Of a stretch of 64,000 nt of DNA, positions 1 through 64,000 are shown in pieces. This stretch comes from an uncultured Flavobacteriaceae bacterium (GTDB lineage Bacteria > Bacteroidota > Bacteroidia > Flavobacteriales > Flavobacteriaceae): contig CANMWN010000002.1 of assembly GCA_947501625.1 (NCBI GenBank), forward strand, positions 1-64,000, read 5' to 3'. The notes beneath the pieces were generated by a model, which saw nothing but the letters and a program-made list of their open reading frames with translations, was not told the DNA's origin and searched no databases. Position 1 is the first letter of the stretch. The number at the start of each line of letters is the position of its first letter. The position numbers and the translations under genes are program-made.

Positions 1-36
1 GGTACTGCCAATCGGTGGGAGAGTATGTCATCGCCT
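1..36 (+). rRNA. rrf: 5S rRNA, 3' end (partial)
   Basis: The first bases resemble the 3' third of a bacterial 5S rRNA. A GGTACTGC block is followed by the GGGAGAGTA loop-E/helix segment and a terminal TCATCGCC arm that would pair with the missing 5' end. A strong intrinsic terminator follows at once, as expected at the end of an rrn operon. The usual GAGTAGGTC reads GAGTATGTC here, a one-base difference. The rest of the gene lies outside the window. Confidence 0.75.
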
Positions 37-44
37 TTCTTTTT

Positions 45-79
45 AAAAGCCTTCACTAAAAATAGTGAAGGCTTTTTTT
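45..79 (+). terminator. Intrinsic terminator of the rRNA operon
   Basis: A perfect 14-bp stem (45-58 with 63-76) encloses a 4-base A loop and ends in a run of T. It follows the 5S 3' end within about ten bases, so it most likely ends the rrn transcript and insulates the sugar locus from it. Confidence 0.9.
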
Positions 80-121
80 GTTTTGGAATGTAGGTATGGG
101 AGTGTAATTTGTGTAATTAAA

Positions 122-140
122 ACTATACACTGACTATACA
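122..140 (+). promoter_or_regulatory. Putative operator: tandem ACTATACA repeat upstream of the symporter
   Basis: Two exact copies of ACTATACA (122-129 and 133-140) are separated by CTG, giving an 11-bp period of about one helical turn on the same DNA face. The site is about 70 bp upstream of the symporter start. Related tandem sites occur upstream of susC and of the T9SS binding protein, which suggests a locus-specific regulator site. The function is inferred. Confidence 0.55.
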
Positions 141-208
141 AATTTAAAATTTAATCATATTTATTAGTATTTACACTATATTAGTGCCATTACATTAATG
201 ATTTGCTA

Positions 209-1795
209 ATGTTTAGTTTGGTTTCTTTTTTTGGATTTACAATTTTGGTTGCATTTATAGCGTATTATGCATCAAGGAATACTAATGAAAATTCATCTGA
301 AGGATATTTTTTGGGTGGTAGAAGCTTGACGGCAGGAGTGATAGCAGGGTCCTTGTTATTGACCAATTTATCTACAGAACAAATTGTTGGATTAAATGGC
401 TCGGCATTTGAAAACGGACTTTCTGTAATGGCATGGGAAACACTTGCTGCTATTGCAATAGTCGTTACAGCTTTGTACCTATTACCAAGGTATTTAAAAA
501 GTGGTTTGACTACAATTCCTGAATTTTTGGCTAATAGGTTTGATGTAACTACAAAAACTATTACTTCGATTTTGTTTTTAACTGGTTATGTAGTGGTTTT
601 GTTACCTGTAATTTTATATTCTGGATCTGTTGTTTTGAGTGGAATGTTTGATGTTCCATCATTATTAAAAGTGACTAAAGAACAGTCAATTTTGATTTGT
701 GTTTGGGGAATTGGTTTAATTGGTTCTATTTATGCTGTGTTTGGTGGTTTGAAAGCTGTTGCAATTTCTGACTCTATAAATGCGGTAGGATTATTAGTAG
801 GTGGAATTTTAATTCCAATTTTTGGATTGTTTTATATAGGAAATGGTAATATTATTGACGGAATTTCTACACTAATGATTAATAACTCTGATAAATTTAG
901 TTCTTTAGGAACAGATAATTCTCCTGTGCCATTTCATACTATTTTTACAGGGATGATGTTGGTTCAATTATTTTATTGGGGTACAAATCAACAAATAATT
1001 CAAAGAGCACTAGGTGCAAAAAACTTAAAGGAAGGACAAAAAGGTTTATTACTTGCTTCTTTTTTGAAAATATTAGGACCTCTAATTGTTGTTTTACCAG
1101 GAATTATTGCTTACCATATATTTAATGGAAATATTTCTAATATAGATGATGCTTATCCAATGCTAGTAAATAAAGTATTACCAAAACCGCTTTTAGGCTT
1201 TTTTGCCGCTGTTATTTTTGGTGCAATTCTAAGTTCATTTAATAGTGTGTTAAATAGTTCAGTAACATTATTTGGAATAGATGTGTATAAACAACATATT
1301 AATCCTAATGCTGATGAGAAAACTATAGTGACTTATGGAAAACTTTTTGGGGTTGTTTTAGCAATTTTCGCAATGATTATTGCTCCTCTTATTGCAAATG
1401 CAGATAGTTTATTTGATTATCTTCAAGAAATAAATGGAATTTATAGTATTCCTATATTATCTATTATTGTTATTGGTTTTACAACTAAGAAGGTTCCAGC
1501 AATTGCAGCCAAAATAGGAATCATTTTAGGGTCAATAATGTATATAATTAGCCAGTTTATTCTAAAGCCACTAGTTTTTGGAGAAGAAAATTATCTTCAC
1601 TTTTTAGATATTATGGCAATTTTATTCATATTAAATATTTGTATTATGTTGCTTGTTGGAAAATTGTATCCAAGGAAAGATGACTATATTCAAGAATATA
1701 CTCGAAAAGTTGATATTTCTCCTTGGAAATACTCTAAAAGAATAGGGTTATTGATATGCGCAATTGTAGTTTTTATTTATATATATTTCGCTTAA
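209..1795 (+). CDS. SGLT-like sodium:sugar symporter (SSS family)
   Basis: This 528-residue, 13-14 helix inner-membrane protein belongs to the sodium:solute symporter family and resembles Vibrio vSGLT closely. Visible matches are a TNLSTEQIVG segment, whose Gln58 corresponds to a sugar-binding Gln of vSGLT, and YYWGTNQQIIQR around Asn260. It probably imports a monosaccharide such as glucose with Na+, a fitting end product of the glucan locus. I chose the ATG at 209 rather than a TTG six bases upstream, because the ATG fits the N-terminus of the family. It is followed, with only two bases between, by the locus regulator, so the two are probably cotranscribed. The exact substrate cannot be read from the sequence. 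Confidence 0.88.
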   Translation: MFSLVSFFGFTILVAFIAYYASRNTNENSSEGYFLGGRSLTAGVIAGSLLLTNLSTEQIVGLNGSAFENGLSVMAWETLAAIAIVVTALYLLPRYLKSGLTTIPEFLANRFDVTTKTITSILFLTGYVVVLLPVILYSGSVVLSGMFDVPSLLKVTKEQSILICVWGIGLIGSIYAVFGGLKAVAISDSINAVGLLVGGILIPIFGLFYIGNGNIIDGISTLMINNSDKFSSLGTDNSPVPFHTIFTGMMLVQLFYWGTNQQIIQRALGAKNLKEGQKGLLLASFLKILGPLIVVLPGIIAYHIFNGNISNIDDAYPMLVNKVLPKPLLGFFAAVIFGAILSSFNSVLNSSVTLFGIDVYKQHINPNADEKTIVTYGKLFGVVLAIFAMIIAPLIANADSLFDYLQEINGIYSIPILSIIVIGFTTKKVPAIAAKIGIILGSIMYIISQFILKPLVFGEENYLHFLDIMAILFILNICIMLLVGKLYPRKDDYIQEYTRKVDISPWKYSKRIGLLICAIVVFIYIYFA

Positions 1796-1797
1796 TT

Positions 1798-4602
1798 ATG
1801 GATAGATTTTTTACATTGATATATGCAATTTTACTTGTAAACTTAAGTTTTGCTCAAGAAAGACCACCTATTCAAGAGTATAATACAGATGTTTATAATG
1901 CCGAAAACCAAAATTGGTCAATATCTCAAGGTGAGAACCAATACATTTATGTAGCAAATAATAAAGGATTATTGGAGTATAATGGCGCAAAGTGGAAATT
2001 ATATCCAACACCTAATGAAACGATTCTTAGATCTGTTTGTGCAATAAATAATCGAATTTACACAGGTAATTATATGGATTTTGGTTATTGGGAAAAAGAT
2101 GAAAAAGGAATCTTAAATTATACTTCTTTATCTGATAAATTGAAAATACCATTAGTAGAAGATGAACAAATATGGAAAATTATTCCAATAGATAATTGGA
2201 TACTTTTTCAATCACTCAATAGAATTTATATTTATAATACTAATGATTCATCTTATAAATTTATCGAAACTGATACATCAATAACAGGAATGTATAAGTT
2301 TAATAATGATATATATTTTCAACAAATAAATAAAGGACTTTATATATTAAAAAACGGCACTTCTGCATTGATAAATGATAATGATATTGTTAAGAATAAC
2401 ATTATAGTTAATTTATTTAGACTTAACGACTCTTTTTTACTCTTAACTCAAGATAAAGGGTTTTATCAGATTAATAATGATAAATTACTTGAATATAGTA
2501 AATTAAATAATGAAGTTATTTTATCTTCTAGTATTTATAGTGCCCTAGAATTGGAAGATGAAAGTTTTTTATTGGGCACTATATCTAATGGAATAATACA
2601 GTTGGATAAATACGGTAAAGTTATTTATCAAATTAATATTTCAAATGGATTGTCAAATAATACGGTTTTATCTGTTTTTGAAGATCAGGAAAAGAATGTT
2701 TGGCTTGCGTTAGATAATGGTATTAATTGTATAAATTTTAAATCACCTTATAAAATATTTAATGATAAAAAAGGTATGTTAGGGACGGTATATGCTAGTA
2801 AAATATTTAATGATTATTTATATATAGGATCTAACCAAGGTTTATTTTATAAAGATATTAACTCAGCCAGTGAGTTTAAATTTGTTAATGGCACCCAAGG
2901 CCAAGTATGGTGTTTGGTTGAGTATGATAATACTTTGTTTTGCGGAAATAATTTTGGGACATTTATCATTAAAAATGGTACTGCAACGAAAGTTGCAAAC
3001 ATTCAGGGAACTTGGGACTTAAAACCTGTTTTAGGTAAACCAAATTTTTTGTTACAAGGTAATTATAACGGTCTTAATATATTAGAGAAAGTAAATGGTG
3101 CTTGGAGTTTTAGGAATAAAATACAAGGCTTTAATATTTCTTCAAGGCACTTTGATTTTTTTACTGATAATGAAGTTTTTGTTAATCATGAGTATAAAGG
3201 TGTGTTTAAAGTTATTTTAGACAAAGAATTACAAAAAATTAAAAAGGTTTTGAAAGACACATCTGTAGTTAAAAGTAAAAACTCTAGTCTTTTCAAATAC
3301 GGAAATAAAATCATGTATTCTAGTAATAAGGGGATATTTGAATATGGTAATGACTCGTTTAAGAAAAATATTTTTTTGAGTAATATTTTTGAAACAGGAA
3401 ATTATATATCTGGTAAAACTTCATTTGATAAAAAGAAAAATAATCTTTGGGTATTTACTGAAAAAAATATTAATAGAATAAGTCAAGGTACAATTAGCAA
3501 TCAACCAAACCTTTTAAGTGTGCCAATACCCTATAGTTTAAGGAATGGATTTAGCGGTTATGAAAACATAACACATATAAAAAATCAAGAATATCTATTA
3601 GGAACTTCTTCTGGTTATATTGTAATAGATTTAGATAAACTCGAAGAAAGTAATAAGAATTTTGAAATTGAAATTACTCAAATAAGAGGAGTGAACCATA
3701 AAAATAATGATATATTTAAAAGAATAAATAAAGATATAAAGGGTGAATTCGTCAATGAATATAATAATTTCGAATTCTCATATAGTGTTCCTGATTATGA
3801 CAAGTATCACGAAGTTCGTTACCAACATAAATTAGAAGGGATTTATAATCAATGGAGCGATTGGACTACAAATTCAACAGCAACTTTTACTAATCTACCT
3901 TATGGTGATTATAAATTTATTGTAAGAGGAAAAGTTGGTGAACTACTAACTCAAAGTAAATCATACGATTTTAGAATTAATAGACCGTGGTATTTGTCAA
4001 ATTTAATGATTACCTTATACATTGTTAGTATAATACTCTTTTCTTTATTAATGCATAATATTTATAAAACTTATTATAAAAGGCAGAGAATTAAGTTGTT
4101 AGAGAAATCTCAAAAGGAAATGCAATTAAAAGAGTTGGAAATTCAACAGCAATTAATGTATTTGAAAAATGAAAACCTCGAAAAAGATATTGACGGTAAA
4201 AATAGAGAATTGGCTGTATCAACAATGAGTTTGATTAAAAAGAATGAGTTTTTGAATAGAGTTAAAAATGAGCTTAATACAATAAAAAAACCGAGTGATG
4301 TTAAATCAGTTATACAGTTGATAGATAGAAATATAACTAATAACGATGATTGGAAACTATTTGAAGAAGCGTTTAATAATGCTGATAAAGATTTTTTAAG
4401 TAAAATAAAAGAAAAACATAATGATCTTACGCCAAATGATTTAAGATTGTGTGCTTACTTAAGACTTAATTTATCTTCTAAGGAAATAGCACCATTATTA
4501 AATATTTCACATAAAAGTGTTGAAGTTAAACGATATCGTTTGCGTAAAAAATTAAATTTACCTCACAAGGTTAGTCTGGTAAGTTATATTCTTGAGATAT
4601 AA
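1798..4602 (+). CDS. Membrane-tethered regulator: beta-propeller, Y_Y_Y domain, TM helix, LuxR-type HTH
   Basis: The 934-residue product begins with a signal peptide (MDRFFTLIYAILLVNLSFAQ), for which I chose the ATG at 1798 over an in-frame ATG 42 bases upstream. Residues of roughly 30-620 form repeated WLAL/IIQLDK-type propeller blades like the sensor part of SusR-like hybrid regulators. A Y_Y_Y Ig-like domain follows at about 660-728, one TM helix at about 730-757, a charged coiled coil at 760-830, and a C-terminal HTH at about 875-934 (LTPNDLRLCAYLRL, then SSKEIAPLLNISHKSVEVKR). There is no histidine kinase or receiver domain. It would sense oligosaccharide in the periplasm and bind DNA from the membrane. 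Its place beside the symporter and susC makes it the likely activator of the locus; its ligand is unknown. Confidence 0.85.
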   Translation: MDRFFTLIYAILLVNLSFAQERPPIQEYNTDVYNAENQNWSISQGENQYIYVANNKGLLEYNGAKWKLYPTPNETILRSVCAINNRIYTGNYMDFGYWEKDEKGILNYTSLSDKLKIPLVEDEQIWKIIPIDNWILFQSLNRIYIYNTNDSSYKFIETDTSITGMYKFNNDIYFQQINKGLYILKNGTSALINDNDIVKNNIIVNLFRLNDSFLLLTQDKGFYQINNDKLLEYSKLNNEVILSSSIYSALELEDESFLLGTISNGIIQLDKYGKVIYQINISNGLSNNTVLSVFEDQEKNVWLALDNGINCINFKSPYKIFNDKKGMLGTVYASKIFNDYLYIGSNQGLFYKDINSASEFKFVNGTQGQVWCLVEYDNTLFCGNNFGTFIIKNGTATKVANIQGTWDLKPVLGKPNFLLQGNYNGLNILEKVNGAWSFRNKIQGFNISSRHFDFFTDNEVFVNHEYKGVFKVILDKELQKIKKVLKDTSVVKSKNSSLFKYGNKIMYSSNKGIFEYGNDSFKKNIFLSNIFETGNYISGKTSFDKKKNNLWVFTEKNINRISQGTISNQPNLLSVPIPYSLRNGFSGYENITHIKNQEYLLGTSSGYIVIDLDKLEESNKNFEIEITQIRGVNHKNNDIFKRINKDIKGEFVNEYNNFEFSYSVPDYDKYHEVRYQHKLEGIYNQWSDWTTNSTATFTNLPYGDYKFIVRGKVGELLTQSKSYDFRINRPWYLSNLMITLYIVSIILFSLLMHNIYKTYYKRQRIKLLEKSQKEMQLKELEIQQQLMYLKNENLEKDIDGKNRELAVSTMSLIKKNEFLNRVKNELNTIKKPSDVKSVIQLIDRNITNNDDWKLFEEAFNNADKDFLSKIKEKHNDLTPNDLRLCAYLRLNLSSKEIAPLLNISHKSVEVKRYRLRKKLNLPHKVSLVSYILEI

Positions 4603-4624
4603 CAAGGCTTTATTCTTGATATGT

Positions 4625-4643
4625 ACACAACATTAACTATACA
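4625..4643 (+). promoter_or_regulatory. Putative operator: degenerate tandem repeat upstream of susC
   Basis: ACACAACA (4625-4632), a TTA spacer and an exact ACTATACA (4636-4643) give the same 8+3+8 layout with 11-bp period as the site upstream of the symporter. It lies in the 227-bp gap between the regulator and susC. Its role as operator is inferred from recurrence and position. Confidence 0.5.
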
Positions 4644-4751
4644 GTTACTTTTATGTTAATTGAATTTTTGATTAATTTAATCATTTATTTTTTTAAATAA
4701 AATTCTGATTATCAATATTTTATATTTATTATGTATGGTTATTATGTTTTT

Positions 4752-4759
4752 TGTATAGT
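4752..4759 (-). promoter_or_regulatory. Inverted ACTATACA half-site close to susC
   Basis: TGTATAGT on the plus strand is the exact reverse complement of ACTATACA and lies about 70 bp before the susC start. That distance matches the site upstream of the symporter. A degenerate copy, TGTATGGT, lies 20 bp upstream at 4732-4739. This is a second element in the same promoter region, in the opposite orientation. Confidence 0.4.
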
Positions 4760-4829
4760 TTTTTTAATGTTAATTTTTTCACAACACATTTGAGGATTAA
4801 CTACTTTTATAAAAACTAAATTAGTATTC

Positions 4830-7800
4830 ATGAAATATTCAATTAATTTAATCTTTGCACTCCTTATTACTGTGAATTTATTTTCCCAAAATGAAATTTC
4901 AGGAGTTGTAACTGATAAAGAAGATGGAACTCCCATTCCAGGAGTTAATGTTGTAGTAAAAGGCACTACAATAGGTACGCAAACAGACTTTGATGGTAAT
5001 TATACTTTAAGTAATGTAAGTGATAGTGCTACTATTGTTTTTTCAAGTATAGGCTATGAAACTATAACTATAGTTGTTGGATCTGGTGTAGATTATAATA
5101 TACAATTACCTCAAAATGTTGATAAATTAGATGAAGTAGTTGTTATTGGTTATGGTGCATTAAAAAAGAAAGAAGTTACAGGGGCTGTTGCTATTGTTTC
5201 TAGTGAATCAATAGAGAAATTGAAACCAACTCGAATTGAGCAAGCGCTTCAAGGACAAGTAGCAGGGGTTAATATTACTTCAACATCGGGATCGCCTGGT
5301 GCAGCATCGAGTATTAGAATTAGAGGTATTTCTACCAATGGTGATAATCAACCATTAATTCTTGTTGATGGTAACAGAATTGAAGATTTGAGTGTTATTA
5401 ATCCTTCGGATATTGAATCTATTAATGTTTTGAAAGATGCAACAGCAGGTATATATGGTGTACAAGCTGCAAATGGAGTTATTATTATAACTACCAAATC
5501 TGGTAGAAAAAATTCAGATTTTAAATTTATTTTTAACAGCTATGTTGGTTCACAAAGCACAACAAGAAAAATTCCAGTATTAAATGCTACAGAATATGCA
5601 CTTTTGGCTAATGAAGCATTTGCGGCTAATGGTGATCCAATACCATTTAATGATATTTTATCATTAGGTCAAGGTACTGATTGGCAAGATGAAGTATTTC
5701 AAAATGCTTTTGTTAGTAGTAGTGATATTAGTGTAAGCAAAGGAACAGAAAAAGCAGCATATAACTTTAGTGCATCTTATTTAGATCAAGACGGTATTGT
5801 TGGCTTAGAAAAATCTAATTTTAATAGGCTTACTTCTAAGTTAAATGTTAATGTGGATATTTTTGAAGATTTAAAACTCAACTCTTCAGTAATTTATACT
5901 AATACTAAAAGTAGTGGATTGAATGAAAATAATATTGGTTCGGTATTATTTAATGCATTGAATTTTGGGCCAAATTTAACGCCTACTGATGCTAATGGTG
6001 ATTTTACTTTAACTCCTGCTAGTGGTTTTGGTCAAGAAATTATTAACCCATTAGCACAAATTGCAACTACGTTTAATAGAACTGAGGTTAATAAAATTGC
6101 ACCAACTGTTGGTTTAAATTATAAGTTTTTAGATAATTTTTCAGCCGATGTAAAGTTTCAATATAATTATGCAAATGTTTTTTCTAAAGCATTTTTCCCA
6201 ATAAATTCTTTTGGTGAAAGTTCTACTGTTTTTGATAAGTTAAATAATAGTTTAACGAATTACAAAGTTGCTTATGAAGATTATATTTTTGATGCCTATG
6301 TAAAATATGAAAAGGTTTTTAAAGATGTTCATGATGTTAAATTATTATTAGGTACATCGGTTTCTAGAAATAATTTTTACAATAAAATAAATAGACAAGG
6401 ATTTGATTTTACCGACGGAAACTTAGATTCAAGTTTGAGTGATGCCGATAGAATTGAAGATTATAATATATTAAACAATGCGCCAAGCAAGATAGATGGT
6501 TCGCGTTTATTGTCTTACTTTACTAGACTTCAATATAGTTATGATGGTAAATATTTACTTTCAGCTGTTTTAAGGCGTGATGGTTCTTCAAAGTTTGGAC
6601 CAGCAAATAAATTTGCTTACCTACCATCAGTTTCACTTGGATGGGTGATTTCAGATGAAGAGTTTTTACAAGATTCAAAATCGATTAATTTCTTAAAATT
6701 AAGAGCAAGTTATGGTGTAGTAGGAAATGATAGAATTGCACCATTTAGATTCGTTTCATTATTAGATGGCGAAGGCGAATACATTTTTGATGATGAGATT
6801 AATTTTGGAATTGCTACAGGTGCTCTTTCTAATCCAGAGATAAGATGGGAAAAGCAAAAACCACTTGATATTGGTTTAGATATTAAGTTTTTAGATAAGT
6901 TTGATATTACAGTGGATTATTTCAAAAAAACTACTGAAGATCTATTAGTTCAGCCTCAAGTTTCTGGAATTTTAGGAGTAAATGCTCCAGGTTCTGGATT
7001 GCCATTTGTGAATGCTGGAACTGTTGAAAATAAAGGTGTTGAGTTTTCTATTGGTTATAAACAAGATGTTTCTGATGATTTTGATTTTAGTATTAATTAT
7101 AACTTTACAACGCTTGATAACGAAGTTTTAGAAGTAAATGGTGACAATTCTTTTGTTGCTGGTGGTTCTTTTGGAGTTGGTCAAGAAGCCCCATCAAGGA
7201 TGGAAGCTGGTTTTCCAATAGGTTATTTTTATGGATTGCAAACTGATGGAATTTTTCAAACACAGGCTGAAGTTGATGCACATGCTACACAAGTTAATGC
7301 TAATCCTGGCGACATACGCTTTGTAGATATTAATGGTGATGGAGAAATAAATGAAGAAGATAGAACTTATATTGGTGATCCAATACCTGATGTAACAATG
7401 GGACTTAATTTAAGTGGAAATTATAAAAACTTTGATTTTAGTGCCTATGCATTTGCTTCAATTGGTAATGAAATTGTTAGAGATTATGAAAGAAATGTTG
7501 CTTTAGCAAATAAATCAGTATATTACTTAGACAGATGGACAGGTCCAGGAACAAGTAATTCTTTCCCAAGAGTTACCACTGGAGCAACAAGCAATACTTT
7601 ATTCTCAGATTTTTATGTTGAAGATGGCTCTTTTGTGAGATTGCAAAATGTTCAAGTTGGATATACCTTGAATAGTGATACTTCTCAAAAAATAGGATTA
7701 GATAAATTAAGATTTTATGTTTCAGGAAACAATTTATTTACAATTACTGATTATAAAGGTTATGACCCTACAGCATCGAATGGTGCTCCAATTGGTGGAG

Positions 7801-7865
7801 GAATCGATAGAGGATTTTATCCATCACCAAAAACATTCATTTTTGGATTAAATGTTAATTTTTAA
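4830..7865 (+). CDS. susC: SusC-like TonB-dependent outer-membrane glycan transporter
   Basis: The product has 1011 residues, a usual length for SusC. A signal peptide (to about residue 20) is followed by a CarboxypepD_reg-like domain (about 22-97, EISGVVTDKEDGTPIPGVNV), a TonB plug (about 105-225, with SIRIRGIS, PLILVDG and VLKDATAGIYG) and a 22-strand barrel ending in an aromatic residue (GLNVNF). It forms the outer-membrane channel that takes up glucan oligosaccharides with TonB energy, with SusD as its lid. SusD follows 11 bases downstream. Expression probably depends on the sites at 4625-4643 and 4752-4759. The beta-1,3-glucan substrate is inferred from the neighbouring GH16, GH17 and GH149-like genes. 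Confidence 0.95.
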   Translation: MKYSINLIFALLITVNLFSQNEISGVVTDKEDGTPIPGVNVVVKGTTIGTQTDFDGNYTLSNVSDSATIVFSSIGYETITIVVGSGVDYNIQLPQNVDKLDEVVVIGYGALKKKEVTGAVAIVSSESIEKLKPTRIEQALQGQVAGVNITSTSGSPGAASSIRIRGISTNGDNQPLILVDGNRIEDLSVINPSDIESINVLKDATAGIYGVQAANGVIIITTKSGRKNSDFKFIFNSYVGSQSTTRKIPVLNATEYALLANEAFAANGDPIPFNDILSLGQGTDWQDEVFQNAFVSSSDISVSKGTEKAAYNFSASYLDQDGIVGLEKSNFNRLTSKLNVNVDIFEDLKLNSSVIYTNTKSSGLNENNIGSVLFNALNFGPNLTPTDANGDFTLTPASGFGQEIINPLAQIATTFNRTEVNKIAPTVGLNYKFLDNFSADVKFQYNYANVFSKAFFPINSFGESSTVFDKLNNSLTNYKVAYEDYIFDAYVKYEKVFKDVHDVKLLLGTSVSRNNFYNKINRQGFDFTDGNLDSSLSDADRIEDYNILNNAPSKIDGSRLLSYFTRLQYSYDGKYLLSAVLRRDGSSKFGPANKFAYLPSVSLGWVISDEEFLQDSKSINFLKLRASYGVVGNDRIAPFRFVSLLDGEGEYIFDDEINFGIATGALSNPEIRWEKQKPLDIGLDIKFLDKFDITVDYFKKTTEDLLVQPQVSGILGVNAPGSGLPFVNAGTVENKGVEFSIGYKQDVSDDFDFSINYNFTTLDNEVLEVNGDNSFVAGGSFGVGQEAPSRMEAGFPIGYFYGLQTDGIFQTQAEVDAHATQVNANPGDIRFVDINGDGEINEEDRTYIGDPIPDVTMGLNLSGNYKNFDFSAYAFASIGNEIVRDYERNVALANKSVYYLDRWTGPGTSNSFPRVTTGATSNTLFSDFYVEDGSFVRLQNVQVGYTLNSDTSQKIGLDKLRFYVSGNNLFTITDYKGYDPTASNGAPIGGGIDRGFYPSPKTFIFGLNVNF

Positions 7866-7876
7866 AAAATAGAAAA

Positions 7877-9370
7877 ATGAAAAATATAAATTTAAAATAT
7901 TTACTTGTAAGTCTCTTTTTTATAGGGTTAACAAGTTCATGTAGTGATGATTTTGTAAATGTTGATTCATTAGATGAAAATTCAGAAGACTATTTTAATT
8001 CTGAAGAAGATTATCAAAATGCATTGGTAGGAGTTTATGACTTATTGCAAGCAACTTACTTAAATGCAATGCTTGGAGAAATTGCATCTGACAATACGCT
8101 CGCAGGCGGTGAAAGTGCAACAGATGTTATAGGTATTCAAGAAGTTGATGACATGATTCACACTCCAGTAAATGCTCAGTTGAGAGATATATGGGGATGG
8201 ATGTTTTCGGGAGTTAATAGAGCTAATTTTATTTTAGAGTTTCAAGATAAAACCGACTTTGCTGGTAAAGAACAAGTTTTAGCTCAAGCAAGGTTTTTAA
8301 GAGCCTATTATTATTTTGAATTAGTTAAATGGTTCGGTGATGTCCCATTGGTTGTTGACAAGCGTTTCTTATTTGGTGACCAATTTAATGTTGATAGAAC
8401 TCCAAAAGCAGAAGTGTATGCACAAATTGAATTAGACTTGATATATGCAGCTGAGAATTTATCATATACAGCTTCGCAGCAAGGTAGAGTTACAAAAGGT
8501 GCAGCACAAGCTTTATTAGGAAAAGTTTACTTATTTCAAGACAAGTTTCCTGAAGCATCTCAAGTATTGGATGATTTAATTATCAATGGACCTTACGATT
8601 TAGTTTCAGACTATAATTCAATATTTGAACATGATGGTGAGAATGGCATTGAATCAGTTTTTGAAGTTCAATATAATGATGATCAAGGTGCAAGTTTTGA
8701 TTGTTTACAATGTAGTGAGGGTAATGTTGCAGTAGGATTTAGTGGAGTTAGAAGTTATGTTGCAGTACCAAATTCTTCTGGTGATATTTTCTCTTCAGGA
8801 TTTAGTTTTAACGTTCCTGTTCAAGAAGCATATGATGCATATGAAGATGGAGATATGAGAAGAGATGTAGCAATTTTAGACATTGAAGCTTGGGCTGCAC
8901 AAACAGGAATAGAATATGGAACAGGCTTTGAACACACTGGTTATTTTAATAGAAAATATTTACCTCGAAAAAGAAGTGATACTGCAGCAGGAGATAGAAA
9001 TTTAACTAACCCAAATAATTACCGATCAATTCGTTTTGCAGATGTATTATTAATGGCTGCAGAAGCATTTAATAGAGGTAATATAGATGATGGGAAAGCA
9101 CAAAACTATTTAAATAGAGTTAGAGAACGTGCTTTTGGTGATACTATGCATAATGTTACTGCTTCTGGAGCAACTTTAACAACTGCAATTTATCATGAAA
9201 GAAGAGTCGAATTATTGGGCGAAGGTCATAGATTTTTTGATTTAGTAAGAACAGGTAGAGCCGCTTCAGAAATTGATGGCTTTGTAGCTGGTAAACACGA
9301 AGTATTCCCAATACCTTTAATTGAAATTCAATTGACAGGTAATAGATGGGAACAAAATCCTAATTATTAA
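7877..9370 (+). CDS. susD: SusD-like surface glycan-binding lipoprotein (RagB/SusD)
   Basis: This 497-residue lipoprotein has its lipobox Cys at residue 22, followed by SDDF. The acidic pair fits the Bacteroidota lipoprotein export signal for the cell surface. The RagB/SusD fold shows in the helical TPR-like part (FLRAYYYFELVKWFGDVPLV at about 140-160, RVTKGAAQALLGKVYL) and the C-terminal FADVLLMAAEAFNRG and HERRVELLGEGHRFFDLVRTG segments. It caps the SusC barrel and binds the glucan. It lies between susC and the binding lipoprotein in one unit. Confidence 0.95.
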   Translation: MKNINLKYLLVSLFFIGLTSSCSDDFVNVDSLDENSEDYFNSEEDYQNALVGVYDLLQATYLNAMLGEIASDNTLAGGESATDVIGIQEVDDMIHTPVNAQLRDIWGWMFSGVNRANFILEFQDKTDFAGKEQVLAQARFLRAYYYFELVKWFGDVPLVVDKRFLFGDQFNVDRTPKAEVYAQIELDLIYAAENLSYTASQQGRVTKGAAQALLGKVYLFQDKFPEASQVLDDLIINGPYDLVSDYNSIFEHDGENGIESVFEVQYNDDQGASFDCLQCSEGNVAVGFSGVRSYVAVPNSSGDIFSSGFSFNVPVQEAYDAYEDGDMRRDVAILDIEAWAAQTGIEYGTGFEHTGYFNRKYLPRKRSDTAAGDRNLTNPNNYRSIRFADVLLMAAEAFNRGNIDDGKAQNYLNRVRERAFGDTMHNVTASGATLTTAIYHERRVELLGEGHRFFDLVRTGRAASEIDGFVAGKHEVFPIPLIEIQLTGNRWEQNPNY

Positions 9371-9380
9371 AATTAAGACA

Positions 9381-11420
9381 ATGAAAAGAATTAAAAGTAT
9401 TTATAAATCGTTATTCTTATTGCTACTTATAGTAGCATGTACAGAAGACAATAGAAACCTATCTTATTTAGATTCGATAGCGATTCCTAGTGAGCTTGGT
9501 CTAGCTTATAATGTAACTCAAGATAATACCGGATTAGTTACATTGACACCAACTGCAACATCAGCAGAAAAGTTTGAAGTGTATTTTGGAGATAATACGC
9601 TAGAACCTGAAGAATTGACACAAGGAGAAAGTACTAATCATACCTATGCTGAAGGAACTTATGATGTAAGATTAATTGCTTTCAATATTAAAGGGGAATC
9701 TGCAGAAATCACACAACAATTAGTGGTTTCATTTATGGCCCCTCAAAACCTAGAAGTAACTATAGAAAATGATCCAGCGATATCAAAGCAAGTAAATGTA
9801 ACTGCTACTGCTGAATATGCAGCAATGTATGATTTTTATACAGGAGAGTCAGGATCAACGGATCCAATTTCTGCAAATATTGGTGATACAGTTTCTCATT
9901 TATATACCAATCCAGGTATTTATACAATAAGAGTAGTTGCAAAAGGGGCAGCTATTGAAACAACAGAATATACAATTGATTTTGAAGTTACTGAAATTTT
10001 GCAACCAATTACTGCAGCTCCAACACCACAATCTGCTGAACAAGATGTTATATCAATTTATAGTGATCAATATACAGGAGTTCCTTTAAGTGAAGTAAAC
10101 CCAAATTGGGGGCAATCAACAACATTAACAGAGATTCAAGTTGACGGAGATAATATTTGGGTGTATAATGCTCTAAATTATACTGGAATTGTCACTGATT
10201 ATGGCAATCCAACAGATTTATCTTCAATGGAAAGTGTACATTTTGATTACTGGACCTCTAATGCAACCACACTTGGATTAAAATTAGTTAACACTTCATA
10301 TGCTGATGGAGACCCTCTTAAAGAAGATATCGAAGAAGTTGGTACTGTTACTCAGGGAGAATGGGTTAGTGTTGATATACCATTGTCTGATTATACTACA
10401 GATGTTTCAGGAATTACGCAATTACTTTTTGATACACTTGGAAATACTTCTGACGTGTTTATCGATAATTTATATTTTTATAGAGCCCCAACTACAACTA
10501 GTGGTGTTACACCAATTGATTTCGAAGAAGATTTTGAGTTAAGTTCATTTGATGGTGGTGATATATCAGTAGTTGCAAATCCTGATACGAATGGGAACTC
10601 ATCATCTATGGTAGCACGTATGATTAAAAATGCTGGGCAGCCTTGGGCAGGTTCTAAAATAACAATTCCTGAACAATTCTCTTTTCCAAACACAACTGTT
10701 ACTGCTAAAGTTTGGTCTCCAAGAACAGGATTAAATTTATTAATGAAATTTGAAGATGCAGTTCCTTGGCCTAATGTAACAGCCTCAGCTGAAATTACTG
10801 CAACTACAACTGTAGCAAATGCTTGGGAGGAATTAACATTTGATTTTTCTGGAATAGACACATCAATTGAGTTTTATAATCTAGTAATGATTATGGATAA
10901 TGGAACTCAAGGTGATGGTACAGATAATTATACAATTTATATAGATGATATTTCAACTACTCCTAGTTTAGATTTTGAACCAAATTTTGAATTAAGTTCA
11001 TTTGATGGTGGCGATATATCAGTAGTAGCAAATCCTGACACGAATGGGAATTCATCATCTATGGTAGCACGTATGATTAAAAATGCTGGGCAGCCTTGGG
11101 CAGGTTCTAAAATAACTGTCCCTGAACAATTCACATTTTTGAGCGGTACAAGTGTAAGTGTTAAAGTTTGGTCGCCAAGAGCAGGATTGAATTTATTAAT
11201 GAAATTTGAAGATGCAGTTCCTTGGCCTAATGTAACAGCCTCAGCTGAAATTACTACAACTACAACTGTAGCAAATGCTTGGGAGGAATTAACATTTGAT
11301 TTTTCTGGAATAGACACATCAATTGAGTTTTATAATCTAGTAATGATCATGGATAATGGAACTCAAGGTGATGGTACAGATAATTATACAATTTATATAG
11401 ATGATATCTCACAATTTTAA
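9381..11420 (+). CDS. Multidomain surface glycan-binding lipoprotein (SGBP, SusE/F position)
   Basis: The 679-residue lipoprotein has Cys20 followed by TEDN, an acidic tail consistent with surface export. Two PKD/Ig-like domains (about 40-115 and 118-205) act as spacers. A beta-sandwich module follows (about 215-370, starting DVISIYSDQYTG and ending VFIDNLYFY), then two almost identical modules of 151 residues (about 380-530 and 531-679). The first module type also occurs twice in the T9SS protein downstream, and the second type resembles that protein's N-terminus (VANPDT). With no catalytic residues visible and a position after SusD, it most likely binds laminarin at the surface. Family names for the modules could not be assigned; they look like CBM4-type sandwiches. 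Confidence 0.8.
   Translation: MKRIKSIYKSLFLLLLIVACTEDNRNLSYLDSIAIPSELGLAYNVTQDNTGLVTLTPTATSAEKFEVYFGDNTLEPEELTQGESTNHTYAEGTYDVRLIAFNIKGESAEITQQLVVSFMAPQNLEVTIENDPAISKQVNVTATAEYAAMYDFYTGESGSTDPISANIGDTVSHLYTNPGIYTIRVVAKGAAIETTEYTIDFEVTEILQPITAAPTPQSAEQDVISIYSDQYTGVPLSEVNPNWGQSTTLTEIQVDGDNIWVYNALNYTGIVTDYGNPTDLSSMESVHFDYWTSNATTLGLKLVNTSYADGDPLKEDIEEVGTVTQGEWVSVDIPLSDYTTDVSGITQLLFDTLGNTSDVFIDNLYFYRAPTTTSGVTPIDFEEDFELSSFDGGDISVVANPDTNGNSSSMVARMIKNAGQPWAGSKITIPEQFSFPNTTVTAKVWSPRTGLNLLMKFEDAVPWPNVTASAEITATTTVANAWEELTFDFSGIDTSIEFYNLVMIMDNGTQGDGTDNYTIYIDDISTTPSLDFEPNFELSSFDGGDISVVANPDTNGNSSSMVARMIKNAGQPWAGSKITVPEQFTFLSGTSVSVKVWSPRAGLNLLMKFEDAVPWPNVTASAEITTTTTVANAWEELTFDFSGIDTSIEFYNLVMIMDNGTQGDGTDNYTIYIDDISQF
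10518..11410 (+). repeat. Near-identical tandem intragenic duplication (453-bp unit)
   Basis: The unit starting at 10518 is repeated from 10971 with only scattered differences, apart from a divergent stretch around 10670-10700 versus 11120-11150. The similarity holds at DNA level, including third codon positions, so the duplication or a later gene conversion is recent. The period is 453 bp, exactly 151 codons, so the frame is kept. Confidence 0.9.
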
Positions 11421-11431
11421 ACTTAATTAAA

Positions 11432-13099
11432 ATGAAAAAATTTAAAAATATTTACTCAATACTTTTGATTGCAATTATAGTACTTATTGGTTGTGAAGAA
11501 GATAAAGATTATGAGTTTGGAGATATTATTGCTCCATCCAATATTAATATAACGATAGATATACTTGGACAAGATGCTAATAATCCAAATGGTGATGGTA
11601 GTGGTAAAGTAACGTTTAATGTTACTGCTGATAATGCCTTAAGTTATACAATTAATTTTGGAGATGGATCTGAAAAAACTATTCCATCTGGTACTGATAC
11701 TCATGTATATTCAAGTACGGGTGTTCATACCTATACTGCAGTTGTAAATGCCATAGGTACTGCGGGTGTAAAGTCTAGTCAATCAATAGATGTTACTGTA
11801 TTTAGTTCTTTTGCTGATGTTGAAGCTGAAAATTTATTAAGTGGAGTTAATGTTGGAGATAGTAAAACTTGGTTTTGGGCAGCAGATAGACCAACTCATG
11901 TTGGTTTAGGACCAGTTACTGATGATTACGGTAACGGAGAATTTGCTTATGAAGCTTGGTGGAATTCTATTGGACCATGGGATACTGAAAAATCATGTAT
12001 GTATACTAATGAATTTGTATTTACTAGAACTAATAACGGATTGACATTTGAACAAACAGTTGGGCCAGCATTTATTCCTGGTGCTTATGCAGATGTTTTA
12101 GGAGTAGGAGGAGATCAATGTCACGATGAAACTGTAGCTACAACTATGTTTGGTGTGAAGAATGTCTCTTTTGCCCCTTCTTCTTCAAAAGCAGCAGTTG
12201 AAGGAAGTTATAATAATGAACCATATAGAGGGACTACTTTTGAAATTTCCGATGGCGGTTTTATGGGCTGGTATGTTGGAGCGAGTACCTACGATATTAT
12301 ATCTCTTACGGCTGATGAAATGATTGTTAGAATCATTCAAGATGGTGATGGTTTTGCTTGGTACCACAAATTTGTTTCTACTAGACCTACTCAAGGACCA
12401 AATTATGTTCATACAAATTTAGTTTGGGAGGATGATTTTAATACAGATGGCGCACCCGATGCTTCAAAATGGACATACGACCTTGGAGCAGGTGGTTGGG
12501 GTAATGGCGAGTCTCAAACCTATACTAATAATTCAGAGAATGCAGTTGTACAAGGAGGCTCTTTAATCATCACTGCCAAAGATGATGGTAGTGGAGGTTA
12601 CACATCAGCAAGATTAAAGTCTCAGGGCTTATATGAATTTACATATGGTAGAGTAGAAATTAGAGCTAAACTTCCTTCAGCACAAGGAACCTGGCCAGCT
12701 TTATGGATGTTAGGTGCTAACTTCCCAACTGTTGGATGGCCTCAATCTGGCGAAATAGATATAATGGAACAAACAGGTGGAGATAAAAATACAGTACTTG
12801 GAACTTGTCATTGGTATGACAATGTAAATTCTCAAACTGCAAGTTTTGGTGAAACAACCTCTATTTCCAATGCAGATTCTGAATTTCATTTATATACAAT
12901 TGAGTGGACAGATACAGCCATTAAAATATTTTTGGATGATGTAGAATATTATGTTTTAGCAAATAATTCGGATTTACCTTTTAATGCAGACTTTTTCTTG
13001 ATTATGAATATAGCAATGGGAGGAACGCTTGGAGGTACTATTGATCCAGCATTTACTGAAGATACTATGGAAGTAGATTATGTAAAAGTTTATCAATAG
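11432..13099 (+). CDS. GH16 endo-beta-1,3-glucanase (laminarinase) lipoprotein with PKD domain
   Basis: The 555-residue lipoprotein has Cys21 followed by EEDKDYE, a strong acidic surface-export tail. A PKD domain (about 35-130) is followed by a module of about 190 residues that I cannot assign (about 135-325, rich in Trp and with paired Cys), then a GH16 catalytic domain (about 335-555). The GH16 signature GEIDIME is present, with Glu441 as nucleophile, Asp443, and Glu446 as acid/base. LWMLGANF and the C-terminal DYVKVYQ are typical of GH16 laminarinases. It should make the first endo cuts in laminarin at the surface. A terminator follows, closing the susC-susD-SGBP-GH16 unit. Confidence 0.92.
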   Translation: MKKFKNIYSILLIAIIVLIGCEEDKDYEFGDIIAPSNINITIDILGQDANNPNGDGSGKVTFNVTADNALSYTINFGDGSEKTIPSGTDTHVYSSTGVHTYTAVVNAIGTAGVKSSQSIDVTVFSSFADVEAENLLSGVNVGDSKTWFWAADRPTHVGLGPVTDDYGNGEFAYEAWWNSIGPWDTEKSCMYTNEFVFTRTNNGLTFEQTVGPAFIPGAYADVLGVGGDQCHDETVATTMFGVKNVSFAPSSSKAAVEGSYNNEPYRGTTFEISDGGFMGWYVGASTYDIISLTADEMIVRIIQDGDGFAWYHKFVSTRPTQGPNYVHTNLVWEDDFNTDGAPDASKWTYDLGAGGWGNGESQTYTNNSENAVVQGGSLIITAKDDGSGGYTSARLKSQGLYEFTYGRVEIRAKLPSAQGTWPALWMLGANFPTVGWPQSGEIDIMEQTGGDKNTVLGTCHWYDNVNSQTASFGETTSISNADSEFHLYTIEWTDTAIKIFLDDVEYYVLANNSDLPFNADFFLIMNIAMGGTLGGTIDPAFTEDTMEVDYVKVYQ

Positions 13100-13123
13100 T
13101 TATTAATTATTTTGAATGATAGA

Positions 13124-13160
13124 AATAGTCGAGTATGAAAGGCTACTCGACTATTTTTTT
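13124..13160 (+). terminator. Intrinsic terminator after the GH16 gene
   Basis: A 12-bp perfect stem (13124-13135 with 13144-13155) with an 8-base loop is followed by a T run. It separates the susCD-GH16 unit from the phosphorylase operon. Confidence 0.88.
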
Positions 13161-13226
13161 ATCAAAATTCTGACACTAACTTTCAATTATAAAATATAAT
13201 CGATTATTAATTTATTAAGTATTTAG

Positions 13227-13248
13227 CCTCTATAATTTAATGTAGAGG
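13227..13248 (+). repeat. Short inverted repeat just upstream of the phosphorylase start
   Basis: CCTCTA (13227-13232) and TAGAGG (13243-13248) flank ten A/T-rich bases, ending ten bases before the ATG. It may be a leader hairpin or an operator. Six-base arms can arise by chance in such DNA. Confidence 0.3.
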
Positions 13249-13258
13249 TGTCATTATA

Positions 13259-16200
13259 ATGAGTAAAAATCCAATATACATAGGGAATAAAGTAGCTTCG
13301 TTTGGAAACAAAGAGGTTAAAGGAAAATTAATTTCTTTTGATAATGAAGTTTATTATAAAATTTCTAATAGTGATCAAATGAGACCATTTTTTATGAGTC
13401 TTGTAAGTAATTCTAATCACTGGATGTTTATCGCTAGTAACGGTGGTTTATCTGCAGGTAGAAAAAATGCAGAAAATGCACTTTTCCCATATTATACCGA
13501 TGACAAGATTATTGAATCTGCTGATATTACTGGTAGTAAAACAATACTGCTTGTTCATAAAGAGCAAAAAACTTTTTTATGGGAGCCTTTTTCTAATAAG
13601 TATTATGGAATCTATAAACTAACTAGAAATCTCTATAAAAACAATTACGGTAATAAAATCATTTTTGAAGAAATAAATGAAGACCTTGGATTGACTTTTC
13701 GTTATCAATGGAATACTAGTAATCAATTTGGTTTTGTAAAAAAGTCTTCAATAATTAATAATTCTTCATCTTCTATTTCAGTAACAATTGTTGATGGAAT
13801 TCAAAATATTATGCCTTATGGAGTTAGTTCTGATTTACAAAATGCAAGTAGTAATCTAGTTGATGCATATAAGAAAAGTGAATTAGAAGTTGATACAGGT
13901 TTAGGGATTTTTGCATTAAGTGCAATTATAGTAGATAAAGCTGAACCAAGTGAAGCATTAAAATCAAATATCGTTTGGTCATTAGGAATAGATAATCCAA
14001 CTTATTTATTATCATCATTGCAATTAAATAATTTTCGGAATGGAAAAAAAATACATCAAGAGGAAGCTATAAAAGCTGAAAAAGGAGCGTATTTTATTCA
14101 CACAAGTTTTGATTTGAATGCCAATCAAAAAAAGAATTGGATGTTTATCGCAAATGTCAATCAATCAATGAATGATATTTGCGAAATTAAAGAGAAAATA
14201 AAAAACGATAATGACTTAATGTCTATTGTTCAAACTAATATTGAACTTGGGACTAAGCATTTGTTAGAACTTGCAGGCTCATCTGACGCAATACAATTGG
14301 GTGAAAATAAATTAAGAAATACAAGACATTTTTCCAATACTCTGTTCAATATTATGAGAGGAGGAATTTTTGATAACAATTATAAAATTGAAAAAGAAGA
14401 TTTTGTAAAATATATAGCCAAAGCAAATAAAAAAGTATTTAAGAAAAAAAATCAAATTCTTACCAATTTACCTTCTCTTTTTGATCTTAATTTTATTTAT
14501 AAAATAGCCAAAGAAGATGATGATAAAAATTTTAAACGCTTGTGCTTTGAATACTTGCCTTTAAAATTTAGTAGAAGGCATGGTGATCCTAGTAGACCAT
14601 GGAATAAATTCTCTATCAATACAAGAAGCGAAGTAGATGGGTCTAAAATACTAGACTATGAAGGTAATTGGAGAGATATTTTTCAAAATTGGGAAGCGTT
14701 GGCACATTCTTATCCCGAGTTTATAGAAGGTATGATTCATAAATTCTTAAATGCAACTACTTTTGATGGATATAATCCATATAGAGTCACAAAAGGAGGT
14801 TTTGATTGGGAAGTAGTTGAAGAAGATGATCCATGGTCATATATTGGTTATTGGGGAGATCATCAAATAATTTATTTACTTAAATTTTTAGAGTTTATTG
14901 AAAATTACTACCCAAACAGATTGGCAAGTTATCATAATCAAGACATTTTTGTTTATGCCAACGTCCCTTATAGAATAAAAACCTATGACGATATTTTAAA
15001 AAACCCTAAGGATACTATTGATTTTGATTATGAAAATGATGCTAGAATCAATCAAAAAAGAAAAGAATTAGGCGTTGATGGTGCATTATTGAGAGATGAG
15101 AATTTCTTTATTTATAAGGTTAATATAATAGAAAAATTATTGGTGCCTGTATTGGCTAAAATTTCAAATTTTATTCCCGAAGGTGGAATCTGGTTAAATA
15201 CTCAAAGACCTGAATGGAATGATGCTAATAATGCTCTGGTTGGTAATGGTGTTTCAATGGTAACATTGTATTACATAAAACGATTCTTGAATTACTTTGA
15301 GAATTTTATTGATACTATTTCAGCAAATCAATTTGAGATTTCAGTTGAACTTTCAATATTATTAAAGGCTATTACAAAAGCATTGGTTTCTAATGAAAAA
15401 ATTCTATCTAATAGAATATCTGATGCTGATAGAAAAACATTAATGGATCTACTTGGTAATGCAGGTAGTATTTACAGAAACAGTATATATTCTAACGGTT
15501 TTTCTAGCGATAGAGAAAAAATTTCAAAAAGCGAAATTATTGACTTTATTAGAATAACTAATAAATATCTTAATCATACTATAGCGGCAAATAAAAGAGA
15601 GGATAAGTTATATCATGCTTATAATTTAATGACTTTGAAAAATGAATCAGAAGTTTCAATTTCTTATTTGCCAGAGATGCTTGAGGGTCAAGTAGCTATT
15701 TTAAGTTCTGGTTACTTATCTTCAATAGAAGCATTAGAGGTATTAGATAGCTTGAAATCAAGTAAATTGTTTAGAGAAGATCAGTACAGCTATATTTTAT
15801 ATCCAGATAAGGAATTGTCAAGATTTGTTGATAAAAATAATATTTCTTCACAATCGGTTGAAAAATCCAAATTACTTAAACAATTAGTTGCTGAAGGTAA
15901 CACACAAATAATTGAACAGGATAGTTTAAGAAACTATCATTTTAACGGTAATTTTAATAACGCTGATAGTTTGTTGAGCGCTTTAAATGAACTTTCGGAA
16001 GAAAAATATGGTACTTTAATAGAGCAAGAAAAACCTTTGCTGTTATCAATTTTTGAAGACATTTTTGATCATAAATCTTTTACTGGTCGTTCAGGTACAT
16101 TTTTTGGCTATGAAGGCTTAGGTTCAATTTATTGGCACATGGTTTCAAAATTACTTTTAGCAGTTCAAGAAGTATGTATGAAAGCCGTTAAAGAAGAAGA

Positions 16201-16717
16201 AAGTGAAGAAGTTATTGGAAGGCTTTTGGAACACTATTATGAAATAAACGAAGGAATAGGTATTCACAAGTCTCCAGAATTGTATGGAGCCTTTCCAACC
16301 GATCCTTATTCTCACACGCCAGCTGGAAAAGGCGCACAACAACCTGGAATGACAGGTCAAGTAAAAGAAGATGTGTTATGTAGGTTTGGTGAGCTAGGTG
16401 TATACGTAAAAAATGGAATTTTACAATTTAACCCAAGATTGTTAAGGCAAAAAGAGTTTTTAATAAACCCTCAGGTTTTCAATTATACTGATGTTAATTC
16501 GAATGAAGTAAGTATTCCATTAGAAAAAAACTCTTTTTGTTTTACATATTGTCAAATTCCAATTATTTATAAACTTTCTAATAAAAATAAAATTGAAGTA
16601 ATAACAAATAATGAAGATAAAGTATTTGAAAGTTTAATGCTAGACCTTAAAACAAGTCAAAAAGTTTTTCAAAGAACTGGAGAAATTAAATTTATAAAAG
16701 TTGAATTAAAAATATAA
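13259..16717 (+). CDS. Cytosolic beta-1,3-glucan phosphorylase (GH149-like, clan GH-Q)
   Basis: The 1152-residue protein has no signal peptide and so is cytosolic. It resembles the inverting glycoside phosphorylases GH94/GH149/GH161: the motif EWNDANNALVGNG at about 652-664 matches the GH94 WND catalytic segment, which makes Asp655 the proposed general acid. Other visible family features are GYWGDHQIIYLLKF and the C-terminal GPHS/SYKPLK-like sandwich. Its length fits GH149 or GH161 better than GH94 (about 800). It should split imported beta-1,3-glucan oligosaccharides with phosphate to glucose-1-phosphate, saving ATP. It is the first gene after a terminator, with a GH17 gene 11 bases downstream. 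GH149 rather than GH161 is inferred from the flavobacterial context. Confidence 0.75.
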   Translation: MSKNPIYIGNKVASFGNKEVKGKLISFDNEVYYKISNSDQMRPFFMSLVSNSNHWMFIASNGGLSAGRKNAENALFPYYTDDKIIESADITGSKTILLVHKEQKTFLWEPFSNKYYGIYKLTRNLYKNNYGNKIIFEEINEDLGLTFRYQWNTSNQFGFVKKSSIINNSSSSISVTIVDGIQNIMPYGVSSDLQNASSNLVDAYKKSELEVDTGLGIFALSAIIVDKAEPSEALKSNIVWSLGIDNPTYLLSSLQLNNFRNGKKIHQEEAIKAEKGAYFIHTSFDLNANQKKNWMFIANVNQSMNDICEIKEKIKNDNDLMSIVQTNIELGTKHLLELAGSSDAIQLGENKLRNTRHFSNTLFNIMRGGIFDNNYKIEKEDFVKYIAKANKKVFKKKNQILTNLPSLFDLNFIYKIAKEDDDKNFKRLCFEYLPLKFSRRHGDPSRPWNKFSINTRSEVDGSKILDYEGNWRDIFQNWEALAHSYPEFIEGMIHKFLNATTFDGYNPYRVTKGGFDWEVVEEDDPWSYIGYWGDHQIIYLLKFLEFIENYYPNRLASYHNQDIFVYANVPYRIKTYDDILKNPKDTIDFDYENDARINQKRKELGVDGALLRDENFFIYKVNIIEKLLVPVLAKISNFIPEGGIWLNTQRPEWNDANNALVGNGVSMVTLYYIKRFLNYFENFIDTISANQFEISVELSILLKAITKALVSNEKILSNRISDADRKTLMDLLGNAGSIYRNSIYSNGFSSDREKISKSEIIDFIRITNKYLNHTIAANKREDKLYHAYNLMTLKNESEVSISYLPEMLEGQVAILSSGYLSSIEALEVLDSLKSSKLFREDQYSYILYPDKELSRFVDKNNISSQSVEKSKLLKQLVAEGNTQIIEQDSLRNYHFNGNFNNADSLLSALNELSEEKYGTLIEQEKPLLLSIFEDIFDHKSFTGRSGTFFGYEGLGSIYWHMVSKLLLAVQEVCMKAVKEEESEEVIGRLLEHYYEINEGIGIHKSPELYGAFPTDPYSHTPAGKGAQQPGMTGQVKEDVLCRFGELGVYVKNGILQFNPRLLRQKEFLINPQVFNYTDVNSNEVSIPLEKNSFCFTYCQIPIIYKLSNKNKIEVITNNEDKVFESLMLDLKTSQKVFQRTGEIKFIKVELKI

Positions 16718-16728
16718 TTGACTCTTAG

Positions 16729-18009
16729 ATGAAGTTAACGATTAAAATATTAGTTTTTTTATTCGGAGCACTTATAGTGTTCTCATGTACTAAAGTTAAA
16801 AATAATAATTCAAAAACTATAAAAGCACAATCAAGTTTGAAAGCAAAAGATATTTTAGGTAATCCAGATTATTTAGCAATTTCTTACGGTGGTTATAGAG
16901 CCAATACAAGAGATGTTCAACCAACAATTGAAGAGTTGAAGGAAGATATGAAACTTTTGAATGCTATGGGAGTAAAAATATTAAGAACCTATAATGTTCA
17001 TTTTAATCAAGCAGCAAACTTATTAGAAGCTATTAATCAATTGAAAAAGGAAGATGTTAATTTTGAAATGTATGTAATGCTTGGTATTTGGATTGATTGT
17101 AAAAATGCTTTCAATTGGGAACAAGGAGAGCCAAATCATAATGAAGAAAGTGAAAGAAATATAACCGAAGTTAAAACTGCGGTAGAGTTAACAAAAAAAT
17201 ATCCTAACATAGTTAAAATATTAGCTGTAGGTAATGAAGCAATGGTAAAGTGGGCGACTAGTTACTATGTACGTCCAGGAATAATTTTAAAATGGGTAAA
17301 TTACTTACAAGAATTAAAAATTACTGGAGAACTTTCATCCGACTTATGGATTACCAGTTCGGATAACTTTGCTTCTTGGGGTGGCGGTGGAAAAGAATAT
17401 CATGTTGAAGATCTTAATAAATTAATCCATGCAGTTGATTATATCTCAATGCATACATATCCAATGCATGATACTCATTATAATCCAACTTTTTGGGGAC
17501 TTATAGAAACTGAAAAAAAACTGACGAAAGAAGAAAAATTAGATGCTATAATGTTGCGCTCCAAGGAGTATGCAATTGCTCAATATGATAGCGTATATAA
17601 TTATATGAAGAGTCTTGGTGTTGAAAAACCAATCCATATTGGTGAAACTGGTTGGGCAAGTTTATCAGGTGGTTTATATGGTGATAATGGTTCAAAAGCA
17701 TGTGATGAATATAAGCAAGCAAAATTTTATCAGTATATGAGAGAATGGACAGCAGAAGCTGGAATGTCTTGCTTTTATTTTGAAGCCTTTGATGAGAACT
17801 GGAAAGATGCCAGAAATGTGGAAGGTTCTGAAAATCATTTTGGATTATTTAAAATAGATGGCACAGCAAAATATGCACTTTGGGAAATGGTTGATAAAGG
17901 AGTTTTTGATGGATTAACTAGAAATGGTAAACAAATTTCTAAAACTTATGACGGTGATCTGAATAAATTATTACAAGATGTTTTAATCCCAGAAGTTAAA
18001 ATAAAGTGA
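16729..18009 (+). CDS. GH17 beta-1,3-glucanase-like lipoprotein
   Basis: The 426-residue lipoprotein has Cys20 followed by TKVKNNN. There is no acidic export tail, so it probably faces the periplasm. The TIM barrel carries the GH17 signatures: VGNEAM with acid/base Glu170 and IGETGWAS with nucleophile Glu306. Near the start, ISYGGYR and ILRTYNVHF fit the first strands of the family. It is likely an exo- or endo-acting beta-1,3-glucanase, or a transglycosylase, working on oligosaccharides imported by SusCD. The next gene starts one base after its stop, indicating translational coupling. Confidence 0.85.
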   Translation: MKLTIKILVFLFGALIVFSCTKVKNNNSKTIKAQSSLKAKDILGNPDYLAISYGGYRANTRDVQPTIEELKEDMKLLNAMGVKILRTYNVHFNQAANLLEAINQLKKEDVNFEMYVMLGIWIDCKNAFNWEQGEPNHNEESERNITEVKTAVELTKKYPNIVKILAVGNEAMVKWATSYYVRPGIILKWVNYLQELKITGELSSDLWITSSDNFASWGGGGKEYHVEDLNKLIHAVDYISMHTYPMHDTHYNPTFWGLIETEKKLTKEEKLDAIMLRSKEYAIAQYDSVYNYMKSLGVEKPIHIGETGWASLSGGLYGDNGSKACDEYKQAKFYQYMREWTAEAGMSCFYFEAFDENWKDARNVEGSENHFGLFKIDGTAKYALWEMVDKGVFDGLTRNGKQISKTYDGDLNKLLQDVLIPEVKIK

Positions 18010-18010
18010 A

Positions 18011-19024
18011 ATGAGAAATTATCTAATATATATTGTAATTAGTTGTTTTTTGGTTTCTTGTAAAAGTAACTCTCAAAACAATAACGAAAATCAAATTGAT
18101 AGACACATTTATGTAAATGATTCAATTTATATAATTAAAGGGATTTGCTATCATCCGGTTCCAAAAGGGAGTCCAAACCAAAGAAATTTTAATAACCTCG
18201 TACAAGATTTGAAATTAATGAATGAGGCTGGAATTAACACAATTAGAGTGTATGAACCTATTGATGATATTGAAATTCTTAATCAAATTGATAGTGCAAG
18301 GATTAAAGTAATAATAGGTTTTGGTTATGATCAAGGAGGTAAAAATGATATTGTGTCTGGAACTTTTATCGATTATGTAAACAAATTCAAAAATCATAAT
18401 GCGATTTTGATGTGGGAATTGGGCAACGAATATAATTACCATCCTGAATGGTTTGAAGGAGATATAAAGAATTGGTATAAGGCAATGAATGATGCTGCTA
18501 AATTGATTCAAGAAAATGATTCAAAGCATCCAACAACTACTGCCCATGGAGATTTGCCAGATGATTTAGTTTTATCAATGAGCCCCAATATTGATGTTTG
18601 GGGAATGAATGTTTATCGATGGGATAACCCAACCTCAATTTTTAATGAATGGAAGGTAAAAAGTAATAAACCAATGTATTTGTCAGAAGCAGGAGCTGAT
18701 AGTTATATGAAAATATCTAAAGATGGGTATTCACAAGGAGTTAATCAAATAGCACAGGCTAATGCAACCTCTAATATTTTGAATGCTGTTTTTGAAAATC
18801 AAGACATATGCTCAGGAGTTACACTTTTCTCATTTACTGATGGTTGGTGGAAGGCTGGAAATAATGACATCCAAGATGTTGGCGGCTCTGCTCCAAATAG
18901 TACAGGAGTTCCTTATGATGGTAGTCCAAACGAAGAACATTGGGGAATTGTTGATATTGATAGAGAAAAAAAGCAAGCATATACGGTTGTTAAGGAGATA
19001 TACCTAAACACAAATAATCAATAA
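18011..19024 (+). CDS. Clan GH-A glycosidase lipoprotein (GH2/GH5/GH72-like TIM barrel)
   Basis: The 337-residue lipoprotein has Cys17 followed by KSNSQNN, with no acidic tail, so it is probably periplasmic. It is essentially one (beta/alpha)8 barrel. IKGICYHP and AGINTIRVYEP resemble GH2 and GH72 starts, WELGNEYNYHP provides acid/base Glu140, and MYLSEAGAD provides nucleophile Glu226. The family could not be settled by eye; the opening recalls the beta-1,3-glucanosyltransferases of GH72, and automatic pipelines might call it GH2 TIM-barrel. Its position between GH17 and GH30 makes a role on laminarin side chains or oligosaccharides likely. Confidence 0.75.
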   Translation: MRNYLIYIVISCFLVSCKSNSQNNNENQIDRHIYVNDSIYIIKGICYHPVPKGSPNQRNFNNLVQDLKLMNEAGINTIRVYEPIDDIEILNQIDSARIKVIIGFGYDQGGKNDIVSGTFIDYVNKFKNHNAILMWELGNEYNYHPEWFEGDIKNWYKAMNDAAKLIQENDSKHPTTTAHGDLPDDLVLSMSPNIDVWGMNVYRWDNPTSIFNEWKVKSNKPMYLSEAGADSYMKISKDGYSQGVNQIAQANATSNILNAVFENQDICSGVTLFSFTDGWWKAGNNDIQDVGGSAPNSTGVPYDGSPNEEHWGIVDIDREKKQAYTVVKEIYLNTNNQ

Positions 19025-19031
19025 AAAATCA

Positions 19032-20522
19032 ATGAGAATTATTAAACACGGCATATCAATACTTTTATTAATTTTTATAATGAGTTGTAGTAATAAAGAT
19101 ACTCTTTTGAATGTTGAAGTATTCGAGACTTCAGCAAGTGGAAATAAATTAACTAAGATTACCGATTTTACTTTAAGTGAAGTAAGTGATTCAATCACAA
19201 TATTGCCAAATCAAAAATTTCAAAAAATAACAGGTTTTGGAGGGTCATTTACAGAATCTTCTGCCTATTTGTTAAATAAATTAAGCGAAAAAAATAGAGA
19301 TACAATTTTACAAGCATATTTTGGTGAACAAGGTGCTCGTTATTCACTTACACGAACTCATATAAGTTCTTGTGATTTTTCTTTAAACAATTATACATAT
19401 GCACCAATTGAAGGTGATTTAGAGTTAAAAAACTTCTCAATAGATGAGGATAGAGATGATTTAATTCCAATGATAAAGGATGCGATGAAAATTTCAAAAG
19501 ATGGGTTTAAAATTGTTGCCTCTCCTTGGACTGCACCTCCATGGATGAAAGACAATAAGAAATATGTTGGTGGAAAGTTACTGCCAGAATACTATGATAG
19601 TTTCGCATTGTTTTTTTCTAAATATATAGAAGCTTATAAAAAAGAGGGAATTAATATTTGGGGAATAACTCCAGTTAATGAGCCACATGGAAATGGTAAT
19701 AACTGGGAAAGTATGCATTTTTCTCCAAATGAAGAAACGACTTTTGTGCAACACCATTTAGGACCAACATTAGAAGAAAAAAAATTGGGACATGTGAAAA
19801 TTTTGGGTTATGATCAAAATAGGGATGGTTTGAAAGAATGGGTAGATGTGATGTACAAAGATGAGGAATCTTCAAAATATTATGCCGGAACGGCAATACA
19901 TTGGTATGAGAGTACTTATGATTTTTTTCCTAAAGCATTGCAATATGCTCATAATAAAGCTCCAAATAAATATTTAATTGAAACTGAGGGATGTGTAGAT
20001 TCAGAAATACCAAAATGGAAAGATGATGATTGGTATTGGTCAAAAGAAGCAACAGATTGGGGTTTTGATTGGAGAGAACCAGAAAAAAAATACTTACACC
20101 CAAAATATGCACCAGTAAATAGATATGCAAGAGATATTATAGGTTGTTTGAATAATTGGGTTGATGGTTGGATTGATTGGAATATGGTTTTAGATAAGCA
20201 AGGAGGTCCTAATTGGTTTGAAAATTGGTGTGTTGCTCCAGTAATAGTTGATCCAGATAAAGATGAGGTTTACTTTACACCACTATATTATACAATGGCT
20301 CATTTTAGTAAATATATTAGGCCAGAATCTCAGATTATAGGGATAGAAAATAAAAATGATTCTTTAATGATGGTAGCTGCTAAAAACCCTGATGACTCTA
20401 TTGTTGTAGTTGTTTTTAATGAAGAAAACAAACCTAAAGGTTTTGCATTGTCGTTAAATGAAAAATCTATTGGACTAAATATTAATGGGAGAGCTATCCA
20501 AACGATAGTTATAAAAAAATAA
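19032..20522 (+). CDS. GH30 beta-glycosidase lipoprotein (probable beta-1,6-glucanase)
   Basis: The 496-residue lipoprotein (Cys19, then SNKD) has the full GH30 layout. FQKITGFGGSFTESSAYL opens the barrel, SLTRTHISSCDFS and SPWTAPPWMK are typical, TPVNEP carries acid/base Glu217 and LIETEG carries nucleophile Glu319. The C-terminal beta-domain (about 420-496) is present. In glucan loci GH30 enzymes cut beta-1,6 links, so it probably removes the beta-1,6 branches of laminarin in the periplasm. It follows the GH-A gene by seven bases and precedes the transporter by eleven. Confidence 0.9.
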   Translation: MRIIKHGISILLLIFIMSCSNKDTLLNVEVFETSASGNKLTKITDFTLSEVSDSITILPNQKFQKITGFGGSFTESSAYLLNKLSEKNRDTILQAYFGEQGARYSLTRTHISSCDFSLNNYTYAPIEGDLELKNFSIDEDRDDLIPMIKDAMKISKDGFKIVASPWTAPPWMKDNKKYVGGKLLPEYYDSFALFFSKYIEAYKKEGINIWGITPVNEPHGNGNNWESMHFSPNEETTFVQHHLGPTLEEKKLGHVKILGYDQNRDGLKEWVDVMYKDEESSKYYAGTAIHWYESTYDFFPKALQYAHNKAPNKYLIETEGCVDSEIPKWKDDDWYWSKEATDWGFDWREPEKKYLHPKYAPVNRYARDIIGCLNNWVDGWIDWNMVLDKQGGPNWFENWCVAPVIVDPDKDEVYFTPLYYTMAHFSKYIRPESQIIGIENKNDSLMMVAAKNPDDSIVVVVFNEENKPKGFALSLNEKSIGLNINGRAIQTIVIKK

Positions 20523-20533
20523 AAATATAAGTT

Positions 20534-22036
20534 ATGTCAAATTCTAAATATAAAGTTCCTTTTGGTCAAAAAGTAGCCTTTGGTATAGGGATGTTTGCTA
20601 ACCAAATGTTTCCTGCAATTATGGGAATATTTATGGTAGTTTTAGTACAAGATTTGGGGTTTCCTGGCTGGATGTGGGGAGTAATATTCTTTGCGCCTCG
20701 TATATTTGATTCAATTACCGATCCAATAATGGGTTTTATTTCTGATAATACAAAATCAAAATGGGGACGTAGGAGACAGTATGTGTTATTAGGTGCTATA
20801 ATTATGGGAATTTCTTATATTTTTATGTGGCAACTGTTTAAAGAAAATACATTACAATATAATTTTTGGTATTTCTTTTTATGGTCAATAGTATTTTATT
20901 TGGGTCTTACTTTATTTAGCGTTCCTTATGTTGCAATAGGTTATGAAATGAGTGATGATTTCCATGAACGTACACATATTATGGCTGTTGCCCAATGGAT
21001 TGGTCAATGGGCTTGGGTAATTGCGCCGTTATTTTGGATTATTATGTACGACCCTAATTGGTTTGCTTCAGCAGAAGTTGCTGTAAGACAATTGTCTATT
21101 TGGGTTGCAATTCCTTGTGCAATATGCGCTATGGTTCCTGCATTATTTATAAAAAGTAGATCTACTTTAAATGAAGATTATGAACCACTGAATAGCGCTA
21201 ACATTGGTAATAGTTTAAAGAAAATTTATTACAGTTTTGTTGAAGCCTTTAAGATTAAAGAATTTAGAAAAATATGCGGAGCTACCTTTTTAATTTTTAA
21301 TGCGTTTAATACAGTTGCTGCACTTACATTTTTTGTAATTGTATATAAATTATTTAATGGAGATGCAGGAGCAAGTGGTATCTGGGTTTCATTATTCGGA
21401 AGTTTAGGAGCTTTAGGAACTACATTTATTGTCATTCCTGTTGTGACCTGGATGTCAAATGTATTTGGGAAGAAGAAAGCATTTCTTATGGCACAAGGGA
21501 TTTCCATAATAGGCTATATTATGCTTTGGTTTTTATTTGTTCCAGGGAAACCATGGTTGTATATAATTGCACTTCCATTTTTCTCATTTGGTATAGGAAG
21601 TTTATTTACGATAATGATGTCAATGACTGCCGATATTATTGATGTTGATGAACTTAATACAGGAAAACGTAGAGAAGGAATTTTTGGAGCAATTTATTGG
21701 TGGATGGTTAAAGTAGGTTTTGCTATTGCAGGTGCACTTAGCGGAGTTATTATTGGTTTTGTTGGATTTAACCCTGAATTAGCAACTAGTGACCAACAAT
21801 CAGCAGTTGATGGATTACATGCATTCTTTTGTTTCTTTCCTCTAGTAGGTACATTAATTGCAATGTATATTATGCGTAATTATGCTATTACCGAAGAACG
21901 TGCTAATGAAATTAGAGCAGAATTAGATAAACGTTCTAATGAAAAAAAAGTATTAAAAAATGAAAAAGTTGTTGAATCTGACACAATTAAAATATTAACT
22001 AAAAAAGAAAAATATAATGTCAGTAAGAGCTGGTAA
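20534..22036 (+). CDS. GPH-type MFS sugar transporter (MelB-like)
   Basis: This 500-residue inner-membrane protein has about 12 TM helices. The GPH/MelB signatures DPIMGFISDNTKSKWGRRR (between helices 2 and 3) and DELNTGKRREGIFGAIYWW (central loop region) are clear. It ends in a charged cytosolic tail of about 50 residues. Members import glycosides with Na+ or H+; here the substrate is inferred to be short beta-glucan oligosaccharides produced in the periplasm. Its 3' end overlaps the start of the cytosolic GH17 gene by 20 bases, which ties import to intracellular breakdown. Confidence 0.9.
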   Translation: MSNSKYKVPFGQKVAFGIGMFANQMFPAIMGIFMVVLVQDLGFPGWMWGVIFFAPRIFDSITDPIMGFISDNTKSKWGRRRQYVLLGAIIMGISYIFMWQLFKENTLQYNFWYFFLWSIVFYLGLTLFSVPYVAIGYEMSDDFHERTHIMAVAQWIGQWAWVIAPLFWIIMYDPNWFASAEVAVRQLSIWVAIPCAICAMVPALFIKSRSTLNEDYEPLNSANIGNSLKKIYYSFVEAFKIKEFRKICGATFLIFNAFNTVAALTFFVIVYKLFNGDAGASGIWVSLFGSLGALGTTFIVIPVVTWMSNVFGKKKAFLMAQGISIIGYIMLWFLFVPGKPWLYIIALPFFSFGIGSLFTIMMSMTADIIDVDELNTGKRREGIFGAIYWWMVKVGFAIAGALSGVIIGFVGFNPELATSDQQSAVDGLHAFFCFFPLVGTLIAMYIMRNYAITEERANEIRAELDKRSNEKKVLKNEKVVESDTIKILTKKEKYNVSKSW

Positions 22037-22901
22037 AATAATGTCATTAGCAGGTATAGAACTTGCTAATAAATCTAGTAAAGAACTTGGAGAGTTGTTT
22101 AGAATTTCATTAGAGAATGGAATGCATGGTATATGTTTTAGTCCTTATGAAGAAGGCCAGGAAGCAGGTGACTTAATTAATGAGGATCAAATTCGTAGAA
22201 GAATGGCAATTATTAAACCGTATACGAAATGGATACGAACTTTTTCTTGTACCGATGGAAATGAACTAATTCCTCGAATTGCTCACGAATTTGGAATTAA
22301 AACGTTAGTAGGCGCTTGGTTAGGTGATGACAATGAAATTAATAAGCGTGAAATAGCAGGGCTTATTAAATTAGGTAATGAAGGTGTAGTAGATATTGCT
22401 GCAGTTGGAAATGAAGTGATGTATAGAGGTGATCTTGAAGAAGAAGAACTATTGGACTTCATGCAGCAAGTTAAATCAGCAATACCTAGTATACCGGTAG
22501 GCTATGTTGATGCATATTACGAATTTACTGACAGACCTAAAGTAACTGAATTGTGCGATGTTATTTTAGCAAACTGTTATCCTTTTTGGGAAGGTTGTCC
22601 GCTGGAATATTCATTGCTTTACATGAAGGAAATGTTTAATCAAGCTGTAAGAGCAGGAAATGGTAAAAAGGTAATAATAACAGAAACTGGTTGGCCAAAT
22701 TTAGGGACAAGTTTTAAAGGTTCTCATCCGACAAAAGAGAATGCAATTAAATATTTTATTAATGCACAACAATGGTCTAATGATGATGAGATAGCTATGT
22801 TTTATTTCTCATCCTTTGATGAGTCATGGAAGGTAGGAGATGAAGGAGATGTTGGTGCATATTGGGGAATATGGGATAAAGATGAAAACTTAAAATATTG
22901 A
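22017..22901 (+). CDS. Cytosolic GH17-family protein
   Basis: The 294-residue protein has no signal peptide or lipobox. The GH17 active-site motifs are intact: AVGNEVMYRG with acid/base Glu133 and ITETGWPN with nucleophile Glu223. A short TIM barrel fills the whole length. The ATG at 22017 overlaps the transporter gene; a second in-frame ATG at 22041, just after the transporter stop, would give a protein 8 residues shorter and cannot be excluded. Without export it probably hydrolyses or transglycosylates imported beta-1,3-glucan oligosaccharides beside the GH149-like phosphorylase. It is the last gene of the operon. Confidence 0.85.
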   Translation: MSVRAGKIMSLAGIELANKSSKELGELFRISLENGMHGICFSPYEEGQEAGDLINEDQIRRRMAIIKPYTKWIRTFSCTDGNELIPRIAHEFGIKTLVGAWLGDDNEINKREIAGLIKLGNEGVVDIAAVGNEVMYRGDLEEEELLDFMQQVKSAIPSIPVGYVDAYYEFTDRPKVTELCDVILANCYPFWEGCPLEYSLLYMKEMFNQAVRAGNGKKVIITETGWPNLGTSFKGSHPTKENAIKYFINAQQWSNDDEIAMFYFSSFDESWKVGDEGDVGAYWGIWDKDENLKY

Positions 22902-23230
22902 CACAACTTATCAATATAGTGTATAATGTTGTTAATTCTTGCCACAATAGAACTTTACACTCGTTGTATTTTACTATACGAATTAAAAACTTGCCTATAC
23001 ATTAACACTACAAAGTTGGTTATTTGGAATTTATTTAAAAGTTTTAAATATCCAATGAGTCCTATTTATTGCTGGTAATTTAGATTTTTTTCAGCTTGTA
23101 TGTTTTTTGTAGTGTGTTAAATCTTTATATTTTTTTATTGTCTACATATATTTACAAAAATCAAAACTATGTTTAGTTAAATGTTAAACAAATAGTATTG
23201 ATAATATTAATTCTAAAATTTATTATAATT
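22902..23230. other. 329-bp intergenic regulatory region
   Basis: This is the only gap above 300 bases. It holds no credible gene. It contains the operator-like cluster at 22973-23012, an AATATAGTGT block at 22913-22922 that is the exact inverse of ACACTATATT at 173-182, and a near -7 box TATATTTA at 23147-23154. I see no clear terminator for the upstream operon. Confidence 0.6.
22973..23012 (+). promoter_or_regulatory. Putative operator cluster upstream of the T9SS binding protein
   Basis: ACTATACG (22973-22980) is followed 21 bp on by CCTATACA (22994-23001), a TTA spacer and ACACTACA (23005-23012). The last two elements keep the 8+3+8 layout, 11-bp period and even the TTA spacer of the susC site. 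This is the third promoter of the locus with the pattern. The regulator is not proven. Confidence 0.5.
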
Positions 23231-25114
23231 ATGAAAAAAATTACTTTATTATTTTTATTTCTCTTAACTATAGGATTTGGTTTTGCCCAAACGACAACTT
23301 ATAACATTACGTTTGAGCCAGGAACTGATGGAAGTGATCCTAATGAATGGAGTACTTTTGAAAATGCTGATGGCGATAACGCAGATGCAATAGTTGCTAA
23401 CCCAGATACTTCTGGAATAAATACGAGTGCAACTGCATTGCAAATGGATACTAATATCCATGTGAACAATGGTGGTGGTTCTCAAATTTATGCAGGATTG
23501 CAATCTCAACAACCAGGAATATTTGGAACTTGGGAACTAGAATCTGGGCAAACAATGAACTTAACTATGATGGTTTATAAAGAAGAGATTAGTGAAACCA
23601 GAGTACAATTTGTTAATGCAACAAATGGTACTGTTTTTCAAATTGCTATGTCAAATACTGTAGTTAATCAATGGGAATTATTAACATATGATTTAACACC
23701 TCATATTGCAAGTGCTGAAAATGTAAATATTAATAGAATAGTGGTTTTTCCTGATTGGCAAGAAAGAAACCAGATTAATACAAATCTAATTGATAATATT
23801 AATTTTGTTGCAAATGCTATTGCAGCTCCAACAGAACCAACTGATGCTCCAGAAGCACCAACAGAGGATGCAATGGATGTTATTTCAATTTATAGCGATG
23901 CATATACTGATGTTACAGTTAATGGATTTAATCAATTTGGTGGATCTACTTTGACTGATGAAGTTATAGCTTCTAATAATGTAAAAAAATATGTAAATTT
24001 AGATTTTACTGGTATAGAATTTACCGGTGCTAATCTTATTGATGCTTCAAGTATGAATACTTTTCATATTGATGTTTGGAGTCCAGATTCAAATGATTTT
24101 AAAGTAAAATTAGTTGATTTTGGAGCAAATCAAATTTATCAGGGAGGAGATGATACGGAATTCGAAATTACTTTTGCTTCACCTACTGCTGGTCAATGGA
24201 ATGCTTATGATATTCCTTTAGCAGATTTCACTGGAATAAATACTGATAATCTTGCGCAACTTATATTAGTTAAAGGCGGTGGTACTGCATTTGTCGATAA
24301 TATTTATTTTTATAGCGCACCTGCAACTGACCCAACTGTTGCTGCTCCAGTACCTACACCAATGCAATCTGAAGTTATAAACATGTATAGTAATACCTAT
24401 ACTTCAGACGTTGCGGTTAGCTCATGGAGAGCAGCTTGGAGTACTAGTACTTATACTGATAATGTACAAGTTGATGGTTCAGCTGGATCTGAAGCTAAAA
24501 GATATATAGATGCTGATTTTGTTGGAGTTGAATTTTATGGAGATCCTGTAGATGCAACTTCAATGAATTATTTTCATGTAGATGTATGGTCGCCAAATGC
24601 AACAGTATTTAGAGTTAAATTAGTTGATCTAGGAACAGGTAGCCCTATTGAAGGTGAATTACCATATAATATAGCTCAAGGAGAGTGGGTGTCATTGGAT
24701 ATTCCTTTAGCAGATTTTGCTGATGGTACAAAAGTTACTAACCCAGCAAATCTTTTAACAGTAAGAAACTCTATTCAGCAACTTATATTTTCTGGACAGC
24801 CTACAGGAACATTTGATTTCTATGTAGATAATATTTATTTTTCTACAGTAGCATCTTTGAGTGTTGAGGAGAATAATATTATTTCTGATTTTAATGTTTA
24901 TCCAAATCCATCAAGTTATAAATGGAATATTAAATCACTTTCAGAAGAAATTACATCAATCCAAGTTTATGATATTCTAGGGAAGGAAGTAATGACTATG
25001 AAACCAAATGCTTTAGAAACAGAAATTGATAATTCTAATTTAAATATAGGATTATACTATGCAAAACTTAATACTGCTATAGGTAGTAAGACAGTAAAAC
25101 TTATTAAAAAATAG
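23231..25114 (+). CDS. T9SS-secreted glycan-binding protein
   Basis: The 627-residue protein starts with a Sec signal peptide (MKKITLLFLFLLTIGFGFAQ); I chose the ATG at 23231 over an upstream TTG because only it gives a normal signal peptide. An N-terminal beta-sandwich (about 22-190) resembles the repeated module of the SGBP lipoprotein. Two further modules (about 215-360 and 375-540, DVISIYSDAYTDV and EVINMYSNTYTSD) match that lipoprotein's middle module. A type A T9SS sorting domain closes it (about 548-627, FNVYPNPSS, IQVYDILGKEV, GLYYAKL). It should be a surface-attached or released laminarin-binding protein. It has its own promoter region and terminator. Confidence 0.85.
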   Translation: MKKITLLFLFLLTIGFGFAQTTTYNITFEPGTDGSDPNEWSTFENADGDNADAIVANPDTSGINTSATALQMDTNIHVNNGGGSQIYAGLQSQQPGIFGTWELESGQTMNLTMMVYKEEISETRVQFVNATNGTVFQIAMSNTVVNQWELLTYDLTPHIASAENVNINRIVVFPDWQERNQINTNLIDNINFVANAIAAPTEPTDAPEAPTEDAMDVISIYSDAYTDVTVNGFNQFGGSTLTDEVIASNNVKKYVNLDFTGIEFTGANLIDASSMNTFHIDVWSPDSNDFKVKLVDFGANQIYQGGDDTEFEITFASPTAGQWNAYDIPLADFTGINTDNLAQLILVKGGGTAFVDNIYFYSAPATDPTVAAPVPTPMQSEVINMYSNTYTSDVAVSSWRAAWSTSTYTDNVQVDGSAGSEAKRYIDADFVGVEFYGDPVDATSMNYFHVDVWSPNATVFRVKLVDLGTGSPIEGELPYNIAQGEWVSLDIPLADFADGTKVTNPANLLTVRNSIQQLIFSGQPTGTFDFYVDNIYFSTVASLSVEENNIISDFNVYPNPSSYKWNIKSLSEEITSIQVYDILGKEVMTMKPNALETEIDNSNLNIGLYYAKLNTAIGSKTVKLIKK

Positions 25115-25134
25115 TTTGAATTAAATTAAGGTTG

Positions 25135-25167
25135 AAAAGGAGTGTGCTTTTAAGTACACTCTTTTTT
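25135..25167 (+). terminator. Intrinsic terminator at the end of the glucan locus
   Basis: A stem of about 12 bp with a G-T wobble (core GAGTGTGC 25140-25147 with GTACACTC 25154-25161) and a 6-base loop is followed by a T run. It marks the right border of the glucan locus. Confidence 0.82.
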
Positions 25168-25220
25168 ATTACATCAAATTTCAAATTTCATATATTTACT
25201 TTTTCTAAAAGTAATTTTAT

Positions 25221-26585
25221 ATGAGCCATCACAAAACAAGAAGAGATTTTATAAAAAAAACTGCGGTTGCTAGTGCAGGAATTACATTATTACCACATTT
25301 ATCTTACGGAATGTCAAAAAAGGACCAACCTAAACTACGAGTTGGTTTAATTGGTGTAGGATTAAGAGGAACCAATCATTTAAATAATTTATTAAATCGA
25401 GATGATGTAGTTATAACTGCTATTTGTGATATTGATTCTAGACGAATTAAAATTGCTAATGACATTTTTTCTAAAAAAGGAGTAAACCTTCCTAAAGTGT
25501 TTGGGAAGAATGATTATGATTACCGGAATTTATTAGAATTAAAGGATGTAGATGCTGTTATAATTTCAACACCTTGGTTATGGCATACAAGAATGTCAGT
25601 AGATTCAATGAAGGCTGGGAAATATACAGGAGTAGAAGTGTCGGCGGCTAACACTTTGGAAGAATGTTGGGATTTAGTAAATGTGTATGAAGAAACAGGA
25701 TCTCATTTAATGATTTTGGAAAATGTAAATTACCGTAGAGATATTATGGCTGTGCTTAATATGGTACGTCAAGATGTATTTGGGGAATTAGTACATTTTA
25801 GATGCGGATATCAGCATGATTTGAGATTCGTGAAATTAAATGATGGTAAAACTGCTTATGGAAAAGGAGTGGAGTTTGGTGAAAAAGGAATATCTGAATC
25901 GGTTTGGAGAACTCAGCATTCTGTAACTAGAAATGCAGATGTATATCCTACACATGGAGTTGGACCAATGGCAACGATGTGCAATATAAATAGAGGAAAT
26001 AGATTTTCATCGATTACCTCTAACGCAACAAAAAGTATTGGATTGCACAATTATATATTAAAACATGGAGGCAAAGATCATCCAAATGCAAAAGTTAAAT
26101 TTAAACAAGGTGATGTAATAACTTCAACTATTGAAACTACTAATGGTGAAACAATTATTGTTACTCATGATTGTAATTTGCCAAGACCTTACTCTCTAGG
26201 TTTTAGAGTTCAAGGTGCCAATGGACTTTGGGAAGTAGATGGTAATAGAATATATATAGAAGGGAAATCTGATCCTCACAGATGGGAAGCAGCAGATAAA
26301 TGGCTCAAAGAATATGATCATCCTCTTTGGAAAAAATATGGTGAGTATGCTGTTGGTGCTGGACACGGCGGAATGGATTTTTTTGTAATTAATGCTTTTG
26401 TTGAGTCAGCAAAAAGAAACATTGCACCACCTTTGGATGTATATGATGCCGCAGCTTGGAGTGCCATAACACCATTATCTGAAGTATCTATTGAGAATAA
26501 TGGAGAACCACAGAATTTTCCAGATTTTACTCGCGGACTTTGGATTAATAGAAAACCATATAATTGGATGAAAGACACTTTTTAG
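25221..26585 (+). CDS. GH109-like Gfo/Idh/MocA protein with Tat signal
   Basis: The 454-residue protein begins with a twin-arginine signal (RRDFIKK, then a hydrophobic stretch), so it is exported folded with its nucleotide cofactor. A Rossmann domain (VGLIGVGLRGTNH at about 41-53) is followed by segments shared with GH109 alpha-N-acetylgalactosaminidases such as the Elizabethkingia enzyme: LEECWDLV, ENVNYRRDIMAVLNMVR, YPTHGVGP, AVGAGHGGMDFF. GH109 enzymes use a tightly bound NAD. It starts a unit with a GHMP kinase (3-base gap) and a nucleotidyltransferase. Alternative substrates are possible because the family also contains oxidoreductases; the GH109 call rests on remembered sequence similarity. 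Confidence 0.8.
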   Translation: MSHHKTRRDFIKKTAVASAGITLLPHLSYGMSKKDQPKLRVGLIGVGLRGTNHLNNLLNRDDVVITAICDIDSRRIKIANDIFSKKGVNLPKVFGKNDYDYRNLLELKDVDAVIISTPWLWHTRMSVDSMKAGKYTGVEVSAANTLEECWDLVNVYEETGSHLMILENVNYRRDIMAVLNMVRQDVFGELVHFRCGYQHDLRFVKLNDGKTAYGKGVEFGEKGISESVWRTQHSVTRNADVYPTHGVGPMATMCNINRGNRFSSITSNATKSIGLHNYILKHGGKDHPNAKVKFKQGDVITSTIETTNGETIIVTHDCNLPRPYSLGFRVQGANGLWEVDGNRIYIEGKSDPHRWEAADKWLKEYDHPLWKKYGEYAVGAGHGGMDFFVINAFVESAKRNIAPPLDVYDAAAWSAITPLSEVSIENNGEPQNFPDFTRGLWINRKPYNWMKDTF

Positions 26586-26588
26586 CCA

Positions 26589-27656
26589 ATGATTCAATTA
26601 TTTGCTCCTGGAAGAATATGTCTTTTTGGCGATCATCAAGATTATTTGGGTTTACCAGTTATTGCTTGTGCTATAGATAAAGGAATTTATTTAAAGGCTG
26701 CAAAAAATGATGATTTCATTTTCCGTATTTCATTGCCAGACATTAATAAAAAAAGAATAATTGTTCTTGATAATAATTTTTCTACTGATAATGTTATTGA
26801 CTATTATTTAAAAACATTGGAAGTATTAAAACCTTTAGGATGTGAATTTAATATAGGTTATGATATTGAGATTAATGGTGATTTGCCTATAAATGCTGGT
26901 TTGTCAAGTTCCTCAGCAATAGTGGTTGTTTGGACTACTTTTTTATTACAGGCATTCGGAAATCATCTAAATATTACTCCAGAATTAATTGCTAAACTTT
27001 GTTACAGAATTGAAGTGCTTGAGTATAAAAGTTCAGGTGGTTTAATGGATCAATACACTATAAGTATCGGTAATTTATTATTTCTAAATACAGTTAATGG
27101 AGATTATGAATTGCTTCCAAAACCTAATATATCATTTGTAATTGGTGAATCTGGAATTCCTAAAGAAACATTATCGGTATTAAAAAACTTGAGAAGTTTT
27201 GCTCAACAAGCAATTGAAATAGTTCAGTCAAAATTTCCTGAATTTAGAATTGAAAATTCCAAATTATTAGATTATGAAAAATACAATCATTTACTTTCTG
27301 ATGAGTTGAAACCAATTTTTTATGCAGCAATTAAAAATTATCATATTACAAAAGAGGCTAATAAAGAATTTTGTAAAAATGATATCGATATAGTTAAGGT
27401 TGGGAATTTGATGAATGAACATCATTATGAATTACAACATAATTTAAAAATTACGGTTCCAATTATTGACAACATGATTGACGGAGCATTAAATAATAAT
27501 GCTTTGGGAGCAAAAATTGTTGGTTCAGGCGGTGGCGGATGTATAGTTGCAATTTGTACTAAAGATAATGAGCAAAAAGTTATCCAAGGAATAATTAATA
27601 GTGGTGCTAAAAGTGCTTATAAAGTAGAAATAAATAAAGGTGTTTCAGTAATATAA
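26589..27656 (+). CDS. GHMP-family sugar kinase (galactokinase-like)
   Basis: The 355-residue cytosolic protein carries all three GHMP motifs: the galactokinase-type sugar loop GRICLFGDHQDY (about 8-19), the ATP loop PINAGLSSSSA (about 101-111) and C-terminal GAKIVGSGGGGC. It should phosphorylate a hexose or amino sugar at C1. Galactokinase has GEHTDY at the sugar loop; here it is GDHQDY, so galactose is not certain. Placed between a GH109-like enzyme and a nucleotidyltransferase, a GalNAc or related anomeric kinase is a reasonable guess, not a proven one. Confidence 0.8.
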   Translation: MIQLFAPGRICLFGDHQDYLGLPVIACAIDKGIYLKAAKNDDFIFRISLPDINKKRIIVLDNNFSTDNVIDYYLKTLEVLKPLGCEFNIGYDIEINGDLPINAGLSSSSAIVVVWTTFLLQAFGNHLNITPELIAKLCYRIEVLEYKSSGGLMDQYTISIGNLLFLNTVNGDYELLPKPNISFVIGESGIPKETLSVLKNLRSFAQQAIEIVQSKFPEFRIENSKLLDYEKYNHLLSDELKPIFYAAIKNYHITKEANKEFCKNDIDIVKVGNLMNEHHYELQHNLKITVPIIDNMIDGALNNNALGAKIVGSGGGGCIVAICTKDNEQKVIQGIINSGAKSAYKVEINKGVSVI

Positions 27657-27657
27657 T

Positions 27658-28536
27658 ATGAGTGATATTAATAGTTTAGTAATATTGGCAGGAGGTGCTT
27701 CTTCAAGAATGAAAAAACAAATCAACTCTGATATTAATTTAACAGAAGCCGAAAAAAAGCAAGCAAATAATAGAAGCAAAGCATTAATATCAATTGGTGA
27801 AAATGACCGACCTATTTTAGATTATCTATTATTGAATGCTAAGAATGCTGGTTTTAAAGTAATTTATATTGTTACTGGAGAGGGTAATTCATTATTTAAA
27901 TCTTTTTATGGAGATAATAATGAGGGTAATAACTTCAATGGTTTAACAATTAATTATGCAATTCAATATATTCCTAAAGAAAGAAAGAAGCCTTTTGGAA
28001 CTGCTGATGCCCTTTGTCAAGCGATGATGCAATATCCTGAATTAAAAAAATCTTCATTTGTAGTGTGCAATAGTGATAACTTATATTCAAAAAATGCTTT
28101 TGAATTATTGAGAATGCAACCAAAAACTACTAATGCTTTAATTGCCTATAATAGAGGCTCCTTAAAATTTACTCTTGAACGAATTTCAAGGTTTGCACTG
28201 TTATCAATTGAAAATAATTTATTAATAAACATTATTGAAAAGCCTGAATTAAATCAAATAGATAATTTTAAAGATGAACAAGGGAGCTTAAGAGTTAGTA
28301 TGAACATTTTTAGGTTTAATGGTAAAATGATTTTTCCATATTTAGAAAACTGTCCTGTTAGTGAAGAACGAAATGAAAAAGAATTGCCAACTGCATTGCT
28401 TAATATGATTAAAGATTATCCAAAATCGACAATAACAATTCCACTGTCAGAACACGTTCCTGATTTAACCTCCAAAGAAGATATTCATGTCTTGAAAGAG
28501 TATGTAAGAGAAATTGATATTTCTAGGTTTAGATAA
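27658..28536 (+). CDS. Sugar-1-phosphate nucleotidyltransferase
   Basis: The 292-residue protein starts with the nucleotidyltransferase signature LAGGASSRMKK (about 10-20). An FGTADALCQAM segment and VCNSDNLY (metal-binding Asp) follow, as in RfbA/GlmU-type folds. It starts one base after the kinase stop. Together they could convert a free sugar to sugar-1-phosphate and then to a nucleotide sugar. The nucleotide (UTP, GTP or CTP) cannot be read from the sequence. A longer-than-usual insertion follows the first loop (about 21-40, charged). Confidence 0.78.
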   Translation: MSDINSLVILAGGASSRMKKQINSDINLTEAEKKQANNRSKALISIGENDRPILDYLLLNAKNAGFKVIYIVTGEGNSLFKSFYGDNNEGNNFNGLTINYAIQYIPKERKKPFGTADALCQAMMQYPELKKSSFVVCNSDNLYSKNAFELLRMQPKTTNALIAYNRGSLKFTLERISRFALLSIENNLLINIIEKPELNQIDNFKDEQGSLRVSMNIFRFNGKMIFPYLENCPVSEERNEKELPTALLNMIKDYPKSTITIPLSEHVPDLTSKEDIHVLKEYVREIDISRFR

Positions 28537-28606
28537 ACACTATTTGTTGACTTCTTGCGTTACTGTAATAGTATAAAATTTTTAAGGCTAACAATAAAAT
28601 AAGTTT

Positions 28607-28614
28607 TAAGTTTG
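28607..28614 (+). promoter_or_regulatory. Possible -7 box upstream of porQ
   Basis: TAAGTTTG matches the Bacteroidota -7 consensus TAnnTTTG but lies only ten bases before the ATG, which would leave a very short leader. No clear -33 element was seen. Confidence 0.25.
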
Positions 28615-28623
28615 CAACTGCTT

Positions 28624-29640
28624 ATGAAGTTGATAATTCGCTTACTGTTTTTAGTGTCATTTACAAGTTTTTCTCAGGTAGGAGGAGAGAGTGTTTATAA
28701 TTTCTTAAATGTGCCAACTTCGGCACGTCAAGCAGCACTTGGTGGTAAAGTTATTACGTTGTTAGATGATGTAAATCAACCACTTTGGAATCCTGCAAGT
28801 ATCAATGTAGAATTAGACAATCAATTTGCCGTAAACTACCTTAATTTTTTGACCGATATTGGTTATGCTTCGGTTTCCTATGCACATATGATTAATCGAA
28901 ATTTCGGTACACTTCACGGAGGAATAACCTATGCCAATTTTGGTGAGTTTATTGAGGCAAACGAAACAGGCGAAGAAATAGGAACCTTTAAAGCCTATGA
29001 CATTGCACTTTCATTAGGATATGCCTATCAAGTACCTTTTTCTAATATCAGTATTGGAGCAAGTGCCAAATTTGTAAATTCAGTAATTCAAGATTTTTCT
29101 TCTATTGGTGTTGTTGCTGATTTTGGAATAGTCTATGAAAATGAATACAAACCTTATGTGTTTTCTTTGGCAGCAAGAAATGTTGGTTATCAGATAACAA
29201 CATTTGATGGCACAAAAGAAAAAGTGCCAATTGAAATTTTATTTGGTGCTTCATATAGATTAGAAAATGTTCCTGTACGTTGGTACTTAACGGTTGATAA
29301 TCTTCAAAAATGGAATGTTGCTGAACCAAACCCTTCTAATTCTGTGACCGATATTAACGGAACTGTAATTCCAGAAGATATTAGTTTTTTAAACAACGCT
29401 ATTCGCCATATGGTCGTAGGAGCAGAGTTTTTTCCTGAAGGCGGATTTAACTTACGTTTAGGTTATAATTTCCGTAGAGCAAAAGAATTACAATTAGATG
29501 GTGTAAGAACTTTTGCAGGATTTTCTGCAGGTTTTGGTTTGAAAATGAATAGAATTAAGTTAAATTACGCTTTTACTAAATATCATCCTGCAGACAATAC
29601 GAGTACGTTTAGTTTACAGATTGATTTAAACAAACGCTAA
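28624..29640 (+). CDS. porQ: Type IX secretion system protein PorQ
   Basis: The 338-residue protein has a Sec signal peptide (MKLIIRLLFLVSFTSFSQ) and then an outer-membrane beta-barrel of the PorV/PorQ/FadL-like type, with VPTSARQAALGGKVITL, NPASINVELDNQ and the C-terminal FRRAKELQLDG and FAGFSAGFGLKMNRI. PorQ with PorZ anchors the T9SS attachment complex and takes part in substrate release; it is relevant to the CTD-bearing protein at 23231. I used the ATG at 28624, since an upstream TTG would spoil the signal peptide. The position just before cmk is common in Bacteroidota. Confidence 0.88.
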   Translation: MKLIIRLLFLVSFTSFSQVGGESVYNFLNVPTSARQAALGGKVITLLDDVNQPLWNPASINVELDNQFAVNYLNFLTDIGYASVSYAHMINRNFGTLHGGITYANFGEFIEANETGEEIGTFKAYDIALSLGYAYQVPFSNISIGASAKFVNSVIQDFSSIGVVADFGIVYENEYKPYVFSLAARNVGYQITTFDGTKEKVPIEILFGASYRLENVPVRWYLTVDNLQKWNVAEPNPSNSVTDINGTVIPEDISFLNNAIRHMVVGAEFFPEGGFNLRLGYNFRRAKELQLDGVRTFAGFSAGFGLKMNRIKLNYAFTKYHPADNTSTFSLQIDLNKR

Positions 29641-29651
29641 ACCATTTAAAA

Positions 29652-30338
29652 TTGAATAAGATTATCATTGCTATTGACGGTTACTCTTCAACAGGTAAAA
29701 GTACACTTGCTAAACAACTTGCTAAAGAATTACACTACGTGTATGTAGATACTGGAGCAATGTATAGAGCCGTTACTTTGTACGCTATGGATAATGGCTT
29801 TATTACCCAAGAATCTTTTAATAAAGAGGCTTTAATTACCGATTTAAAAAACATAAAATTGCATTTTGTCTTTAATGAGGATAGAGGTTTTGGCGAAATG
29901 TATTTGAATGGTAAAAATGTGGAAAAGGAAATACGAACATTGGAAGTTTCCCAACTAGTAAGTCAAGTTTCTACAGTTTCTGAAGTACGAAAAAAACTAG
30001 TAGAGCAGCAACAAGCGATGGGTGAAGAGAAAGGTATAGTGATGGATGGTCGTGATATAGGAACGGTAGTTTTCCCCAATGCTGATGTAAAACTATTTAT
30101 GACAGCCTCTGCCGATAAAAGAGCCAAAAGACGTTATAAAGAATTGTTGGATAGAGGTGATAAAAATGTTACTTATGCTCGTGTACTTAAAAATGTAGAA
30201 TCTCGAGATTATATTGATTCTACACGTGTTGATTCTCCATTAACCAAAGCTGAAGATGCTATTGAAATTGATAACTCTGATATGGGACTTGAAGAACAGT
30301 TTGAGCGAATTATGAGTTTGATTTCTACGAGGGTTTGA
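29652..30338 (+). CDS. cmk: Cytidylate kinase
   Basis: The 228-residue protein is a full-length Cmk. The P-loop GYSSTGKST (about 10-18), YVDTGAMYRAVT, MDGRDIGTVVFPNADVKLF and RAKRRYKEL are all present. It phosphorylates CMP and dCMP with ATP. The start is a TTG: it gives MNKIIIAIDG, exactly the family N-terminus, and no in-frame ATG is available nearby. It lies 11 bases after porQ. Confidence 0.93.
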   Translation: MNKIIIAIDGYSSTGKSTLAKQLAKELHYVYVDTGAMYRAVTLYAMDNGFITQESFNKEALITDLKNIKLHFVFNEDRGFGEMYLNGKNVEKEIRTLEVSQLVSQVSTVSEVRKKLVEQQQAMGEEKGIVMDGRDIGTVVFPNADVKLFMTASADKRAKRRYKELLDRGDKNVTYARVLKNVESRDYIDSTRVDSPLTKAEDAIEIDNSDMGLEEQFERIMSLISTRV

Positions 30339-30351
30339 TAATTTTTTGTTT

Positions 30352-30870
30352 ATGAATACTATTTGGGGAAAAATAAATAAATTATTAGGAATAATTAATT
30401 TGATTCTTGGATTTACTCTTTTGTATAATGTTATTAAATATACTAATAGACAATTTTATTTAATTCAAACTATATCAGTACAACAAAATTTTTCAAAAAA
30501 TCAAATTTCATTTTTTGACCTTTTAATAAGTAATTGGTTTTTCCTACTAATAGCAATATTATTTGTAGTATCTGGAATTTTAATTCTAATTAAGAATCGA
30601 TTTGGTTGGTTTTTTGGTTATTGTTGTTGGATTATACTAATTTTTGCTTTGAATTCAATTACAATTTATAGAATACGAGATGTTACTATTACAGTTATTG
30701 GAGACAAACATTGGATTCAGATTTATGGAGGATTAGGCCTTTTATTAAGTTTTATTGTTTTAATACTTTTTTCATTATATCCAATTAGAAAACTTAATAT
30801 AGTAAGTAATAAATTTTGGATTCAAAGTTTAGTATTTACAGTATTACTTTATTTGTTGTCAAGTTTTTAA
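30352..30870 (+). CDS. Small membrane protein, four TM helices, unknown
   Basis: The 172-residue protein has four hydrophobic helices (about 10-30, 57-78, 84-104 and 124-143) and possibly a fifth at the C-terminus. No catalytic motif is visible. I took the ATG at 30352 rather than a TTG six bases before it. It follows cmk by 13 bases and ends four bases from the convergent queE. I do not recognise a family. Confidence 0.65.
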   Translation: MNTIWGKINKLLGIINLILGFTLLYNVIKYTNRQFYLIQTISVQQNFSKNQISFFDLLISNWFFLLIAILFVVSGILILIKNRFGWFFGYCCWIILIFALNSITIYRIRDVTITVIGDKHWIQIYGGLGLLLSFIVLILFSLYPIRKLNIVSNKFWIQSLVFTVLLYLLSSF

Positions 30871-30874
30871 TAAC

Positions 30875-31504
30875 CTAAGGAATATTCAAATACTTATGCG
30901 TTTGTAAAGAAATTTTCCATTTAGGATTCTTCATTACATAGTCCACAATCATTGGCGTCATTTTCTCGCGATTGCTCCATTCAGGTTGTAAAAACAGTTG
31001 ACAATCTTTATTCACTTTTGAGGCTTGTTCTTCGGCAAACTTAAAATCGTTTTTGTTATAAATGATTGCTTTCAATTCATTGGCATTGTCATGTACTTCT
31101 TGTAAGGGCAATTTATTTTTCTTTGGCGATAAACAAATCCAATCCCATTTCCCCGATAATTTATAAGCACCTGAAGTTTCTATGTGTGTTTTAATGCCTT
31201 CGCTTTGTAGTTTTTGAGTTAGATAGTCCATACTCCATATCAATGGTTCTCCACCTGTAATTACTACAGTGTTAGCATATTTTTTGGTATTTTCTACAAT
31301 CAAGTCAGCATGTGTTGGAGGATGTAAATTAGCATCCCAACTCTCTTTTACATCACACCAGTGGCAACCAACATCGCAACCACCAATACGTATAAAATAG
31401 GCAGCAGTTCCTGTATGAGAACCTTCTCCTTGAATGGTATAAAACTCTTCCATCAAGGGAAGCATTTTCCCTTCTTTTACCAGTTGTGTAGTTTGACTAT
31501 CCAA
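30875..31504 (-). CDS. queE: 7-carboxy-7-deazaguanine synthase QueE
   Basis: The 209-residue radical SAM enzyme converts 6-carboxy-tetrahydropterin to 7-carboxy-7-deazaguanine in queuosine synthesis. The iron-sulfur Cys motif CDVGCHWCD (C-x3-C-x2-C) is preceded by MEEFYTIQGEGSHTGTAAYF, and VVITGGEPL is the SAM-binding segment. The reading frame begins at a TTG giving 13 residues before MLPLMEEF; family members carry a similar extension, so TTG is plausible, with the ATG at codon 14 as alternative. No other queuosine genes are nearby. Confidence 0.93.
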   Translation of the reverse strand: MDSQTTQLVKEGKMLPLMEEFYTIQGEGSHTGTAAYFIRIGGCDVGCHWCDVKESWDANLHPPTHADLIVENTKKYANTVVITGGEPLIWSMDYLTQKLQSEGIKTHIETSGAYKLSGKWDWICLSPKKNKLPLQEVHDNANELKAIIYNKNDFKFAEEQASKVNKDCQLFLQPEWSNREKMTPMIVDYVMKNPKWKISLQTHKYLNIP

Positions 31505-31523
31505 TATCCTATAAATTATTTTG

Positions 31524-31531
31524 CAAATGTA
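31524..31531 (-). promoter_or_regulatory. -7 box upstream of queE
   Basis: On the minus strand TACATTTG matches TAnnTTTG, 20 bases before the TTG start. No convincing -33 TTG was seen at the usual spacing. Confidence 0.45.
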
Positions 31532-31601
31532 AGGATAGTTTAATTTTATACTTTAAAACTTTTGAAGTATTTTTATAGCATTAACTTATTTATAAACAGT
31601 A

Positions 31602-31670
31602 TGTCATTCCTGCGAAAGCAGGAATCCATTGGGAACTTAAGTTTAGACTCCTGCCTTCGCAGGAGTGACA
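31602..31670. repeat. REP-type palindromic element (two hairpins)
   Basis: Two perfect 8-bp hairpins lie head to head: ATTCCTGC/GCAGGAAT around a GAAA tetraloop (31606-31625) and ACTCCTGC/GCAGGAGT around CTTC (31647-31666). The pair is bounded by TGTCA and TGACA. The layout is that of a REP/BIME-like intergenic repeat mobilised by RAYT transposases. It sits in the divergent queE/HerA gap. Confidence 0.8.
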
Positions 31671-31692
31671 GCAATAAATCAATACTATCATA

Positions 31693-33210
31693 ATGAGTAA
31701 AAAGGAGACATTTTTCAATTATATCAACGAAGGATATAAAACTAAAGGAGATTTTTTAACGCTTGGAGCAGCAATGCTTGGAGAAGAAACAATTACTGAT
31801 GCGTATGTGAAAATCCCTTTAAAAACAATTAATAGACACGGTTTAATTGCTGGTGCTACTGGTACAGGAAAGACTAAGACGTTGCAAGTATTTGCAGAAA
31901 ATTTATCAAATAAAGGAGTTCCAGTTTTATTAATGGATGTTAAAGGTGATTTAAGTGGATTGGCACAGCCAAGTCCTGGCCATCCAAAGATTGATGAGCG
32001 TCATGAGAAAATCGGTTTTCCTTTTGAAGCCAGTAAATTTCCTGTTGAAATATTGACAATTTCTGAACAAGATGGAACAAGAATGCGTGCAACGATCTCT
32101 GAATTTGGGCCAACGTTATTATCACGTATTTTAGATTTGTCAGAAACACAAAGTGGTATTGTGGCTGTATTGTTTAAGTATTGTGATGATAAGAAATTAC
32201 CATTATTAGATTTAAAAGACTTTAAAAAGGTACTGCAATTTGCTACTGATGAAGGAAAGAAAGAGTTAGAAGCAGAATATGGAAGAATATCTACGGCTTC
32301 AACTGGAGCAATATTGCGTAAAATCGTAGAAATAGAACAGCAAGGAGGAGATTTATTCTTTGGTGAGCGCTCTTTTGAAATTGATGATTTGGTGCGTGTA
32401 GATGACGAAGGAAGAGGAATTATATCAGTATTAAGATTGACTGATATTCAAGACAAGCCTAAATTGTTTTCTACGTTTATGCTACAATTATTAGCGGAGA
32501 TTTATTCAACTATGCCTGAACAAGGTGATAGTGGACAACCAGAATTGGTAATGTTCATTGATGAAGCTCATCTTGTGTTTAAAGAAGCATCTAAGGCTTT
32601 ATTAGGTCAGATTGAAAGTATTGTGAAACTAATTCGTTCTAAAGGCGTTGGAGTTTATTTTGTTACTCAAAATCCTAGTGATATTCCTGCATCGGTTTTA
32701 TCTCAATTGGGATTAAAGATTCAACATGCTTTACGTGCATTTACGGCAAAAGATAGGAAAGCAATTAAATTAACGGCCGAGAATTATCCAGATTCTGAAT
32801 ATTATGATACAGCCGAAGTCTTGACTAAATTAGGAATTGGAGAGGCGTTAGTTTCTACCTTAAATGAGAAAGGTATACCAACTCCATTGGCAAGAACAAT
32901 GTTACGTGCTCCAATGAGTAGAATGGATGTTTTGACTCCAAAGGAATTAAAGACACAAATTGCTATGTCGGATATTGCTGAAAAATACAATGAAGTATTG
33001 GATAGAGAAAGTGCTTATGAAATATTAAATGGAAAAATTGAAAAAATTCATGAGCGTGAAGAAAAGGAAGCAGTAGCAAAAGAAAAAGCCAAGGCTAGGA
33101 AAAGAACAACTTCTCGAAGAAGTACAAGAATGAATCCAATAGTAAAAGTTGTGACTAGTGCAACATTTATTAGAGGAGTATTGGGTGTTTTGAAAAAAAT
33201 TATGAAATAA
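31693..33210 (+). CDS. HerA-like ATPase (DUF853 family)
   Basis: The 505-residue protein is a FtsK/HerA-superfamily ATPase of the DUF853 group. Walker A GATGTGKT at 54-61, Walker B LVMFIDEAH at about 284-292 and a sensor-like YFVTQNPSDIP are intact. An Arg/Lys-rich tail (about 450-490) is followed by a short hydrophobic C-terminus. The family is widespread and its role, possibly DNA translocation or repair, is not settled. It stands alone, with the REP element upstream and no partner nuclease such as NurA beside it. Confidence 0.85.
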   Translation: MSKKETFFNYINEGYKTKGDFLTLGAAMLGEETITDAYVKIPLKTINRHGLIAGATGTGKTKTLQVFAENLSNKGVPVLLMDVKGDLSGLAQPSPGHPKIDERHEKIGFPFEASKFPVEILTISEQDGTRMRATISEFGPTLLSRILDLSETQSGIVAVLFKYCDDKKLPLLDLKDFKKVLQFATDEGKKELEAEYGRISTASTGAILRKIVEIEQQGGDLFFGERSFEIDDLVRVDDEGRGIISVLRLTDIQDKPKLFSTFMLQLLAEIYSTMPEQGDSGQPELVMFIDEAHLVFKEASKALLGQIESIVKLIRSKGVGVYFVTQNPSDIPASVLSQLGLKIQHALRAFTAKDRKAIKLTAENYPDSEYYDTAEVLTKLGIGEALVSTLNEKGIPTPLARTMLRAPMSRMDVLTPKELKTQIAMSDIAEKYNEVLDRESAYEILNGKIEKIHEREEKEAVAKEKAKARKRTTSRRSTRMNPIVKVVTSATFIRGVLGVLKKIMK

Positions 33211-33275
33211 ATTTAATTGCTTACAACATTTTGTTGACAGAGAAGTTAGTATATTACAACTAAACTAAAATTACA

Positions 33276-33851
33276 TTGAAAAAGATAATTAATAAATTAA
33301 GTTACATTTTCTTGATTCTCATTCTCACCCAATGTACTAAAGAAAATAGATTTTTGATAGAACGAAATAGCGTTGGTAATGTAAATAATACCCATAAAGT
33401 TTCAGATTTAAAAGAATTATTTTCTTCTGATTCTTTAGTAGTGAGATTGAGTGAAGGTGATCTTGGAGATGAAGATTCTAAATATTTACAAGATGATGAT
33501 AAGTACTTGGTTTATTCAAAAGGTGATGGTAAACTATTACTAACTATTGTACCTAAAGTACAGTTAGATTCTTCTTCTTTAATCAAATATGTTGAGGTAA
33601 ATAATAGTGTATTTAATACCGAGAAAAAACTGAATTTAAATTCTCCTTTTAAAGAGATAAATAATAAGTATACAATTGGCAAAGTTGAAACTTCACTTTT
33701 TTCTGCAACTTTATATATTGATGAATTGAATGCTACTATTGCAATGCGCAAAAAAGATATTGGCGTTAGTGAATTTAGTACCGAGTTAGTGAAGTTAGAT
33801 CAAATTCCAGATATGGCAAAAATGAACCATTTTACTGTTTGGTTTGATTGA
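33276..33851 (+). CDS. Lipoprotein of unknown function
   Basis: The 191-residue lipoprotein starts at a TTG, giving MKKIINKLSYIFLILILTQC with lipobox Cys20. No in-frame ATG precedes the hydrophobic stretch, and the lysine-rich n-region needs this start. The mature part is a single alpha/beta domain without recognised motifs. It is followed after one base by a cupin gene and then a LytTR regulator, a likely three-gene operon. The +2 to +5 residues (TKEN) are not strongly acidic. Confidence 0.65.
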   Translation: MKKIINKLSYIFLILILTQCTKENRFLIERNSVGNVNNTHKVSDLKELFSSDSLVVRLSEGDLGDEDSKYLQDDDKYLVYSKGDGKLLLTIVPKVQLDSSSLIKYVEVNNSVFNTEKKLNLNSPFKEINNKYTIGKVETSLFSATLYIDELNATIAMRKKDIGVSEFSTELVKLDQIPDMAKMNHFTVWFD

Positions 33852-33852
33852 T

Positions 33853-34218
33853 ATGGCTAAAAATTATCACATACAAAACAAGCCTTTTATTGTTCCAACC
33901 AATGATGGGAAACTAATTGAAGAGCATTTTGGCTTAGCAAGTATTAATTCTCCTGTTAGTATTGCTAGAATGGTTGCTCCTCCAAAATGGAGTGAACCTT
34001 TTCAAACTCCAGAATTTGAAGAATACACTTATATAATAAGAGGAAAAAAGCAATTCAATATTGATGGTGAAGTTATAATATTGAATGCTGGAGAATCAAT
34101 AAAAATTGAAAAGAATGTGCGAATTCAATATTCAAATCCATTTGATGAAGAATGTGAGTATATTTCAGTCTGTTTCCCGGCGTTTTCTATAGATAAAGTT
34201 CATAGAGAAGAAAAATGA
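33853..34218 (+). CDS. Cupin-domain protein
   Basis: The 121-residue protein is a single cupin barrel. EEYTYIIRGKKQFNIDGEVI and LNAGESIKIEKNVRIQYSNP are the two cupin motifs, but the first lacks the usual HxH metal ligands (here YTY), so metal binding is doubtful. I used the ATG at 33853, right after the lipoprotein stop, over a TTG nine bases upstream. Its stop overlaps the ATG of the LytTR gene (ATGA). A ligand-sensing role for that regulator is possible. Confidence 0.75.
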   Translation: MAKNYHIQNKPFIVPTNDGKLIEEHFGLASINSPVSIARMVAPPKWSEPFQTPEFEEYTYIIRGKKQFNIDGEVIILNAGESIKIEKNVRIQYSNPFDEECEYISVCFPAFSIDKVHREEK

Positions 34219-35084
34219 GTCAAATAAAATTCAATACGACCTTTTATGTTATTCTAGGTGTAACTTTCTTAATAGGAATTATTGTTTTTGAAGCCTTTCA
34301 ACAGTTATTTTATATTCAACGTTTTAATATAGGAAATACTGATGCAATTTCATTATTAGAATTATTTAAAGGGCAGTCTTATCGTTGGGGGACTTGGTTG
34401 GTGTTAACCCCTTTTTTATGGTTATTTACAAAGAAAAAATCTATAAAAACAATCTTCTCTGCGGTAGATTTGTTACAATATATGGCTGTAATATTAGTAT
34501 TGTCATTCGTGGCAATACTATTGATTTCATTATTAAATATCATATTATTTAATGATTCATTCGATGAACTACTTTCAAATTATTTGCCTTATTTTCTTTT
34601 TCAAAAAGGACTGATTTTTTTAATGGCCTATACTGGTCTTGCTGCAATTTCTTATCAATATTTAATTAACAAAAAACTGCAAATAAAAGTTCAAGAGTTG
34701 GTTGATGTGAAAAATGATAATATTGGATTGTATAAAAAACTTAAAAACAAAATTGAAGATTCTTCTAAGGTTCTAAATATTAAAATTGGAAATAAACATA
34801 AAATTATTCCAATTACTACTATTTGTTGGATTGAGTCAGATGATTATTGTGTTAAAATACATACTAATGATGCTATTTCTTATAGTATGCGAAGTACCTT
34901 GAAATCACTAGAAGATAAATTGAAAGATAATAGTTTCCTCAGAGTACATAGAAATGCGTTGGTAAATATGAAAATGGCTAAAGAAATTGATCTTTCTAAC
35001 TCTCCAAAATTGATTTTAAGCGATTTAAGTGAAATTACTATTTCGAAAAGTAAAATTAAATCTGTAAAAGACTTTTTATCCTAA
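34215..35084 (+). CDS. Membrane LytTR-type transcriptional regulator
   Basis: The 289-residue protein has four TM helices (about 8-30, 50-68, 86-113 and 128-150), a short coiled linker, and a C-terminal LytTR DNA-binding domain (about 185-289, with ICWIESDDYCVKIHT, SMRSTLKSLEDKL and FLRVHRNALVN). There is no receiver domain, so it is a one-component membrane regulator. The ATGA overlap with the cupin gene implies coupled expression. Targets are unknown; its own operon is the simplest guess. Confidence 0.85.
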   Translation: MSQIKFNTTFYVILGVTFLIGIIVFEAFQQLFYIQRFNIGNTDAISLLELFKGQSYRWGTWLVLTPFLWLFTKKKSIKTIFSAVDLLQYMAVILVLSFVAILLISLLNIILFNDSFDELLSNYLPYFLFQKGLIFLMAYTGLAAISYQYLINKKLQIKVQELVDVKNDNIGLYKKLKNKIEDSSKVLNIKIGNKHKIIPITTICWIESDDYCVKIHTNDAISYSMRSTLKSLEDKLKDNSFLRVHRNALVNMKMAKEIDLSNSPKLILSDLSEITISKSKIKSVKDFLS

Positions 35085-35203
35085 AATTTCATTAAGATTT
35101 TCTTAACAAACTTTACTGCAATTTTATTCCCATTCTCTGCAAAACCCTTATTTTAATAAGTAGTATTTTGTTTCTTGGTCTAAACTTTAAATCATTTAAC
35201 ATT

Positions 35204-35779
35204 ATGAAAAAAAATATTATTTACTTATCATTTTTATGTATTTCATTTATTGCTTTTTCGCAAAATGAATATGAACCTTCAGATAAATACCCTTTTGGGA
35301 GATTAAATCCAGATGCTCCAAAACAAACTGCTGATTATGAAAAATTAATTGGAGAGTGTAATTGTGAGTCAGTATCAAGAAATCCTGATCAAACTTGGGC
35401 AGAACCTGTGGATATGATATGGAGATGGAAATATATAATGAATGGAAATGGTGTGCAAGACGAGACTATAAAGTCTGATTACACCAATTCTGGAAGTATA
35501 CGACAGTATAGTAAAGATAGTGCTCGTTGGTATGTTCATTATTACACCTCTAGAGTTGTTGTGCCAAAATTACCAGCATGGGAAGGTAACAAAAATGAAA
35601 ATGGTGATATTGTTTTGTATAAAGAACAAAAAGCCCCAAATGGCACTGAAGGTTATTCGAGACTAACTTTTTATGATATTACTGATAAAGGTTACAAATG
35701 GAAAGGAGAATGGGTAGATAAAACTGAAACAGTTGTATTTCCATTCTGGAAAATAACTTGTGTGAGAGAAGAAAATTAA
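35204..35779 (+). CDS. Secreted protein of unknown function
   Basis: The 191-residue protein has a signal peptide (MKKNIIYLSFLCISFIAFSQ); the ATG at 35204 was preferred to an upstream start that would bury it. The mature part contains a CNC motif (GECNCESVSRNPDQTW), several Trp, and a regular beta pattern ending in VVFPFWKITCVREEN. It looks like a calycin- or lipocalin-like small sandwich, but I cannot name a family. It follows the LytTR gene by about 120 bases and might be one of its targets. Confidence 0.65.
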   Translation: MKKNIIYLSFLCISFIAFSQNEYEPSDKYPFGRLNPDAPKQTADYEKLIGECNCESVSRNPDQTWAEPVDMIWRWKYIMNGNGVQDETIKSDYTNSGSIRQYSKDSARWYVHYYTSRVVVPKLPAWEGNKNENGDIVLYKEQKAPNGTEGYSRLTFYDITDKGYKWKGEWVDKTETVVFPFWKITCVREEN

Positions 35780-35814
35780 ATATTTATATAATAAGTCATT
35801 AAGTATTTTGTTCT

Positions 35815-35847
35815 ATATTGAGCAATATTAAATAAATTGCTCAATAT
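35815..35847 (+). repeat. Perfect 12-bp inverted repeat overlapping a start codon
   Basis: ATATTGAGCAAT (35815-35826) and ATTGCTCAATAT (35836-35847) are separated by nine A/T bases. The right arm contains the first two bases of the ATG at 35846. No T run follows, so it is not a standard terminator. It may be an operator or an RNA hairpin hiding the start. Confidence 0.75.
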
Positions 35848-36805
35848 GGATTTTATTAACCCTTTAGTTTATGGTGTTCCTTGCTTTTTGGGTTTCATAT
35901 TGTTAGAATATACTTATAGTCATACCAAAGACAAATCAAGAAAATTATATAATAATAAAGACCTTATGGCTAGCCTTGTCATGGGAATAGGCTCAGTTAT
36001 TATATCTCCACTTATAAAAACTGTAATTGCGATTGTATTATTTGTATTTGTGTATGAAGTATTTAATCCAATTGTAGGTGGTGTAAGGATAAACGTTTTT
36101 GGATGGCAATCTTTTAGTTATGCTTGGTATGTATGGTTGTTATGTCAACTTGCCGATGATTTTAGTTATTATTGGTTTCATAGGCAGAATCATAATGTAC
36201 GTATTTTATGGGCAGCACATATAGTTCATCATTCTTCAGATAATTTTAATTTGGGTACAGCAGTAAGAAATGGATGGTTTACTATATTCTATAAACCTTT
36301 TTTTTATTTATGGATTCCAGCAATAGGTTTTCCTCCCGAAATGTTACTAGTTTGTTTAGGTATTGAAGCTCTTTGGCAGTTTCAATTACATTCAGTTTAT
36401 ATTCCTAAAATGGGAATAATAGAAAAAGTTTTTAATACTCATACAATGCATCAAGTTCATCATGCTCAAAATATTGAATATATGGATAAAAATCACGGAG
36501 GATTTTTAAATATTTTTGATAAGATGTTTGGTACATGGAAAGAATTAGATGAAAATATTGATATTAAATACGGAGTAACACATCCACCTAATTCTTATAA
36601 CCCATTAGTGATATTAACACATGAATACAAAGATATTTGGAATGACATGAAAAAGTCTTCAAATTGGCGACATAAATTCATGTATGTATTTGGACCTCCT
36701 GGATGGAGCCATGATGGAAGTACATTGACTATTAAACAAATGCAACAAAAATATAAAGATCAATTATCTTTAAATAAAATTGAAGCAAAAACAAGTAGTG
36801 TTTAG
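35846..36805 (+). CDS. Sterol desaturase / fatty acid hydroxylase family protein
   Basis: The 319-residue membrane protein has four to five TM helices and the diiron histidine boxes of the fatty-acid hydroxylase superfamily: HRQNH, HIVHHSS, and HTMHQVHHA with a later NHGG. It should hydroxylate or desaturate a lipid; the substrate cannot be told. I chose the ATG at 35846 ([10 protein letters not shown]) over a TTG three codons earlier. Its 3' end overlaps the convergent folD by four bases. An inverted repeat covers its start. Confidence 0.88.
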
Positions 36806-37677
36806 TGGCCTCTTTTACAAGAAATCAGCGTATTTTTTAATAGCATCGCTATTGTCATAGGACCAACTCCTCCTGGAACAGGAGTAATATAAGAAGCTTT
36901 TTTACTTACACTTTCAAAATCTACATCTCCTGCCAATCTATAACCGCGTTTTTTGGTAGTATCATCAACTCTTGTAATTCCTACATCAACAATAGTTACA
37001 CCTTCTTTAACCATATTGCCAGTTAAAAACTCTGGTATACCTAAAGCAGCAATAATTATGTCGGCTTGTTTGGTAATTTCTGCTAAGTTTTTTGTTCTAC
37101 TATGTGCAATTGTTACTGTAGCGTTTCCAGCAGGTCTTTTTTGACTCATCAAAATACTCATAGGACGTCCAACAATATGACTTCTTCCAATTACTACAAC
37201 ATTAGCTCCAGATGTTTCGATTTTATAGCGTTCCAATAATTCCATAATTCCAAAAGGAGTAGCAGGAATAAAACTAGGTAAATCCAACGTCATTCTCCCA
37301 ACATTAGTAGGATGGAAGCCGTCAACATCTTTATCAGGATTTATAGCCATCAATACTTTTTGTTCGTCAATATGTTTTGGTAAAGGTAATTGAACAATAA
37401 AACCATCAATTTCATTGTCTATATTTAAGATTTCAATTTCATTTAACAATTTCTTTTCAGATGTATCTTCAGGTAACTCAATAAGTGTTGATTCAAAACC
37501 TACAAATTCACAAGCCTTAACTTTTGCTCCTACATAGGTCATACTTGCGCCATCAGTACCAACTAAAATAGCAGCAAGATGAGGTGTTTTCTTACCTTCA
37601 CTTTTTAATTTAGAAACTTCAATTGCTATTTCGTTTTTTATATCTGCTGATGTTTTTTTACCGTCTAGAATTATCAT
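36802..37677 (-). CDS. folD: Bifunctional methylenetetrahydrofolate dehydrogenase/cyclohydrolase FolD
   Basis: The 291-residue protein is a standard Fol[16 protein letters not shown] (with Tyr50-Lys54 type catalytic pair), [28 protein letters not shown] and [12 protein letters not shown] are all intact. It interconverts 5,10-methylene- and 10-formyl-tetrahydrofolate. It follows ffh on the minus strand but a terminator lies between, so it probably has its own promoter. Confidence 0.97.
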
Positions 37678-37701
37678 TATATTGAAATTATTTTTAGTTA
37701 T

Positions 37702-37728
37702 AAAAAAGGCTACTTATAACAAGTAGCC
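37702..37728 (-). terminator. Intrinsic terminator after ffh
   Basis: On the minus strand GGCTACTT and AAGTAGCC (37708-37715 with 37721-37728) form an 8-bp stem with a 5-base loop and then six T (37702-37707). It lies seven bases after the ffh stop. Confidence 0.88.
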
Positions 37729-37735
37729 AAATATT

Positions 37736-39067
37736 TTATCGTCCCATTCCTTTCATCATTTGCATCATCTTTCTTCCGCCACCTCCTTGCATCATCTTCA
37801 TCATTTTGCTCATTTGGTTGAATTGCTTCATTAATTGGTTTACTTCTTGGATACTTGTGCCAGATCCTTTTGCAATTCTCTTTTTTCTACTTGAATTTAT
37901 TAAAGATGGTTCGCTTCTTTCTTTTGGAGTCATTGAATGAATAATGGCTTCAACACCCTTAAAAGCATCATCGTCAATATCTACATCTTTCATTGCTTTT
38001 CCAGCACCAGGAATCATACCTACCAGGTCTTTCATATTTCCCATTTTCTTTATTTGCTGAATTTGCTTTAAGAAATCATCAAATCCAAATTGATTTTTAG
38101 CGATTTTCTTTTGAATTTTTCTAGCCTCTTCCTCATCATATTGTTCTTGAGCACGTTCAACAAGTGATATTACATCACCCATTCCAAGAATACGCTCAGC
38201 CATACGATCTGGATGGAAAATATCAATAGCTTCCATTTTTTCGCCAGTACCTATAAACTTGATTGGTTTATCAACAACAGATTTGATAGATAATGCGGCT
38301 CCACCGCGAGTATCACCATCTAGTTTAGTTAATACAACTCCATCAAAATTTAAAATATCATTAAAAGCCTTGGCAGTATTTACAGCATCCTGACCTGTCA
38401 TAGAATCTACAACAAATAATGTTTCTTGTGGATTTATGGCTTTATGGATGTTGGAAATCTCGGTCATCATCTTTTCATCAACAGCCAATCGTCCAGCTGT
38501 ATCAATAATAACTACGTTCTTTCCTGTTGCTTTTGCATGTTTTAAAGCATTTTGTGAAATTTGTACAGGGTTTTGATTACCAACTTCGGCATAAACTTCA
38601 ACGCCAATTTGTTCTCCAACAACTTGTAATTGATTAATTGCGGCTGGACGGTATACATCACAACCAACTAACAATACTTGTTTTGTTTTTTTTGTTTTTA
38701 AGTAATTGGCTAATTTTCCTGAAAAAGTAGTTTTACCAGAACCTTGCAAACCAGACATTAAAATAACAGTTGGCGACCCTCCAAGGTTTATTCCTACCGT
38801 TTCTCCACCCATTAATTCAGTTAACTCATCTTTGACAAGTTTTACCATCAATTGTCCAGGATTTAATGTAGTTAATACATTTTGTCCTATTGCTTTTTCT
38901 TTAACTTTTTTGGTAAATTCTTTGGCTATTTTGAAGTTTACATCGGCGTCTAAAAGTGCTCTACGAACTTCTTTTAGCGTTTCTGCAACATTTACTTCGG
39001 TTATTTTTCCATGCCCTTTAAGAACATGAAGGGCTTTATCTAACTTATCACTTAAATTATTAAACAT
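37736..39067 (-). CDS. ffh: Signal recognition particle protein Ffh
   Basis: The 443-residue SRP54 homologue has the N domain (about 1-85), the G domain with GLQGSGKTT (about 106-114), DVYRPAA, DTAGR and TKLDGDTRGG, and a methionine-rich M domain (about 320-443, ending in repeated Met, Gly and Lys). It binds signal sequences and SRP RNA and docks on FtsY. Length and motifs are normal. Confidence 0.98.
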   Translation of the reverse strand: MFNNLSDKLDKALHVLKGHGKITEVNVAETLKEVRRALLDADVNFKIAKEFTKKVKEKAIGQNVLTTLNPGQLMVKLVKDELTELMGGETVGINLGGSPTVILMSGLQGSGKTTFSGKLANYLKTKKTKQVLLVGCDVYRPAAINQLQVVGEQIGVEVYAEVGNQNPVQISQNALKHAKATGKNVVIIDTAGRLAVDEKMMTEISNIHKAINPQETLFVVDSMTGQDAVNTAKAFNDILNFDGVVLTKLDGDTRGGAALSIKSVVDKPIKFIGTGEKMEAIDIFHPDRMAERILGMGDVISLVERAQEQYDEEEARKIQKKIAKNQFGFDDFLKQIQQIKKMGNMKDLVGMIPGAGKAMKDVDIDDDAFKGVEAIIHSMTPKERSEPSLINSSRKKRIAKGSGTSIQEVNQLMKQFNQMSKMMKMMQGGGGRKMMQMMKGMGR

Positions 39068-39095
39068 AGTATCTTACTTCAATTTTTAGAAGTGA

Positions 39096-39103
39096 CAAAG
39101 ATA
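39096..39103 (-). promoter_or_regulatory. -7 box upstream of ffh
   Basis: TATCTTTG on the minus strand matches TAnnTTTG and ends 28 bases before the ATG, the same spacing seen for several other genes here. Confidence 0.5.
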
Positions 39104-39204
39104 ATTAAAAGTTCGAAAAAATCTATAGTAATTGGTAGTTATAAATAATATGTAATTATTACTTTTATGTTAATAATTTAACATAATTTTTGCTTTAAAT
39201 ATGA

Positions 39205-39212
39205 TAACTTTG
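39205..39212 (+). promoter_or_regulatory. Possible -7 box upstream of the sortilin-like gene
   Basis: TAACTTTG matches TAnnTTTG. It lies about 110 bases before the start, leaving a long leader with no gene in it. TTTTTG at 39187-39192 is too close to be a normal -33 element. Confidence 0.35.
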
Positions 39213-39324
39213 TTCATCAAATTCTAATTTCTATTAGAATTATAATTAAAAACTCAATTCAGATTATATAAATTTTTATTAGCCTGTAATTTGGATGCTA
39301 ACCACTTTAACACATACTAAAACA

Positions 39325-42300
39325 ATGAAAAAAACAATTCTTATTGTATTCACGTTCTTTTTTTTAAGTCTACAATTTACTCAAGCACAAAAAACAAAAA
39401 AAGAAGATACTCAACCTTTAGACAAAATTAGAATTGAAGGTCTAAAATGGAGAAGTGTTGGGCCTTCTTTAACTTCTGGTCGTATTTCTGATATTGCTGT
39501 TAACCCAAATAACCCATTTGAATATTATGTGGCTTCTTCATCAGGAGGTGTTTGGAAGACTATTAATTCAGGAATTGAATATACACCTATATTTGATAAT
39601 GAGGGTTCTTATTCAATAGGTTGTATAACAATGGATCCAAATAATAGTAATGTGATTTGGGTAGGTACAGGAGAAAATAATAATCAACGTTCAGTAGCTT
39701 ATGGAGACGGTGTTTATAAATCAATTGATGGAGGTAACAGTTGGAAAAATATGGGCTTGAAAACTTCAGAACATATTGGAAAAATTATTGTACATCCTGA
39801 AAACTCTAATATTGTCTATGTAGCAGCTATTGGCCCTCTATGGAGTAAAGGTGGAGATAGAGGTTTGTATAGAACTACTGATGGAGGAGAAAATTGGGAA
39901 GCGGTCTTAACTGTGGATGAGCATACAGGAGTAAATGATGTAGTTATGGATCCAAGAAATCCAGCAATATTATATGCTTCAACATTTCAGAGAAGGAGAC
40001 ATGTTTATACCTACGTTGGTGGTGGTCCAGGTTCTGGAATGCATAAAAGTACTGACGGAGGAACTACTTGGACAAAAATTAACAGAGGCTTACCGACTAC
40101 TGAATTAGGAAGAATTGGTTTAGCAATTTCTCCAGCAGACCCTGAAATTATTTATGCAATTGTTGAAGCAGCAGATAATAAAGGAGGTTTTTTTGCATCG
40201 ACTAATAGAGGTGCTAGTTGGGAAAAAAGAGGAACGCATAAAACAAGTGGGAATTATTACCAAGAAATTATTGCAGATCCAATTGAACCAAATACTATTT
40301 ACTCAATGGATACATGGATGAGTGTTTCTAAAGATGGTGGTAAAACTTTTAATAAAGTTGGTGAAGTTTATAAACATGTTGATAATCATTGTATGTGGAT
40401 AAACCCAAATAATAATAAACATTGGCTTGTTGGATGTGATGGTGGAATGTATGAAACTTTTGATGCTGCTAAGAATTGGGATTTTAAAGAAAATCTTCCT
40501 GTTACTCAATTCTATAAGGTTGCAGTTGACAATGATTATCCATTTTACAATATATATGGAGGAACTCAAGATAATTTTAGTATTGGTGGCCCTTCAAGAG
40601 TTCTTACTGATCATGGTATAACTAATTTCGATTGGTTTATTACAAACGGTGGCGATGGTTTTGAATCTCAAATTGATCCTAATAACCCAAATATTGTTTA
40701 CGCACAATCGCAAAATGGTTTCTTAGTACGCTATGATAAAAAAAGTGGAGAAATAGTTGGAATTCAGCCAAGTGAAAGAGATGGTGAAAACTCATACCGT
40801 TTTAATTGGGATTCGCCATTGGTAGTTAGTAAACATGTGTCTGGACGCTTATATTTTGCAGGGAATAAAGTGTTCCAATCTAATGATTATGGAAATAGTT
40901 GGAATGTTATTAGCGATGATTTATCTCAACAAATTAATAGAAATACTTTAAAGGTTTATGATCGTATTGTAAGTATAGATGCAGTTGCTAAAAATGGGTC
41001 AACATCGCTTTATGGAGCTGTAGTTGCTTTATCTGAATCTCCAATTGATAAAAATTTGATTGCTGCAGGAACCGATGATGGAATGATTCATATAAGCGAA
41101 AATGGAGGTGCTTCTTGGAATAAAATTTCTAACATTCCTGGTGCTCCAAAGTTATCATATGTGAATAGTGTTTATTTGTCTAAGCATGATGTAAATACAA
41201 TATATGTTGCTTTTAACCATCATAAGTATGGGGATTTTAATCCTTATATATTTAAATCTAGTAATAAAGGTAAAACATGGAGTAGTATTAGTAGTAATTT
41301 ACCAAAAGGTAGTGTGTATTCAATTGAAGAAGACCATGTAGATTCAAATCTTATATTTTGTGGTACAGAATATGGTGCTTACTTCTCGCCAAATAAAGGT
41401 AAACGTTGGAAAGAGTTAGCGGCTGGATTACCTACAATTGCCGTAAGAGATATAACTATCCAAGAAAGAGAAAATGATTTGGTACTAGGTACTTTTGGTA
41501 GAGGATTTTATGTTTTGGATGACTATTCAGCCTTGCGTTCTGTAGAAAATTCTAAACCAACTGAATTAGCAAAAATTTATTCGGTAAGAGATGCTTTATC
41601 ATGGGAGAAAAGTCTTCCATTGGGTCTTCCTGGAAAATCATTTCAAGGTGATAATTTTTATACTGCACCAAATTTAGGTCCAGAAGCAATGATAACGTAT
41701 TACTATAATGAAGATTATAAATCATTAAAAGATAAACGTTCAAAGAAAGAAAAAGAACTTATTAAAAATGGAAATGACACTCCTTATCCTAGTTATGATC
41801 AATTGAAGGCAGAGAGTGATGAAAATGCTGAAAAGATAGTATTTACTATTAAAAACAGTAAAGGAGAAGTTGTAAAAAAAGAGTTTAAAAAACCTAAAAA
41901 AGGTCTACAACGTTTTCATTGGGATTTAAGATATACACTTCAAAACCCTATTGATTTAAGTGTGCCAACCTTTTATAATCCATGGGCAGGGAAAGATGAA
42001 GGAACTTTAGTAGAACCTGGAATGTATACTGTTGATATGCAATTATTTAAAAATAATGAGTTAACAAAACTTGCGGGTCCAATAAAATTTGAAGTTAAGG
42101 CACTTGATAACACTGTTATGCCTGCTGAGGATAGAGCGGCTAAAGTTGCATTCCAAAAAGAAGTCATGCAATTAGAGGCAGAACTGGGAGCATGCCAAAC
42201 TATTATTAGAGAAACAAATACTAAACTTAAATATATCAAAGCTGCGATTAAGCGTTCTGAGCAACCTTATGGTGAACTAACTAAAGATGTAATAGTGATA

Positions 42301-42597
42301 GAAAATAAGTTAAAACAAATTCGTTTAGAACTATATGGTGATAGATTGAAGTCTAGATTAGATATTAGCCAGCCACAATCTCCTGCTAATAGAATAGGCC
42401 TTATTGGTTATGAACAAAAGTACTCTACATCGGCACCTACCAAAACTCATAAAGATAGTTATGCAATTGCAAAAAGAGAAATTTCGGTATTAAAGAAAAG
42501 AGTTGAATCTGTTTTCAATGTTGATATTAAGCAATTAGAAGATAAGTTGATTAAGTCAGGTGCTGCATATACTCCTGGACGTGGATATAAAGATTAA
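39325..42597 (+). CDS. Large secreted VPS10/sortilin-like beta-propeller protein
   Basis: The 1090-residue protein has a signal peptide (MKKTILIVFTFFFLSLQFTQAQ); I used the ATG at 39325, since the one 30 bases upstream adds a non-hydrophobic stretch. Residues of about 40-720 form BNR/Asp-box propeller blades with repeated S-x-D-G-G-x-x-W (VYKSIDGGNSWKN, LYRTTDGGENWEA, MHKSTDGGTTWTK, IHISENGGASWNK). An Ig-like FlgD-type domain follows (about 820-930), then a helical coiled coil (about 940-1080). Such proteins are often named glycosyl hydrolase or sortilin, but I see no catalytic proof. No T9SS sorting domain is visible at the end. Confidence 0.8.
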   Translation: MKKTILIVFTFFFLSLQFTQAQKTKKEDTQPLDKIRIEGLKWRSVGPSLTSGRISDIAVNPNNPFEYYVASSSGGVWKTINSGIEYTPIFDNEGSYSIGCITMDPNNSNVIWVGTGENNNQRSVAYGDGVYKSIDGGNSWKNMGLKTSEHIGKIIVHPENSNIVYVAAIGPLWSKGGDRGLYRTTDGGENWEAVLTVDEHTGVNDVVMDPRNPAILYASTFQRRRHVYTYVGGGPGSGMHKSTDGGTTWTKINRGLPTTELGRIGLAISPADPEIIYAIVEAADNKGGFFASTNRGASWEKRGTHKTSGNYYQEIIADPIEPNTIYSMDTWMSVSKDGGKTFNKVGEVYKHVDNHCMWINPNNNKHWLVGCDGGMYETFDAAKNWDFKENLPVTQFYKVAVDNDYPFYNIYGGTQDNFSIGGPSRVLTDHGITNFDWFITNGGDGFESQIDPNNPNIVYAQSQNGFLVRYDKKSGEIVGIQPSERDGENSYRFNWDSPLVVSKHVSGRLYFAGNKVFQSNDYGNSWNVISDDLSQQINRNTLKVYDRIVSIDAVAKNGSTSLYGAVVALSESPIDKNLIAAGTDDGMIHISENGGASWNKISNIPGAPKLSYVNSVYLSKHDVNTIYVAFNHHKYGDFNPYIFKSSNKGKTWSSISSNLPKGSVYSIEEDHVDSNLIFCGTEYGAYFSPNKGKRWKELAAGLPTIAVRDITIQERENDLVLGTFGRGFYVLDDYSALRSVENSKPTELAKIYSVRDALSWEKSLPLGLPGKSFQGDNFYTAPNLGPEAMITYYYNEDYKSLKDKRSKKEKELIKNGNDTPYPSYDQLKAESDENAEKIVFTIKNSKGEVVKKEFKKPKKGLQRFHWDLRYTLQNPIDLSVPTFYNPWAGKDEGTLVEPGMYTVDMQLFKNNELTKLAGPIKFEVKALDNTVMPAEDRAAKVAFQKEVMQLEAELGACQTIIRETNTKLKYIKAAIKRSEQPYGELTKDVIVIENKLKQIRLELYGDRLKSRLDISQPQSPANRIGLIGYEQKYSTSAPTKTHKDSYAIAKREISVLKKRVESVFNVDIKQLEDKLIKSGAAYTPGRGYKD

Positions 42598-42624
42598 TTA
42601 AGCAAAAAGTTATTTTAATGAATG

Positions 42625-42664
42625 AAAAAGGGAAATTGTAGTTATTACAATTTCCCTTTTTTTA
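42625..42664 (+). terminator. Intrinsic terminator, probably bidirectional
   Basis: A perfect stem of about 16 bp (42625-42640 with 42646-42661) has A-rich and T-rich ends on either side. It serves the sortilin-like gene and could also serve the convergent DinB gene. Confidence 0.9.
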
Positions 42665-42692
42665 TGTCTAAACAAATTCAACTATATTATTG

Positions 42693-43217
42693 TTAATGAT
42701 TTTCCTTTAATATTTTTGTGTGATGTTCCGTATGATAAGCAGTCCACATGATGACTTCTCGTATTGGCATTTTTCCCATCAATGGATGTGGTAAGATTAG
42801 ATTGTCAAGATGCTTGTCTTTAAATTTATTGGTTTTGTGTTGTAATTTTTTATTCTGAATTTGAAGCGTAGTCAGCAATTGTTTGAATTTCTTTTCCGAT
42901 GGTGATTGTACATCTTTATTAAACACTTTTGCGCGTTCTTGATTTTTTGCTAACTTTTCTTGGTATCTGTTAACAATAGTATCATAGTCTCTTAATTCAC
43001 GATTAGATAGACCAAATTTACTTTTCAACATAAATTTTGGAAAACTCAACGCATGATTTAGTTTTTTTATAGAATCAACTAAATGTTGGATATGTTGACC
43101 AGCAGTCCATTTGTTTTCAGGACCTTTTTCAAAACAATCTTGAGGTTGTGAGGCTATCCAATTAAATAATTCTTGATGTTTGTTTTCTAATAGTTGGTTG
43201 ATGTTTTCTTTTTGCAT
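42693..43217 (-). CDS. DinB-like four-helix protein
   Basis: The 174-residue protein fits the DinB/YfiT superfamily. A mostly helical fold has metal-ligand histidines in TAGQHIQHLVDS (about 46-57) and in AYHTEHHTKIL near the C-terminus. Known members are metal-dependent thiol or mycothiol S-transferases, many uncharacterised. I used the ATG at 43217 (MQKENINQLLE), because a longer frame upstream would overlap the DoxX-like gene. It lies 35 bases downstream of that gene. Confidence 0.8.
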   Translation of the reverse strand: MQKENINQLLENKHQELFNWIASQPQDCFEKGPENKWTAGQHIQHLVDSIKKLNHALSFPKFMLKSKFGLSNRELRDYDTIVNRYQEKLAKNQERAKVFNKDVQSPSEKKFKQLLTTLQIQNKKLQHKTNKFKDKHLDNLILPHPLMGKMPIREVIMWTAYHTEHHTKILKENH

Positions 43218-43252
43218 ATTTCGAAAAGATTGGTTTTCGAAATATACGAAAA

Positions 43253-43855
43253 TCAATACAATTTTCTTTTTTTAAATCCAATGACAAGAGAAATTAATCC
43301 AATAAGAAGCATTAATCCAAAAATAATTAGAGCAGCGGTAGCCGTATTAAAAAATTTTGGAATAGGAGTGAGGATTAAGAAAATTAAACCAGTGATTTGC
43401 CAAAGAGTATCATTTTCTAACCTTTTCCTATAATCCAATTTAATATTTTTATTGACCAAAACTCTAAAAACGTTCCAATCCCAATACAATAAAAACATAC
43501 TTGATAATAAGATTAAACCAGTAATAATTGGTGTGCCTCTAAACTCATAGGAGATAGTTATCACAAAAATATTAGCGATAATTGGAATAAATAGCAATAA
43601 TCCTAATTTTGCATAGCGTTGAGTTAATAATAGCGCTCCAGCAATGAATTGACCAACACCTATAAAACGCCAATATATTCCTGATTGATACATGGTCTCA
43701 AAATAATGCCAGGCCGAATTTATTGGACTGTTTATACCATCATTGGTAGTGAAAGGTAAGCCTTGAATTTTAACAATACTTGCGAAAATAAATGAGAAAC
43801 CAAGAAGGTAGCGCAAGTAAATAACAAAGATTTGAGCGTAAGTGTTATTCTTCAT
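43253..43855 (-). CDS. DoxX-like membrane protein
   Basis: The 200-residue protein has about six TM helices (LRYLLGFSFIFASIVKIQG at the start, then FIGVGQFIAGALLLTQRYAKLG). The layout and the early G-F-x-F-x-x-x-x-x-K-I pattern recall the DoxX/DoxD family of membrane subunits. The function is unknown, and the assignment is by pattern only. Confidence 0.6.
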   Translation of the reverse strand: MKNNTYAQIFVIYLRYLLGFSFIFASIVKIQGLPFTTNDGINSPINSAWHYFETMYQSGIYWRFIGVGQFIAGALLLTQRYAKLGLLLFIPIIANIFVITISYEFRGTPIITGLILLSSMFLLYWDWNVFRVLVNKNIKLDYRKRLENDTLWQITGLIFLILTPIPKFFNTATAALIIFGLMLLIGLISLVIGFKKRKLY

Positions 43856-43919
43856 GTCGATTGGTTTATTTATTGACGATTGAATATAAGTTTTGTAACT
43901 TTTTTTGAATATTTAATAT

Positions 43920-43927
43920 TACATTTG
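43920..43927 (+). promoter_or_regulatory. -7 box upstream of the first leucine-rich lipoprotein
   Basis: TACATTTG matches TAnnTTTG and ends 27 bases before the ATG. A TTTTG at 43891-43895 could be the -33 element with a 24-base spacer. Confidence 0.5.
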
Positions 43928-43954
43928 AATTGTATTAAAAATATATAACTAGTT

Positions 43955-44345
43955 ATGAAAAAAGTATTTCTCTTATTGTTGTTTGTGTCTTTTGTGAGTT
44001 GTGGTGGTGGAGATGATGATGAAAATGAACCACAAGTTGAAATAACAACACCCCAAATTTCAACAAAACCAATAATTAATATAGAAAGTAATTTTGCATC
44101 TAGTGGAGGTACAATTATTAGTGATGGTAATAGTCCAATTTTACAAAAAGGTGTTTGTTGGAGTAAAAACCCAAATCCAACTATTTCAGGGAATTTAGCA
44201 AATGATTTTTCTGTTGATGGAAGTGGTACAGGTTCGTTCGTTAGTGAATTAGATGATTTAGAGCCAAATACTACTTATTATGTTAGGGCATATGCAACCA
44301 ATGCTGTTGGAACTGCTTATGGAAGTGAATTGAGTTTCACTACAC
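43955..44345 (+). repeat. 5' repeat of the lipoprotein pair (copy 1)
   Basis: This segment, encoding signal peptide and fibronectin-type domain, is nearly identical to 45562-45940 at DNA level. The main difference is a 12-base indel where copy 1 encodes SGNLAND and copy 2 LNN. Confidence 0.88.
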
Positions 44346-45535
44346 TTGATGGAGGTGCTCCAATGAATATTTATACTGGGACGGTATATTTACACAATCA
44401 AGGGGATGTAATTAGTTTTGGATCAAATAATTATACGCATATTAATGGTAGTTTAATTATTGGATCTGCTCCTAATGGAAATGAAATAACCGACCTTTCG
44501 CCTCTAGGCGCATTAACTTCAGTTTCTTCTCAACTTTCTATTTTTGGTTGTGATTTGATTCCAAATTTAGAAGGGTTGAATAATCTTATTACTGTTGGGC
44601 AAAATTTTCAAATTGAAGGAAATTCAAGTTTGACGGATTTAAGTGCTCTTAGTAATTTAACAACTGTTGTTACAGAATTTAGAATTGGTAGTAATCAATT
44701 AACTAATTTGAATGGACTTTCAAGTTTAAATTCAGTTGGTTTATTAAACCTTTTCGTAAATGAAGAATTAATAGAAATTTCTGGACTTAGTAATCTGACT
44801 GAAATAACTGATGGAATTAGTATTACATGGAATAATAATCTAACTAATCTAAATGGATTAGAAAACATTAGTAATCTTGGAGATTTTTTAATTATCAATG
44901 GTAATGTGAAATTAGAAAACATTGATGGATTGAGTAATATTAATTCTGTTGGAGGATTATTAGATATTAGATATAATGATATGTTGTTAAATATTGATGG
45001 ATTAAATAGCCTTGAGTCTATTGGTGGTGATTTGACATTATTTGGTAATAATAATTTATTAAATATTAGTGGTTTGAGTAATCTTTATTCTGTTGGTGGA
45101 GGTAATATTAGATTTGAGCAAAATCATTCAGTTAATGATTTATCTGGTTTTTTAGGGTTAAATTCTATTGATGGGCAATTTTTAATTAAGCAGACTGGTC
45201 TAACTTCACTTAATGGACTTAACAATTTATCATCTGTGGGTAGTTTAATTATTGAACAGAACAATCCATTGATTAGTATTGAAGCATTGTCTGGATTGAC
45301 TACAATTAATGATCACTTTGCAATTATTGAAAATGGTAATTTGTCTAATTTAGAAGGTTTAAATAATTTAACATCAGTAAGTTCTAGTATTAGTTTTTCT
45401 AATAATAATTTGTTAGATAACTTTTGTGCTCTGCAACCTGCTTTACTTTCTAGTTTTACGGGAAGTTATTATATGGTTGATAACGCTTACAACCCTACTC
45501 AACAAGATTTGATAGATGGTAATTGTAGTTTTTAA
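43955..45535 (+). CDS. Surface leucine-rich lipoprotein, copy 1
   Basis: The 526-residue lipoprotein has Cys16 followed by GGGDDDENE, a strong acidic tail predicting surface display. A fibronectin-type domain (about 35-135, GVCWSKNPNPT, LEPNTTYYVRAYATNAVGTAYG) precedes about 13 leucine-rich repeats of 22-25 residues (about 165-500, LTNLNGLSSLNSVG pattern) like the receptor L-domain. It ends in YNPTQQDLIDGNCSF. It is probably an adhesin or binding protein. The N-terminus and last residues are nearly identical to the next gene while the middle differs. Confidence 0.82.
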   Translation: MKKVFLLLLFVSFVSCGGGDDDENEPQVEITTPQISTKPIINIESNFASSGGTIISDGNSPILQKGVCWSKNPNPTISGNLANDFSVDGSGTGSFVSELDDLEPNTTYYVRAYATNAVGTAYGSELSFTTLDGGAPMNIYTGTVYLHNQGDVISFGSNNYTHINGSLIIGSAPNGNEITDLSPLGALTSVSSQLSIFGCDLIPNLEGLNNLITVGQNFQIEGNSSLTDLSALSNLTTVVTEFRIGSNQLTNLNGLSSLNSVGLLNLFVNEELIEISGLSNLTEITDGISITWNNNLTNLNGLENISNLGDFLIINGNVKLENIDGLSNINSVGGLLDIRYNDMLLNIDGLNSLESIGGDLTLFGNNNLLNISGLSNLYSVGGGNIRFEQNHSVNDLSGFLGLNSIDGQFLIKQTGLTSLNGLNNLSSVGSLIIEQNNPLISIEALSGLTTINDHFAIIENGNLSNLEGLNNLTSVSSSISFSNNNLLDNFCALQPALLSSFTGSYYMVDNAYNPTQQDLIDGNCSF

Positions 45536-45561
45536 TGCAATAATTTTAAAATATAATAATT

Positions 45562-45940
45562 ATGAAAAAAGTATTCCTCTTATTGTTGTTTGTGTCTTTT
45601 GTGAGTTGTGGTGGTGGAGATGATGATGAAAACGAACCACAAGTTGAAATAACAACACCCCAAACATCAACAAAACCAATAATTAATATAGAAAGTAATT
45701 CTGCATCTAGTGGAGGTACAATTACTAGTGATGGTAATAGTCCAATTTTACAAAAAGGAGTTTGTTGGAGTAAAAACCCAAACCCTACAATTTTAAACAA
45801 TTTTTCTGTTGATGGTAATGGAACTGGTTCTTTTGTCAGTGAATTAGATGATTTAGAGCCAAATACTACTTATTATGCTAGGGCATACGCAACCAATGCT
45901 ATTGGAACTGCTTATGGAAGTGAATTGAGTTTTACTACAA
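45562..45940 (+). repeat. 5' repeat of the lipoprotein pair (copy 2)
   Basis: This is the partner of the repeat at 43955-44345. Even silent positions agree for most of its length, so the duplication or conversion is recent. Similarity fades once the leucine-rich repeats begin. Confidence 0.88.
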
Positions 45941-46914
45941 TAAATCAATATTATGGAAATATATATTTGGAAACGCAGGAAGAAGTTAATGCATTTGGAG
46001 TTAACAATTATACCCATATTACTGGGTTTTTGCATATCGGGAAGCCGGTAACAACAACTTCAGGGTATACAAATATAACAAGTTTAGATGCGTTACAAAG
46101 TATAGTTAGTGTAGGGGAATTAAGATTAAACAGAAACAATTTAATAGAAAATTTAAATGCTTTGTCTAATATTACCTTAGCTGAAAGAATAAATATTCTT
46201 AATAATACTAACTTATCTGATATTGATGGGTTGATAAATGTTGCTGGAGTAATTGATGTGTTTATTGCTAAAAATGATGTTTTGGCAAATATTGATGGAT
46301 TGGCTAACTTAACGGAAGTAAGACATTTAACAATACAAAATAATGATAGTTTAACTAATTTAAACGCGTTAATAAATATTGATGAAGTTAAAGGTCAATT
46401 GGTAGTGGGTGATAATTCTTTATTAAATAATATTGATGGTTTAAGTAATATTACTTCAGTAGGAAGTGAAACAGATGGTGATCTTTTTATTTTTAAGAAT
46501 CCTTTATTAACAAGTATAAATGCTTTAAATAATTTATTGACTGTAGGTGGTGATTTGAGAGTTTTTGAGAATAATTCATTAGTAAATTTAGATGGCTTAA
46601 GTAACATAAATAATGTAGGCTTACATTTAGAAGTTAGTAGAAATAGTTTGCTTGAGAATTTAAATGGATTGAATAACATTCCTTTTGTCAATAATTTAAT
46701 TATTATTGACAATCAATCTCTTTTGAGCCTTGAAGGTCTTAATAGCTTGACAAATATTAATGGAAATTTATATATTATGAATAATGGTTTATTGACTAAT
46801 TTTTGTGGAATTCAAGCCTTAAATTTTAGTGGCTTTACAAATTTATTTGATGTTAGTGGTAATGCTTACAACCCAACACAACAAGATTTAATAGATGGTA
46901 ATTGTAGTTTGTAA
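45562..46914 (+). CDS. Surface leucine-rich lipoprotein, copy 2
   Basis: The 450-residue paralogue has the same signal peptide, Cys16 and GGGDDDENE tail as the preceding gene, and the same fibronectin-type domain (about 35-128). The leucine-rich part (about 155-425) is shorter, with about 11 repeats, and clearly diverged, whereas the end YNPTQQDLIDGNCSL is again almost the same. It starts 26 bases after copy 1 ends. Conserved ends around a variable middle suggest gene conversion between the two. Confidence 0.82.
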   Translation: MKKVFLLLLFVSFVSCGGGDDDENEPQVEITTPQTSTKPIINIESNSASSGGTITSDGNSPILQKGVCWSKNPNPTILNNFSVDGNGTGSFVSELDDLEPNTTYYARAYATNAIGTAYGSELSFTTINQYYGNIYLETQEEVNAFGVNNYTHITGFLHIGKPVTTTSGYTNITSLDALQSIVSVGELRLNRNNLIENLNALSNITLAERINILNNTNLSDIDGLINVAGVIDVFIAKNDVLANIDGLANLTEVRHLTIQNNDSLTNLNALINIDEVKGQLVVGDNSLLNNIDGLSNITSVGSETDGDLFIFKNPLLTSINALNNLLTVGGDLRVFENNSLVNLDGLSNINNVGLHLEVSRNSLLENLNGLNNIPFVNNLIIIDNQSLLSLEGLNSLTNINGNLYIMNNGLLTNFCGIQALNFSGFTNLFDVSGNAYNPTQQDLIDGNCSL

Positions 46915-46933
46915 AATAATATAATTGTAAACT

Positions 46934-46963
46934 AAAAAAAGCACTCAATTTGAGTGCTTTTTT
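46934..46963. terminator. Bidirectional terminator
   Basis: GCACTCA (46941-46947) pairs with TGAGTGC (46951-46957), flanked by seven A on the left and six or more T on the right. It can end both the lipoprotein pair and the convergent helicase gene. Confidence 0.88.
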
Positions 46964-46971
46964 ATATTTAA

Positions 46972-48774
46972 CTAGTCTTTACTTCTTCTTCGACCTTTAT
47001 TGTTTCTGTCTCTTCCAAATTTCTTTTGAAACCCTCCAGAATCTTTGTTTCCTCTATCTCGGTCAAACGTTTTTTCTCTACGTTTCCCGCCACCGCCTCC
47101 ACGATGACTTTTTCCTCCACCACTTCGTCTTCTTCCACCGCGACTTCCAGCACGTTTCTTTTCTGTAACTTCTACATTTACACCACGACCTTCAAATTCT
47201 ATGTCGTTGCTTCTTGTAAATGCTGCTAAAGTCTCTTGCGTAAAGTTTTTATCTAATTCAAAGAATGAAAATGTATCTAAAATTTCAATTTGACCTATTT
47301 CAATATTTTTAGAAATATTTTGTTCGTTAATTAATCCAATTAAACGAGCTGGATTTAACTTGTCTTTTCTTCCAATATTGATAAAGAAACGCGTCATATT
47401 CTCATCATCTCTTCTTTTGCCTCTAGAATCTTTTTCACGACTTCTACTCAAATCATTTAAATCACCAGCATTTTCATAATAGCTCAAGAAAGTATTAAAT
47501 TCTAGAGAAACGAATTTTTTGATTAACTCATCTCTATCTAAATCTGCTAATTTATCTTGAATTTCAGGTAAATACTCACCAATTTGACTTTCATTAACTT
47601 CAGTATCTTTTACTTTGTCAATTAACTTTAATAATTGTTTTTTCAAAATTTCCTTACTATCAGGAACTTGCATTTGAACAAACTTCTTACCTATAATTCT
47701 TTCAATAGGAGATAGTTTTCTTCGTTCGCCTGGAGAAACAATAGCAATTGAGATTCCTTTGCTTCCTGCTCTTCCTGTACGTCCACTTCTATGAGTATAA
47801 GACTCTATTTGATCAGGAAGTTTGTAATTAATAACATGTGTTAAACTATCTACATCCAATCCACGTGCAGCTACATCAGTGGCAACTAAAATTTGTAATG
47901 ATTTTTTACGAAACTTTTTCATTACTATATCACGTTGCGCTTGAGATAATTCGCCATGAAGTGAATCCGCACTATAACCATCTTGAATTAATTTGTCAGC
48001 AACTTCTTGTGTTTCTCTACGTGTTCTACAGAAAATAATTCCGTAGATATCAGGATTGATATCTGCAATACGTTTTAACGCAGGATATCTATTTCTATCT
48101 GTTACAACATAATATTCGTGTGATACATTGTCTGAACCTGAATTGCGTTTACCAGCATCAATTTGAGCAGGATCATGCATGTAATTACGTGCAATCCTAT
48201 CAACTTCTTTTGGGAATGTTGCTGAGAAAAGTAAGGTTTGTTTAGTTTCAGGAGTTACTTCTAATACTTGATCCAATTCGTCTTTGAATCCCATATTCAA
48301 CATCTCATCGGCTTCATCTAGAACCAACCATTCAACGGTATCTAAACGTAGTTTTTTACGTTTGATTAAATCTACTGTTCTTCCTGGAGTTCCAACTACA
48401 ATTTGAACACCTTTGTTTAATTTTCTTATTTGACCATTGATGTCCGAACCTCCATAAACTGCGGCAACTTTAAAACCTTTTAAATGAGTAGAGAATTCTT
48501 CAATATTTCTTGCAATTTGGATGGCAAGTTCACGAGTAGGTGATAGAATAATCGCCTGAACTTCACTATTGTCAATATCAATTTTTTGTAAAATTGGTAA
48601 ACTAAAAGCAGCAGTTTTTCCGGTTCCAGTTTGCGCAAAGGCTTTTAAATCTTGATCAGATGCAATTACTTGTGGTATTGCTTTTTCCTGAATTTCTGTT
48701 GGGTTTTCATAACCCAAATCTGTTAAAGCCTTAACTATTTCAGGTTTAAGGCCTAATTCTTTAAATGTCGACAT
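46972..48774 (-). CDS. DEAD-box RNA helicase (CsdA/DbpA type)
   Basis: The 600-residue protein has both RecA-like domains: AQTGTGKTAAF (about 45-55), PTRELAIQI, VGTPGRTVDL, LVLDEADEM, FSATFP, then FCRTRRETQEV, ATDVAARGLDVD and HRSGRTGR. A DbpA-like RNA-binding domain follows (about 455-535, FFINIGRKDKLNPARLIGLIN), and then a Gly/Arg/Lys-rich tail. It unwinds RNA in ribosome assembly or cold adaptation. The basic tail explains several spurious overlapping frames there. Confidence 0.94.
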   Translation of the reverse strand: MSTFKELGLKPEIVKALTDLGYENPTEIQEKAIPQVIASDQDLKAFAQTGTGKTAAFSLPILQKIDIDNSEVQAIILSPTRELAIQIARNIEEFSTHLKGFKVAAVYGGSDINGQIRKLNKGVQIVVGTPGRTVDLIKRKKLRLDTVEWLVLDEADEMLNMGFKDELDQVLEVTPETKQTLLFSATFPKEVDRIARNYMHDPAQIDAGKRNSGSDNVSHEYYVVTDRNRYPALKRIADINPDIYGIIFCRTRRETQEVADKLIQDGYSADSLHGELSQAQRDIVMKKFRKKSLQILVATDVAARGLDVDSLTHVINYKLPDQIESYTHRSGRTGRAGSKGISIAIVSPGERRKLSPIERIIGKKFVQMQVPDSKEILKKQLLKLIDKVKDTEVNESQIGEYLPEIQDKLADLDRDELIKKFVSLEFNTFLSYYENAGDLNDLSRSREKDSRGKRRDDENMTRFFINIGRKDKLNPARLIGLINEQNISKNIEIGQIEILDTFSFFELDKNFTQETLAAFTRSNDIEFEGRGVNVEVTEKKRAGSRGGRRRSGGGKSHRGGGGGKRREKTFDRDRGNKDSGGFQKKFGRDRNNKGRRRSKD

Positions 48775-48832
48775 TATCTGTGTTTAATGATTCACAGACA
48801 CGCCCGTACCTATAAATCTGATTTTGAGGTTG

Positions 48833-48840
48833 CAAAAGTA
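48833..48840 (-). promoter_or_regulatory. -7 box upstream of the DEAD-box helicase
   Basis: TACTTTTG on the minus strand matches TAnnTTTG, 58 bases before the ATG. The leader of about 50 bases is longer than for most genes here, in keeping with cold-shock-type leaders of such helicases, which is inference. Confidence 0.45.
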
Positions 48841-48890
48841 TGGCTAATTAATTGATTTATAAGTAAAATCGAAGTTTATTTTAAAAACCA

Positions 48891-50261
48891 CTATTTTTCT
48901 AACAATTTAGTCAATTGTTTCTCGAGATGTGGAGATGATAGATATGTGAAACTATTTGAGATAACACCATTTTGGTTTACAAGTATAGTTCTTGGTTCTA
49001 AACTTTTAATAAAATCTTTTGCTTGACTGTTTTCAGTAAGTTTGTACTGATTTTTTAATGAGTTGTATACTTTAGTGCTTTTAAGTTCGGGTTTCATATT
49101 GATACCAACAAAAAGTAGTGATGGGAATTTCTCATTAAGTCTCTTTACTCTTTTTACAAGCATATCTTGACTCATAATTTCTGGAGACCAAAAATAGATG
49201 ACAGATTTTTGATTTTTTATTATTCTATTTAACCTAGTTTTAGAACCAGTAAAAGTTGCAATTTCAAAATCTTTAATAGGACTTTTATATTTGATTTTTT
49301 CACAATCATCAGCCAATTTATTTATTTGAGAAATGTATTTTTGATTTGTACAGTGATTATTGAAAATTGTCAATGCTTTTTTATTTATAGCACAAGACTT
49401 TTCAGCTTCTCTAAAATCATTATACATTGACTGGTATAAAAGGTGGTTTTTAAATTTATCAATCGTAATTGTTTTAATAATTTCACGAAGCATTTGCTCA
49501 GTAAAACTGATGTTTTCATCTCTATCCATATGTACTTTGCTATATAAATAACTACTCACATAATTGTGATATGGATAATAATCAATAAGGTTTTGGTCAT
49601 TTAAATCGATTCCAGATCTAAAGTCATAATAATCTTTAGGAAGTTCAGGGTAATTGTCTAATTGAAAACGATTTTTATGGACATATGGGTAAATTTCTTT
49701 TTGACGATATAAACTAAAGTTTGTAGCTACTTCAGCTAGTTTTTTAAACCGACCAGTTAATTCAACTCCTGAATTCAATAATTGCTCGTAAAAATGGTTA
49801 TTTATTGAAGTTGTGTTTTTAATTTTATTTGAAAACTCTTCACTTTTTAAATTGTAATAGCGACTATAAGTTTTTTCGTTTTTTTCGTTTTCAAGATATA
49901 GGTTGATTAAAAAATTATTCTTTTCTGATCCGTTTCCGCTAAAAACAAGTGACTCATCAAAATCCCAAGTATTTAGACGGATAGAAATGCTATCTTTTGG
50001 TTCAAAATAAATGTATTGAAATTCAGGTCCATGCTTGAAAACATATAACCCTTCAGAAATTTCATCAATTCGTTTAGAAAAAGTATTGTTTGATTTTATA
50101 AGTAGTGTGTCGATGATATCATCTCCTTTCATCAAAAATACATATTTTGATTTTGGGTTTTTAATCTTACCACCAAAATAAATAGAATCATCACTATTTT
50201 TAGTTGATTTACAACTAATTAAAGTTATGATAATAAGTGATATAATTGTGAGGTTTCTCAT
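48891..50261 (-). CDS. Thioredoxin-fold lipoprotein lacking the CxxC motif
   Basis: The 456-residue lipoprotein has Cys17 (LISC), followed by KSTKNSDDS. An N-terminal DUF4369-like beta domain (about 25-115) and a helical middle precede a thioredoxin/TlpA-like domain (about 330-456). The strand-helix start reads VIYFWSPEIMSQDML where TlpA has FWASWCxPC, so both redox cysteines are missing. The later FVGINM and TILVNQNGVI segments fit the fold. It may be a binding or structural protein rather than an oxidoreductase. It stands alone between the helicase and the divergent ABC-F gene. Confidence 0.75.
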   Translation of the reverse strand: MRNLTIISLIIITLISCKSTKNSDDSIYFGGKIKNPKSKYVFLMKGDDIIDTLLIKSNNTFSKRIDEISEGLYVFKHGPEFQYIYFEPKDSISIRLNTWDFDESLVFSGNGSEKNNFLINLYLENEKNEKTYSRYYNLKSEEFSNKIKNTTSINNHFYEQLLNSGVELTGRFKKLAEVATNFSLYRQKEIYPYVHKNRFQLDNYPELPKDYYDFRSGIDLNDQNLIDYYPYHNYVSSYLYSKVHMDRDENISFTEQMLREIIKTITIDKFKNHLLYQSMYNDFREAEKSCAINKKALTIFNNHCTNQKYISQINKLADDCEKIKYKSPIKDFEIATFTGSKTRLNRIIKNQKSVIYFWSPEIMSQDMLVKRVKRLNEKFPSLLFVGINMKPELKSTKVYNSLKNQYKLTENSQAKDFIKSLEPRTILVNQNGVISNSFTYLSSPHLEKQLTKLLEK

Positions 50262-50383
50262 TAAACGCTACTAAAGTTAGATTGAAAACAAAAGTACAAT
50301 TATTGAGTTTACATCTTGTTAAACAGATGTTAAAAAAAACAGTTGATTTTTGCTTGATTTATATCTATTTAAATAGTTATTGT

Positions 50384-50417
50384 TTTGTAGTTAAGTGTTT
50401 AATTTTTCATAGTTTTG
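50384..50417 (+). promoter_or_regulatory. Promoter of the ABC-F gene
   Basis: A TTTG -33 element (50384-50387) is followed after 22 bases by TAGTTTTG (50410-50417), matching TAnnTTTG. The start codon is 28 bases downstream. This is the best complete promoter in the window. Confidence 0.6.
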
Positions 50418-50439
50418 CAAAAATTTTTTAATAAAATAA

Positions 50440-52070
<1,631 letters not shown>

Positions 52071-52071
<1 letters not shown>

Positions 52072-52102
52072 AAAAAGCGGAAATTAAATTTCCGCTTTTT
52101 TT
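52071..52102. terminator. Bidirectional terminator between ABC-F and the Spy-like gene
   Basis: GCGGAAA and TTTCCGC (52077-52083 with 52089-52095) form a stem flanked by six A and seven T, so it works in both directions. Confidence 0.9.
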
Positions 52103-52568
52103 AGTTTTTATTTTGCCGAATTGCTCTTCGCTTTTTTAATTGCTCTAAGATTTTTCTATTAAAATCACTTTCTGTTTTGTGTAATATCAAAATCTTTTTG
52201 GAAGGTAATACAGATTTTAGTTCTTGATACATCTGCATTTCTTCCTGATGAATTTTAGATTCAAATTCCATGAACTTATCTAATAACTCTTCGGCATTTT
52301 TATCACTAATATCTTTAAAACCGCCATTTAAACGAATATTTCTTCTAGATTCTTTAAGTGATTCTCTATGCGAGTGAATTTTTTCTTGGTGTTTATTATA
52401 TATTGGCCAAAATCCTTGAGCTTCTTTAGAAGTTAACTCTAGTTTTTGAGTAATAAACCCAATTTTTAAAGATTTTAATTTTTCATTTTCATTATTCCTG
52501 TTTTGTGCTTTTACTGATATGCACAATAAAAGACAGAGTGTAAAAATTAACAACTTTATAGTTTTCAT
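52101..52568 (-). CDS. Periplasmic Spy/CpxP-like helical protein
   Basis: The 155-residue protein has a signal peptide (to about residue 21, ending VKAQ) and a highly charged all-helical mature part. LELTSKEAQGFWPIYNKHQEKI resembles the LTxxQ region of Spy/CpxP-like proteins found next to ECF sigma factors in Flavobacteria. It is the last gene of the sigma/anti-sigma operon, eleven bases after it. It may be a stress-responsive chaperone or a sensor for the system. Confidence 0.7.
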   Translation of the reverse strand: MKTIKLLIFTLCLLLCISVKAQNRNNENEKLKSLKIGFITQKLELTSKEAQGFWPIYNKHQEKIHSHRESLKESRRNIRLNGGFKDISDKNAEELLDKFMEFESKIHQEEMQMYQELKSVLPSKKILILHKTESDFNRKILEQLKKRRAIRQNKN

Positions 52569-52578
52569 TATATTTATT

Positions 52579-53193
52579 TTAGTCGGTTAAAATAAGGGTT
52601 TCAATATCTATATCGTCCAGATATTCAATTAAACTCTCATCATTATAAGTATTTTCTAGTTCTATTTCATCAAGTTCTTCATCTGTATATAAATACTCAA
52701 TATCATATGTTTCTATATCGATGTATCCATTGTCAAGCCAATTTTCAATTTCAGCAGTATTTAAAGCTGCCATTAAATCAGTATCTTTATTTTGATTCAA
52801 AATTGTTAATGTAAATAATAATAAAATAGATGCAGCAATAGCAATTGGAATATAGCGCTTTATAATTTTATCTTTTAAAGAAACTAATTTTGACTCATCA
52901 CCTAATTTTTCAAAAACTCTATCCTCAATAGTGTCAAAGTAGTTTTCAGGGATATTAAATTCTTTTTCCTTTTTTTCAATATTTATTTTTTCAAATACTG
53001 AATTTTCAAGATCCTCAAAGTATCCTTTTGGAGCGTCAAAACTACTTTTCACATTGATATTTTGTAGAAATATTTGTGAACTTAGAGTGTCTTCTATATT
53101 TTCAAAATAATTTTTGGGAACAATAAAGCCAGTCCCAATTTTTTTTAATTGGAAAAGGGTAGGAGCAATATTTTTTAACTCTGTTGACTTCAT
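52579..53193 (-). CDS. Putative anti-sigma factor with triple PxxYF motif
   Basis: The 204-residue single-pass membrane protein has a cytosolic N-terminus with three copies of a PxxYFxx(I/L)E motif (about 26-34, 55-63 and 82-90), one TM helix (about 113-132) and a very acidic periplasmic tail (about 140-204). It is two bases after the sigma gene, so it is likely the membrane anti-sigma factor that sequesters it. It lacks a recognisable zinc-binding ZAS motif. Confidence 0.65.
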   Translation of the reverse strand: MKSTELKNIAPTLFQLKKIGTGFIVPKNYFENIEDTLSSQIFLQNINVKSSFDAPKGYFEDLENSVFEKINIEKKEKEFNIPENYFDTIEDRVFEKLGDESKLVSLKDKIIKRYIPIAIAASILLLFTLTILNQNKDTDLMAALNTAEIENWLDNGYIDIETYDIEYLYTDEELDEIELENTYNDESLIEYLDDIDIETLILTD

Positions 53194-53195
53194 TA

Positions 53196-53735
53196 TTAGG
53201 TTGTTATAATTTTTTCTATTTTTTTTACTGCATGAAAATAAGATGCTTTTAGAGCACCAACACTTGTATCTAAAATTTCAGACATATCAGCGTATTTCAT
53301 TTCGTCAAAATATTTCATATTGAAAACCAATTGTTGTTTTTGCGGAAGCGTAGCTATTGCTTTTTGCAAAACTAACTGGATTTCATTTCCATTATAGTAA
53401 ACATCATCCTGTAAAGTACTAGCCATTGACTGATGGTATTCAGTTATATCAACGTTTTTTTCTTTCGCACGTTTATTAATAAATGTAATAGACTCATTAG
53501 TTGCAATGCGATACATCCAGGAGTACAATTTACTGTCAGCATTAAAATTATGGATATTTTTGTAAATCTTTACAAATGTGTTTTGTAAAACATCATCAGT
53601 ATCATCATGTGATATAACAATTTTTCTGATATGCCAATACAAACGTTTTTTGTATTGAGACATCAATTCTCTAAAGGCTATATCTTGAGTATCCTTATTT
53701 TTTAACTGTTGTACTAAAGTTTGTTCGTCTAGCAA
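53196..53735 (-). CDS. ECF RNA polymerase sigma factor
   Basis: The 179-residue protein has sigma region 2 (about 20-90, DVLQNTFVKIYKNIHNF and SWMYRIATNESITFINKR) and region 4 (about 120-175, LPQKQQLVFNMKYFDEMKYADMSEIL then VGALKASYFHAVKKIE). It starts at TTG: a stop lies two codons upstream and no ATG is available near the N-terminus. Its partner anti-sigma and a Spy-like periplasmic protein follow, so it probably answers envelope stress. Confidence 0.92.
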   Translation of the reverse strand: MLDEQTLVQQLKNKDTQDIAFRELMSQYKKRLYWHIRKIVISHDDTDDVLQNTFVKIYKNIHNFNADSKLYSWMYRIATNESITFINKRAKEKNVDITEYHQSMASTLQDDVYYNGNEIQLVLQKAIATLPQKQQLVFNMKYFDEMKYADMSEILDTSVGALKASYFHAVKKIEKIITT

Positions 53736-53761
53736 TGCTTACTATTTTATAGTATGACTCT

Positions 53762-53769
53762 CAAATGTA
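53762..53769 (-). promoter_or_regulatory. -7 box upstream of the ECF sigma operon
   Basis: TACATTTG on the minus strand matches the housekeeping consensus TAnnTTTG, ending 26 bases before the TTG start. Confidence 0.5.
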
Positions 53770-53802
53770 CAAAAGGTTTAATAAAGAATAGAATTTTAAG
53801 TC

Positions 53803-55242
53803 TTATCGTCTTTTTGTATAACCAAAAAGGCGATGATTCTGAATCATTTCTGAAATACCTTCAGGTAACATTTTCTCCCAACCTTCTTCGCCAGTAGTAA
53901 TCATTTTAAGCACTTTTCTAGAGAATATATTAAGAATATCTGGATCGTAGTTGTCTATATCAACAACTTTTCCATTATATTTAAAGAACTTGTATAATTC
54001 TTTCATTCTAGGATGTACCTTAAGGTTTTCGCTATTAATTACAGCACCAGTTTTTTCATCAACAAGTGGATATAAGTATATTTTTAAATCCTTGAAGAAA
54101 AGCTTTCCAAATGCCTCTAATATTCCACCGCTTAAATTTCGGTAATATTTTTCATCAAATATTTGCACTAAATTATAAACTCCCATAGCTAATCCCATTC
54201 TTGCTTTGGTGAATTCAGAGAAGTATTCTACAAGTTTATAATATTCCGAAAAATTCGAAATCATAACAAACTGTCCAAGAGAACAAAGTAACTCAGCTCG
54301 ATCTAAGAAGTCTCGTTCATTAATTTCTCCTTCGGCAGATAAATTGGATAAAGTAATTTCAAATATTGTCCTAGAATTTTCAGGATCAACTTTACTCTCG
54401 GCATAAAAAAGTTCAGTTGCTTTTTGATAAATATCCATATTTACCTTTGTAACAGGCCTAAAACTACCTCTTAGCGTCAGGATATTTTTCTTGTATAATT
54501 GTTGCGCAGGTAACAAATTGTTTCCGTCTGGTCCAAACATTACGGCATTGGTCATTTGATTTTTAACCAATTGCAAACTCATTAACCTATTATCAACATA
54601 GGCAAATCTTGGCCCAGAGAAATTTATCATGTCTATTTCTATCTGATCTTTGTCAAGATTGTCATAGAATGATTTTAATAAATCTTTTGGGCTATCATGC
54701 ATATAAAAACCACCATAAATCAAGTTTACACCAAGTGTTCCAAGTGTTTCTTGTTGTAATTTCGCATCGTTTTCTTTAAAACGAATGTGCATAATAATTT
54801 CATTATAATCTTCTAGAGGGTCTAATTGGAATTTTAGACCAACCCAACCGTGACCTTTGAATTTTTTTGCAAAATCAATAGTTGCAACAGTATTAGCATA
54901 AGAAAAGAATAGTTTTTCAGGATGTTTTTTTCGACTTAAACGCTCTTCAATAAGGTCAATTTCATGGGTAAGCATTCTTTTCAACCTTGCTTGAGTTACA
55001 TACCTTCTGTCTTGTTCAATACCATAAATTGCATCAGAGAAATCTTTATCATAAGCACTCATTGCCTTTGCTATTGTTCCAGAAGCGCCACCAGCTCTGA
55101 AGAAATTTCTTGCAGTTTCTTGACCAGCGCCTATTTCCGAAAAAGTACCGTAAATATTATCGTTTAAATTAATTCTTAATGATTTCCTTTTTGTTGAAGG
55201 AACTGCTGCAATATTTTTATCACCTTTACTTACCGAAGACAT
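53803..55242 (-). CDS. Conserved Flavobacteria-type protein of unknown function
   Basis: The 479-residue cytosolic protein has no signal peptide or TM helix. It has a very distinctive N-terminus (INLNDNIYGTFSEIGAGQE, FFRAGGASGTIAKAMSAYDK) and central stretches (NLIYGGFYMHDSP, NFSGPRFAYVDNRLMSLQLV, AVMFGPDGNNLLPA). I recall close relatives in other Flavobacteria under unconvincing names such as nicotinate-nucleotide adenylyltransferase or TonB-dependent receptor; I see no adenylyltransferase HxGH motif and no barrel. It is transcribed alone. I give no function. Confidence 0.75.
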   Translation of the reverse strand: MSSVSKGDKNIAAVPSTKRKSLRINLNDNIYGTFSEIGAGQETARNFFRAGGASGTIAKAMSAYDKDFSDAIYGIEQDRRYVTQARLKRMLTHEIDLIEERLSRKKHPEKLFFSYANTVATIDFAKKFKGHGWVGLKFQLDPLEDYNEIIMHIRFKENDAKLQQETLGTLGVNLIYGGFYMHDSPKDLLKSFYDNLDKDQIEIDMINFSGPRFAYVDNRLMSLQLVKNQMTNAVMFGPDGNNLLPAQQLYKKNILTLRGSFRPVTKVNMDIYQKATELFYAESKVDPENSRTIFEITLSNLSAEGEINERDFLDRAELLCSLGQFVMISNFSEYYKLVEYFSEFTKARMGLAMGVYNLVQIFDEKYYRNLSGGILEAFGKLFFKDLKIYLYPLVDEKTGAVINSENLKVHPRMKELYKFFKYNGKVVDIDNYDPDILNIFSRKVLKMITTGEEGWEKMLPEGISEMIQNHRLFGYTKRR

Positions 55243-55270
55243 GTGTGTTAATCTTATATTATAATCTATA

Positions 55271-55278
55271 CAAAAATA
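55271..55278 (-). promoter_or_regulatory. -7 box upstream of the unknown 479-residue gene
   Basis: TATTTTTG on the minus strand matches TAnnTTTG, ending 28 bases before the ATG. Confidence 0.45.
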
Positions 55279-55312
55279 CTAAATTCCTATATTTGATATA
55301 AATTTTTAGCGT

Positions 55313-55320
55313 TAAATTTG
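55313..55320 (+). promoter_or_regulatory. -7 box upstream of the MBL-fold gene
   Basis: TAAATTTG matches TAnnTTTG, ending 17 bases before the TTG start. A second match, TATATTTG, lies at 55288-55295. Confidence 0.4.
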
Positions 55321-55337
55321 TCAAAAAACATTATCAT

Positions 55338-56099
55338 TTGAAAGTAACTTTCCTAGGTACTGGAACCTCTCAAGGAATACCAGTAATAAATAGTAATCAT
55401 CCTGTTTGTTTATCTTCTGATAAACGCGATAAACGATTAAGAGTATCCATAATGATTCAATGGGATGATTATACTTATATCGTTGATTGCGGTCCTGATT
55501 TTAGATATCAAATGTTACGCGCCAATGTTACTAAGATTGATGGAATTTTATTTACTCATGAGCACTCTGACCACGTAGCAGGATTAGATGATATTAGGCC
55601 TTTTTATTTTCAAATTGGAGCAGTGCCAGTTTATGCTTCTCAACGGGTTTTAGATAATTTAAAAATGCGTTTTGACTATATTCTCAATGATGAAAATAAA
55701 TATCCTGGTTCGCCAAGTGTAATTCAAAATATTGTTACTCTTGAATCATTTCAATTAAAAAATAAACAAGTTATTCCTATAGAAGTGTTACACGGAGAAC
55801 TACCTGTTCTAGGTTTTAGAATTGATAATTTCGCTTATTTAACTGATGTTAAAACTATAAGTAATACTGAGAAATCAAAATTACAAGGCCTTGATGTTTT
55901 GGTAATTAGTGCTCTACGTATTGAGGAGCATCGCTCTCATTTAAATTTAGAGGAGGCATTAACTATCATTGAAGAATTAAATCCTAAACAAGCATATTTA
56001 ACCCATATAAGTCATAAATTAGGTTTTCATGCCGAAGTTGAAAAAAAGTTGCCTAAAAATGTTTATTTGGCTTTTGATGAGTTATCGATTCAACTTTAA
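55338..56099 (+). CDS. MBL-fold metal-dependent hydrolase (PhnP/RNase Z-like)
   Basis: The 253-residue protein is a metallo-beta-lactamase-fold enzyme of the PhnP/RNase Z type. FLGTGTSQGIP (about 5-15), THEHSDHVAGLDD (HxHxDH motif), YLTDVKTI and the late HISHKLGFH carry metal ligands. It probably cleaves a phosphodiester, such as a cyclic phosphate. TTG is the start: it yields MKVTFLGTGTSQG, the usual N-terminus of the family. Its end overlaps the convergent GNAT gene by 18 bases. Confidence 0.88.
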   Translation: MKVTFLGTGTSQGIPVINSNHPVCLSSDKRDKRLRVSIMIQWDDYTYIVDCGPDFRYQMLRANVTKIDGILFTHEHSDHVAGLDDIRPFYFQIGAVPVYASQRVLDNLKMRFDYILNDENKYPGSPSVIQNIVTLESFQLKNKQVIPIEVLHGELPVLGFRIDNFAYLTDVKTISNTEKSKLQGLDVLVISALRIEEHRSHLNLEEALTIIEELNPKQAYLTHISHKLGFHAEVEKKLPKNVYLAFDELSIQL

Positions 56100-56531
56100 T
56101 TCAATTTTTCGAATTCCGAAACTTGTATCCCATTGTTTGGTTTCTTTAAAGCCAAATTTTTTATATAACTTTATTGCAGGTGAGTTTAACAAACCTGTTT
56201 CTACTTTGAATTTGTTACAGTCAAAATTGTTTAATGTGAAACTCATTAATTTAATTGCAATTCCTTGCCTAAAATTATTTGGATGCACTACAAGACTTTG
56301 AATGTGAATGAAATCATGCTCAATTTTTAATTCAATAATTCCGCCTAGAATATCATTTATAAAATATCCATAAAATTGAGTGTTACTATTGATGAAATCT
56401 TTTACAGTTCTTTTTAAAGGTGGAAAATCAACTGCATTTAATAATTCTGCTTCAATCTTATAAGAGGCTTGGAAGACTTTGTAAATTGATTGAGAAATCA
56501 CTTGTTTTTTATTTTCTAAAAGAGAAATCAT
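56082..56531 (-). CDS. GNAT-family N-acetyltransferase
   Basis: The 149-residue protein fits the GNAT fold: IIELKIEHDFIHIQSLVVHP, then the acetyl-CoA loop region NNFRQGIAIKLMSF, and the C-terminal NSPAIKLYKKFGFKE. The usual Q/RxxGxG/A is partly kept (RQGIA). The substrate is unknown. Its ATG overlaps the esterase stop (ATGA), so the two are translated together. Confidence 0.85.
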   Translation of the reverse strand: MISLLENKKQVISQSIYKVFQASYKIEAELLNAVDFPPLKRTVKDFINSNTQFYGYFINDILGGIIELKIEHDFIHIQSLVVHPNNFRQGIAIKLMSFTLNNFDCNKFKVETGLLNSPAIKLYKKFGFKETKQWDTSFGIRKIELKLNR

Positions 56532-57184
56532 AATCTTTCTTCCATCCACTTTTTAAAATCATAAAAATTTTGAGGTGCTACGCCATGACCAACCATATAT
56601 TCTTGGTAACAATTTTTAATATTCAGTTTGTTTAAAAATTCAGGGGCATTTTGTGCCCAATCGACTGGAATTACTTGATCAACTGTTCCGTGAGAAATAA
56701 AGAAGTCTAGGTTCGAATAATCTTTTTCACTTAGAGTTTCGGGAATTAAATCTTGATTGATATAGCCACTCAAAGCAATGATATTTTGAACTTTATTAGG
56801 ATAGTTAAGTGCTACACTATAACTGAGAATTGTACCTTGACTAAATCCTAATAGAAAAACTTTATTTTTATTTACATTATACTTTTCAATTATTTGATCA
56901 ATAAAAATAGAAATTTGTTCTCTAGCTTCAATTGCCTCGTCTGTATCAGAAAACTTGCCATTAGTTGTGTCAAAATGAATAGTGTACCATGCGTAAGAAC
57001 CATAATTAATAGTCAATGGTGCTCGAGCACTTATTATTAATAATTCTTTTGGAAGTTCACTTGCAAACGAGAATAAATCTTGTTCGTTACTTCCATAGCC
57101 ATGAAGTAGAATGAGTAGTGGAGGGTTTTCGCTGTTATTCTTTGGCTCTCTTTTAATATATTCTAGTGCTAGTTTTTCTGACAT
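56528..57184 (-). CDS. Carboxylesterase/phospholipase-type alpha/beta hydrolase
   Basis: The 218-residue protein belongs to the PF02230 type of alpha/beta hydrolases. LLILLHGYGSNEQDL holds the oxyanion hole, LLGFSQGTIL the nucleophile Ser, HGTVDQVIP the Asp, and VGHGVAP the His. I used the ATG at 57184 (MSEKLALEY), not a start nine codons upstream that would run into the palindromic repeat. The natural ester substrate is unknown. Confidence 0.9.
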   Translation of the reverse strand: MSEKLALEYIKREPKNNSENPPLLILLHGYGSNEQDLFSFASELPKELLIISARAPLTINYGSYAWYTIHFDTTNGKFSDTDEAIEAREQISIFIDQIIEKYNVNKNKVFLLGFSQGTILSYSVALNYPNKVQNIIALSGYINQDLIPETLSEKDYSNLDFFISHGTVDQVIPVDWAQNAPEFLNKLNIKNCYQEYMVGHGVAPQNFYDFKKWMEERL

Positions 57185-57204
57185 TTGTGTGTGCTTAAAA
57201 ATAA

Positions 57205-57264
57205 ATGTCATTTTGAACGAAGTGAAAAATCTAAAGAGATTCTTCGTTTCACTCAGAATGACAT
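57205..57264. repeat. Long palindromic intergenic repeat
   Basis: Two 28-base arms (57205-57232 and 57237-57264), beginning ATGTCATT and ending AATGACAT, form an imperfect inverted repeat with a GAACGAAGTGAA / TTCGTTTCACTC core. Elements of the type GTCATTCTGAGCGAAGT are dispersed widely in Bacteroidota genomes. It lies between the esterase and the DUF4870 gene. Confidence 0.8.
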
Positions 57265-57286
57265 TGTTTTATAGTTTGGTGTTTTG

Positions 57287-57616
57287 TTATACTGATTTAA
57301 ACCACTCTTGGAATTGATCGCCTAATAATGGTATCTTTTTCTCTTCTCCTTGTATTGCTCCAATGAAGCCTATAATCCATAATACTAAAATTCCAACGCC
57401 TATAATTGCAGCAATCCAACCCATTCCTGCTAATCTTCCAATTCCCCAACTATTTGCTATTGATAAAAGTGTTAATCCTAACATTTGACGAATGTGAAAT
57501 GAAGCAAAGGAATTCTTTGAACTATTATTCATAATGAATGCAACAATAGTGCCTATAATAGTTATATAACTAATTATTGCGGCAGTTTTTCCTTCGTTTA
57601 CTGTTGTGTTTTCCAT
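57287..57616 (-). CDS. DUF4870/Tic20-like small membrane protein
   Basis: The 109-residue protein has three TM helices (about 12-30, 46-60 and 68-92) and the typical FASFHIRQMLGL motif of the DUF4870 family. It ends with a soluble GEEKKIPLLGDQFQEWF tail, also typical. The function is unknown. It lies between the palindromic repeat and the dihydroorotase-like gene. Confidence 0.85.
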   Translation of the reverse strand: MENTTVNEGKTAAIISYITIIGTIVAFIMNNSSKNSFASFHIRQMLGLTLLSIANSWGIGRLAGMGWIAAIIGVGILVLWIIGFIGAIQGEEKKIPLLGDQFQEWFKSV

Positions 57617-57660
57617 GTTTTAGTTTAATTTTAAGTTGATACGGTAAATATATTAAAAAA

Positions 57661-58917
57661 TTAATTGAGTATCAATTTGTTCTTTGCAAATACACCATAA
57701 ACCTTACCTTTTATTTCTTTGTCTATAAAGGCTGAATTTTTGGAAGTCGATAATATGTCATTAGAAGTGAAAGTTGCTTCGAAAGATGGATTAAATAATG
57801 TTAAGTTGGCTTTTTCACCTTCTTTTATTTCTAGTAATTCTAATCCGAAAATCTTTCTTGGATTATCGGTAATTGTACTAACGAGAGTTTCAAGTTCAAT
57901 TTCTTTGTTAGCAATTCCAAAAAAACTTTCTAAGCCAATAGTTCCGTCTTTAGCATTGCTAAATTCAACTTTTTTGTGCTCTATATCTATAGGATTGTGA
58001 TCGCTAGTAATAATATCTATTGTGCCATCTATAATACCTTTTTTAAGCGCTTTAATATCATTGTCGGTTCTTAAAGGTGGTGAAACTTTGTAATTGGAGT
58101 TGAAGTTGTTGAGTTCATCATCGGTGAGTGATAAATGATGAGTAGTTACGCTACAACTTACATTCAAACCTTTCTTTTTAGCATTTTTTATCAATTTTAC
58201 TGAATGGGCAGTTGATATAGTTGGTATATGTAATTTTCCTCCTGTATATTCTAATATATATAGATCTCTTGCTATTTGTAATTCTTCAGTCAAGTTAGGT
58301 ATTCCTTTAAGTCCTAGTTTAGTACTATTCTCTCCTTCATTTACAATTCCATTTGAGCAAATTGAATTGTCTTGTGGAAAACTCAATACCAAGCCATTAA
58401 AATTTTGAGCGTATTGAAGAGCGACTTTTAATAAATTTGGGTTAGAAACCGGTTTATTGTAATCTCCAAATGCAATAGCTCCAGAATTTTGCATATCAAA
58501 CAATTCAGCCATATCTTTTCCTTCAGCATTCTTGGTTAAGTTTCCAATTGGAAATAGTTGAATATTACTATTCGAAGCTTTGTTAATTAAATATTCTACA
58601 CTTGCTTTATTATCAATTTTTGGTAATGTGTTTGGATTCACTGCAATAGCGGTAAATCCAGTTTTTGCAGCAACTTTCAACCCATTTTCAATAGTTTCTC
58701 TCTCTTCAAATCCTGGTTCTCCTAGACTGACACTTGTGTCAAACCATCCGTTAGAAATATGTAGATTCTTAAAAGAAATTTCTTTATAATTGTTTTCGTT
58801 TGTAATAGAAGCAGCTATACTTTTGATTATTCCTTTTTCAATGAGTAAATCTCTCTTTTTTAAGTGATGCTTACTTTTAGAATCAATAATTGTTGCAGAT
58901 TTTATGAGTAGATTCAT
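57661..58917 (-). CDS. Dihydroorotase-like protein lacking HxH metal ligands
   Basis: The 418-residue protein has the amidohydrolase fold and overall sequence of long-form dihydroorotases (EPGFEERETIENGLKVAAKTGFTA, VTTHHLSLTDDEL, GTIDIITSDHNPI, NPRKIFGLE). At the metal site the expected DxHxHxR reads DTSVSLG (GWFDTSVSLGEPG), so both His ligands and the substrate Arg are gone. It is probably a non-catalytic homologue, like PyrC' of Pseudomonas, which supports aspartate transcarbamoylase, or it has another role. The pyrC name is withheld for this reason. Its ATG overlaps the BatA-like stop (ATGA). Confidence 0.82.
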   Translation of the reverse strand: MNLLIKSATIIDSKSKHHLKKRDLLIEKGIIKSIAASITNENNYKEISFKNLHISNGWFDTSVSLGEPGFEERETIENGLKVAAKTGFTAIAVNPNTLPKIDNKASVEYLINKASNSNIQLFPIGNLTKNAEGKDMAELFDMQNSGAIAFGDYNKPVSNPNLLKVALQYAQNFNGLVLSFPQDNSICSNGIVNEGENSTKLGLKGIPNLTEELQIARDLYILEYTGGKLHIPTISTAHSVKLIKNAKKKGLNVSCSVTTHHLSLTDDELNNFNSNYKVSPPLRTDNDIKALKKGIIDGTIDIITSDHNPIDIEHKKVEFSNAKDGTIGLESFFGIANKEIELETLVSTITDNPRKIFGLELLEIKEGEKANLTLFNPSFEATFTSNDILSTSKNSAFIDKEIKGKVYGVFAKNKLILN

Positions 58918-60869
58918 ATTTTAAAAAATTTTAAAATGCATATTTCTACCAGCAAAAATAATATAGCCAAACCTAAAAACCATTTAAAAAGTGTTTTGAT
59001 TTCTTCTTGCTCTTGTATTTTGCTGAAAGTTTTTTCAATATTATTACTTATAGTGATGTTTTTAGAATCTTTGAAAATAGAATCTAAATTTGAATATGTT
59101 AAATTGTTTTCTATCCTATTGTAATTAAAAGCGATAGTTCTAATGATTTTGTTGGCTTTCTTGATTGTATAGAAGCCACTTTTAGTAATTTCTTCACCAA
59201 GATTTAATTCGATTTTATTGTTGAATGTAGTTTGTCGAGGAATTAAATTTTGATTTTCAATTACAATCTCTAACACTTCATCATTATTCGTTTGAGTGTC
59301 AATATCAATGCTGTTGTTTTCTCCTGCTGTATAATATAATTGCGGTATTTTGAAACTATATTTAGCAAAATTGTAAAATATAGGTACTATAAGTGGCGAG
59401 TTTTGAAAATTTGAAACTTGTTTGCTTAAAGGAGCATTAAATAAGTACACGGAACTGTTTTTTTGCTTAACTTCTGATATGAAAGTATCGTTGTTGTCAA
59501 ATTTAAGAATAGGAGAAGAGTTGGTTAAAGTAGATTTATAGTGTTGATTTACTGTTGGGTAATCGAAATTTTTCACTTGTTTTTCAAAAACATTTTTTAA
59601 AATAGGGTGTTGGTAGTTAATCTCGTTTATAGTGAGTTTGTTTTTAACTTCATTGATAACTTTCCCAATATTGAGAGTTTTATATAATGCATTATAAGAG
59701 TTTAAATCTGTTTTAGAAGATGGTATAATTACAAGACTACCTCCATTTTTTGAAAAATTCACTAATTGGTTTATCAATTTAGATGGAATTTCATCAATTT
59801 CGTTTAGTACAATTAGATGTTGTTTTTTAATAATATTGTAATCTAAATTATTTAGGTTTTTATCAATATAATCAAACTCGTTTTTAGTGTAAATTTTCTT
59901 TAAATAATTTGCTTGTTTTCCGATAACTAAAACACTAATTTTTTTGGGTGAAGATATCGTAAAAAATAGTTCGTTGTCAAAAGATAAATTGGAGTCATTT
60001 ATTTTAATAATTCCATTTATGTTTTTTTGATTTTGAATTTTAAATTCAATAACGTTTGATTTGTTTTTTTCTAGGGTAGTGGAAACTTTACTCATCAAAA
60101 TTGAACCATTATATAACGAAACTGGTACTGATTTTTGTTCAGTATTTGTATTGTTTATTATTACTTTTAAGGTTAATTCTTTGTTATTTTTTTCTGAAAC
60201 AAAAACACTATCTATTGAAATATTAAAATTACTATTTGATTGTTGTTTTATGAGTGAAATTGACGAGTTTACATTTGTAACACTTTCTTTTTTTATATTA
60301 TTAATATTTTGAAAATCAGATATTAAAATTAATTTATTTAAACTATTAGTTTTATTAAATTTCAATTGTTCTGCTTTGAGTAAAATGGTACTAAAATTTA
60401 CTTTATTTGTAGAAAAATCAGTTTTTATAAGTTCATTTTTAAGTTCTTTTGCATCAATATTTTTAAAAGTTTTATCATTTGTAATTAAAGAAACTACATC
60501 ATCATTTTTTACATTATTGATAATATTTTGAATTGTATTTTTTAGAATAATACCATCTTTTCCTTTCGCCTGCATACTCAATGAATTATCTAAATATAGA
60601 ATTTTGTGAAATTTTTTTTCAATTGAATTGTTGGAAAAATATGGTTGTGAAAAAGCTAAAATTAGCGCTGAAAAGGCAATCAATCTAGTGAGTAAAATTA
60701 ACCATTTTTTTAGCCTAGAACTTTTACGAGTTTTGAGTTCTATTTGTTTTAAAAATTCAACGTTGGTAAATGGTGTTTTTTTGAAGCGTTGTAATTGGAA
60801 TAAATGAACAATTATCGGGATGATAAGTAGAATTAATGCGAATAAAATTTCAGGATGCTTAAATTGCAT
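58914..60869 (-). CDS. BatA-type membrane protein with VWA-like domain
   Basis: The 651-residue protein starts with the BatA N-terminal double-TM domain (FKHPEILFALILLIIPIIVH, then LTRLIAFSALILAFSQPYF), followed by a VWA-like domain (about 85-205) with ILYLDNSLSM, where the MIDAS motif DxSxS reads DNSLS. A long beta-rich periplasmic part and a GATase-like segment (VIIPSS) follow, then a C-terminal TM helix (about 630-648). The exact function is unknown. It lies between the LolD-like ATPase and the dihydroorotase-like gene. Confidence 0.82.
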   Translation of the reverse strand: MQFKHPEILFALILLIIPIIVHLFQLQRFKKTPFTNVEFLKQIELKTRKSSRLKKWLILLTRLIAFSALILAFSQPYFSNNSIEKKFHKILYLDNSLSMQAKGKDGIILKNTIQNIINNVKNDDVVSLITNDKTFKNIDAKELKNELIKTDFSTNKVNFSTILLKAEQLKFNKTNSLNKLILISDFQNINNIKKESVTNVNSSISLIKQQSNSNFNISIDSVFVSEKNNKELTLKVIINNTNTEQKSVPVSLYNGSILMSKVSTTLEKNKSNVIEFKIQNQKNINGIIKINDSNLSFDNELFFTISSPKKISVLVIGKQANYLKKIYTKNEFDYIDKNLNNLDYNIIKKQHLIVLNEIDEIPSKLINQLVNFSKNGGSLVIIPSSKTDLNSYNALYKTLNIGKVINEVKNKLTINEINYQHPILKNVFEKQVKNFDYPTVNQHYKSTLTNSSPILKFDNNDTFISEVKQKNSSVYLFNAPLSKQVSNFQNSPLIVPIFYNFAKYSFKIPQLYYTAGENNSIDIDTQTNNDEVLEIVIENQNLIPRQTTFNNKIELNLGEEITKSGFYTIKKANKIIRTIAFNYNRIENNLTYSNLDSIFKDSKNITISNNIEKTFSKIQEQEEIKTLFKWFLGLAILFLLVEICILKFFKI

Positions 60870-60902
60870 TGTTCATAAGATTGGTCAAAGATAAAAATTA
60901 AT

Positions 60903-61568
60903 TTAACTATTTATCAATTTTCCATCTTTCATTTCAAGTTTCCTATCTGCCATGTTTGCTAAATCATTATTGTGTGTAACTATCACAAACGTATGACCAA
61001 ATTCATCTCTTAGTTTAAAAAACAATTCATGAAGATCTTTTGCGGCTTTAGAGTCTAAGTTTCCACTTGGTTCATCTGCAAATATTACCGAAGGGCTATT
61101 TATTAGTGCTCTTGCAACTGCAACGCGCTGTTGTTCGCCTCCCGACAATTGGTTTGGCTTATGATTCATACGATTTACCAACCCTAAAAAACTCAATAAT
61201 TCTTTTGCTCTTTTTTCTGCATCATTTTTTGAAGCATTACCTATAAATGCTGGTATGCAAACATTTTCAAGAGCAGTAAATTCAGGCAACAGTTGATGGA
61301 ATTGAAAAATAAAGCCAATATGCTTATTTCTAAAACTTGATAACTCTTTATCAGATAGTTTTTGAATACTTTGATTGCTAAAAATGATTTCGGCATTGTC
61401 AATATTAGTAGGCTTGTCAAGAGTTCCTAAAATTTGTAAAAGAGTTGTTTTACCTGCTCCTGAAGGGCCGACAATAGAAACAATTTCGCTTTTTTTTATA
61501 TGAAGATTGATGTTTTTAAGAACTTCAATTTCTCCATATTGTTTAGATATATTTTTTGTTTTAATCAT
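60903..61568 (-). CDS. LolD-like ABC transporter ATPase
   Basis: The 221-residue ATPase belongs to the MacB/LolD/FtsE group. GPSGAGKTT Walker A (about 34-42), [33 protein letters not shown] signature, and [13 protein letters not shown] Walker B are intact. It would drive lipoprotein release or another extraction step with a LolCE-type permease, which is not in this window. In a genome rich in lipoproteins the Lol role is plausible. Confidence 0.88.
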
Positions 61569-61598
61569 TTACTAAAAAGCCTAAAAAACAAAAATAGT

Positions 61599-64000
61599 TT
61601 AAAAAATGCTTTTTAAGTCGTTGTAATCAATAAAATATACCAACCTCAGTGATAATAGGTGTTGTTTAGGTTGGTTAAATAATTCATCGATATTTTCAGT
61701 AAAATTCAAGTTTGAGTTTGTATTACTGTCGAAAATTGAATTTCTGTAAAATGCTATTAACTGACTTCCTGGAGCAAACTGCCATGTATAATTTAAATCT
61801 AAGTTCCAACTGTTAAAATTCACATCATCTCTAGTGTAACTTGTTGTATTTAATCCACCATTACTGGTGTCCAAATCAAAGAATTGATCGCCATAGGCAA
61901 CAGTTTCCCAATTGTGTCTAAAAGTTAATGATAAAGAAGACTTCACGTTGAAATTATAAATTCCTGATATAGAATTAGTAATACTTTTTCTGTTTCGTAC
62001 TCCAAATATTATTTCATCATCAACTTCACCATCAACTTCAGCATATCCTTCTTCGTAATTTGATTTTCGATAATTCAAAGTATAGAAAAACGCTAATTGA
62101 TTGCTTGGACGATATCTTGGCATTAAATTAAAGCCATAAGTCCTTCTATCATTATTTATAAAATGATTATAATATTGTTGATAATCAATAGCAAACTTCT
62201 TTTGATAATTACTTGATAACCATTGAAAAGTTCCTACCCTTGCAGGTCTTTCAAAGTAAATACCGCTTGTAGATCCTTCTCTTGGCTCAAAGAAGTCTTT
62301 ATTTTTACTAGAATAATTGATGTTTCCACCAAACCCCAAACGTTTTTTTAATTGGCCACTATATTCTATACCAGTATTGATGCCAGTGTATACGCCTGAA
62401 CTATTTAAGTAGTTTGAATTAAACCACGAACCAATATAGTGTCTGTTAAATTTACCTTTTGGTTTTAAAGTTCGATAAGAAAGATTACTATATATTCTAC
62501 GTTCGTTGTTACTAAAAAGAATTCCTAGATCATTTGGATTGTAATTTTCATCTTCAAATGTGTAACCTATTTCCCCTCTCCAATTGCCAGCAATTTTTCC
62601 AATACTAGTGTCAAATGTATACCCATGTTTAGTATCTTCAGTATCATGTAATCTTGTTGTTTTTACTGAGCCATCAATAAAATATTTATTGTTTTTTGTT
62701 TTTACATTGTATAAAAATCCAGTTGCATTGGCGTCTCTAAATTCGCCTTCTCTTAATACGTTGGTATTTATTAGAGTTACAGATGAATTTTTATTAAATA
62801 CTTGATCTAAGACCATAATATTATAATTTGAAAGTGGATTCGTAATCACCTTTCGAGTATCTCCAGTATCGTTATTTTTAACAATAGCTTTTGTTTCTTC
62901 AGTTATTGCATTAAAGAAACCAATTCCTAAACCATTTTGTGTTCTTCCAGATATCTTTACTGCATTTAACATGGTTACTTTTCTTGGATAATCAGTATAT
63001 TCTTCGTTTTCATTAATACCTTCAAGTGCGCCAATTGGTTTTCCTCCAATTCTACGAGAATAAAATAATCTCCCTTTAGTAAATAAGTCAGTTCCTTCTG
63101 TAAAGAATTGTCTTTGTTCGGAAAACTGTTGTTCAAATGGCCCTAAATTAAGTTGAACATCATCAAAACCAACTTGACTAAAGTCAGGTATTAAGGTAGC
63201 ATCTAAAGTAAAGTTTTCTGATAACCCGTATTTTACATCCATTCCTATACTCCAATTATTTTCAGTAACACCGTCATAAGTATCTGAAGTAACTGAAGCG
63301 TAAGGGTAAAAACTTAAACGAGTTGGTGGTTTTAAATCTTTAAACCCTTCAATTAAGCCATCATATTGTGTCCAACTACCAACTGAATTATCTATATGAT
63401 TCCAAGTGTATTGTGAATTTAAATTTTCTAATCTTCTATGAAAGTTAAAGCCCCAAGATTGAATTGGTTGGTTTGAAAATCGCAGCGCTCTGTAAGGAAT
63501 CATCATTTCAACTCCTAAACCTTTTTCGTTTACCTTAACATTGCTTTCCCAAACAGCACTCCAATTAAAATCTTCATTTCCGTTAGAAATTTTTGAATCT
63601 GCTTGGTTTCCAGTACTTTGAACTACGAATTCAAAACCGTTTTGTCCATCATCATTGGTGTTAATTGTAACCAAGAAAAAATCTGCTTGCCCAAAATTGT
63701 CACGTGAAACAAATTGCATTGGAATGTTATTAACGTCTGGATAATAGAGCATTGCTCCAATATATATTCCTTTATCGTTGTATACTACTTTGACTTCAGT
63801 TTTATAATCTTTATGAGCTGGTTTGCCATTATCTGGTCTAAACTCAACAAAGTCTGTCATAATTTCAGCATTCTCCCAAGCCTTGTCATCAAGTACTCCA
63901 TCAATTTTTGGTGCTTCAGTAATTCTAGTTGTAGTTATTGTTTTCCGGTTTGCCTGGTCTTGTGCATAACTTATTGAAAAACAAAATATTAATGAGAAGA
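61599..64000 (-). CDS. DUF5916 outer-membrane protein with CBM9-like domain (5' end outside window)
   Basis: The reading frame stays open to the right edge, past the internal ATG at 63860. Upstream codons encode FSLIFCFSISYAQ, the end of a signal peptide, then ITEAPKIDGVLDDKAWENAE, the start of a CBM9-like domain. About 800 residues are visible. A DUF5916 beta-barrel-like part follows with FNFHRRLENLNSQYTWNH, QFFTEGTDLFTKGRLFYSRRIG and many aromatic strand ends. Members are probable outer-membrane proteins of unknown role. The start codon is not in the window. Confidence 0.85.
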   Translation of the reverse strand, partial: FSLIFCFSISYAQDQANRKTITTTRITEAPKIDGVLDDKAWENAEIMTDFVEFRPDNGKPAHKDYKTEVKVVYNDKGIYIGAMLYYPDVNNIPMQFVSRDNFGQADFFLVTINTNDDGQNGFEFVVQSTGNQADSKISNGNEDFNWSAVWESNVKVNEKGLGVEMMIPYRALRFSNQPIQSWGFNFHRRLENLNSQYTWNHIDNSVGSWTQYDGLIEGFKDLKPPTRLSFYPYASVTSDTYDGVTENNWSIGMDVKYGLSENFTLDATLIPDFSQVGFDDVQLNLGPFEQQFSEQRQFFTEGTDLFTKGRLFYSRRIGGKPIGALEGINENEEYTDYPRKVTMLNAVKISGRTQNGLGIGFFNAITEETKAIVKNNDTGDTRKVITNPLSNYNIMVLDQVFNKNSSVTLINTNVLREGEFRDANATGFLYNVKTKNNKYFIDGSVKTTRLHDTEDTKHGYTFDTSIGKIAGNWRGEIGYTFEDENYNPNDLGILFSNNERRIYSNLSYRTLKPKGKFNRHYIGSWFNSNYLNSSGVYTGINTGIEYSGQLKKRLGFGGNINYSSKNKDFFEPREGSTSGIYFERPARVGTFQWLSSNYQKKFAIDYQQYYNHFINNDRRTYGFNLMPRYRPSNQLAFFYTLNYRKSNYEEGYAEVDGEVDDEIIFGVRNRKSITNSISGIYNFNVKSSLSLTFRHNWETVAYGDQFFDLDTSNGGLNTTSYTRDDVNFNSWNLDLNYTWQFAPGSQLIAFYRNSIFDSNTNSNLNFTENIDELFNQPKQHLLSLRLVYFIDYNDLKSIF

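Follow-up and report, generated by a model that had tools for sequence, protein, structure and literature searches.

For the SusR-like regulators of Bacteroides, operators made of direct repeats and a long spacer in helical phase have been predicted (Ravcheev et al., 2013; PMC3878776). In the part of that paper available to us, these regulators are single membrane proteins with a periplasmic sensor and a cytoplasmic C-terminal helix–turn–helix (HTH) that are encoded beside susC and susD, their operators have two conserved, helically phased sites with 67 or 77 bp between the centres, and the DNA-binding domain of SusR is reported to have no significant similarity to other known factors. The AraC-type hybrid two-component systems (HTCS) of Bacteroides, such as BT4663, are likewise encoded beside susC and susD and have direct-repeat operators, and the predicted HTCS repeats are on average 21 bp apart (same part of PMC3878776). 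The regulator in the accessible part of PMC12125979 is a different one, of the XylR type.

Here we analyse a window of 64,000 nucleotides from an uncultured Flavobacteriaceae bacterium (GCA_947501625.1, contig CANMWN010000002.1, positions 1–64,000, forward strand) that carries the gene of a regulator, hereafter REG. The C-terminal domain of REG matches the family of NarL/FixJ/LuxR-type HTH proteins (GerE). The best-known arrangement of NarL heptamers is an inverted pair; unlike such LuxR/NarL-type inverted-repeat operators, the elements described below are built of half-sites that form direct repeats in an 11-bp register. REG has the propeller and Y_Y_Y sensor fold of HTCS proteins, a position beside susC and susD and direct-repeat candidate operators but, unlike them, has no kinase, receiver or AraC domain that we could find, and a LuxR-type HTH instead. 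It shares with the SusR-like proteins the overall architecture, the gene neighbourhood and the direct repeats, but each site here is a tandem of octamers, the two sites are mutually inverted and they lie about 100–174 bp apart instead of 67 or 77 bp; moreover, its HTH is recognizably of the LuxR type, SusR being compared by its description only (available part of PMC3878776). The two agree in principle but differ in detail, and we do not class REG among the SusR-like regulators although it would work in a similar way. An earlier, sequence-only reading of the window had known of no described operator of this form, and the openly licensed PMC full text that we searched likewise yielded none for this regulator class, but phased direct repeats had been predicted for SusR-like regulators; two phased sites are common to both, the octamer and inverted layout is not (available part of PMC3878776).

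The glucan locus and its regulator

According to domain matches, the gene order is SSF symporter, REG, SusC, SusD, PKD protein, GH16 and GH149 1,3-beta-glucan phosphorylase, followed after the latter by GH17, a GH2-type enzyme, GH30, an MFS transporter, a second GH17 and a T9SS-secreted protein. The joint presence of GH149, GH16, GH17 and GH30 suggests that the locus serves a beta-1,3-glucan, presumably laminarin. Laminarin, a storage glucan of major importance in algae, is consumed by Flavobacteriaceae among others. The 1152-aa protein encoded at 13259–16717 had no Pfam match, yet NCBIfam assigns it as the GH149 1,3-beta-glucan phosphorylase. At the contig start, where the tail of a 5S rRNA gene had been suspected, Rfam gave no match at E ≤ 0.01 (window positions 1–400).

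REG consists of an HTCS-like propeller, a Y_Y_Y domain, a single hydrophobic stretch (residues 730–756), a long helix and the LuxR-type HTH. Its GerE domain scores above the Pfam cut-off (28.2 bits versus 23.5), Reg_prop falls slightly under it (19.1 versus 20.4), and there was no Pfam match in REG to a histidine kinase, a receiver or an AraC-type HTH; the sequence-only reading had likewise given the regulator at 1798 a LuxR-type HTH and no kinase. The structure model of REG shows the fold of the BT4663 and BT3049 sensors (4a2l, 3v9f), and NarL (1je8) is among the weak PDB matches to its HTH (E = 0.16). If match ranges of equal length are read as ungapped, residue 910, in the recognition helix, corresponds to chain position 55 of 1je8. 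The latter would be the base-contacting Val189, which is equated with residue 910 by chain position and NarL numbering. Residue-level NarL contacts were not found in the available part of PMC2585596. Of 249 genomes sampled from the family of the window, 155 encode relatives of REG at E ≤ 1e-100, and the named relatives are almost all Flavobacteriaceae.

Genes, candidate promoter boxes and putative operator elements in the window (D, distal; P, proximal)
Feature	Position	Strand	Remarks
Putative tandem operator of the symporter/regulator operon, ACTATACA-CTG-ACTATACA	122..140	+	11-bp register; layout recurs in 19/137 related regions
Candidate -7 box of the symporter/regulator operon, TATATTAG	177..184	+	36 nt past the tandem
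Sodium:solute symporter (SSF family)	209..1795	+	ATG at 209 within listed TTG ORF 203–1795
REG regulator	1798..4602	+	HTCS-like propeller, Y_Y_Y sensor, one TM helix, LuxR-type HTH
Val910 codon, recognition helix SVEVKRYRLR	4525..4527	+	Proposed specificity residue
Putative distal operator (D) of susC, ACACAACA-TTA-ACTATACA	4625..4643	+	
Degenerate proximal element (P) of susC	4741..4760	-	P 9.5 bits; holds - strand ACTATACA at 4752–4759
Candidate -7 box of susC, TACTTTTA	4802..4809	+	41 nt past the proximal element
SusC-like TonB-dependent transporter	4830..7865	+	First in the glucan operon
Outer half-site of the putative T9SS-gene operator, ACTATACG	22973..22980	+	21 bp before the tandem
Putative distal tandem operator (D) of the T9SS gene, CCTATACA-TTA-ACACTACA	22994..23012	+	20.5 bits, matrix never trained on the window
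Proximal inverted element (P) of the T9SS gene, TGTATGTTTTTTGTAGTGTG	23097..23116	-	25.3 bits out of sample
Candidate -7 box of the T9SS gene, TATATTTA	23147..23154	+	Exactly 30 nt past the proximal element, as in relatives
Secreted protein, T9SS type A sorting domain	23231..25114	+	ATG at 23231 within listed TTG ORF 23198–25114

Tandem octamers and a second, inverted element

The sequence-only reading had named octamer pairs at three promoters, those of the symporter/regulator operon, susC and the T9SS gene, and all three are present as described. With the generic half-site MCNNNACA, which was derived afterwards from relatives, the window has four pairs at a spacing of 11 (at 122, 4625, 22994 and 60136), the first three being the named promoters, and none or one at each other spacing from 8 to 44. 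The earlier pattern WCTATACR-N3-ACWMTACA with up to three mismatches has seven matches in the window (shuffle mean 1.31; none of 100 shuffles reached seven), four of them in the three promoters and three in ORFs. In the genome-wide search that had been suggested for this pattern, there were, at up to three mismatches, 55 matches versus 40 for a backwards control pattern, and the loose pattern alone is thus a weak discriminator (21 of the 30 matches examined overlap an ORF of at least 100 aa); at one mismatch or fewer only two sites were left in the genome, 122 and C1:521471.

An inverted element that had been overlooked earlier completes the T9SS promoter, with a D–P distance of 103 bp, and is degenerate at susC. 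The T9SS promoter is the top match in its own genome for the models of both elements (E = 0.016 for P and 0.044 for D, both marginal). In the backwards window, chance scores reached 8.7 for P and 22.0 for D, the real D scoring 20.5, so D alone is not decisive. The half-site upstream of this D appears by eye to be the counterpart of an outer half-site some 22 bp upstream in many relatives. At susC, the order of the half-sites in D is reversed with respect to the Val-type consensus (types are named after the residue at position 910), a further - strand ACCATACA lies near P at 4732–4739, the D–P distance of 116 bp falls between the 113- and 125-bp classes described below, and the -7 box is about one turn farther from P than the 30 nt usual in relatives.

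The elements were defined in 40 loci, which represent 40 of the best 41 matches to REG other than itself (the own locus and G170, on a short contig, were left out), in stretches of up to 20 kb around each; four loci (L069, L091, L101 and L105) were left out of the training for D. SusC and SusD genes follow REG in 32 of the 40 and a gene weakly similar to the GH2-type enzyme of the window in eight. The gap after REG contains the distal tandem D, with the consensus ACCYATACA-NN-ACCACAACA, usually about 23 nt past the REG stop codon and frequently preceded at about 22 bp by a further octamer, and then the proximal inverted pair P, with the consensus TGTATRTTTTTTGTWGNGGT, which stands 30 nt before the -7 box. 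Within three mismatches of the consensus, P was found in all 40 loci and D in 35.

For an independent test, REGs that were more than 95% alike were merged (168 to 132), L212 and L235 were dropped as having no HTH by regular expression, and 92 further non-redundant REGs, many of them from named species, were scored with matrices built from the 40 loci at a threshold of 15 bits. At least 15 bits were reached by P in 47/48 loci of the Val type, 28/32 of the Ile type and 2/12 of the Thr type (0/1840 shuffles), and by D in 40/48, 10/32 and 1/12, respectively (1/1840 shuffles). Conservation upstream of orthologous loci, by which the sequence-only reading had proposed to judge the motif, is therefore strong, with P in 40/40 of the defining loci and in 75/80 of the independent Val- and Ile-type ones. 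Many Ile-type loci have, by eye, a tandem whose half-sites are in reverse order, and a near-perfect generic tandem is present in the first 200 nt of 113 of the 115 P-bearing loci. In the 115 Val- and Ile-type loci, training loci included, a column consensus TAnnTTTA begins 31 nt past P; the sigma-A -7 consensus of Flavobacterium psychrophilum is TAnnTTTG (available part of PMC9723704). Core-promoter consensus as the whole explanation of P was rejected, as 30 nt separate P from the -7 box, of which it forms no part.

Distances between D and P span about 100–174 bp in steps of roughly one helical turn, with classes near 102, 113, 125, 135, 147 and 172 bp and one locus at 158. Among 90 clusters (REGs at 70% identity), the best period was 11.6 with R = 0.71, a value that was reached by none of 5000 uniform and none of 5000 jittered sets. 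A spacing of one or two turns had also been claimed for the octamers themselves, and it holds in the regions upstream of REG or of the symporter: a scan of 137 such regions of at least 150 nt with a stricter octamer found same-strand pairs at 11 bp in 19 regions, to which the strict tandem is confined, at 22 bp in four, at 55 bp in three, at 21 bp in two and at 12, 33 and 44 bp in one each, and at none of the other spacings from 8 to 59. In the 20 tandem sites, including the one in the window, TAnnTTnG follows the tandem at 26–27 nt in ten and, a turn farther, at 36–37 nt in six; four have no TAnnTTnG at those distances, and ten sites also show the looser TAnnTT, at 17 nt. Upstream of the symporter, the tandem seen in the window recurs in two of the five relatives that were testable.

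Genome searches, in which the best 150 of some thousands of candidates were scored per genome, yielded 25 P matches in 15 of 17 REG-bearing genomes, with one to three in each of the 15 and none in two. Sixteen of these matches adjoin REG, six lie elsewhere in the locus (within about 25 kb) and three are off-locus, two of the latter in coding DNA. Some of the 17 genomes had contributed P elements to the P model used (R1), so the matches adjoining REG are partly there by construction; the six other in-locus matches and those in the window's own genome are free of this overlap. With the same scoring of the best 150 candidates, 17 genomes without a REG match (E ≤ 1e-100), three of them less than 90% complete, gave three P matches, one of them between ORFs and the other two within ORFs of 340 and 603 aa. 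A motif equally common at unrelated sites would have spoken against the sequence-only reading; in its refined form the motif is uncommon there, 22 of the 25 matches among the best 150 candidates per genome being at the REG locus.

Half-sites of a paralogous regulator clade

A second clade of REG proteins has Thr at the position of Val910 of the window (SVETKR versus SVEVKR) and adjoins a SusC that is 30–35% identical to that of the window (nine members checked). Such Thr-type regulators (L110–L115, L117, L120, L122 and others) have a SusC/SusD locus of their own and in some genomes, for example G125, G133, G134, G143, G157 and G209, occur alongside a Val- or Ile-type regulator; in the Thr-type protein of L114, GerE is just under the cut-off (22.5 versus 23.5). 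The clade keeps D, the inverted P at the same spacings and mostly the outer octamer, but the half-sites are CCACGACA-like and P is most often TGTTCGTTTTTTATCGAGGT. With the Val- and Ile-type P elements located by a mostly Val-trained matrix, P starts with TGTAT in 86/86 loci of the Val type, 27/29 of the Ile type and 0/13 of the Thr type, and base 5 of the octamer is A or T in all 224 Val/Ile half-sites versus G in 14 of 20 Thr half-sites. On the tree the Thr clade arose once, so that the covariation of recognition helix and half-site counts as one event. The element is clear in 13 of the 15 non-redundant Thr-type REGs; L110 has a variant and L119 has other DNA there, an unrelated ORF replacing the operator region in an insertion-like manner, with no susC in the stretch examined.

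Proposed mechanism, alternatives and further sites

We propose, with a probability of about 0.83, that the elements are operators of the membrane-anchored propeller/Y_Y_Y/LuxR regulator encoded at 1798, in an activator position and perhaps with DNA looping. These odds rest mainly on the independent-locus test, the 11-bp pairs, the half-site switch and the D–P phase, and the assignment to this particular regulator on linkage and the switch between paralogues. The elements, their geometry, conservation and locus specificity and the change of half-site with the recognition helix can be read from the DNA itself; from them we infer binding by REG, activation, the ligand and a loop that connects D with P.

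REG would probably sense glucan oligosaccharides in the periplasm through its HTCS-like propeller and Y_Y_Y sensor, span the inner membrane once and end in the LuxR-type HTH without a kinase. Upon ligand binding, dimers or arrays of REG would seat their HTHs on the 11-bp-spaced octamers, each HTH reading one MCNNNACA octamer, and octamers 11 or 22 bp apart would align several HTH domains on the same side of the helix. The single tandem pair of symporter/regulator promoters would act from 26–37 nt before the -7 box. In the promoters of glucan operons, P lies immediately upstream of the -33 region, a place suited to contact between an activator and RNA polymerase, and D, a whole number of turns farther up (roughly 9–15), may connect with P through a bridge at the membrane. 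The complete picture, a membrane-anchored, kinase-free glucan sensor that activates its locus through looping at the inner membrane, rows of HTHs on inverted phased elements and a Val/Ile-or-Thr code that separates paralogous loci in one cell, is put forward tentatively, at somewhat less than even odds. Such an operator would make glucan sensing open to reporter experiments, allow prediction of regulons from sequence in uncultured genomes and offer a simple model of DNA engagement by membrane-bound regulators that have large sensor domains and no kinase, and the half-site change between paralogues would amount to a directly testable recognition code.

REG might also bind D and P as separate sites, P activating susC and D serving as an upstream cooperative or autoregulatory site, with the phasing due to side-by-side cooperativity or to tolerance of indels. 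This reading is plausible but doubtful: only P stands at a fixed distance from the -7 box, and Ile-type loci have P in 28/32 and D, as scored with a Val-type matrix, in just 10/32, but a tandem accompanies P in 113 of 115 loci and the helical phase, which distant sites without mutual contact would not need, is kept over about 100–174 bp. That the tandem of the symporter/regulator operon is an autorepression site, REG repressing itself and activating susC, seems rather unlikely to us. The spacing of 36–37 nt, one turn farther and in phase, suits upstream activation, although at 26–27 nt from the -7 box the tandem does reach the -33 region, and some relatives have, by eye, outward-facing octamers across the promoter.

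Binding by a different factor, such as a global carbohydrate regulator, whose sites coincide with the regulator gene, would account for the elements without REG. We consider it very improbable, given that, among the best 150 candidates per genome, 22 of 25 P matches lie at the REG locus and 15 of 17 REG-bearing genomes have a match, whereas 3 of 17 REG-free genomes do, near the nominal chance rate; paralogous regulators, moreover, have altered half-sites in the same geometry. The excess of the loose three-mismatch pattern over its control (55 versus 40) is small enough to suggest chance AT-rich repeats or core-promoter sequence, but conservation in relatives and the exact spacing contradict this explanation and leave it a negligible probability.

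In the window's own genome, the site at C1:521471–521489 (L031) reads CCTATACA-AAA-ACTATACA, closely follows what is by eye a hairpin-like terminator, precedes the gene of a T9SS type B secreted protein, and is the second match of the P model (E = 0.04); it could be a distant member of the regulon or a chance match. Two loose matches, at C2:103497 and C4:232496, share a GCCATTA-A/T-CTATACA-like string that may be part of an interspersed repeat and were set aside. A good off-locus P in another genome (L257, at G143:C1:844106) is flanked by two genes whose products look secreted, one product resembling a chitinase by eye, and is possibly another target of the regulator.
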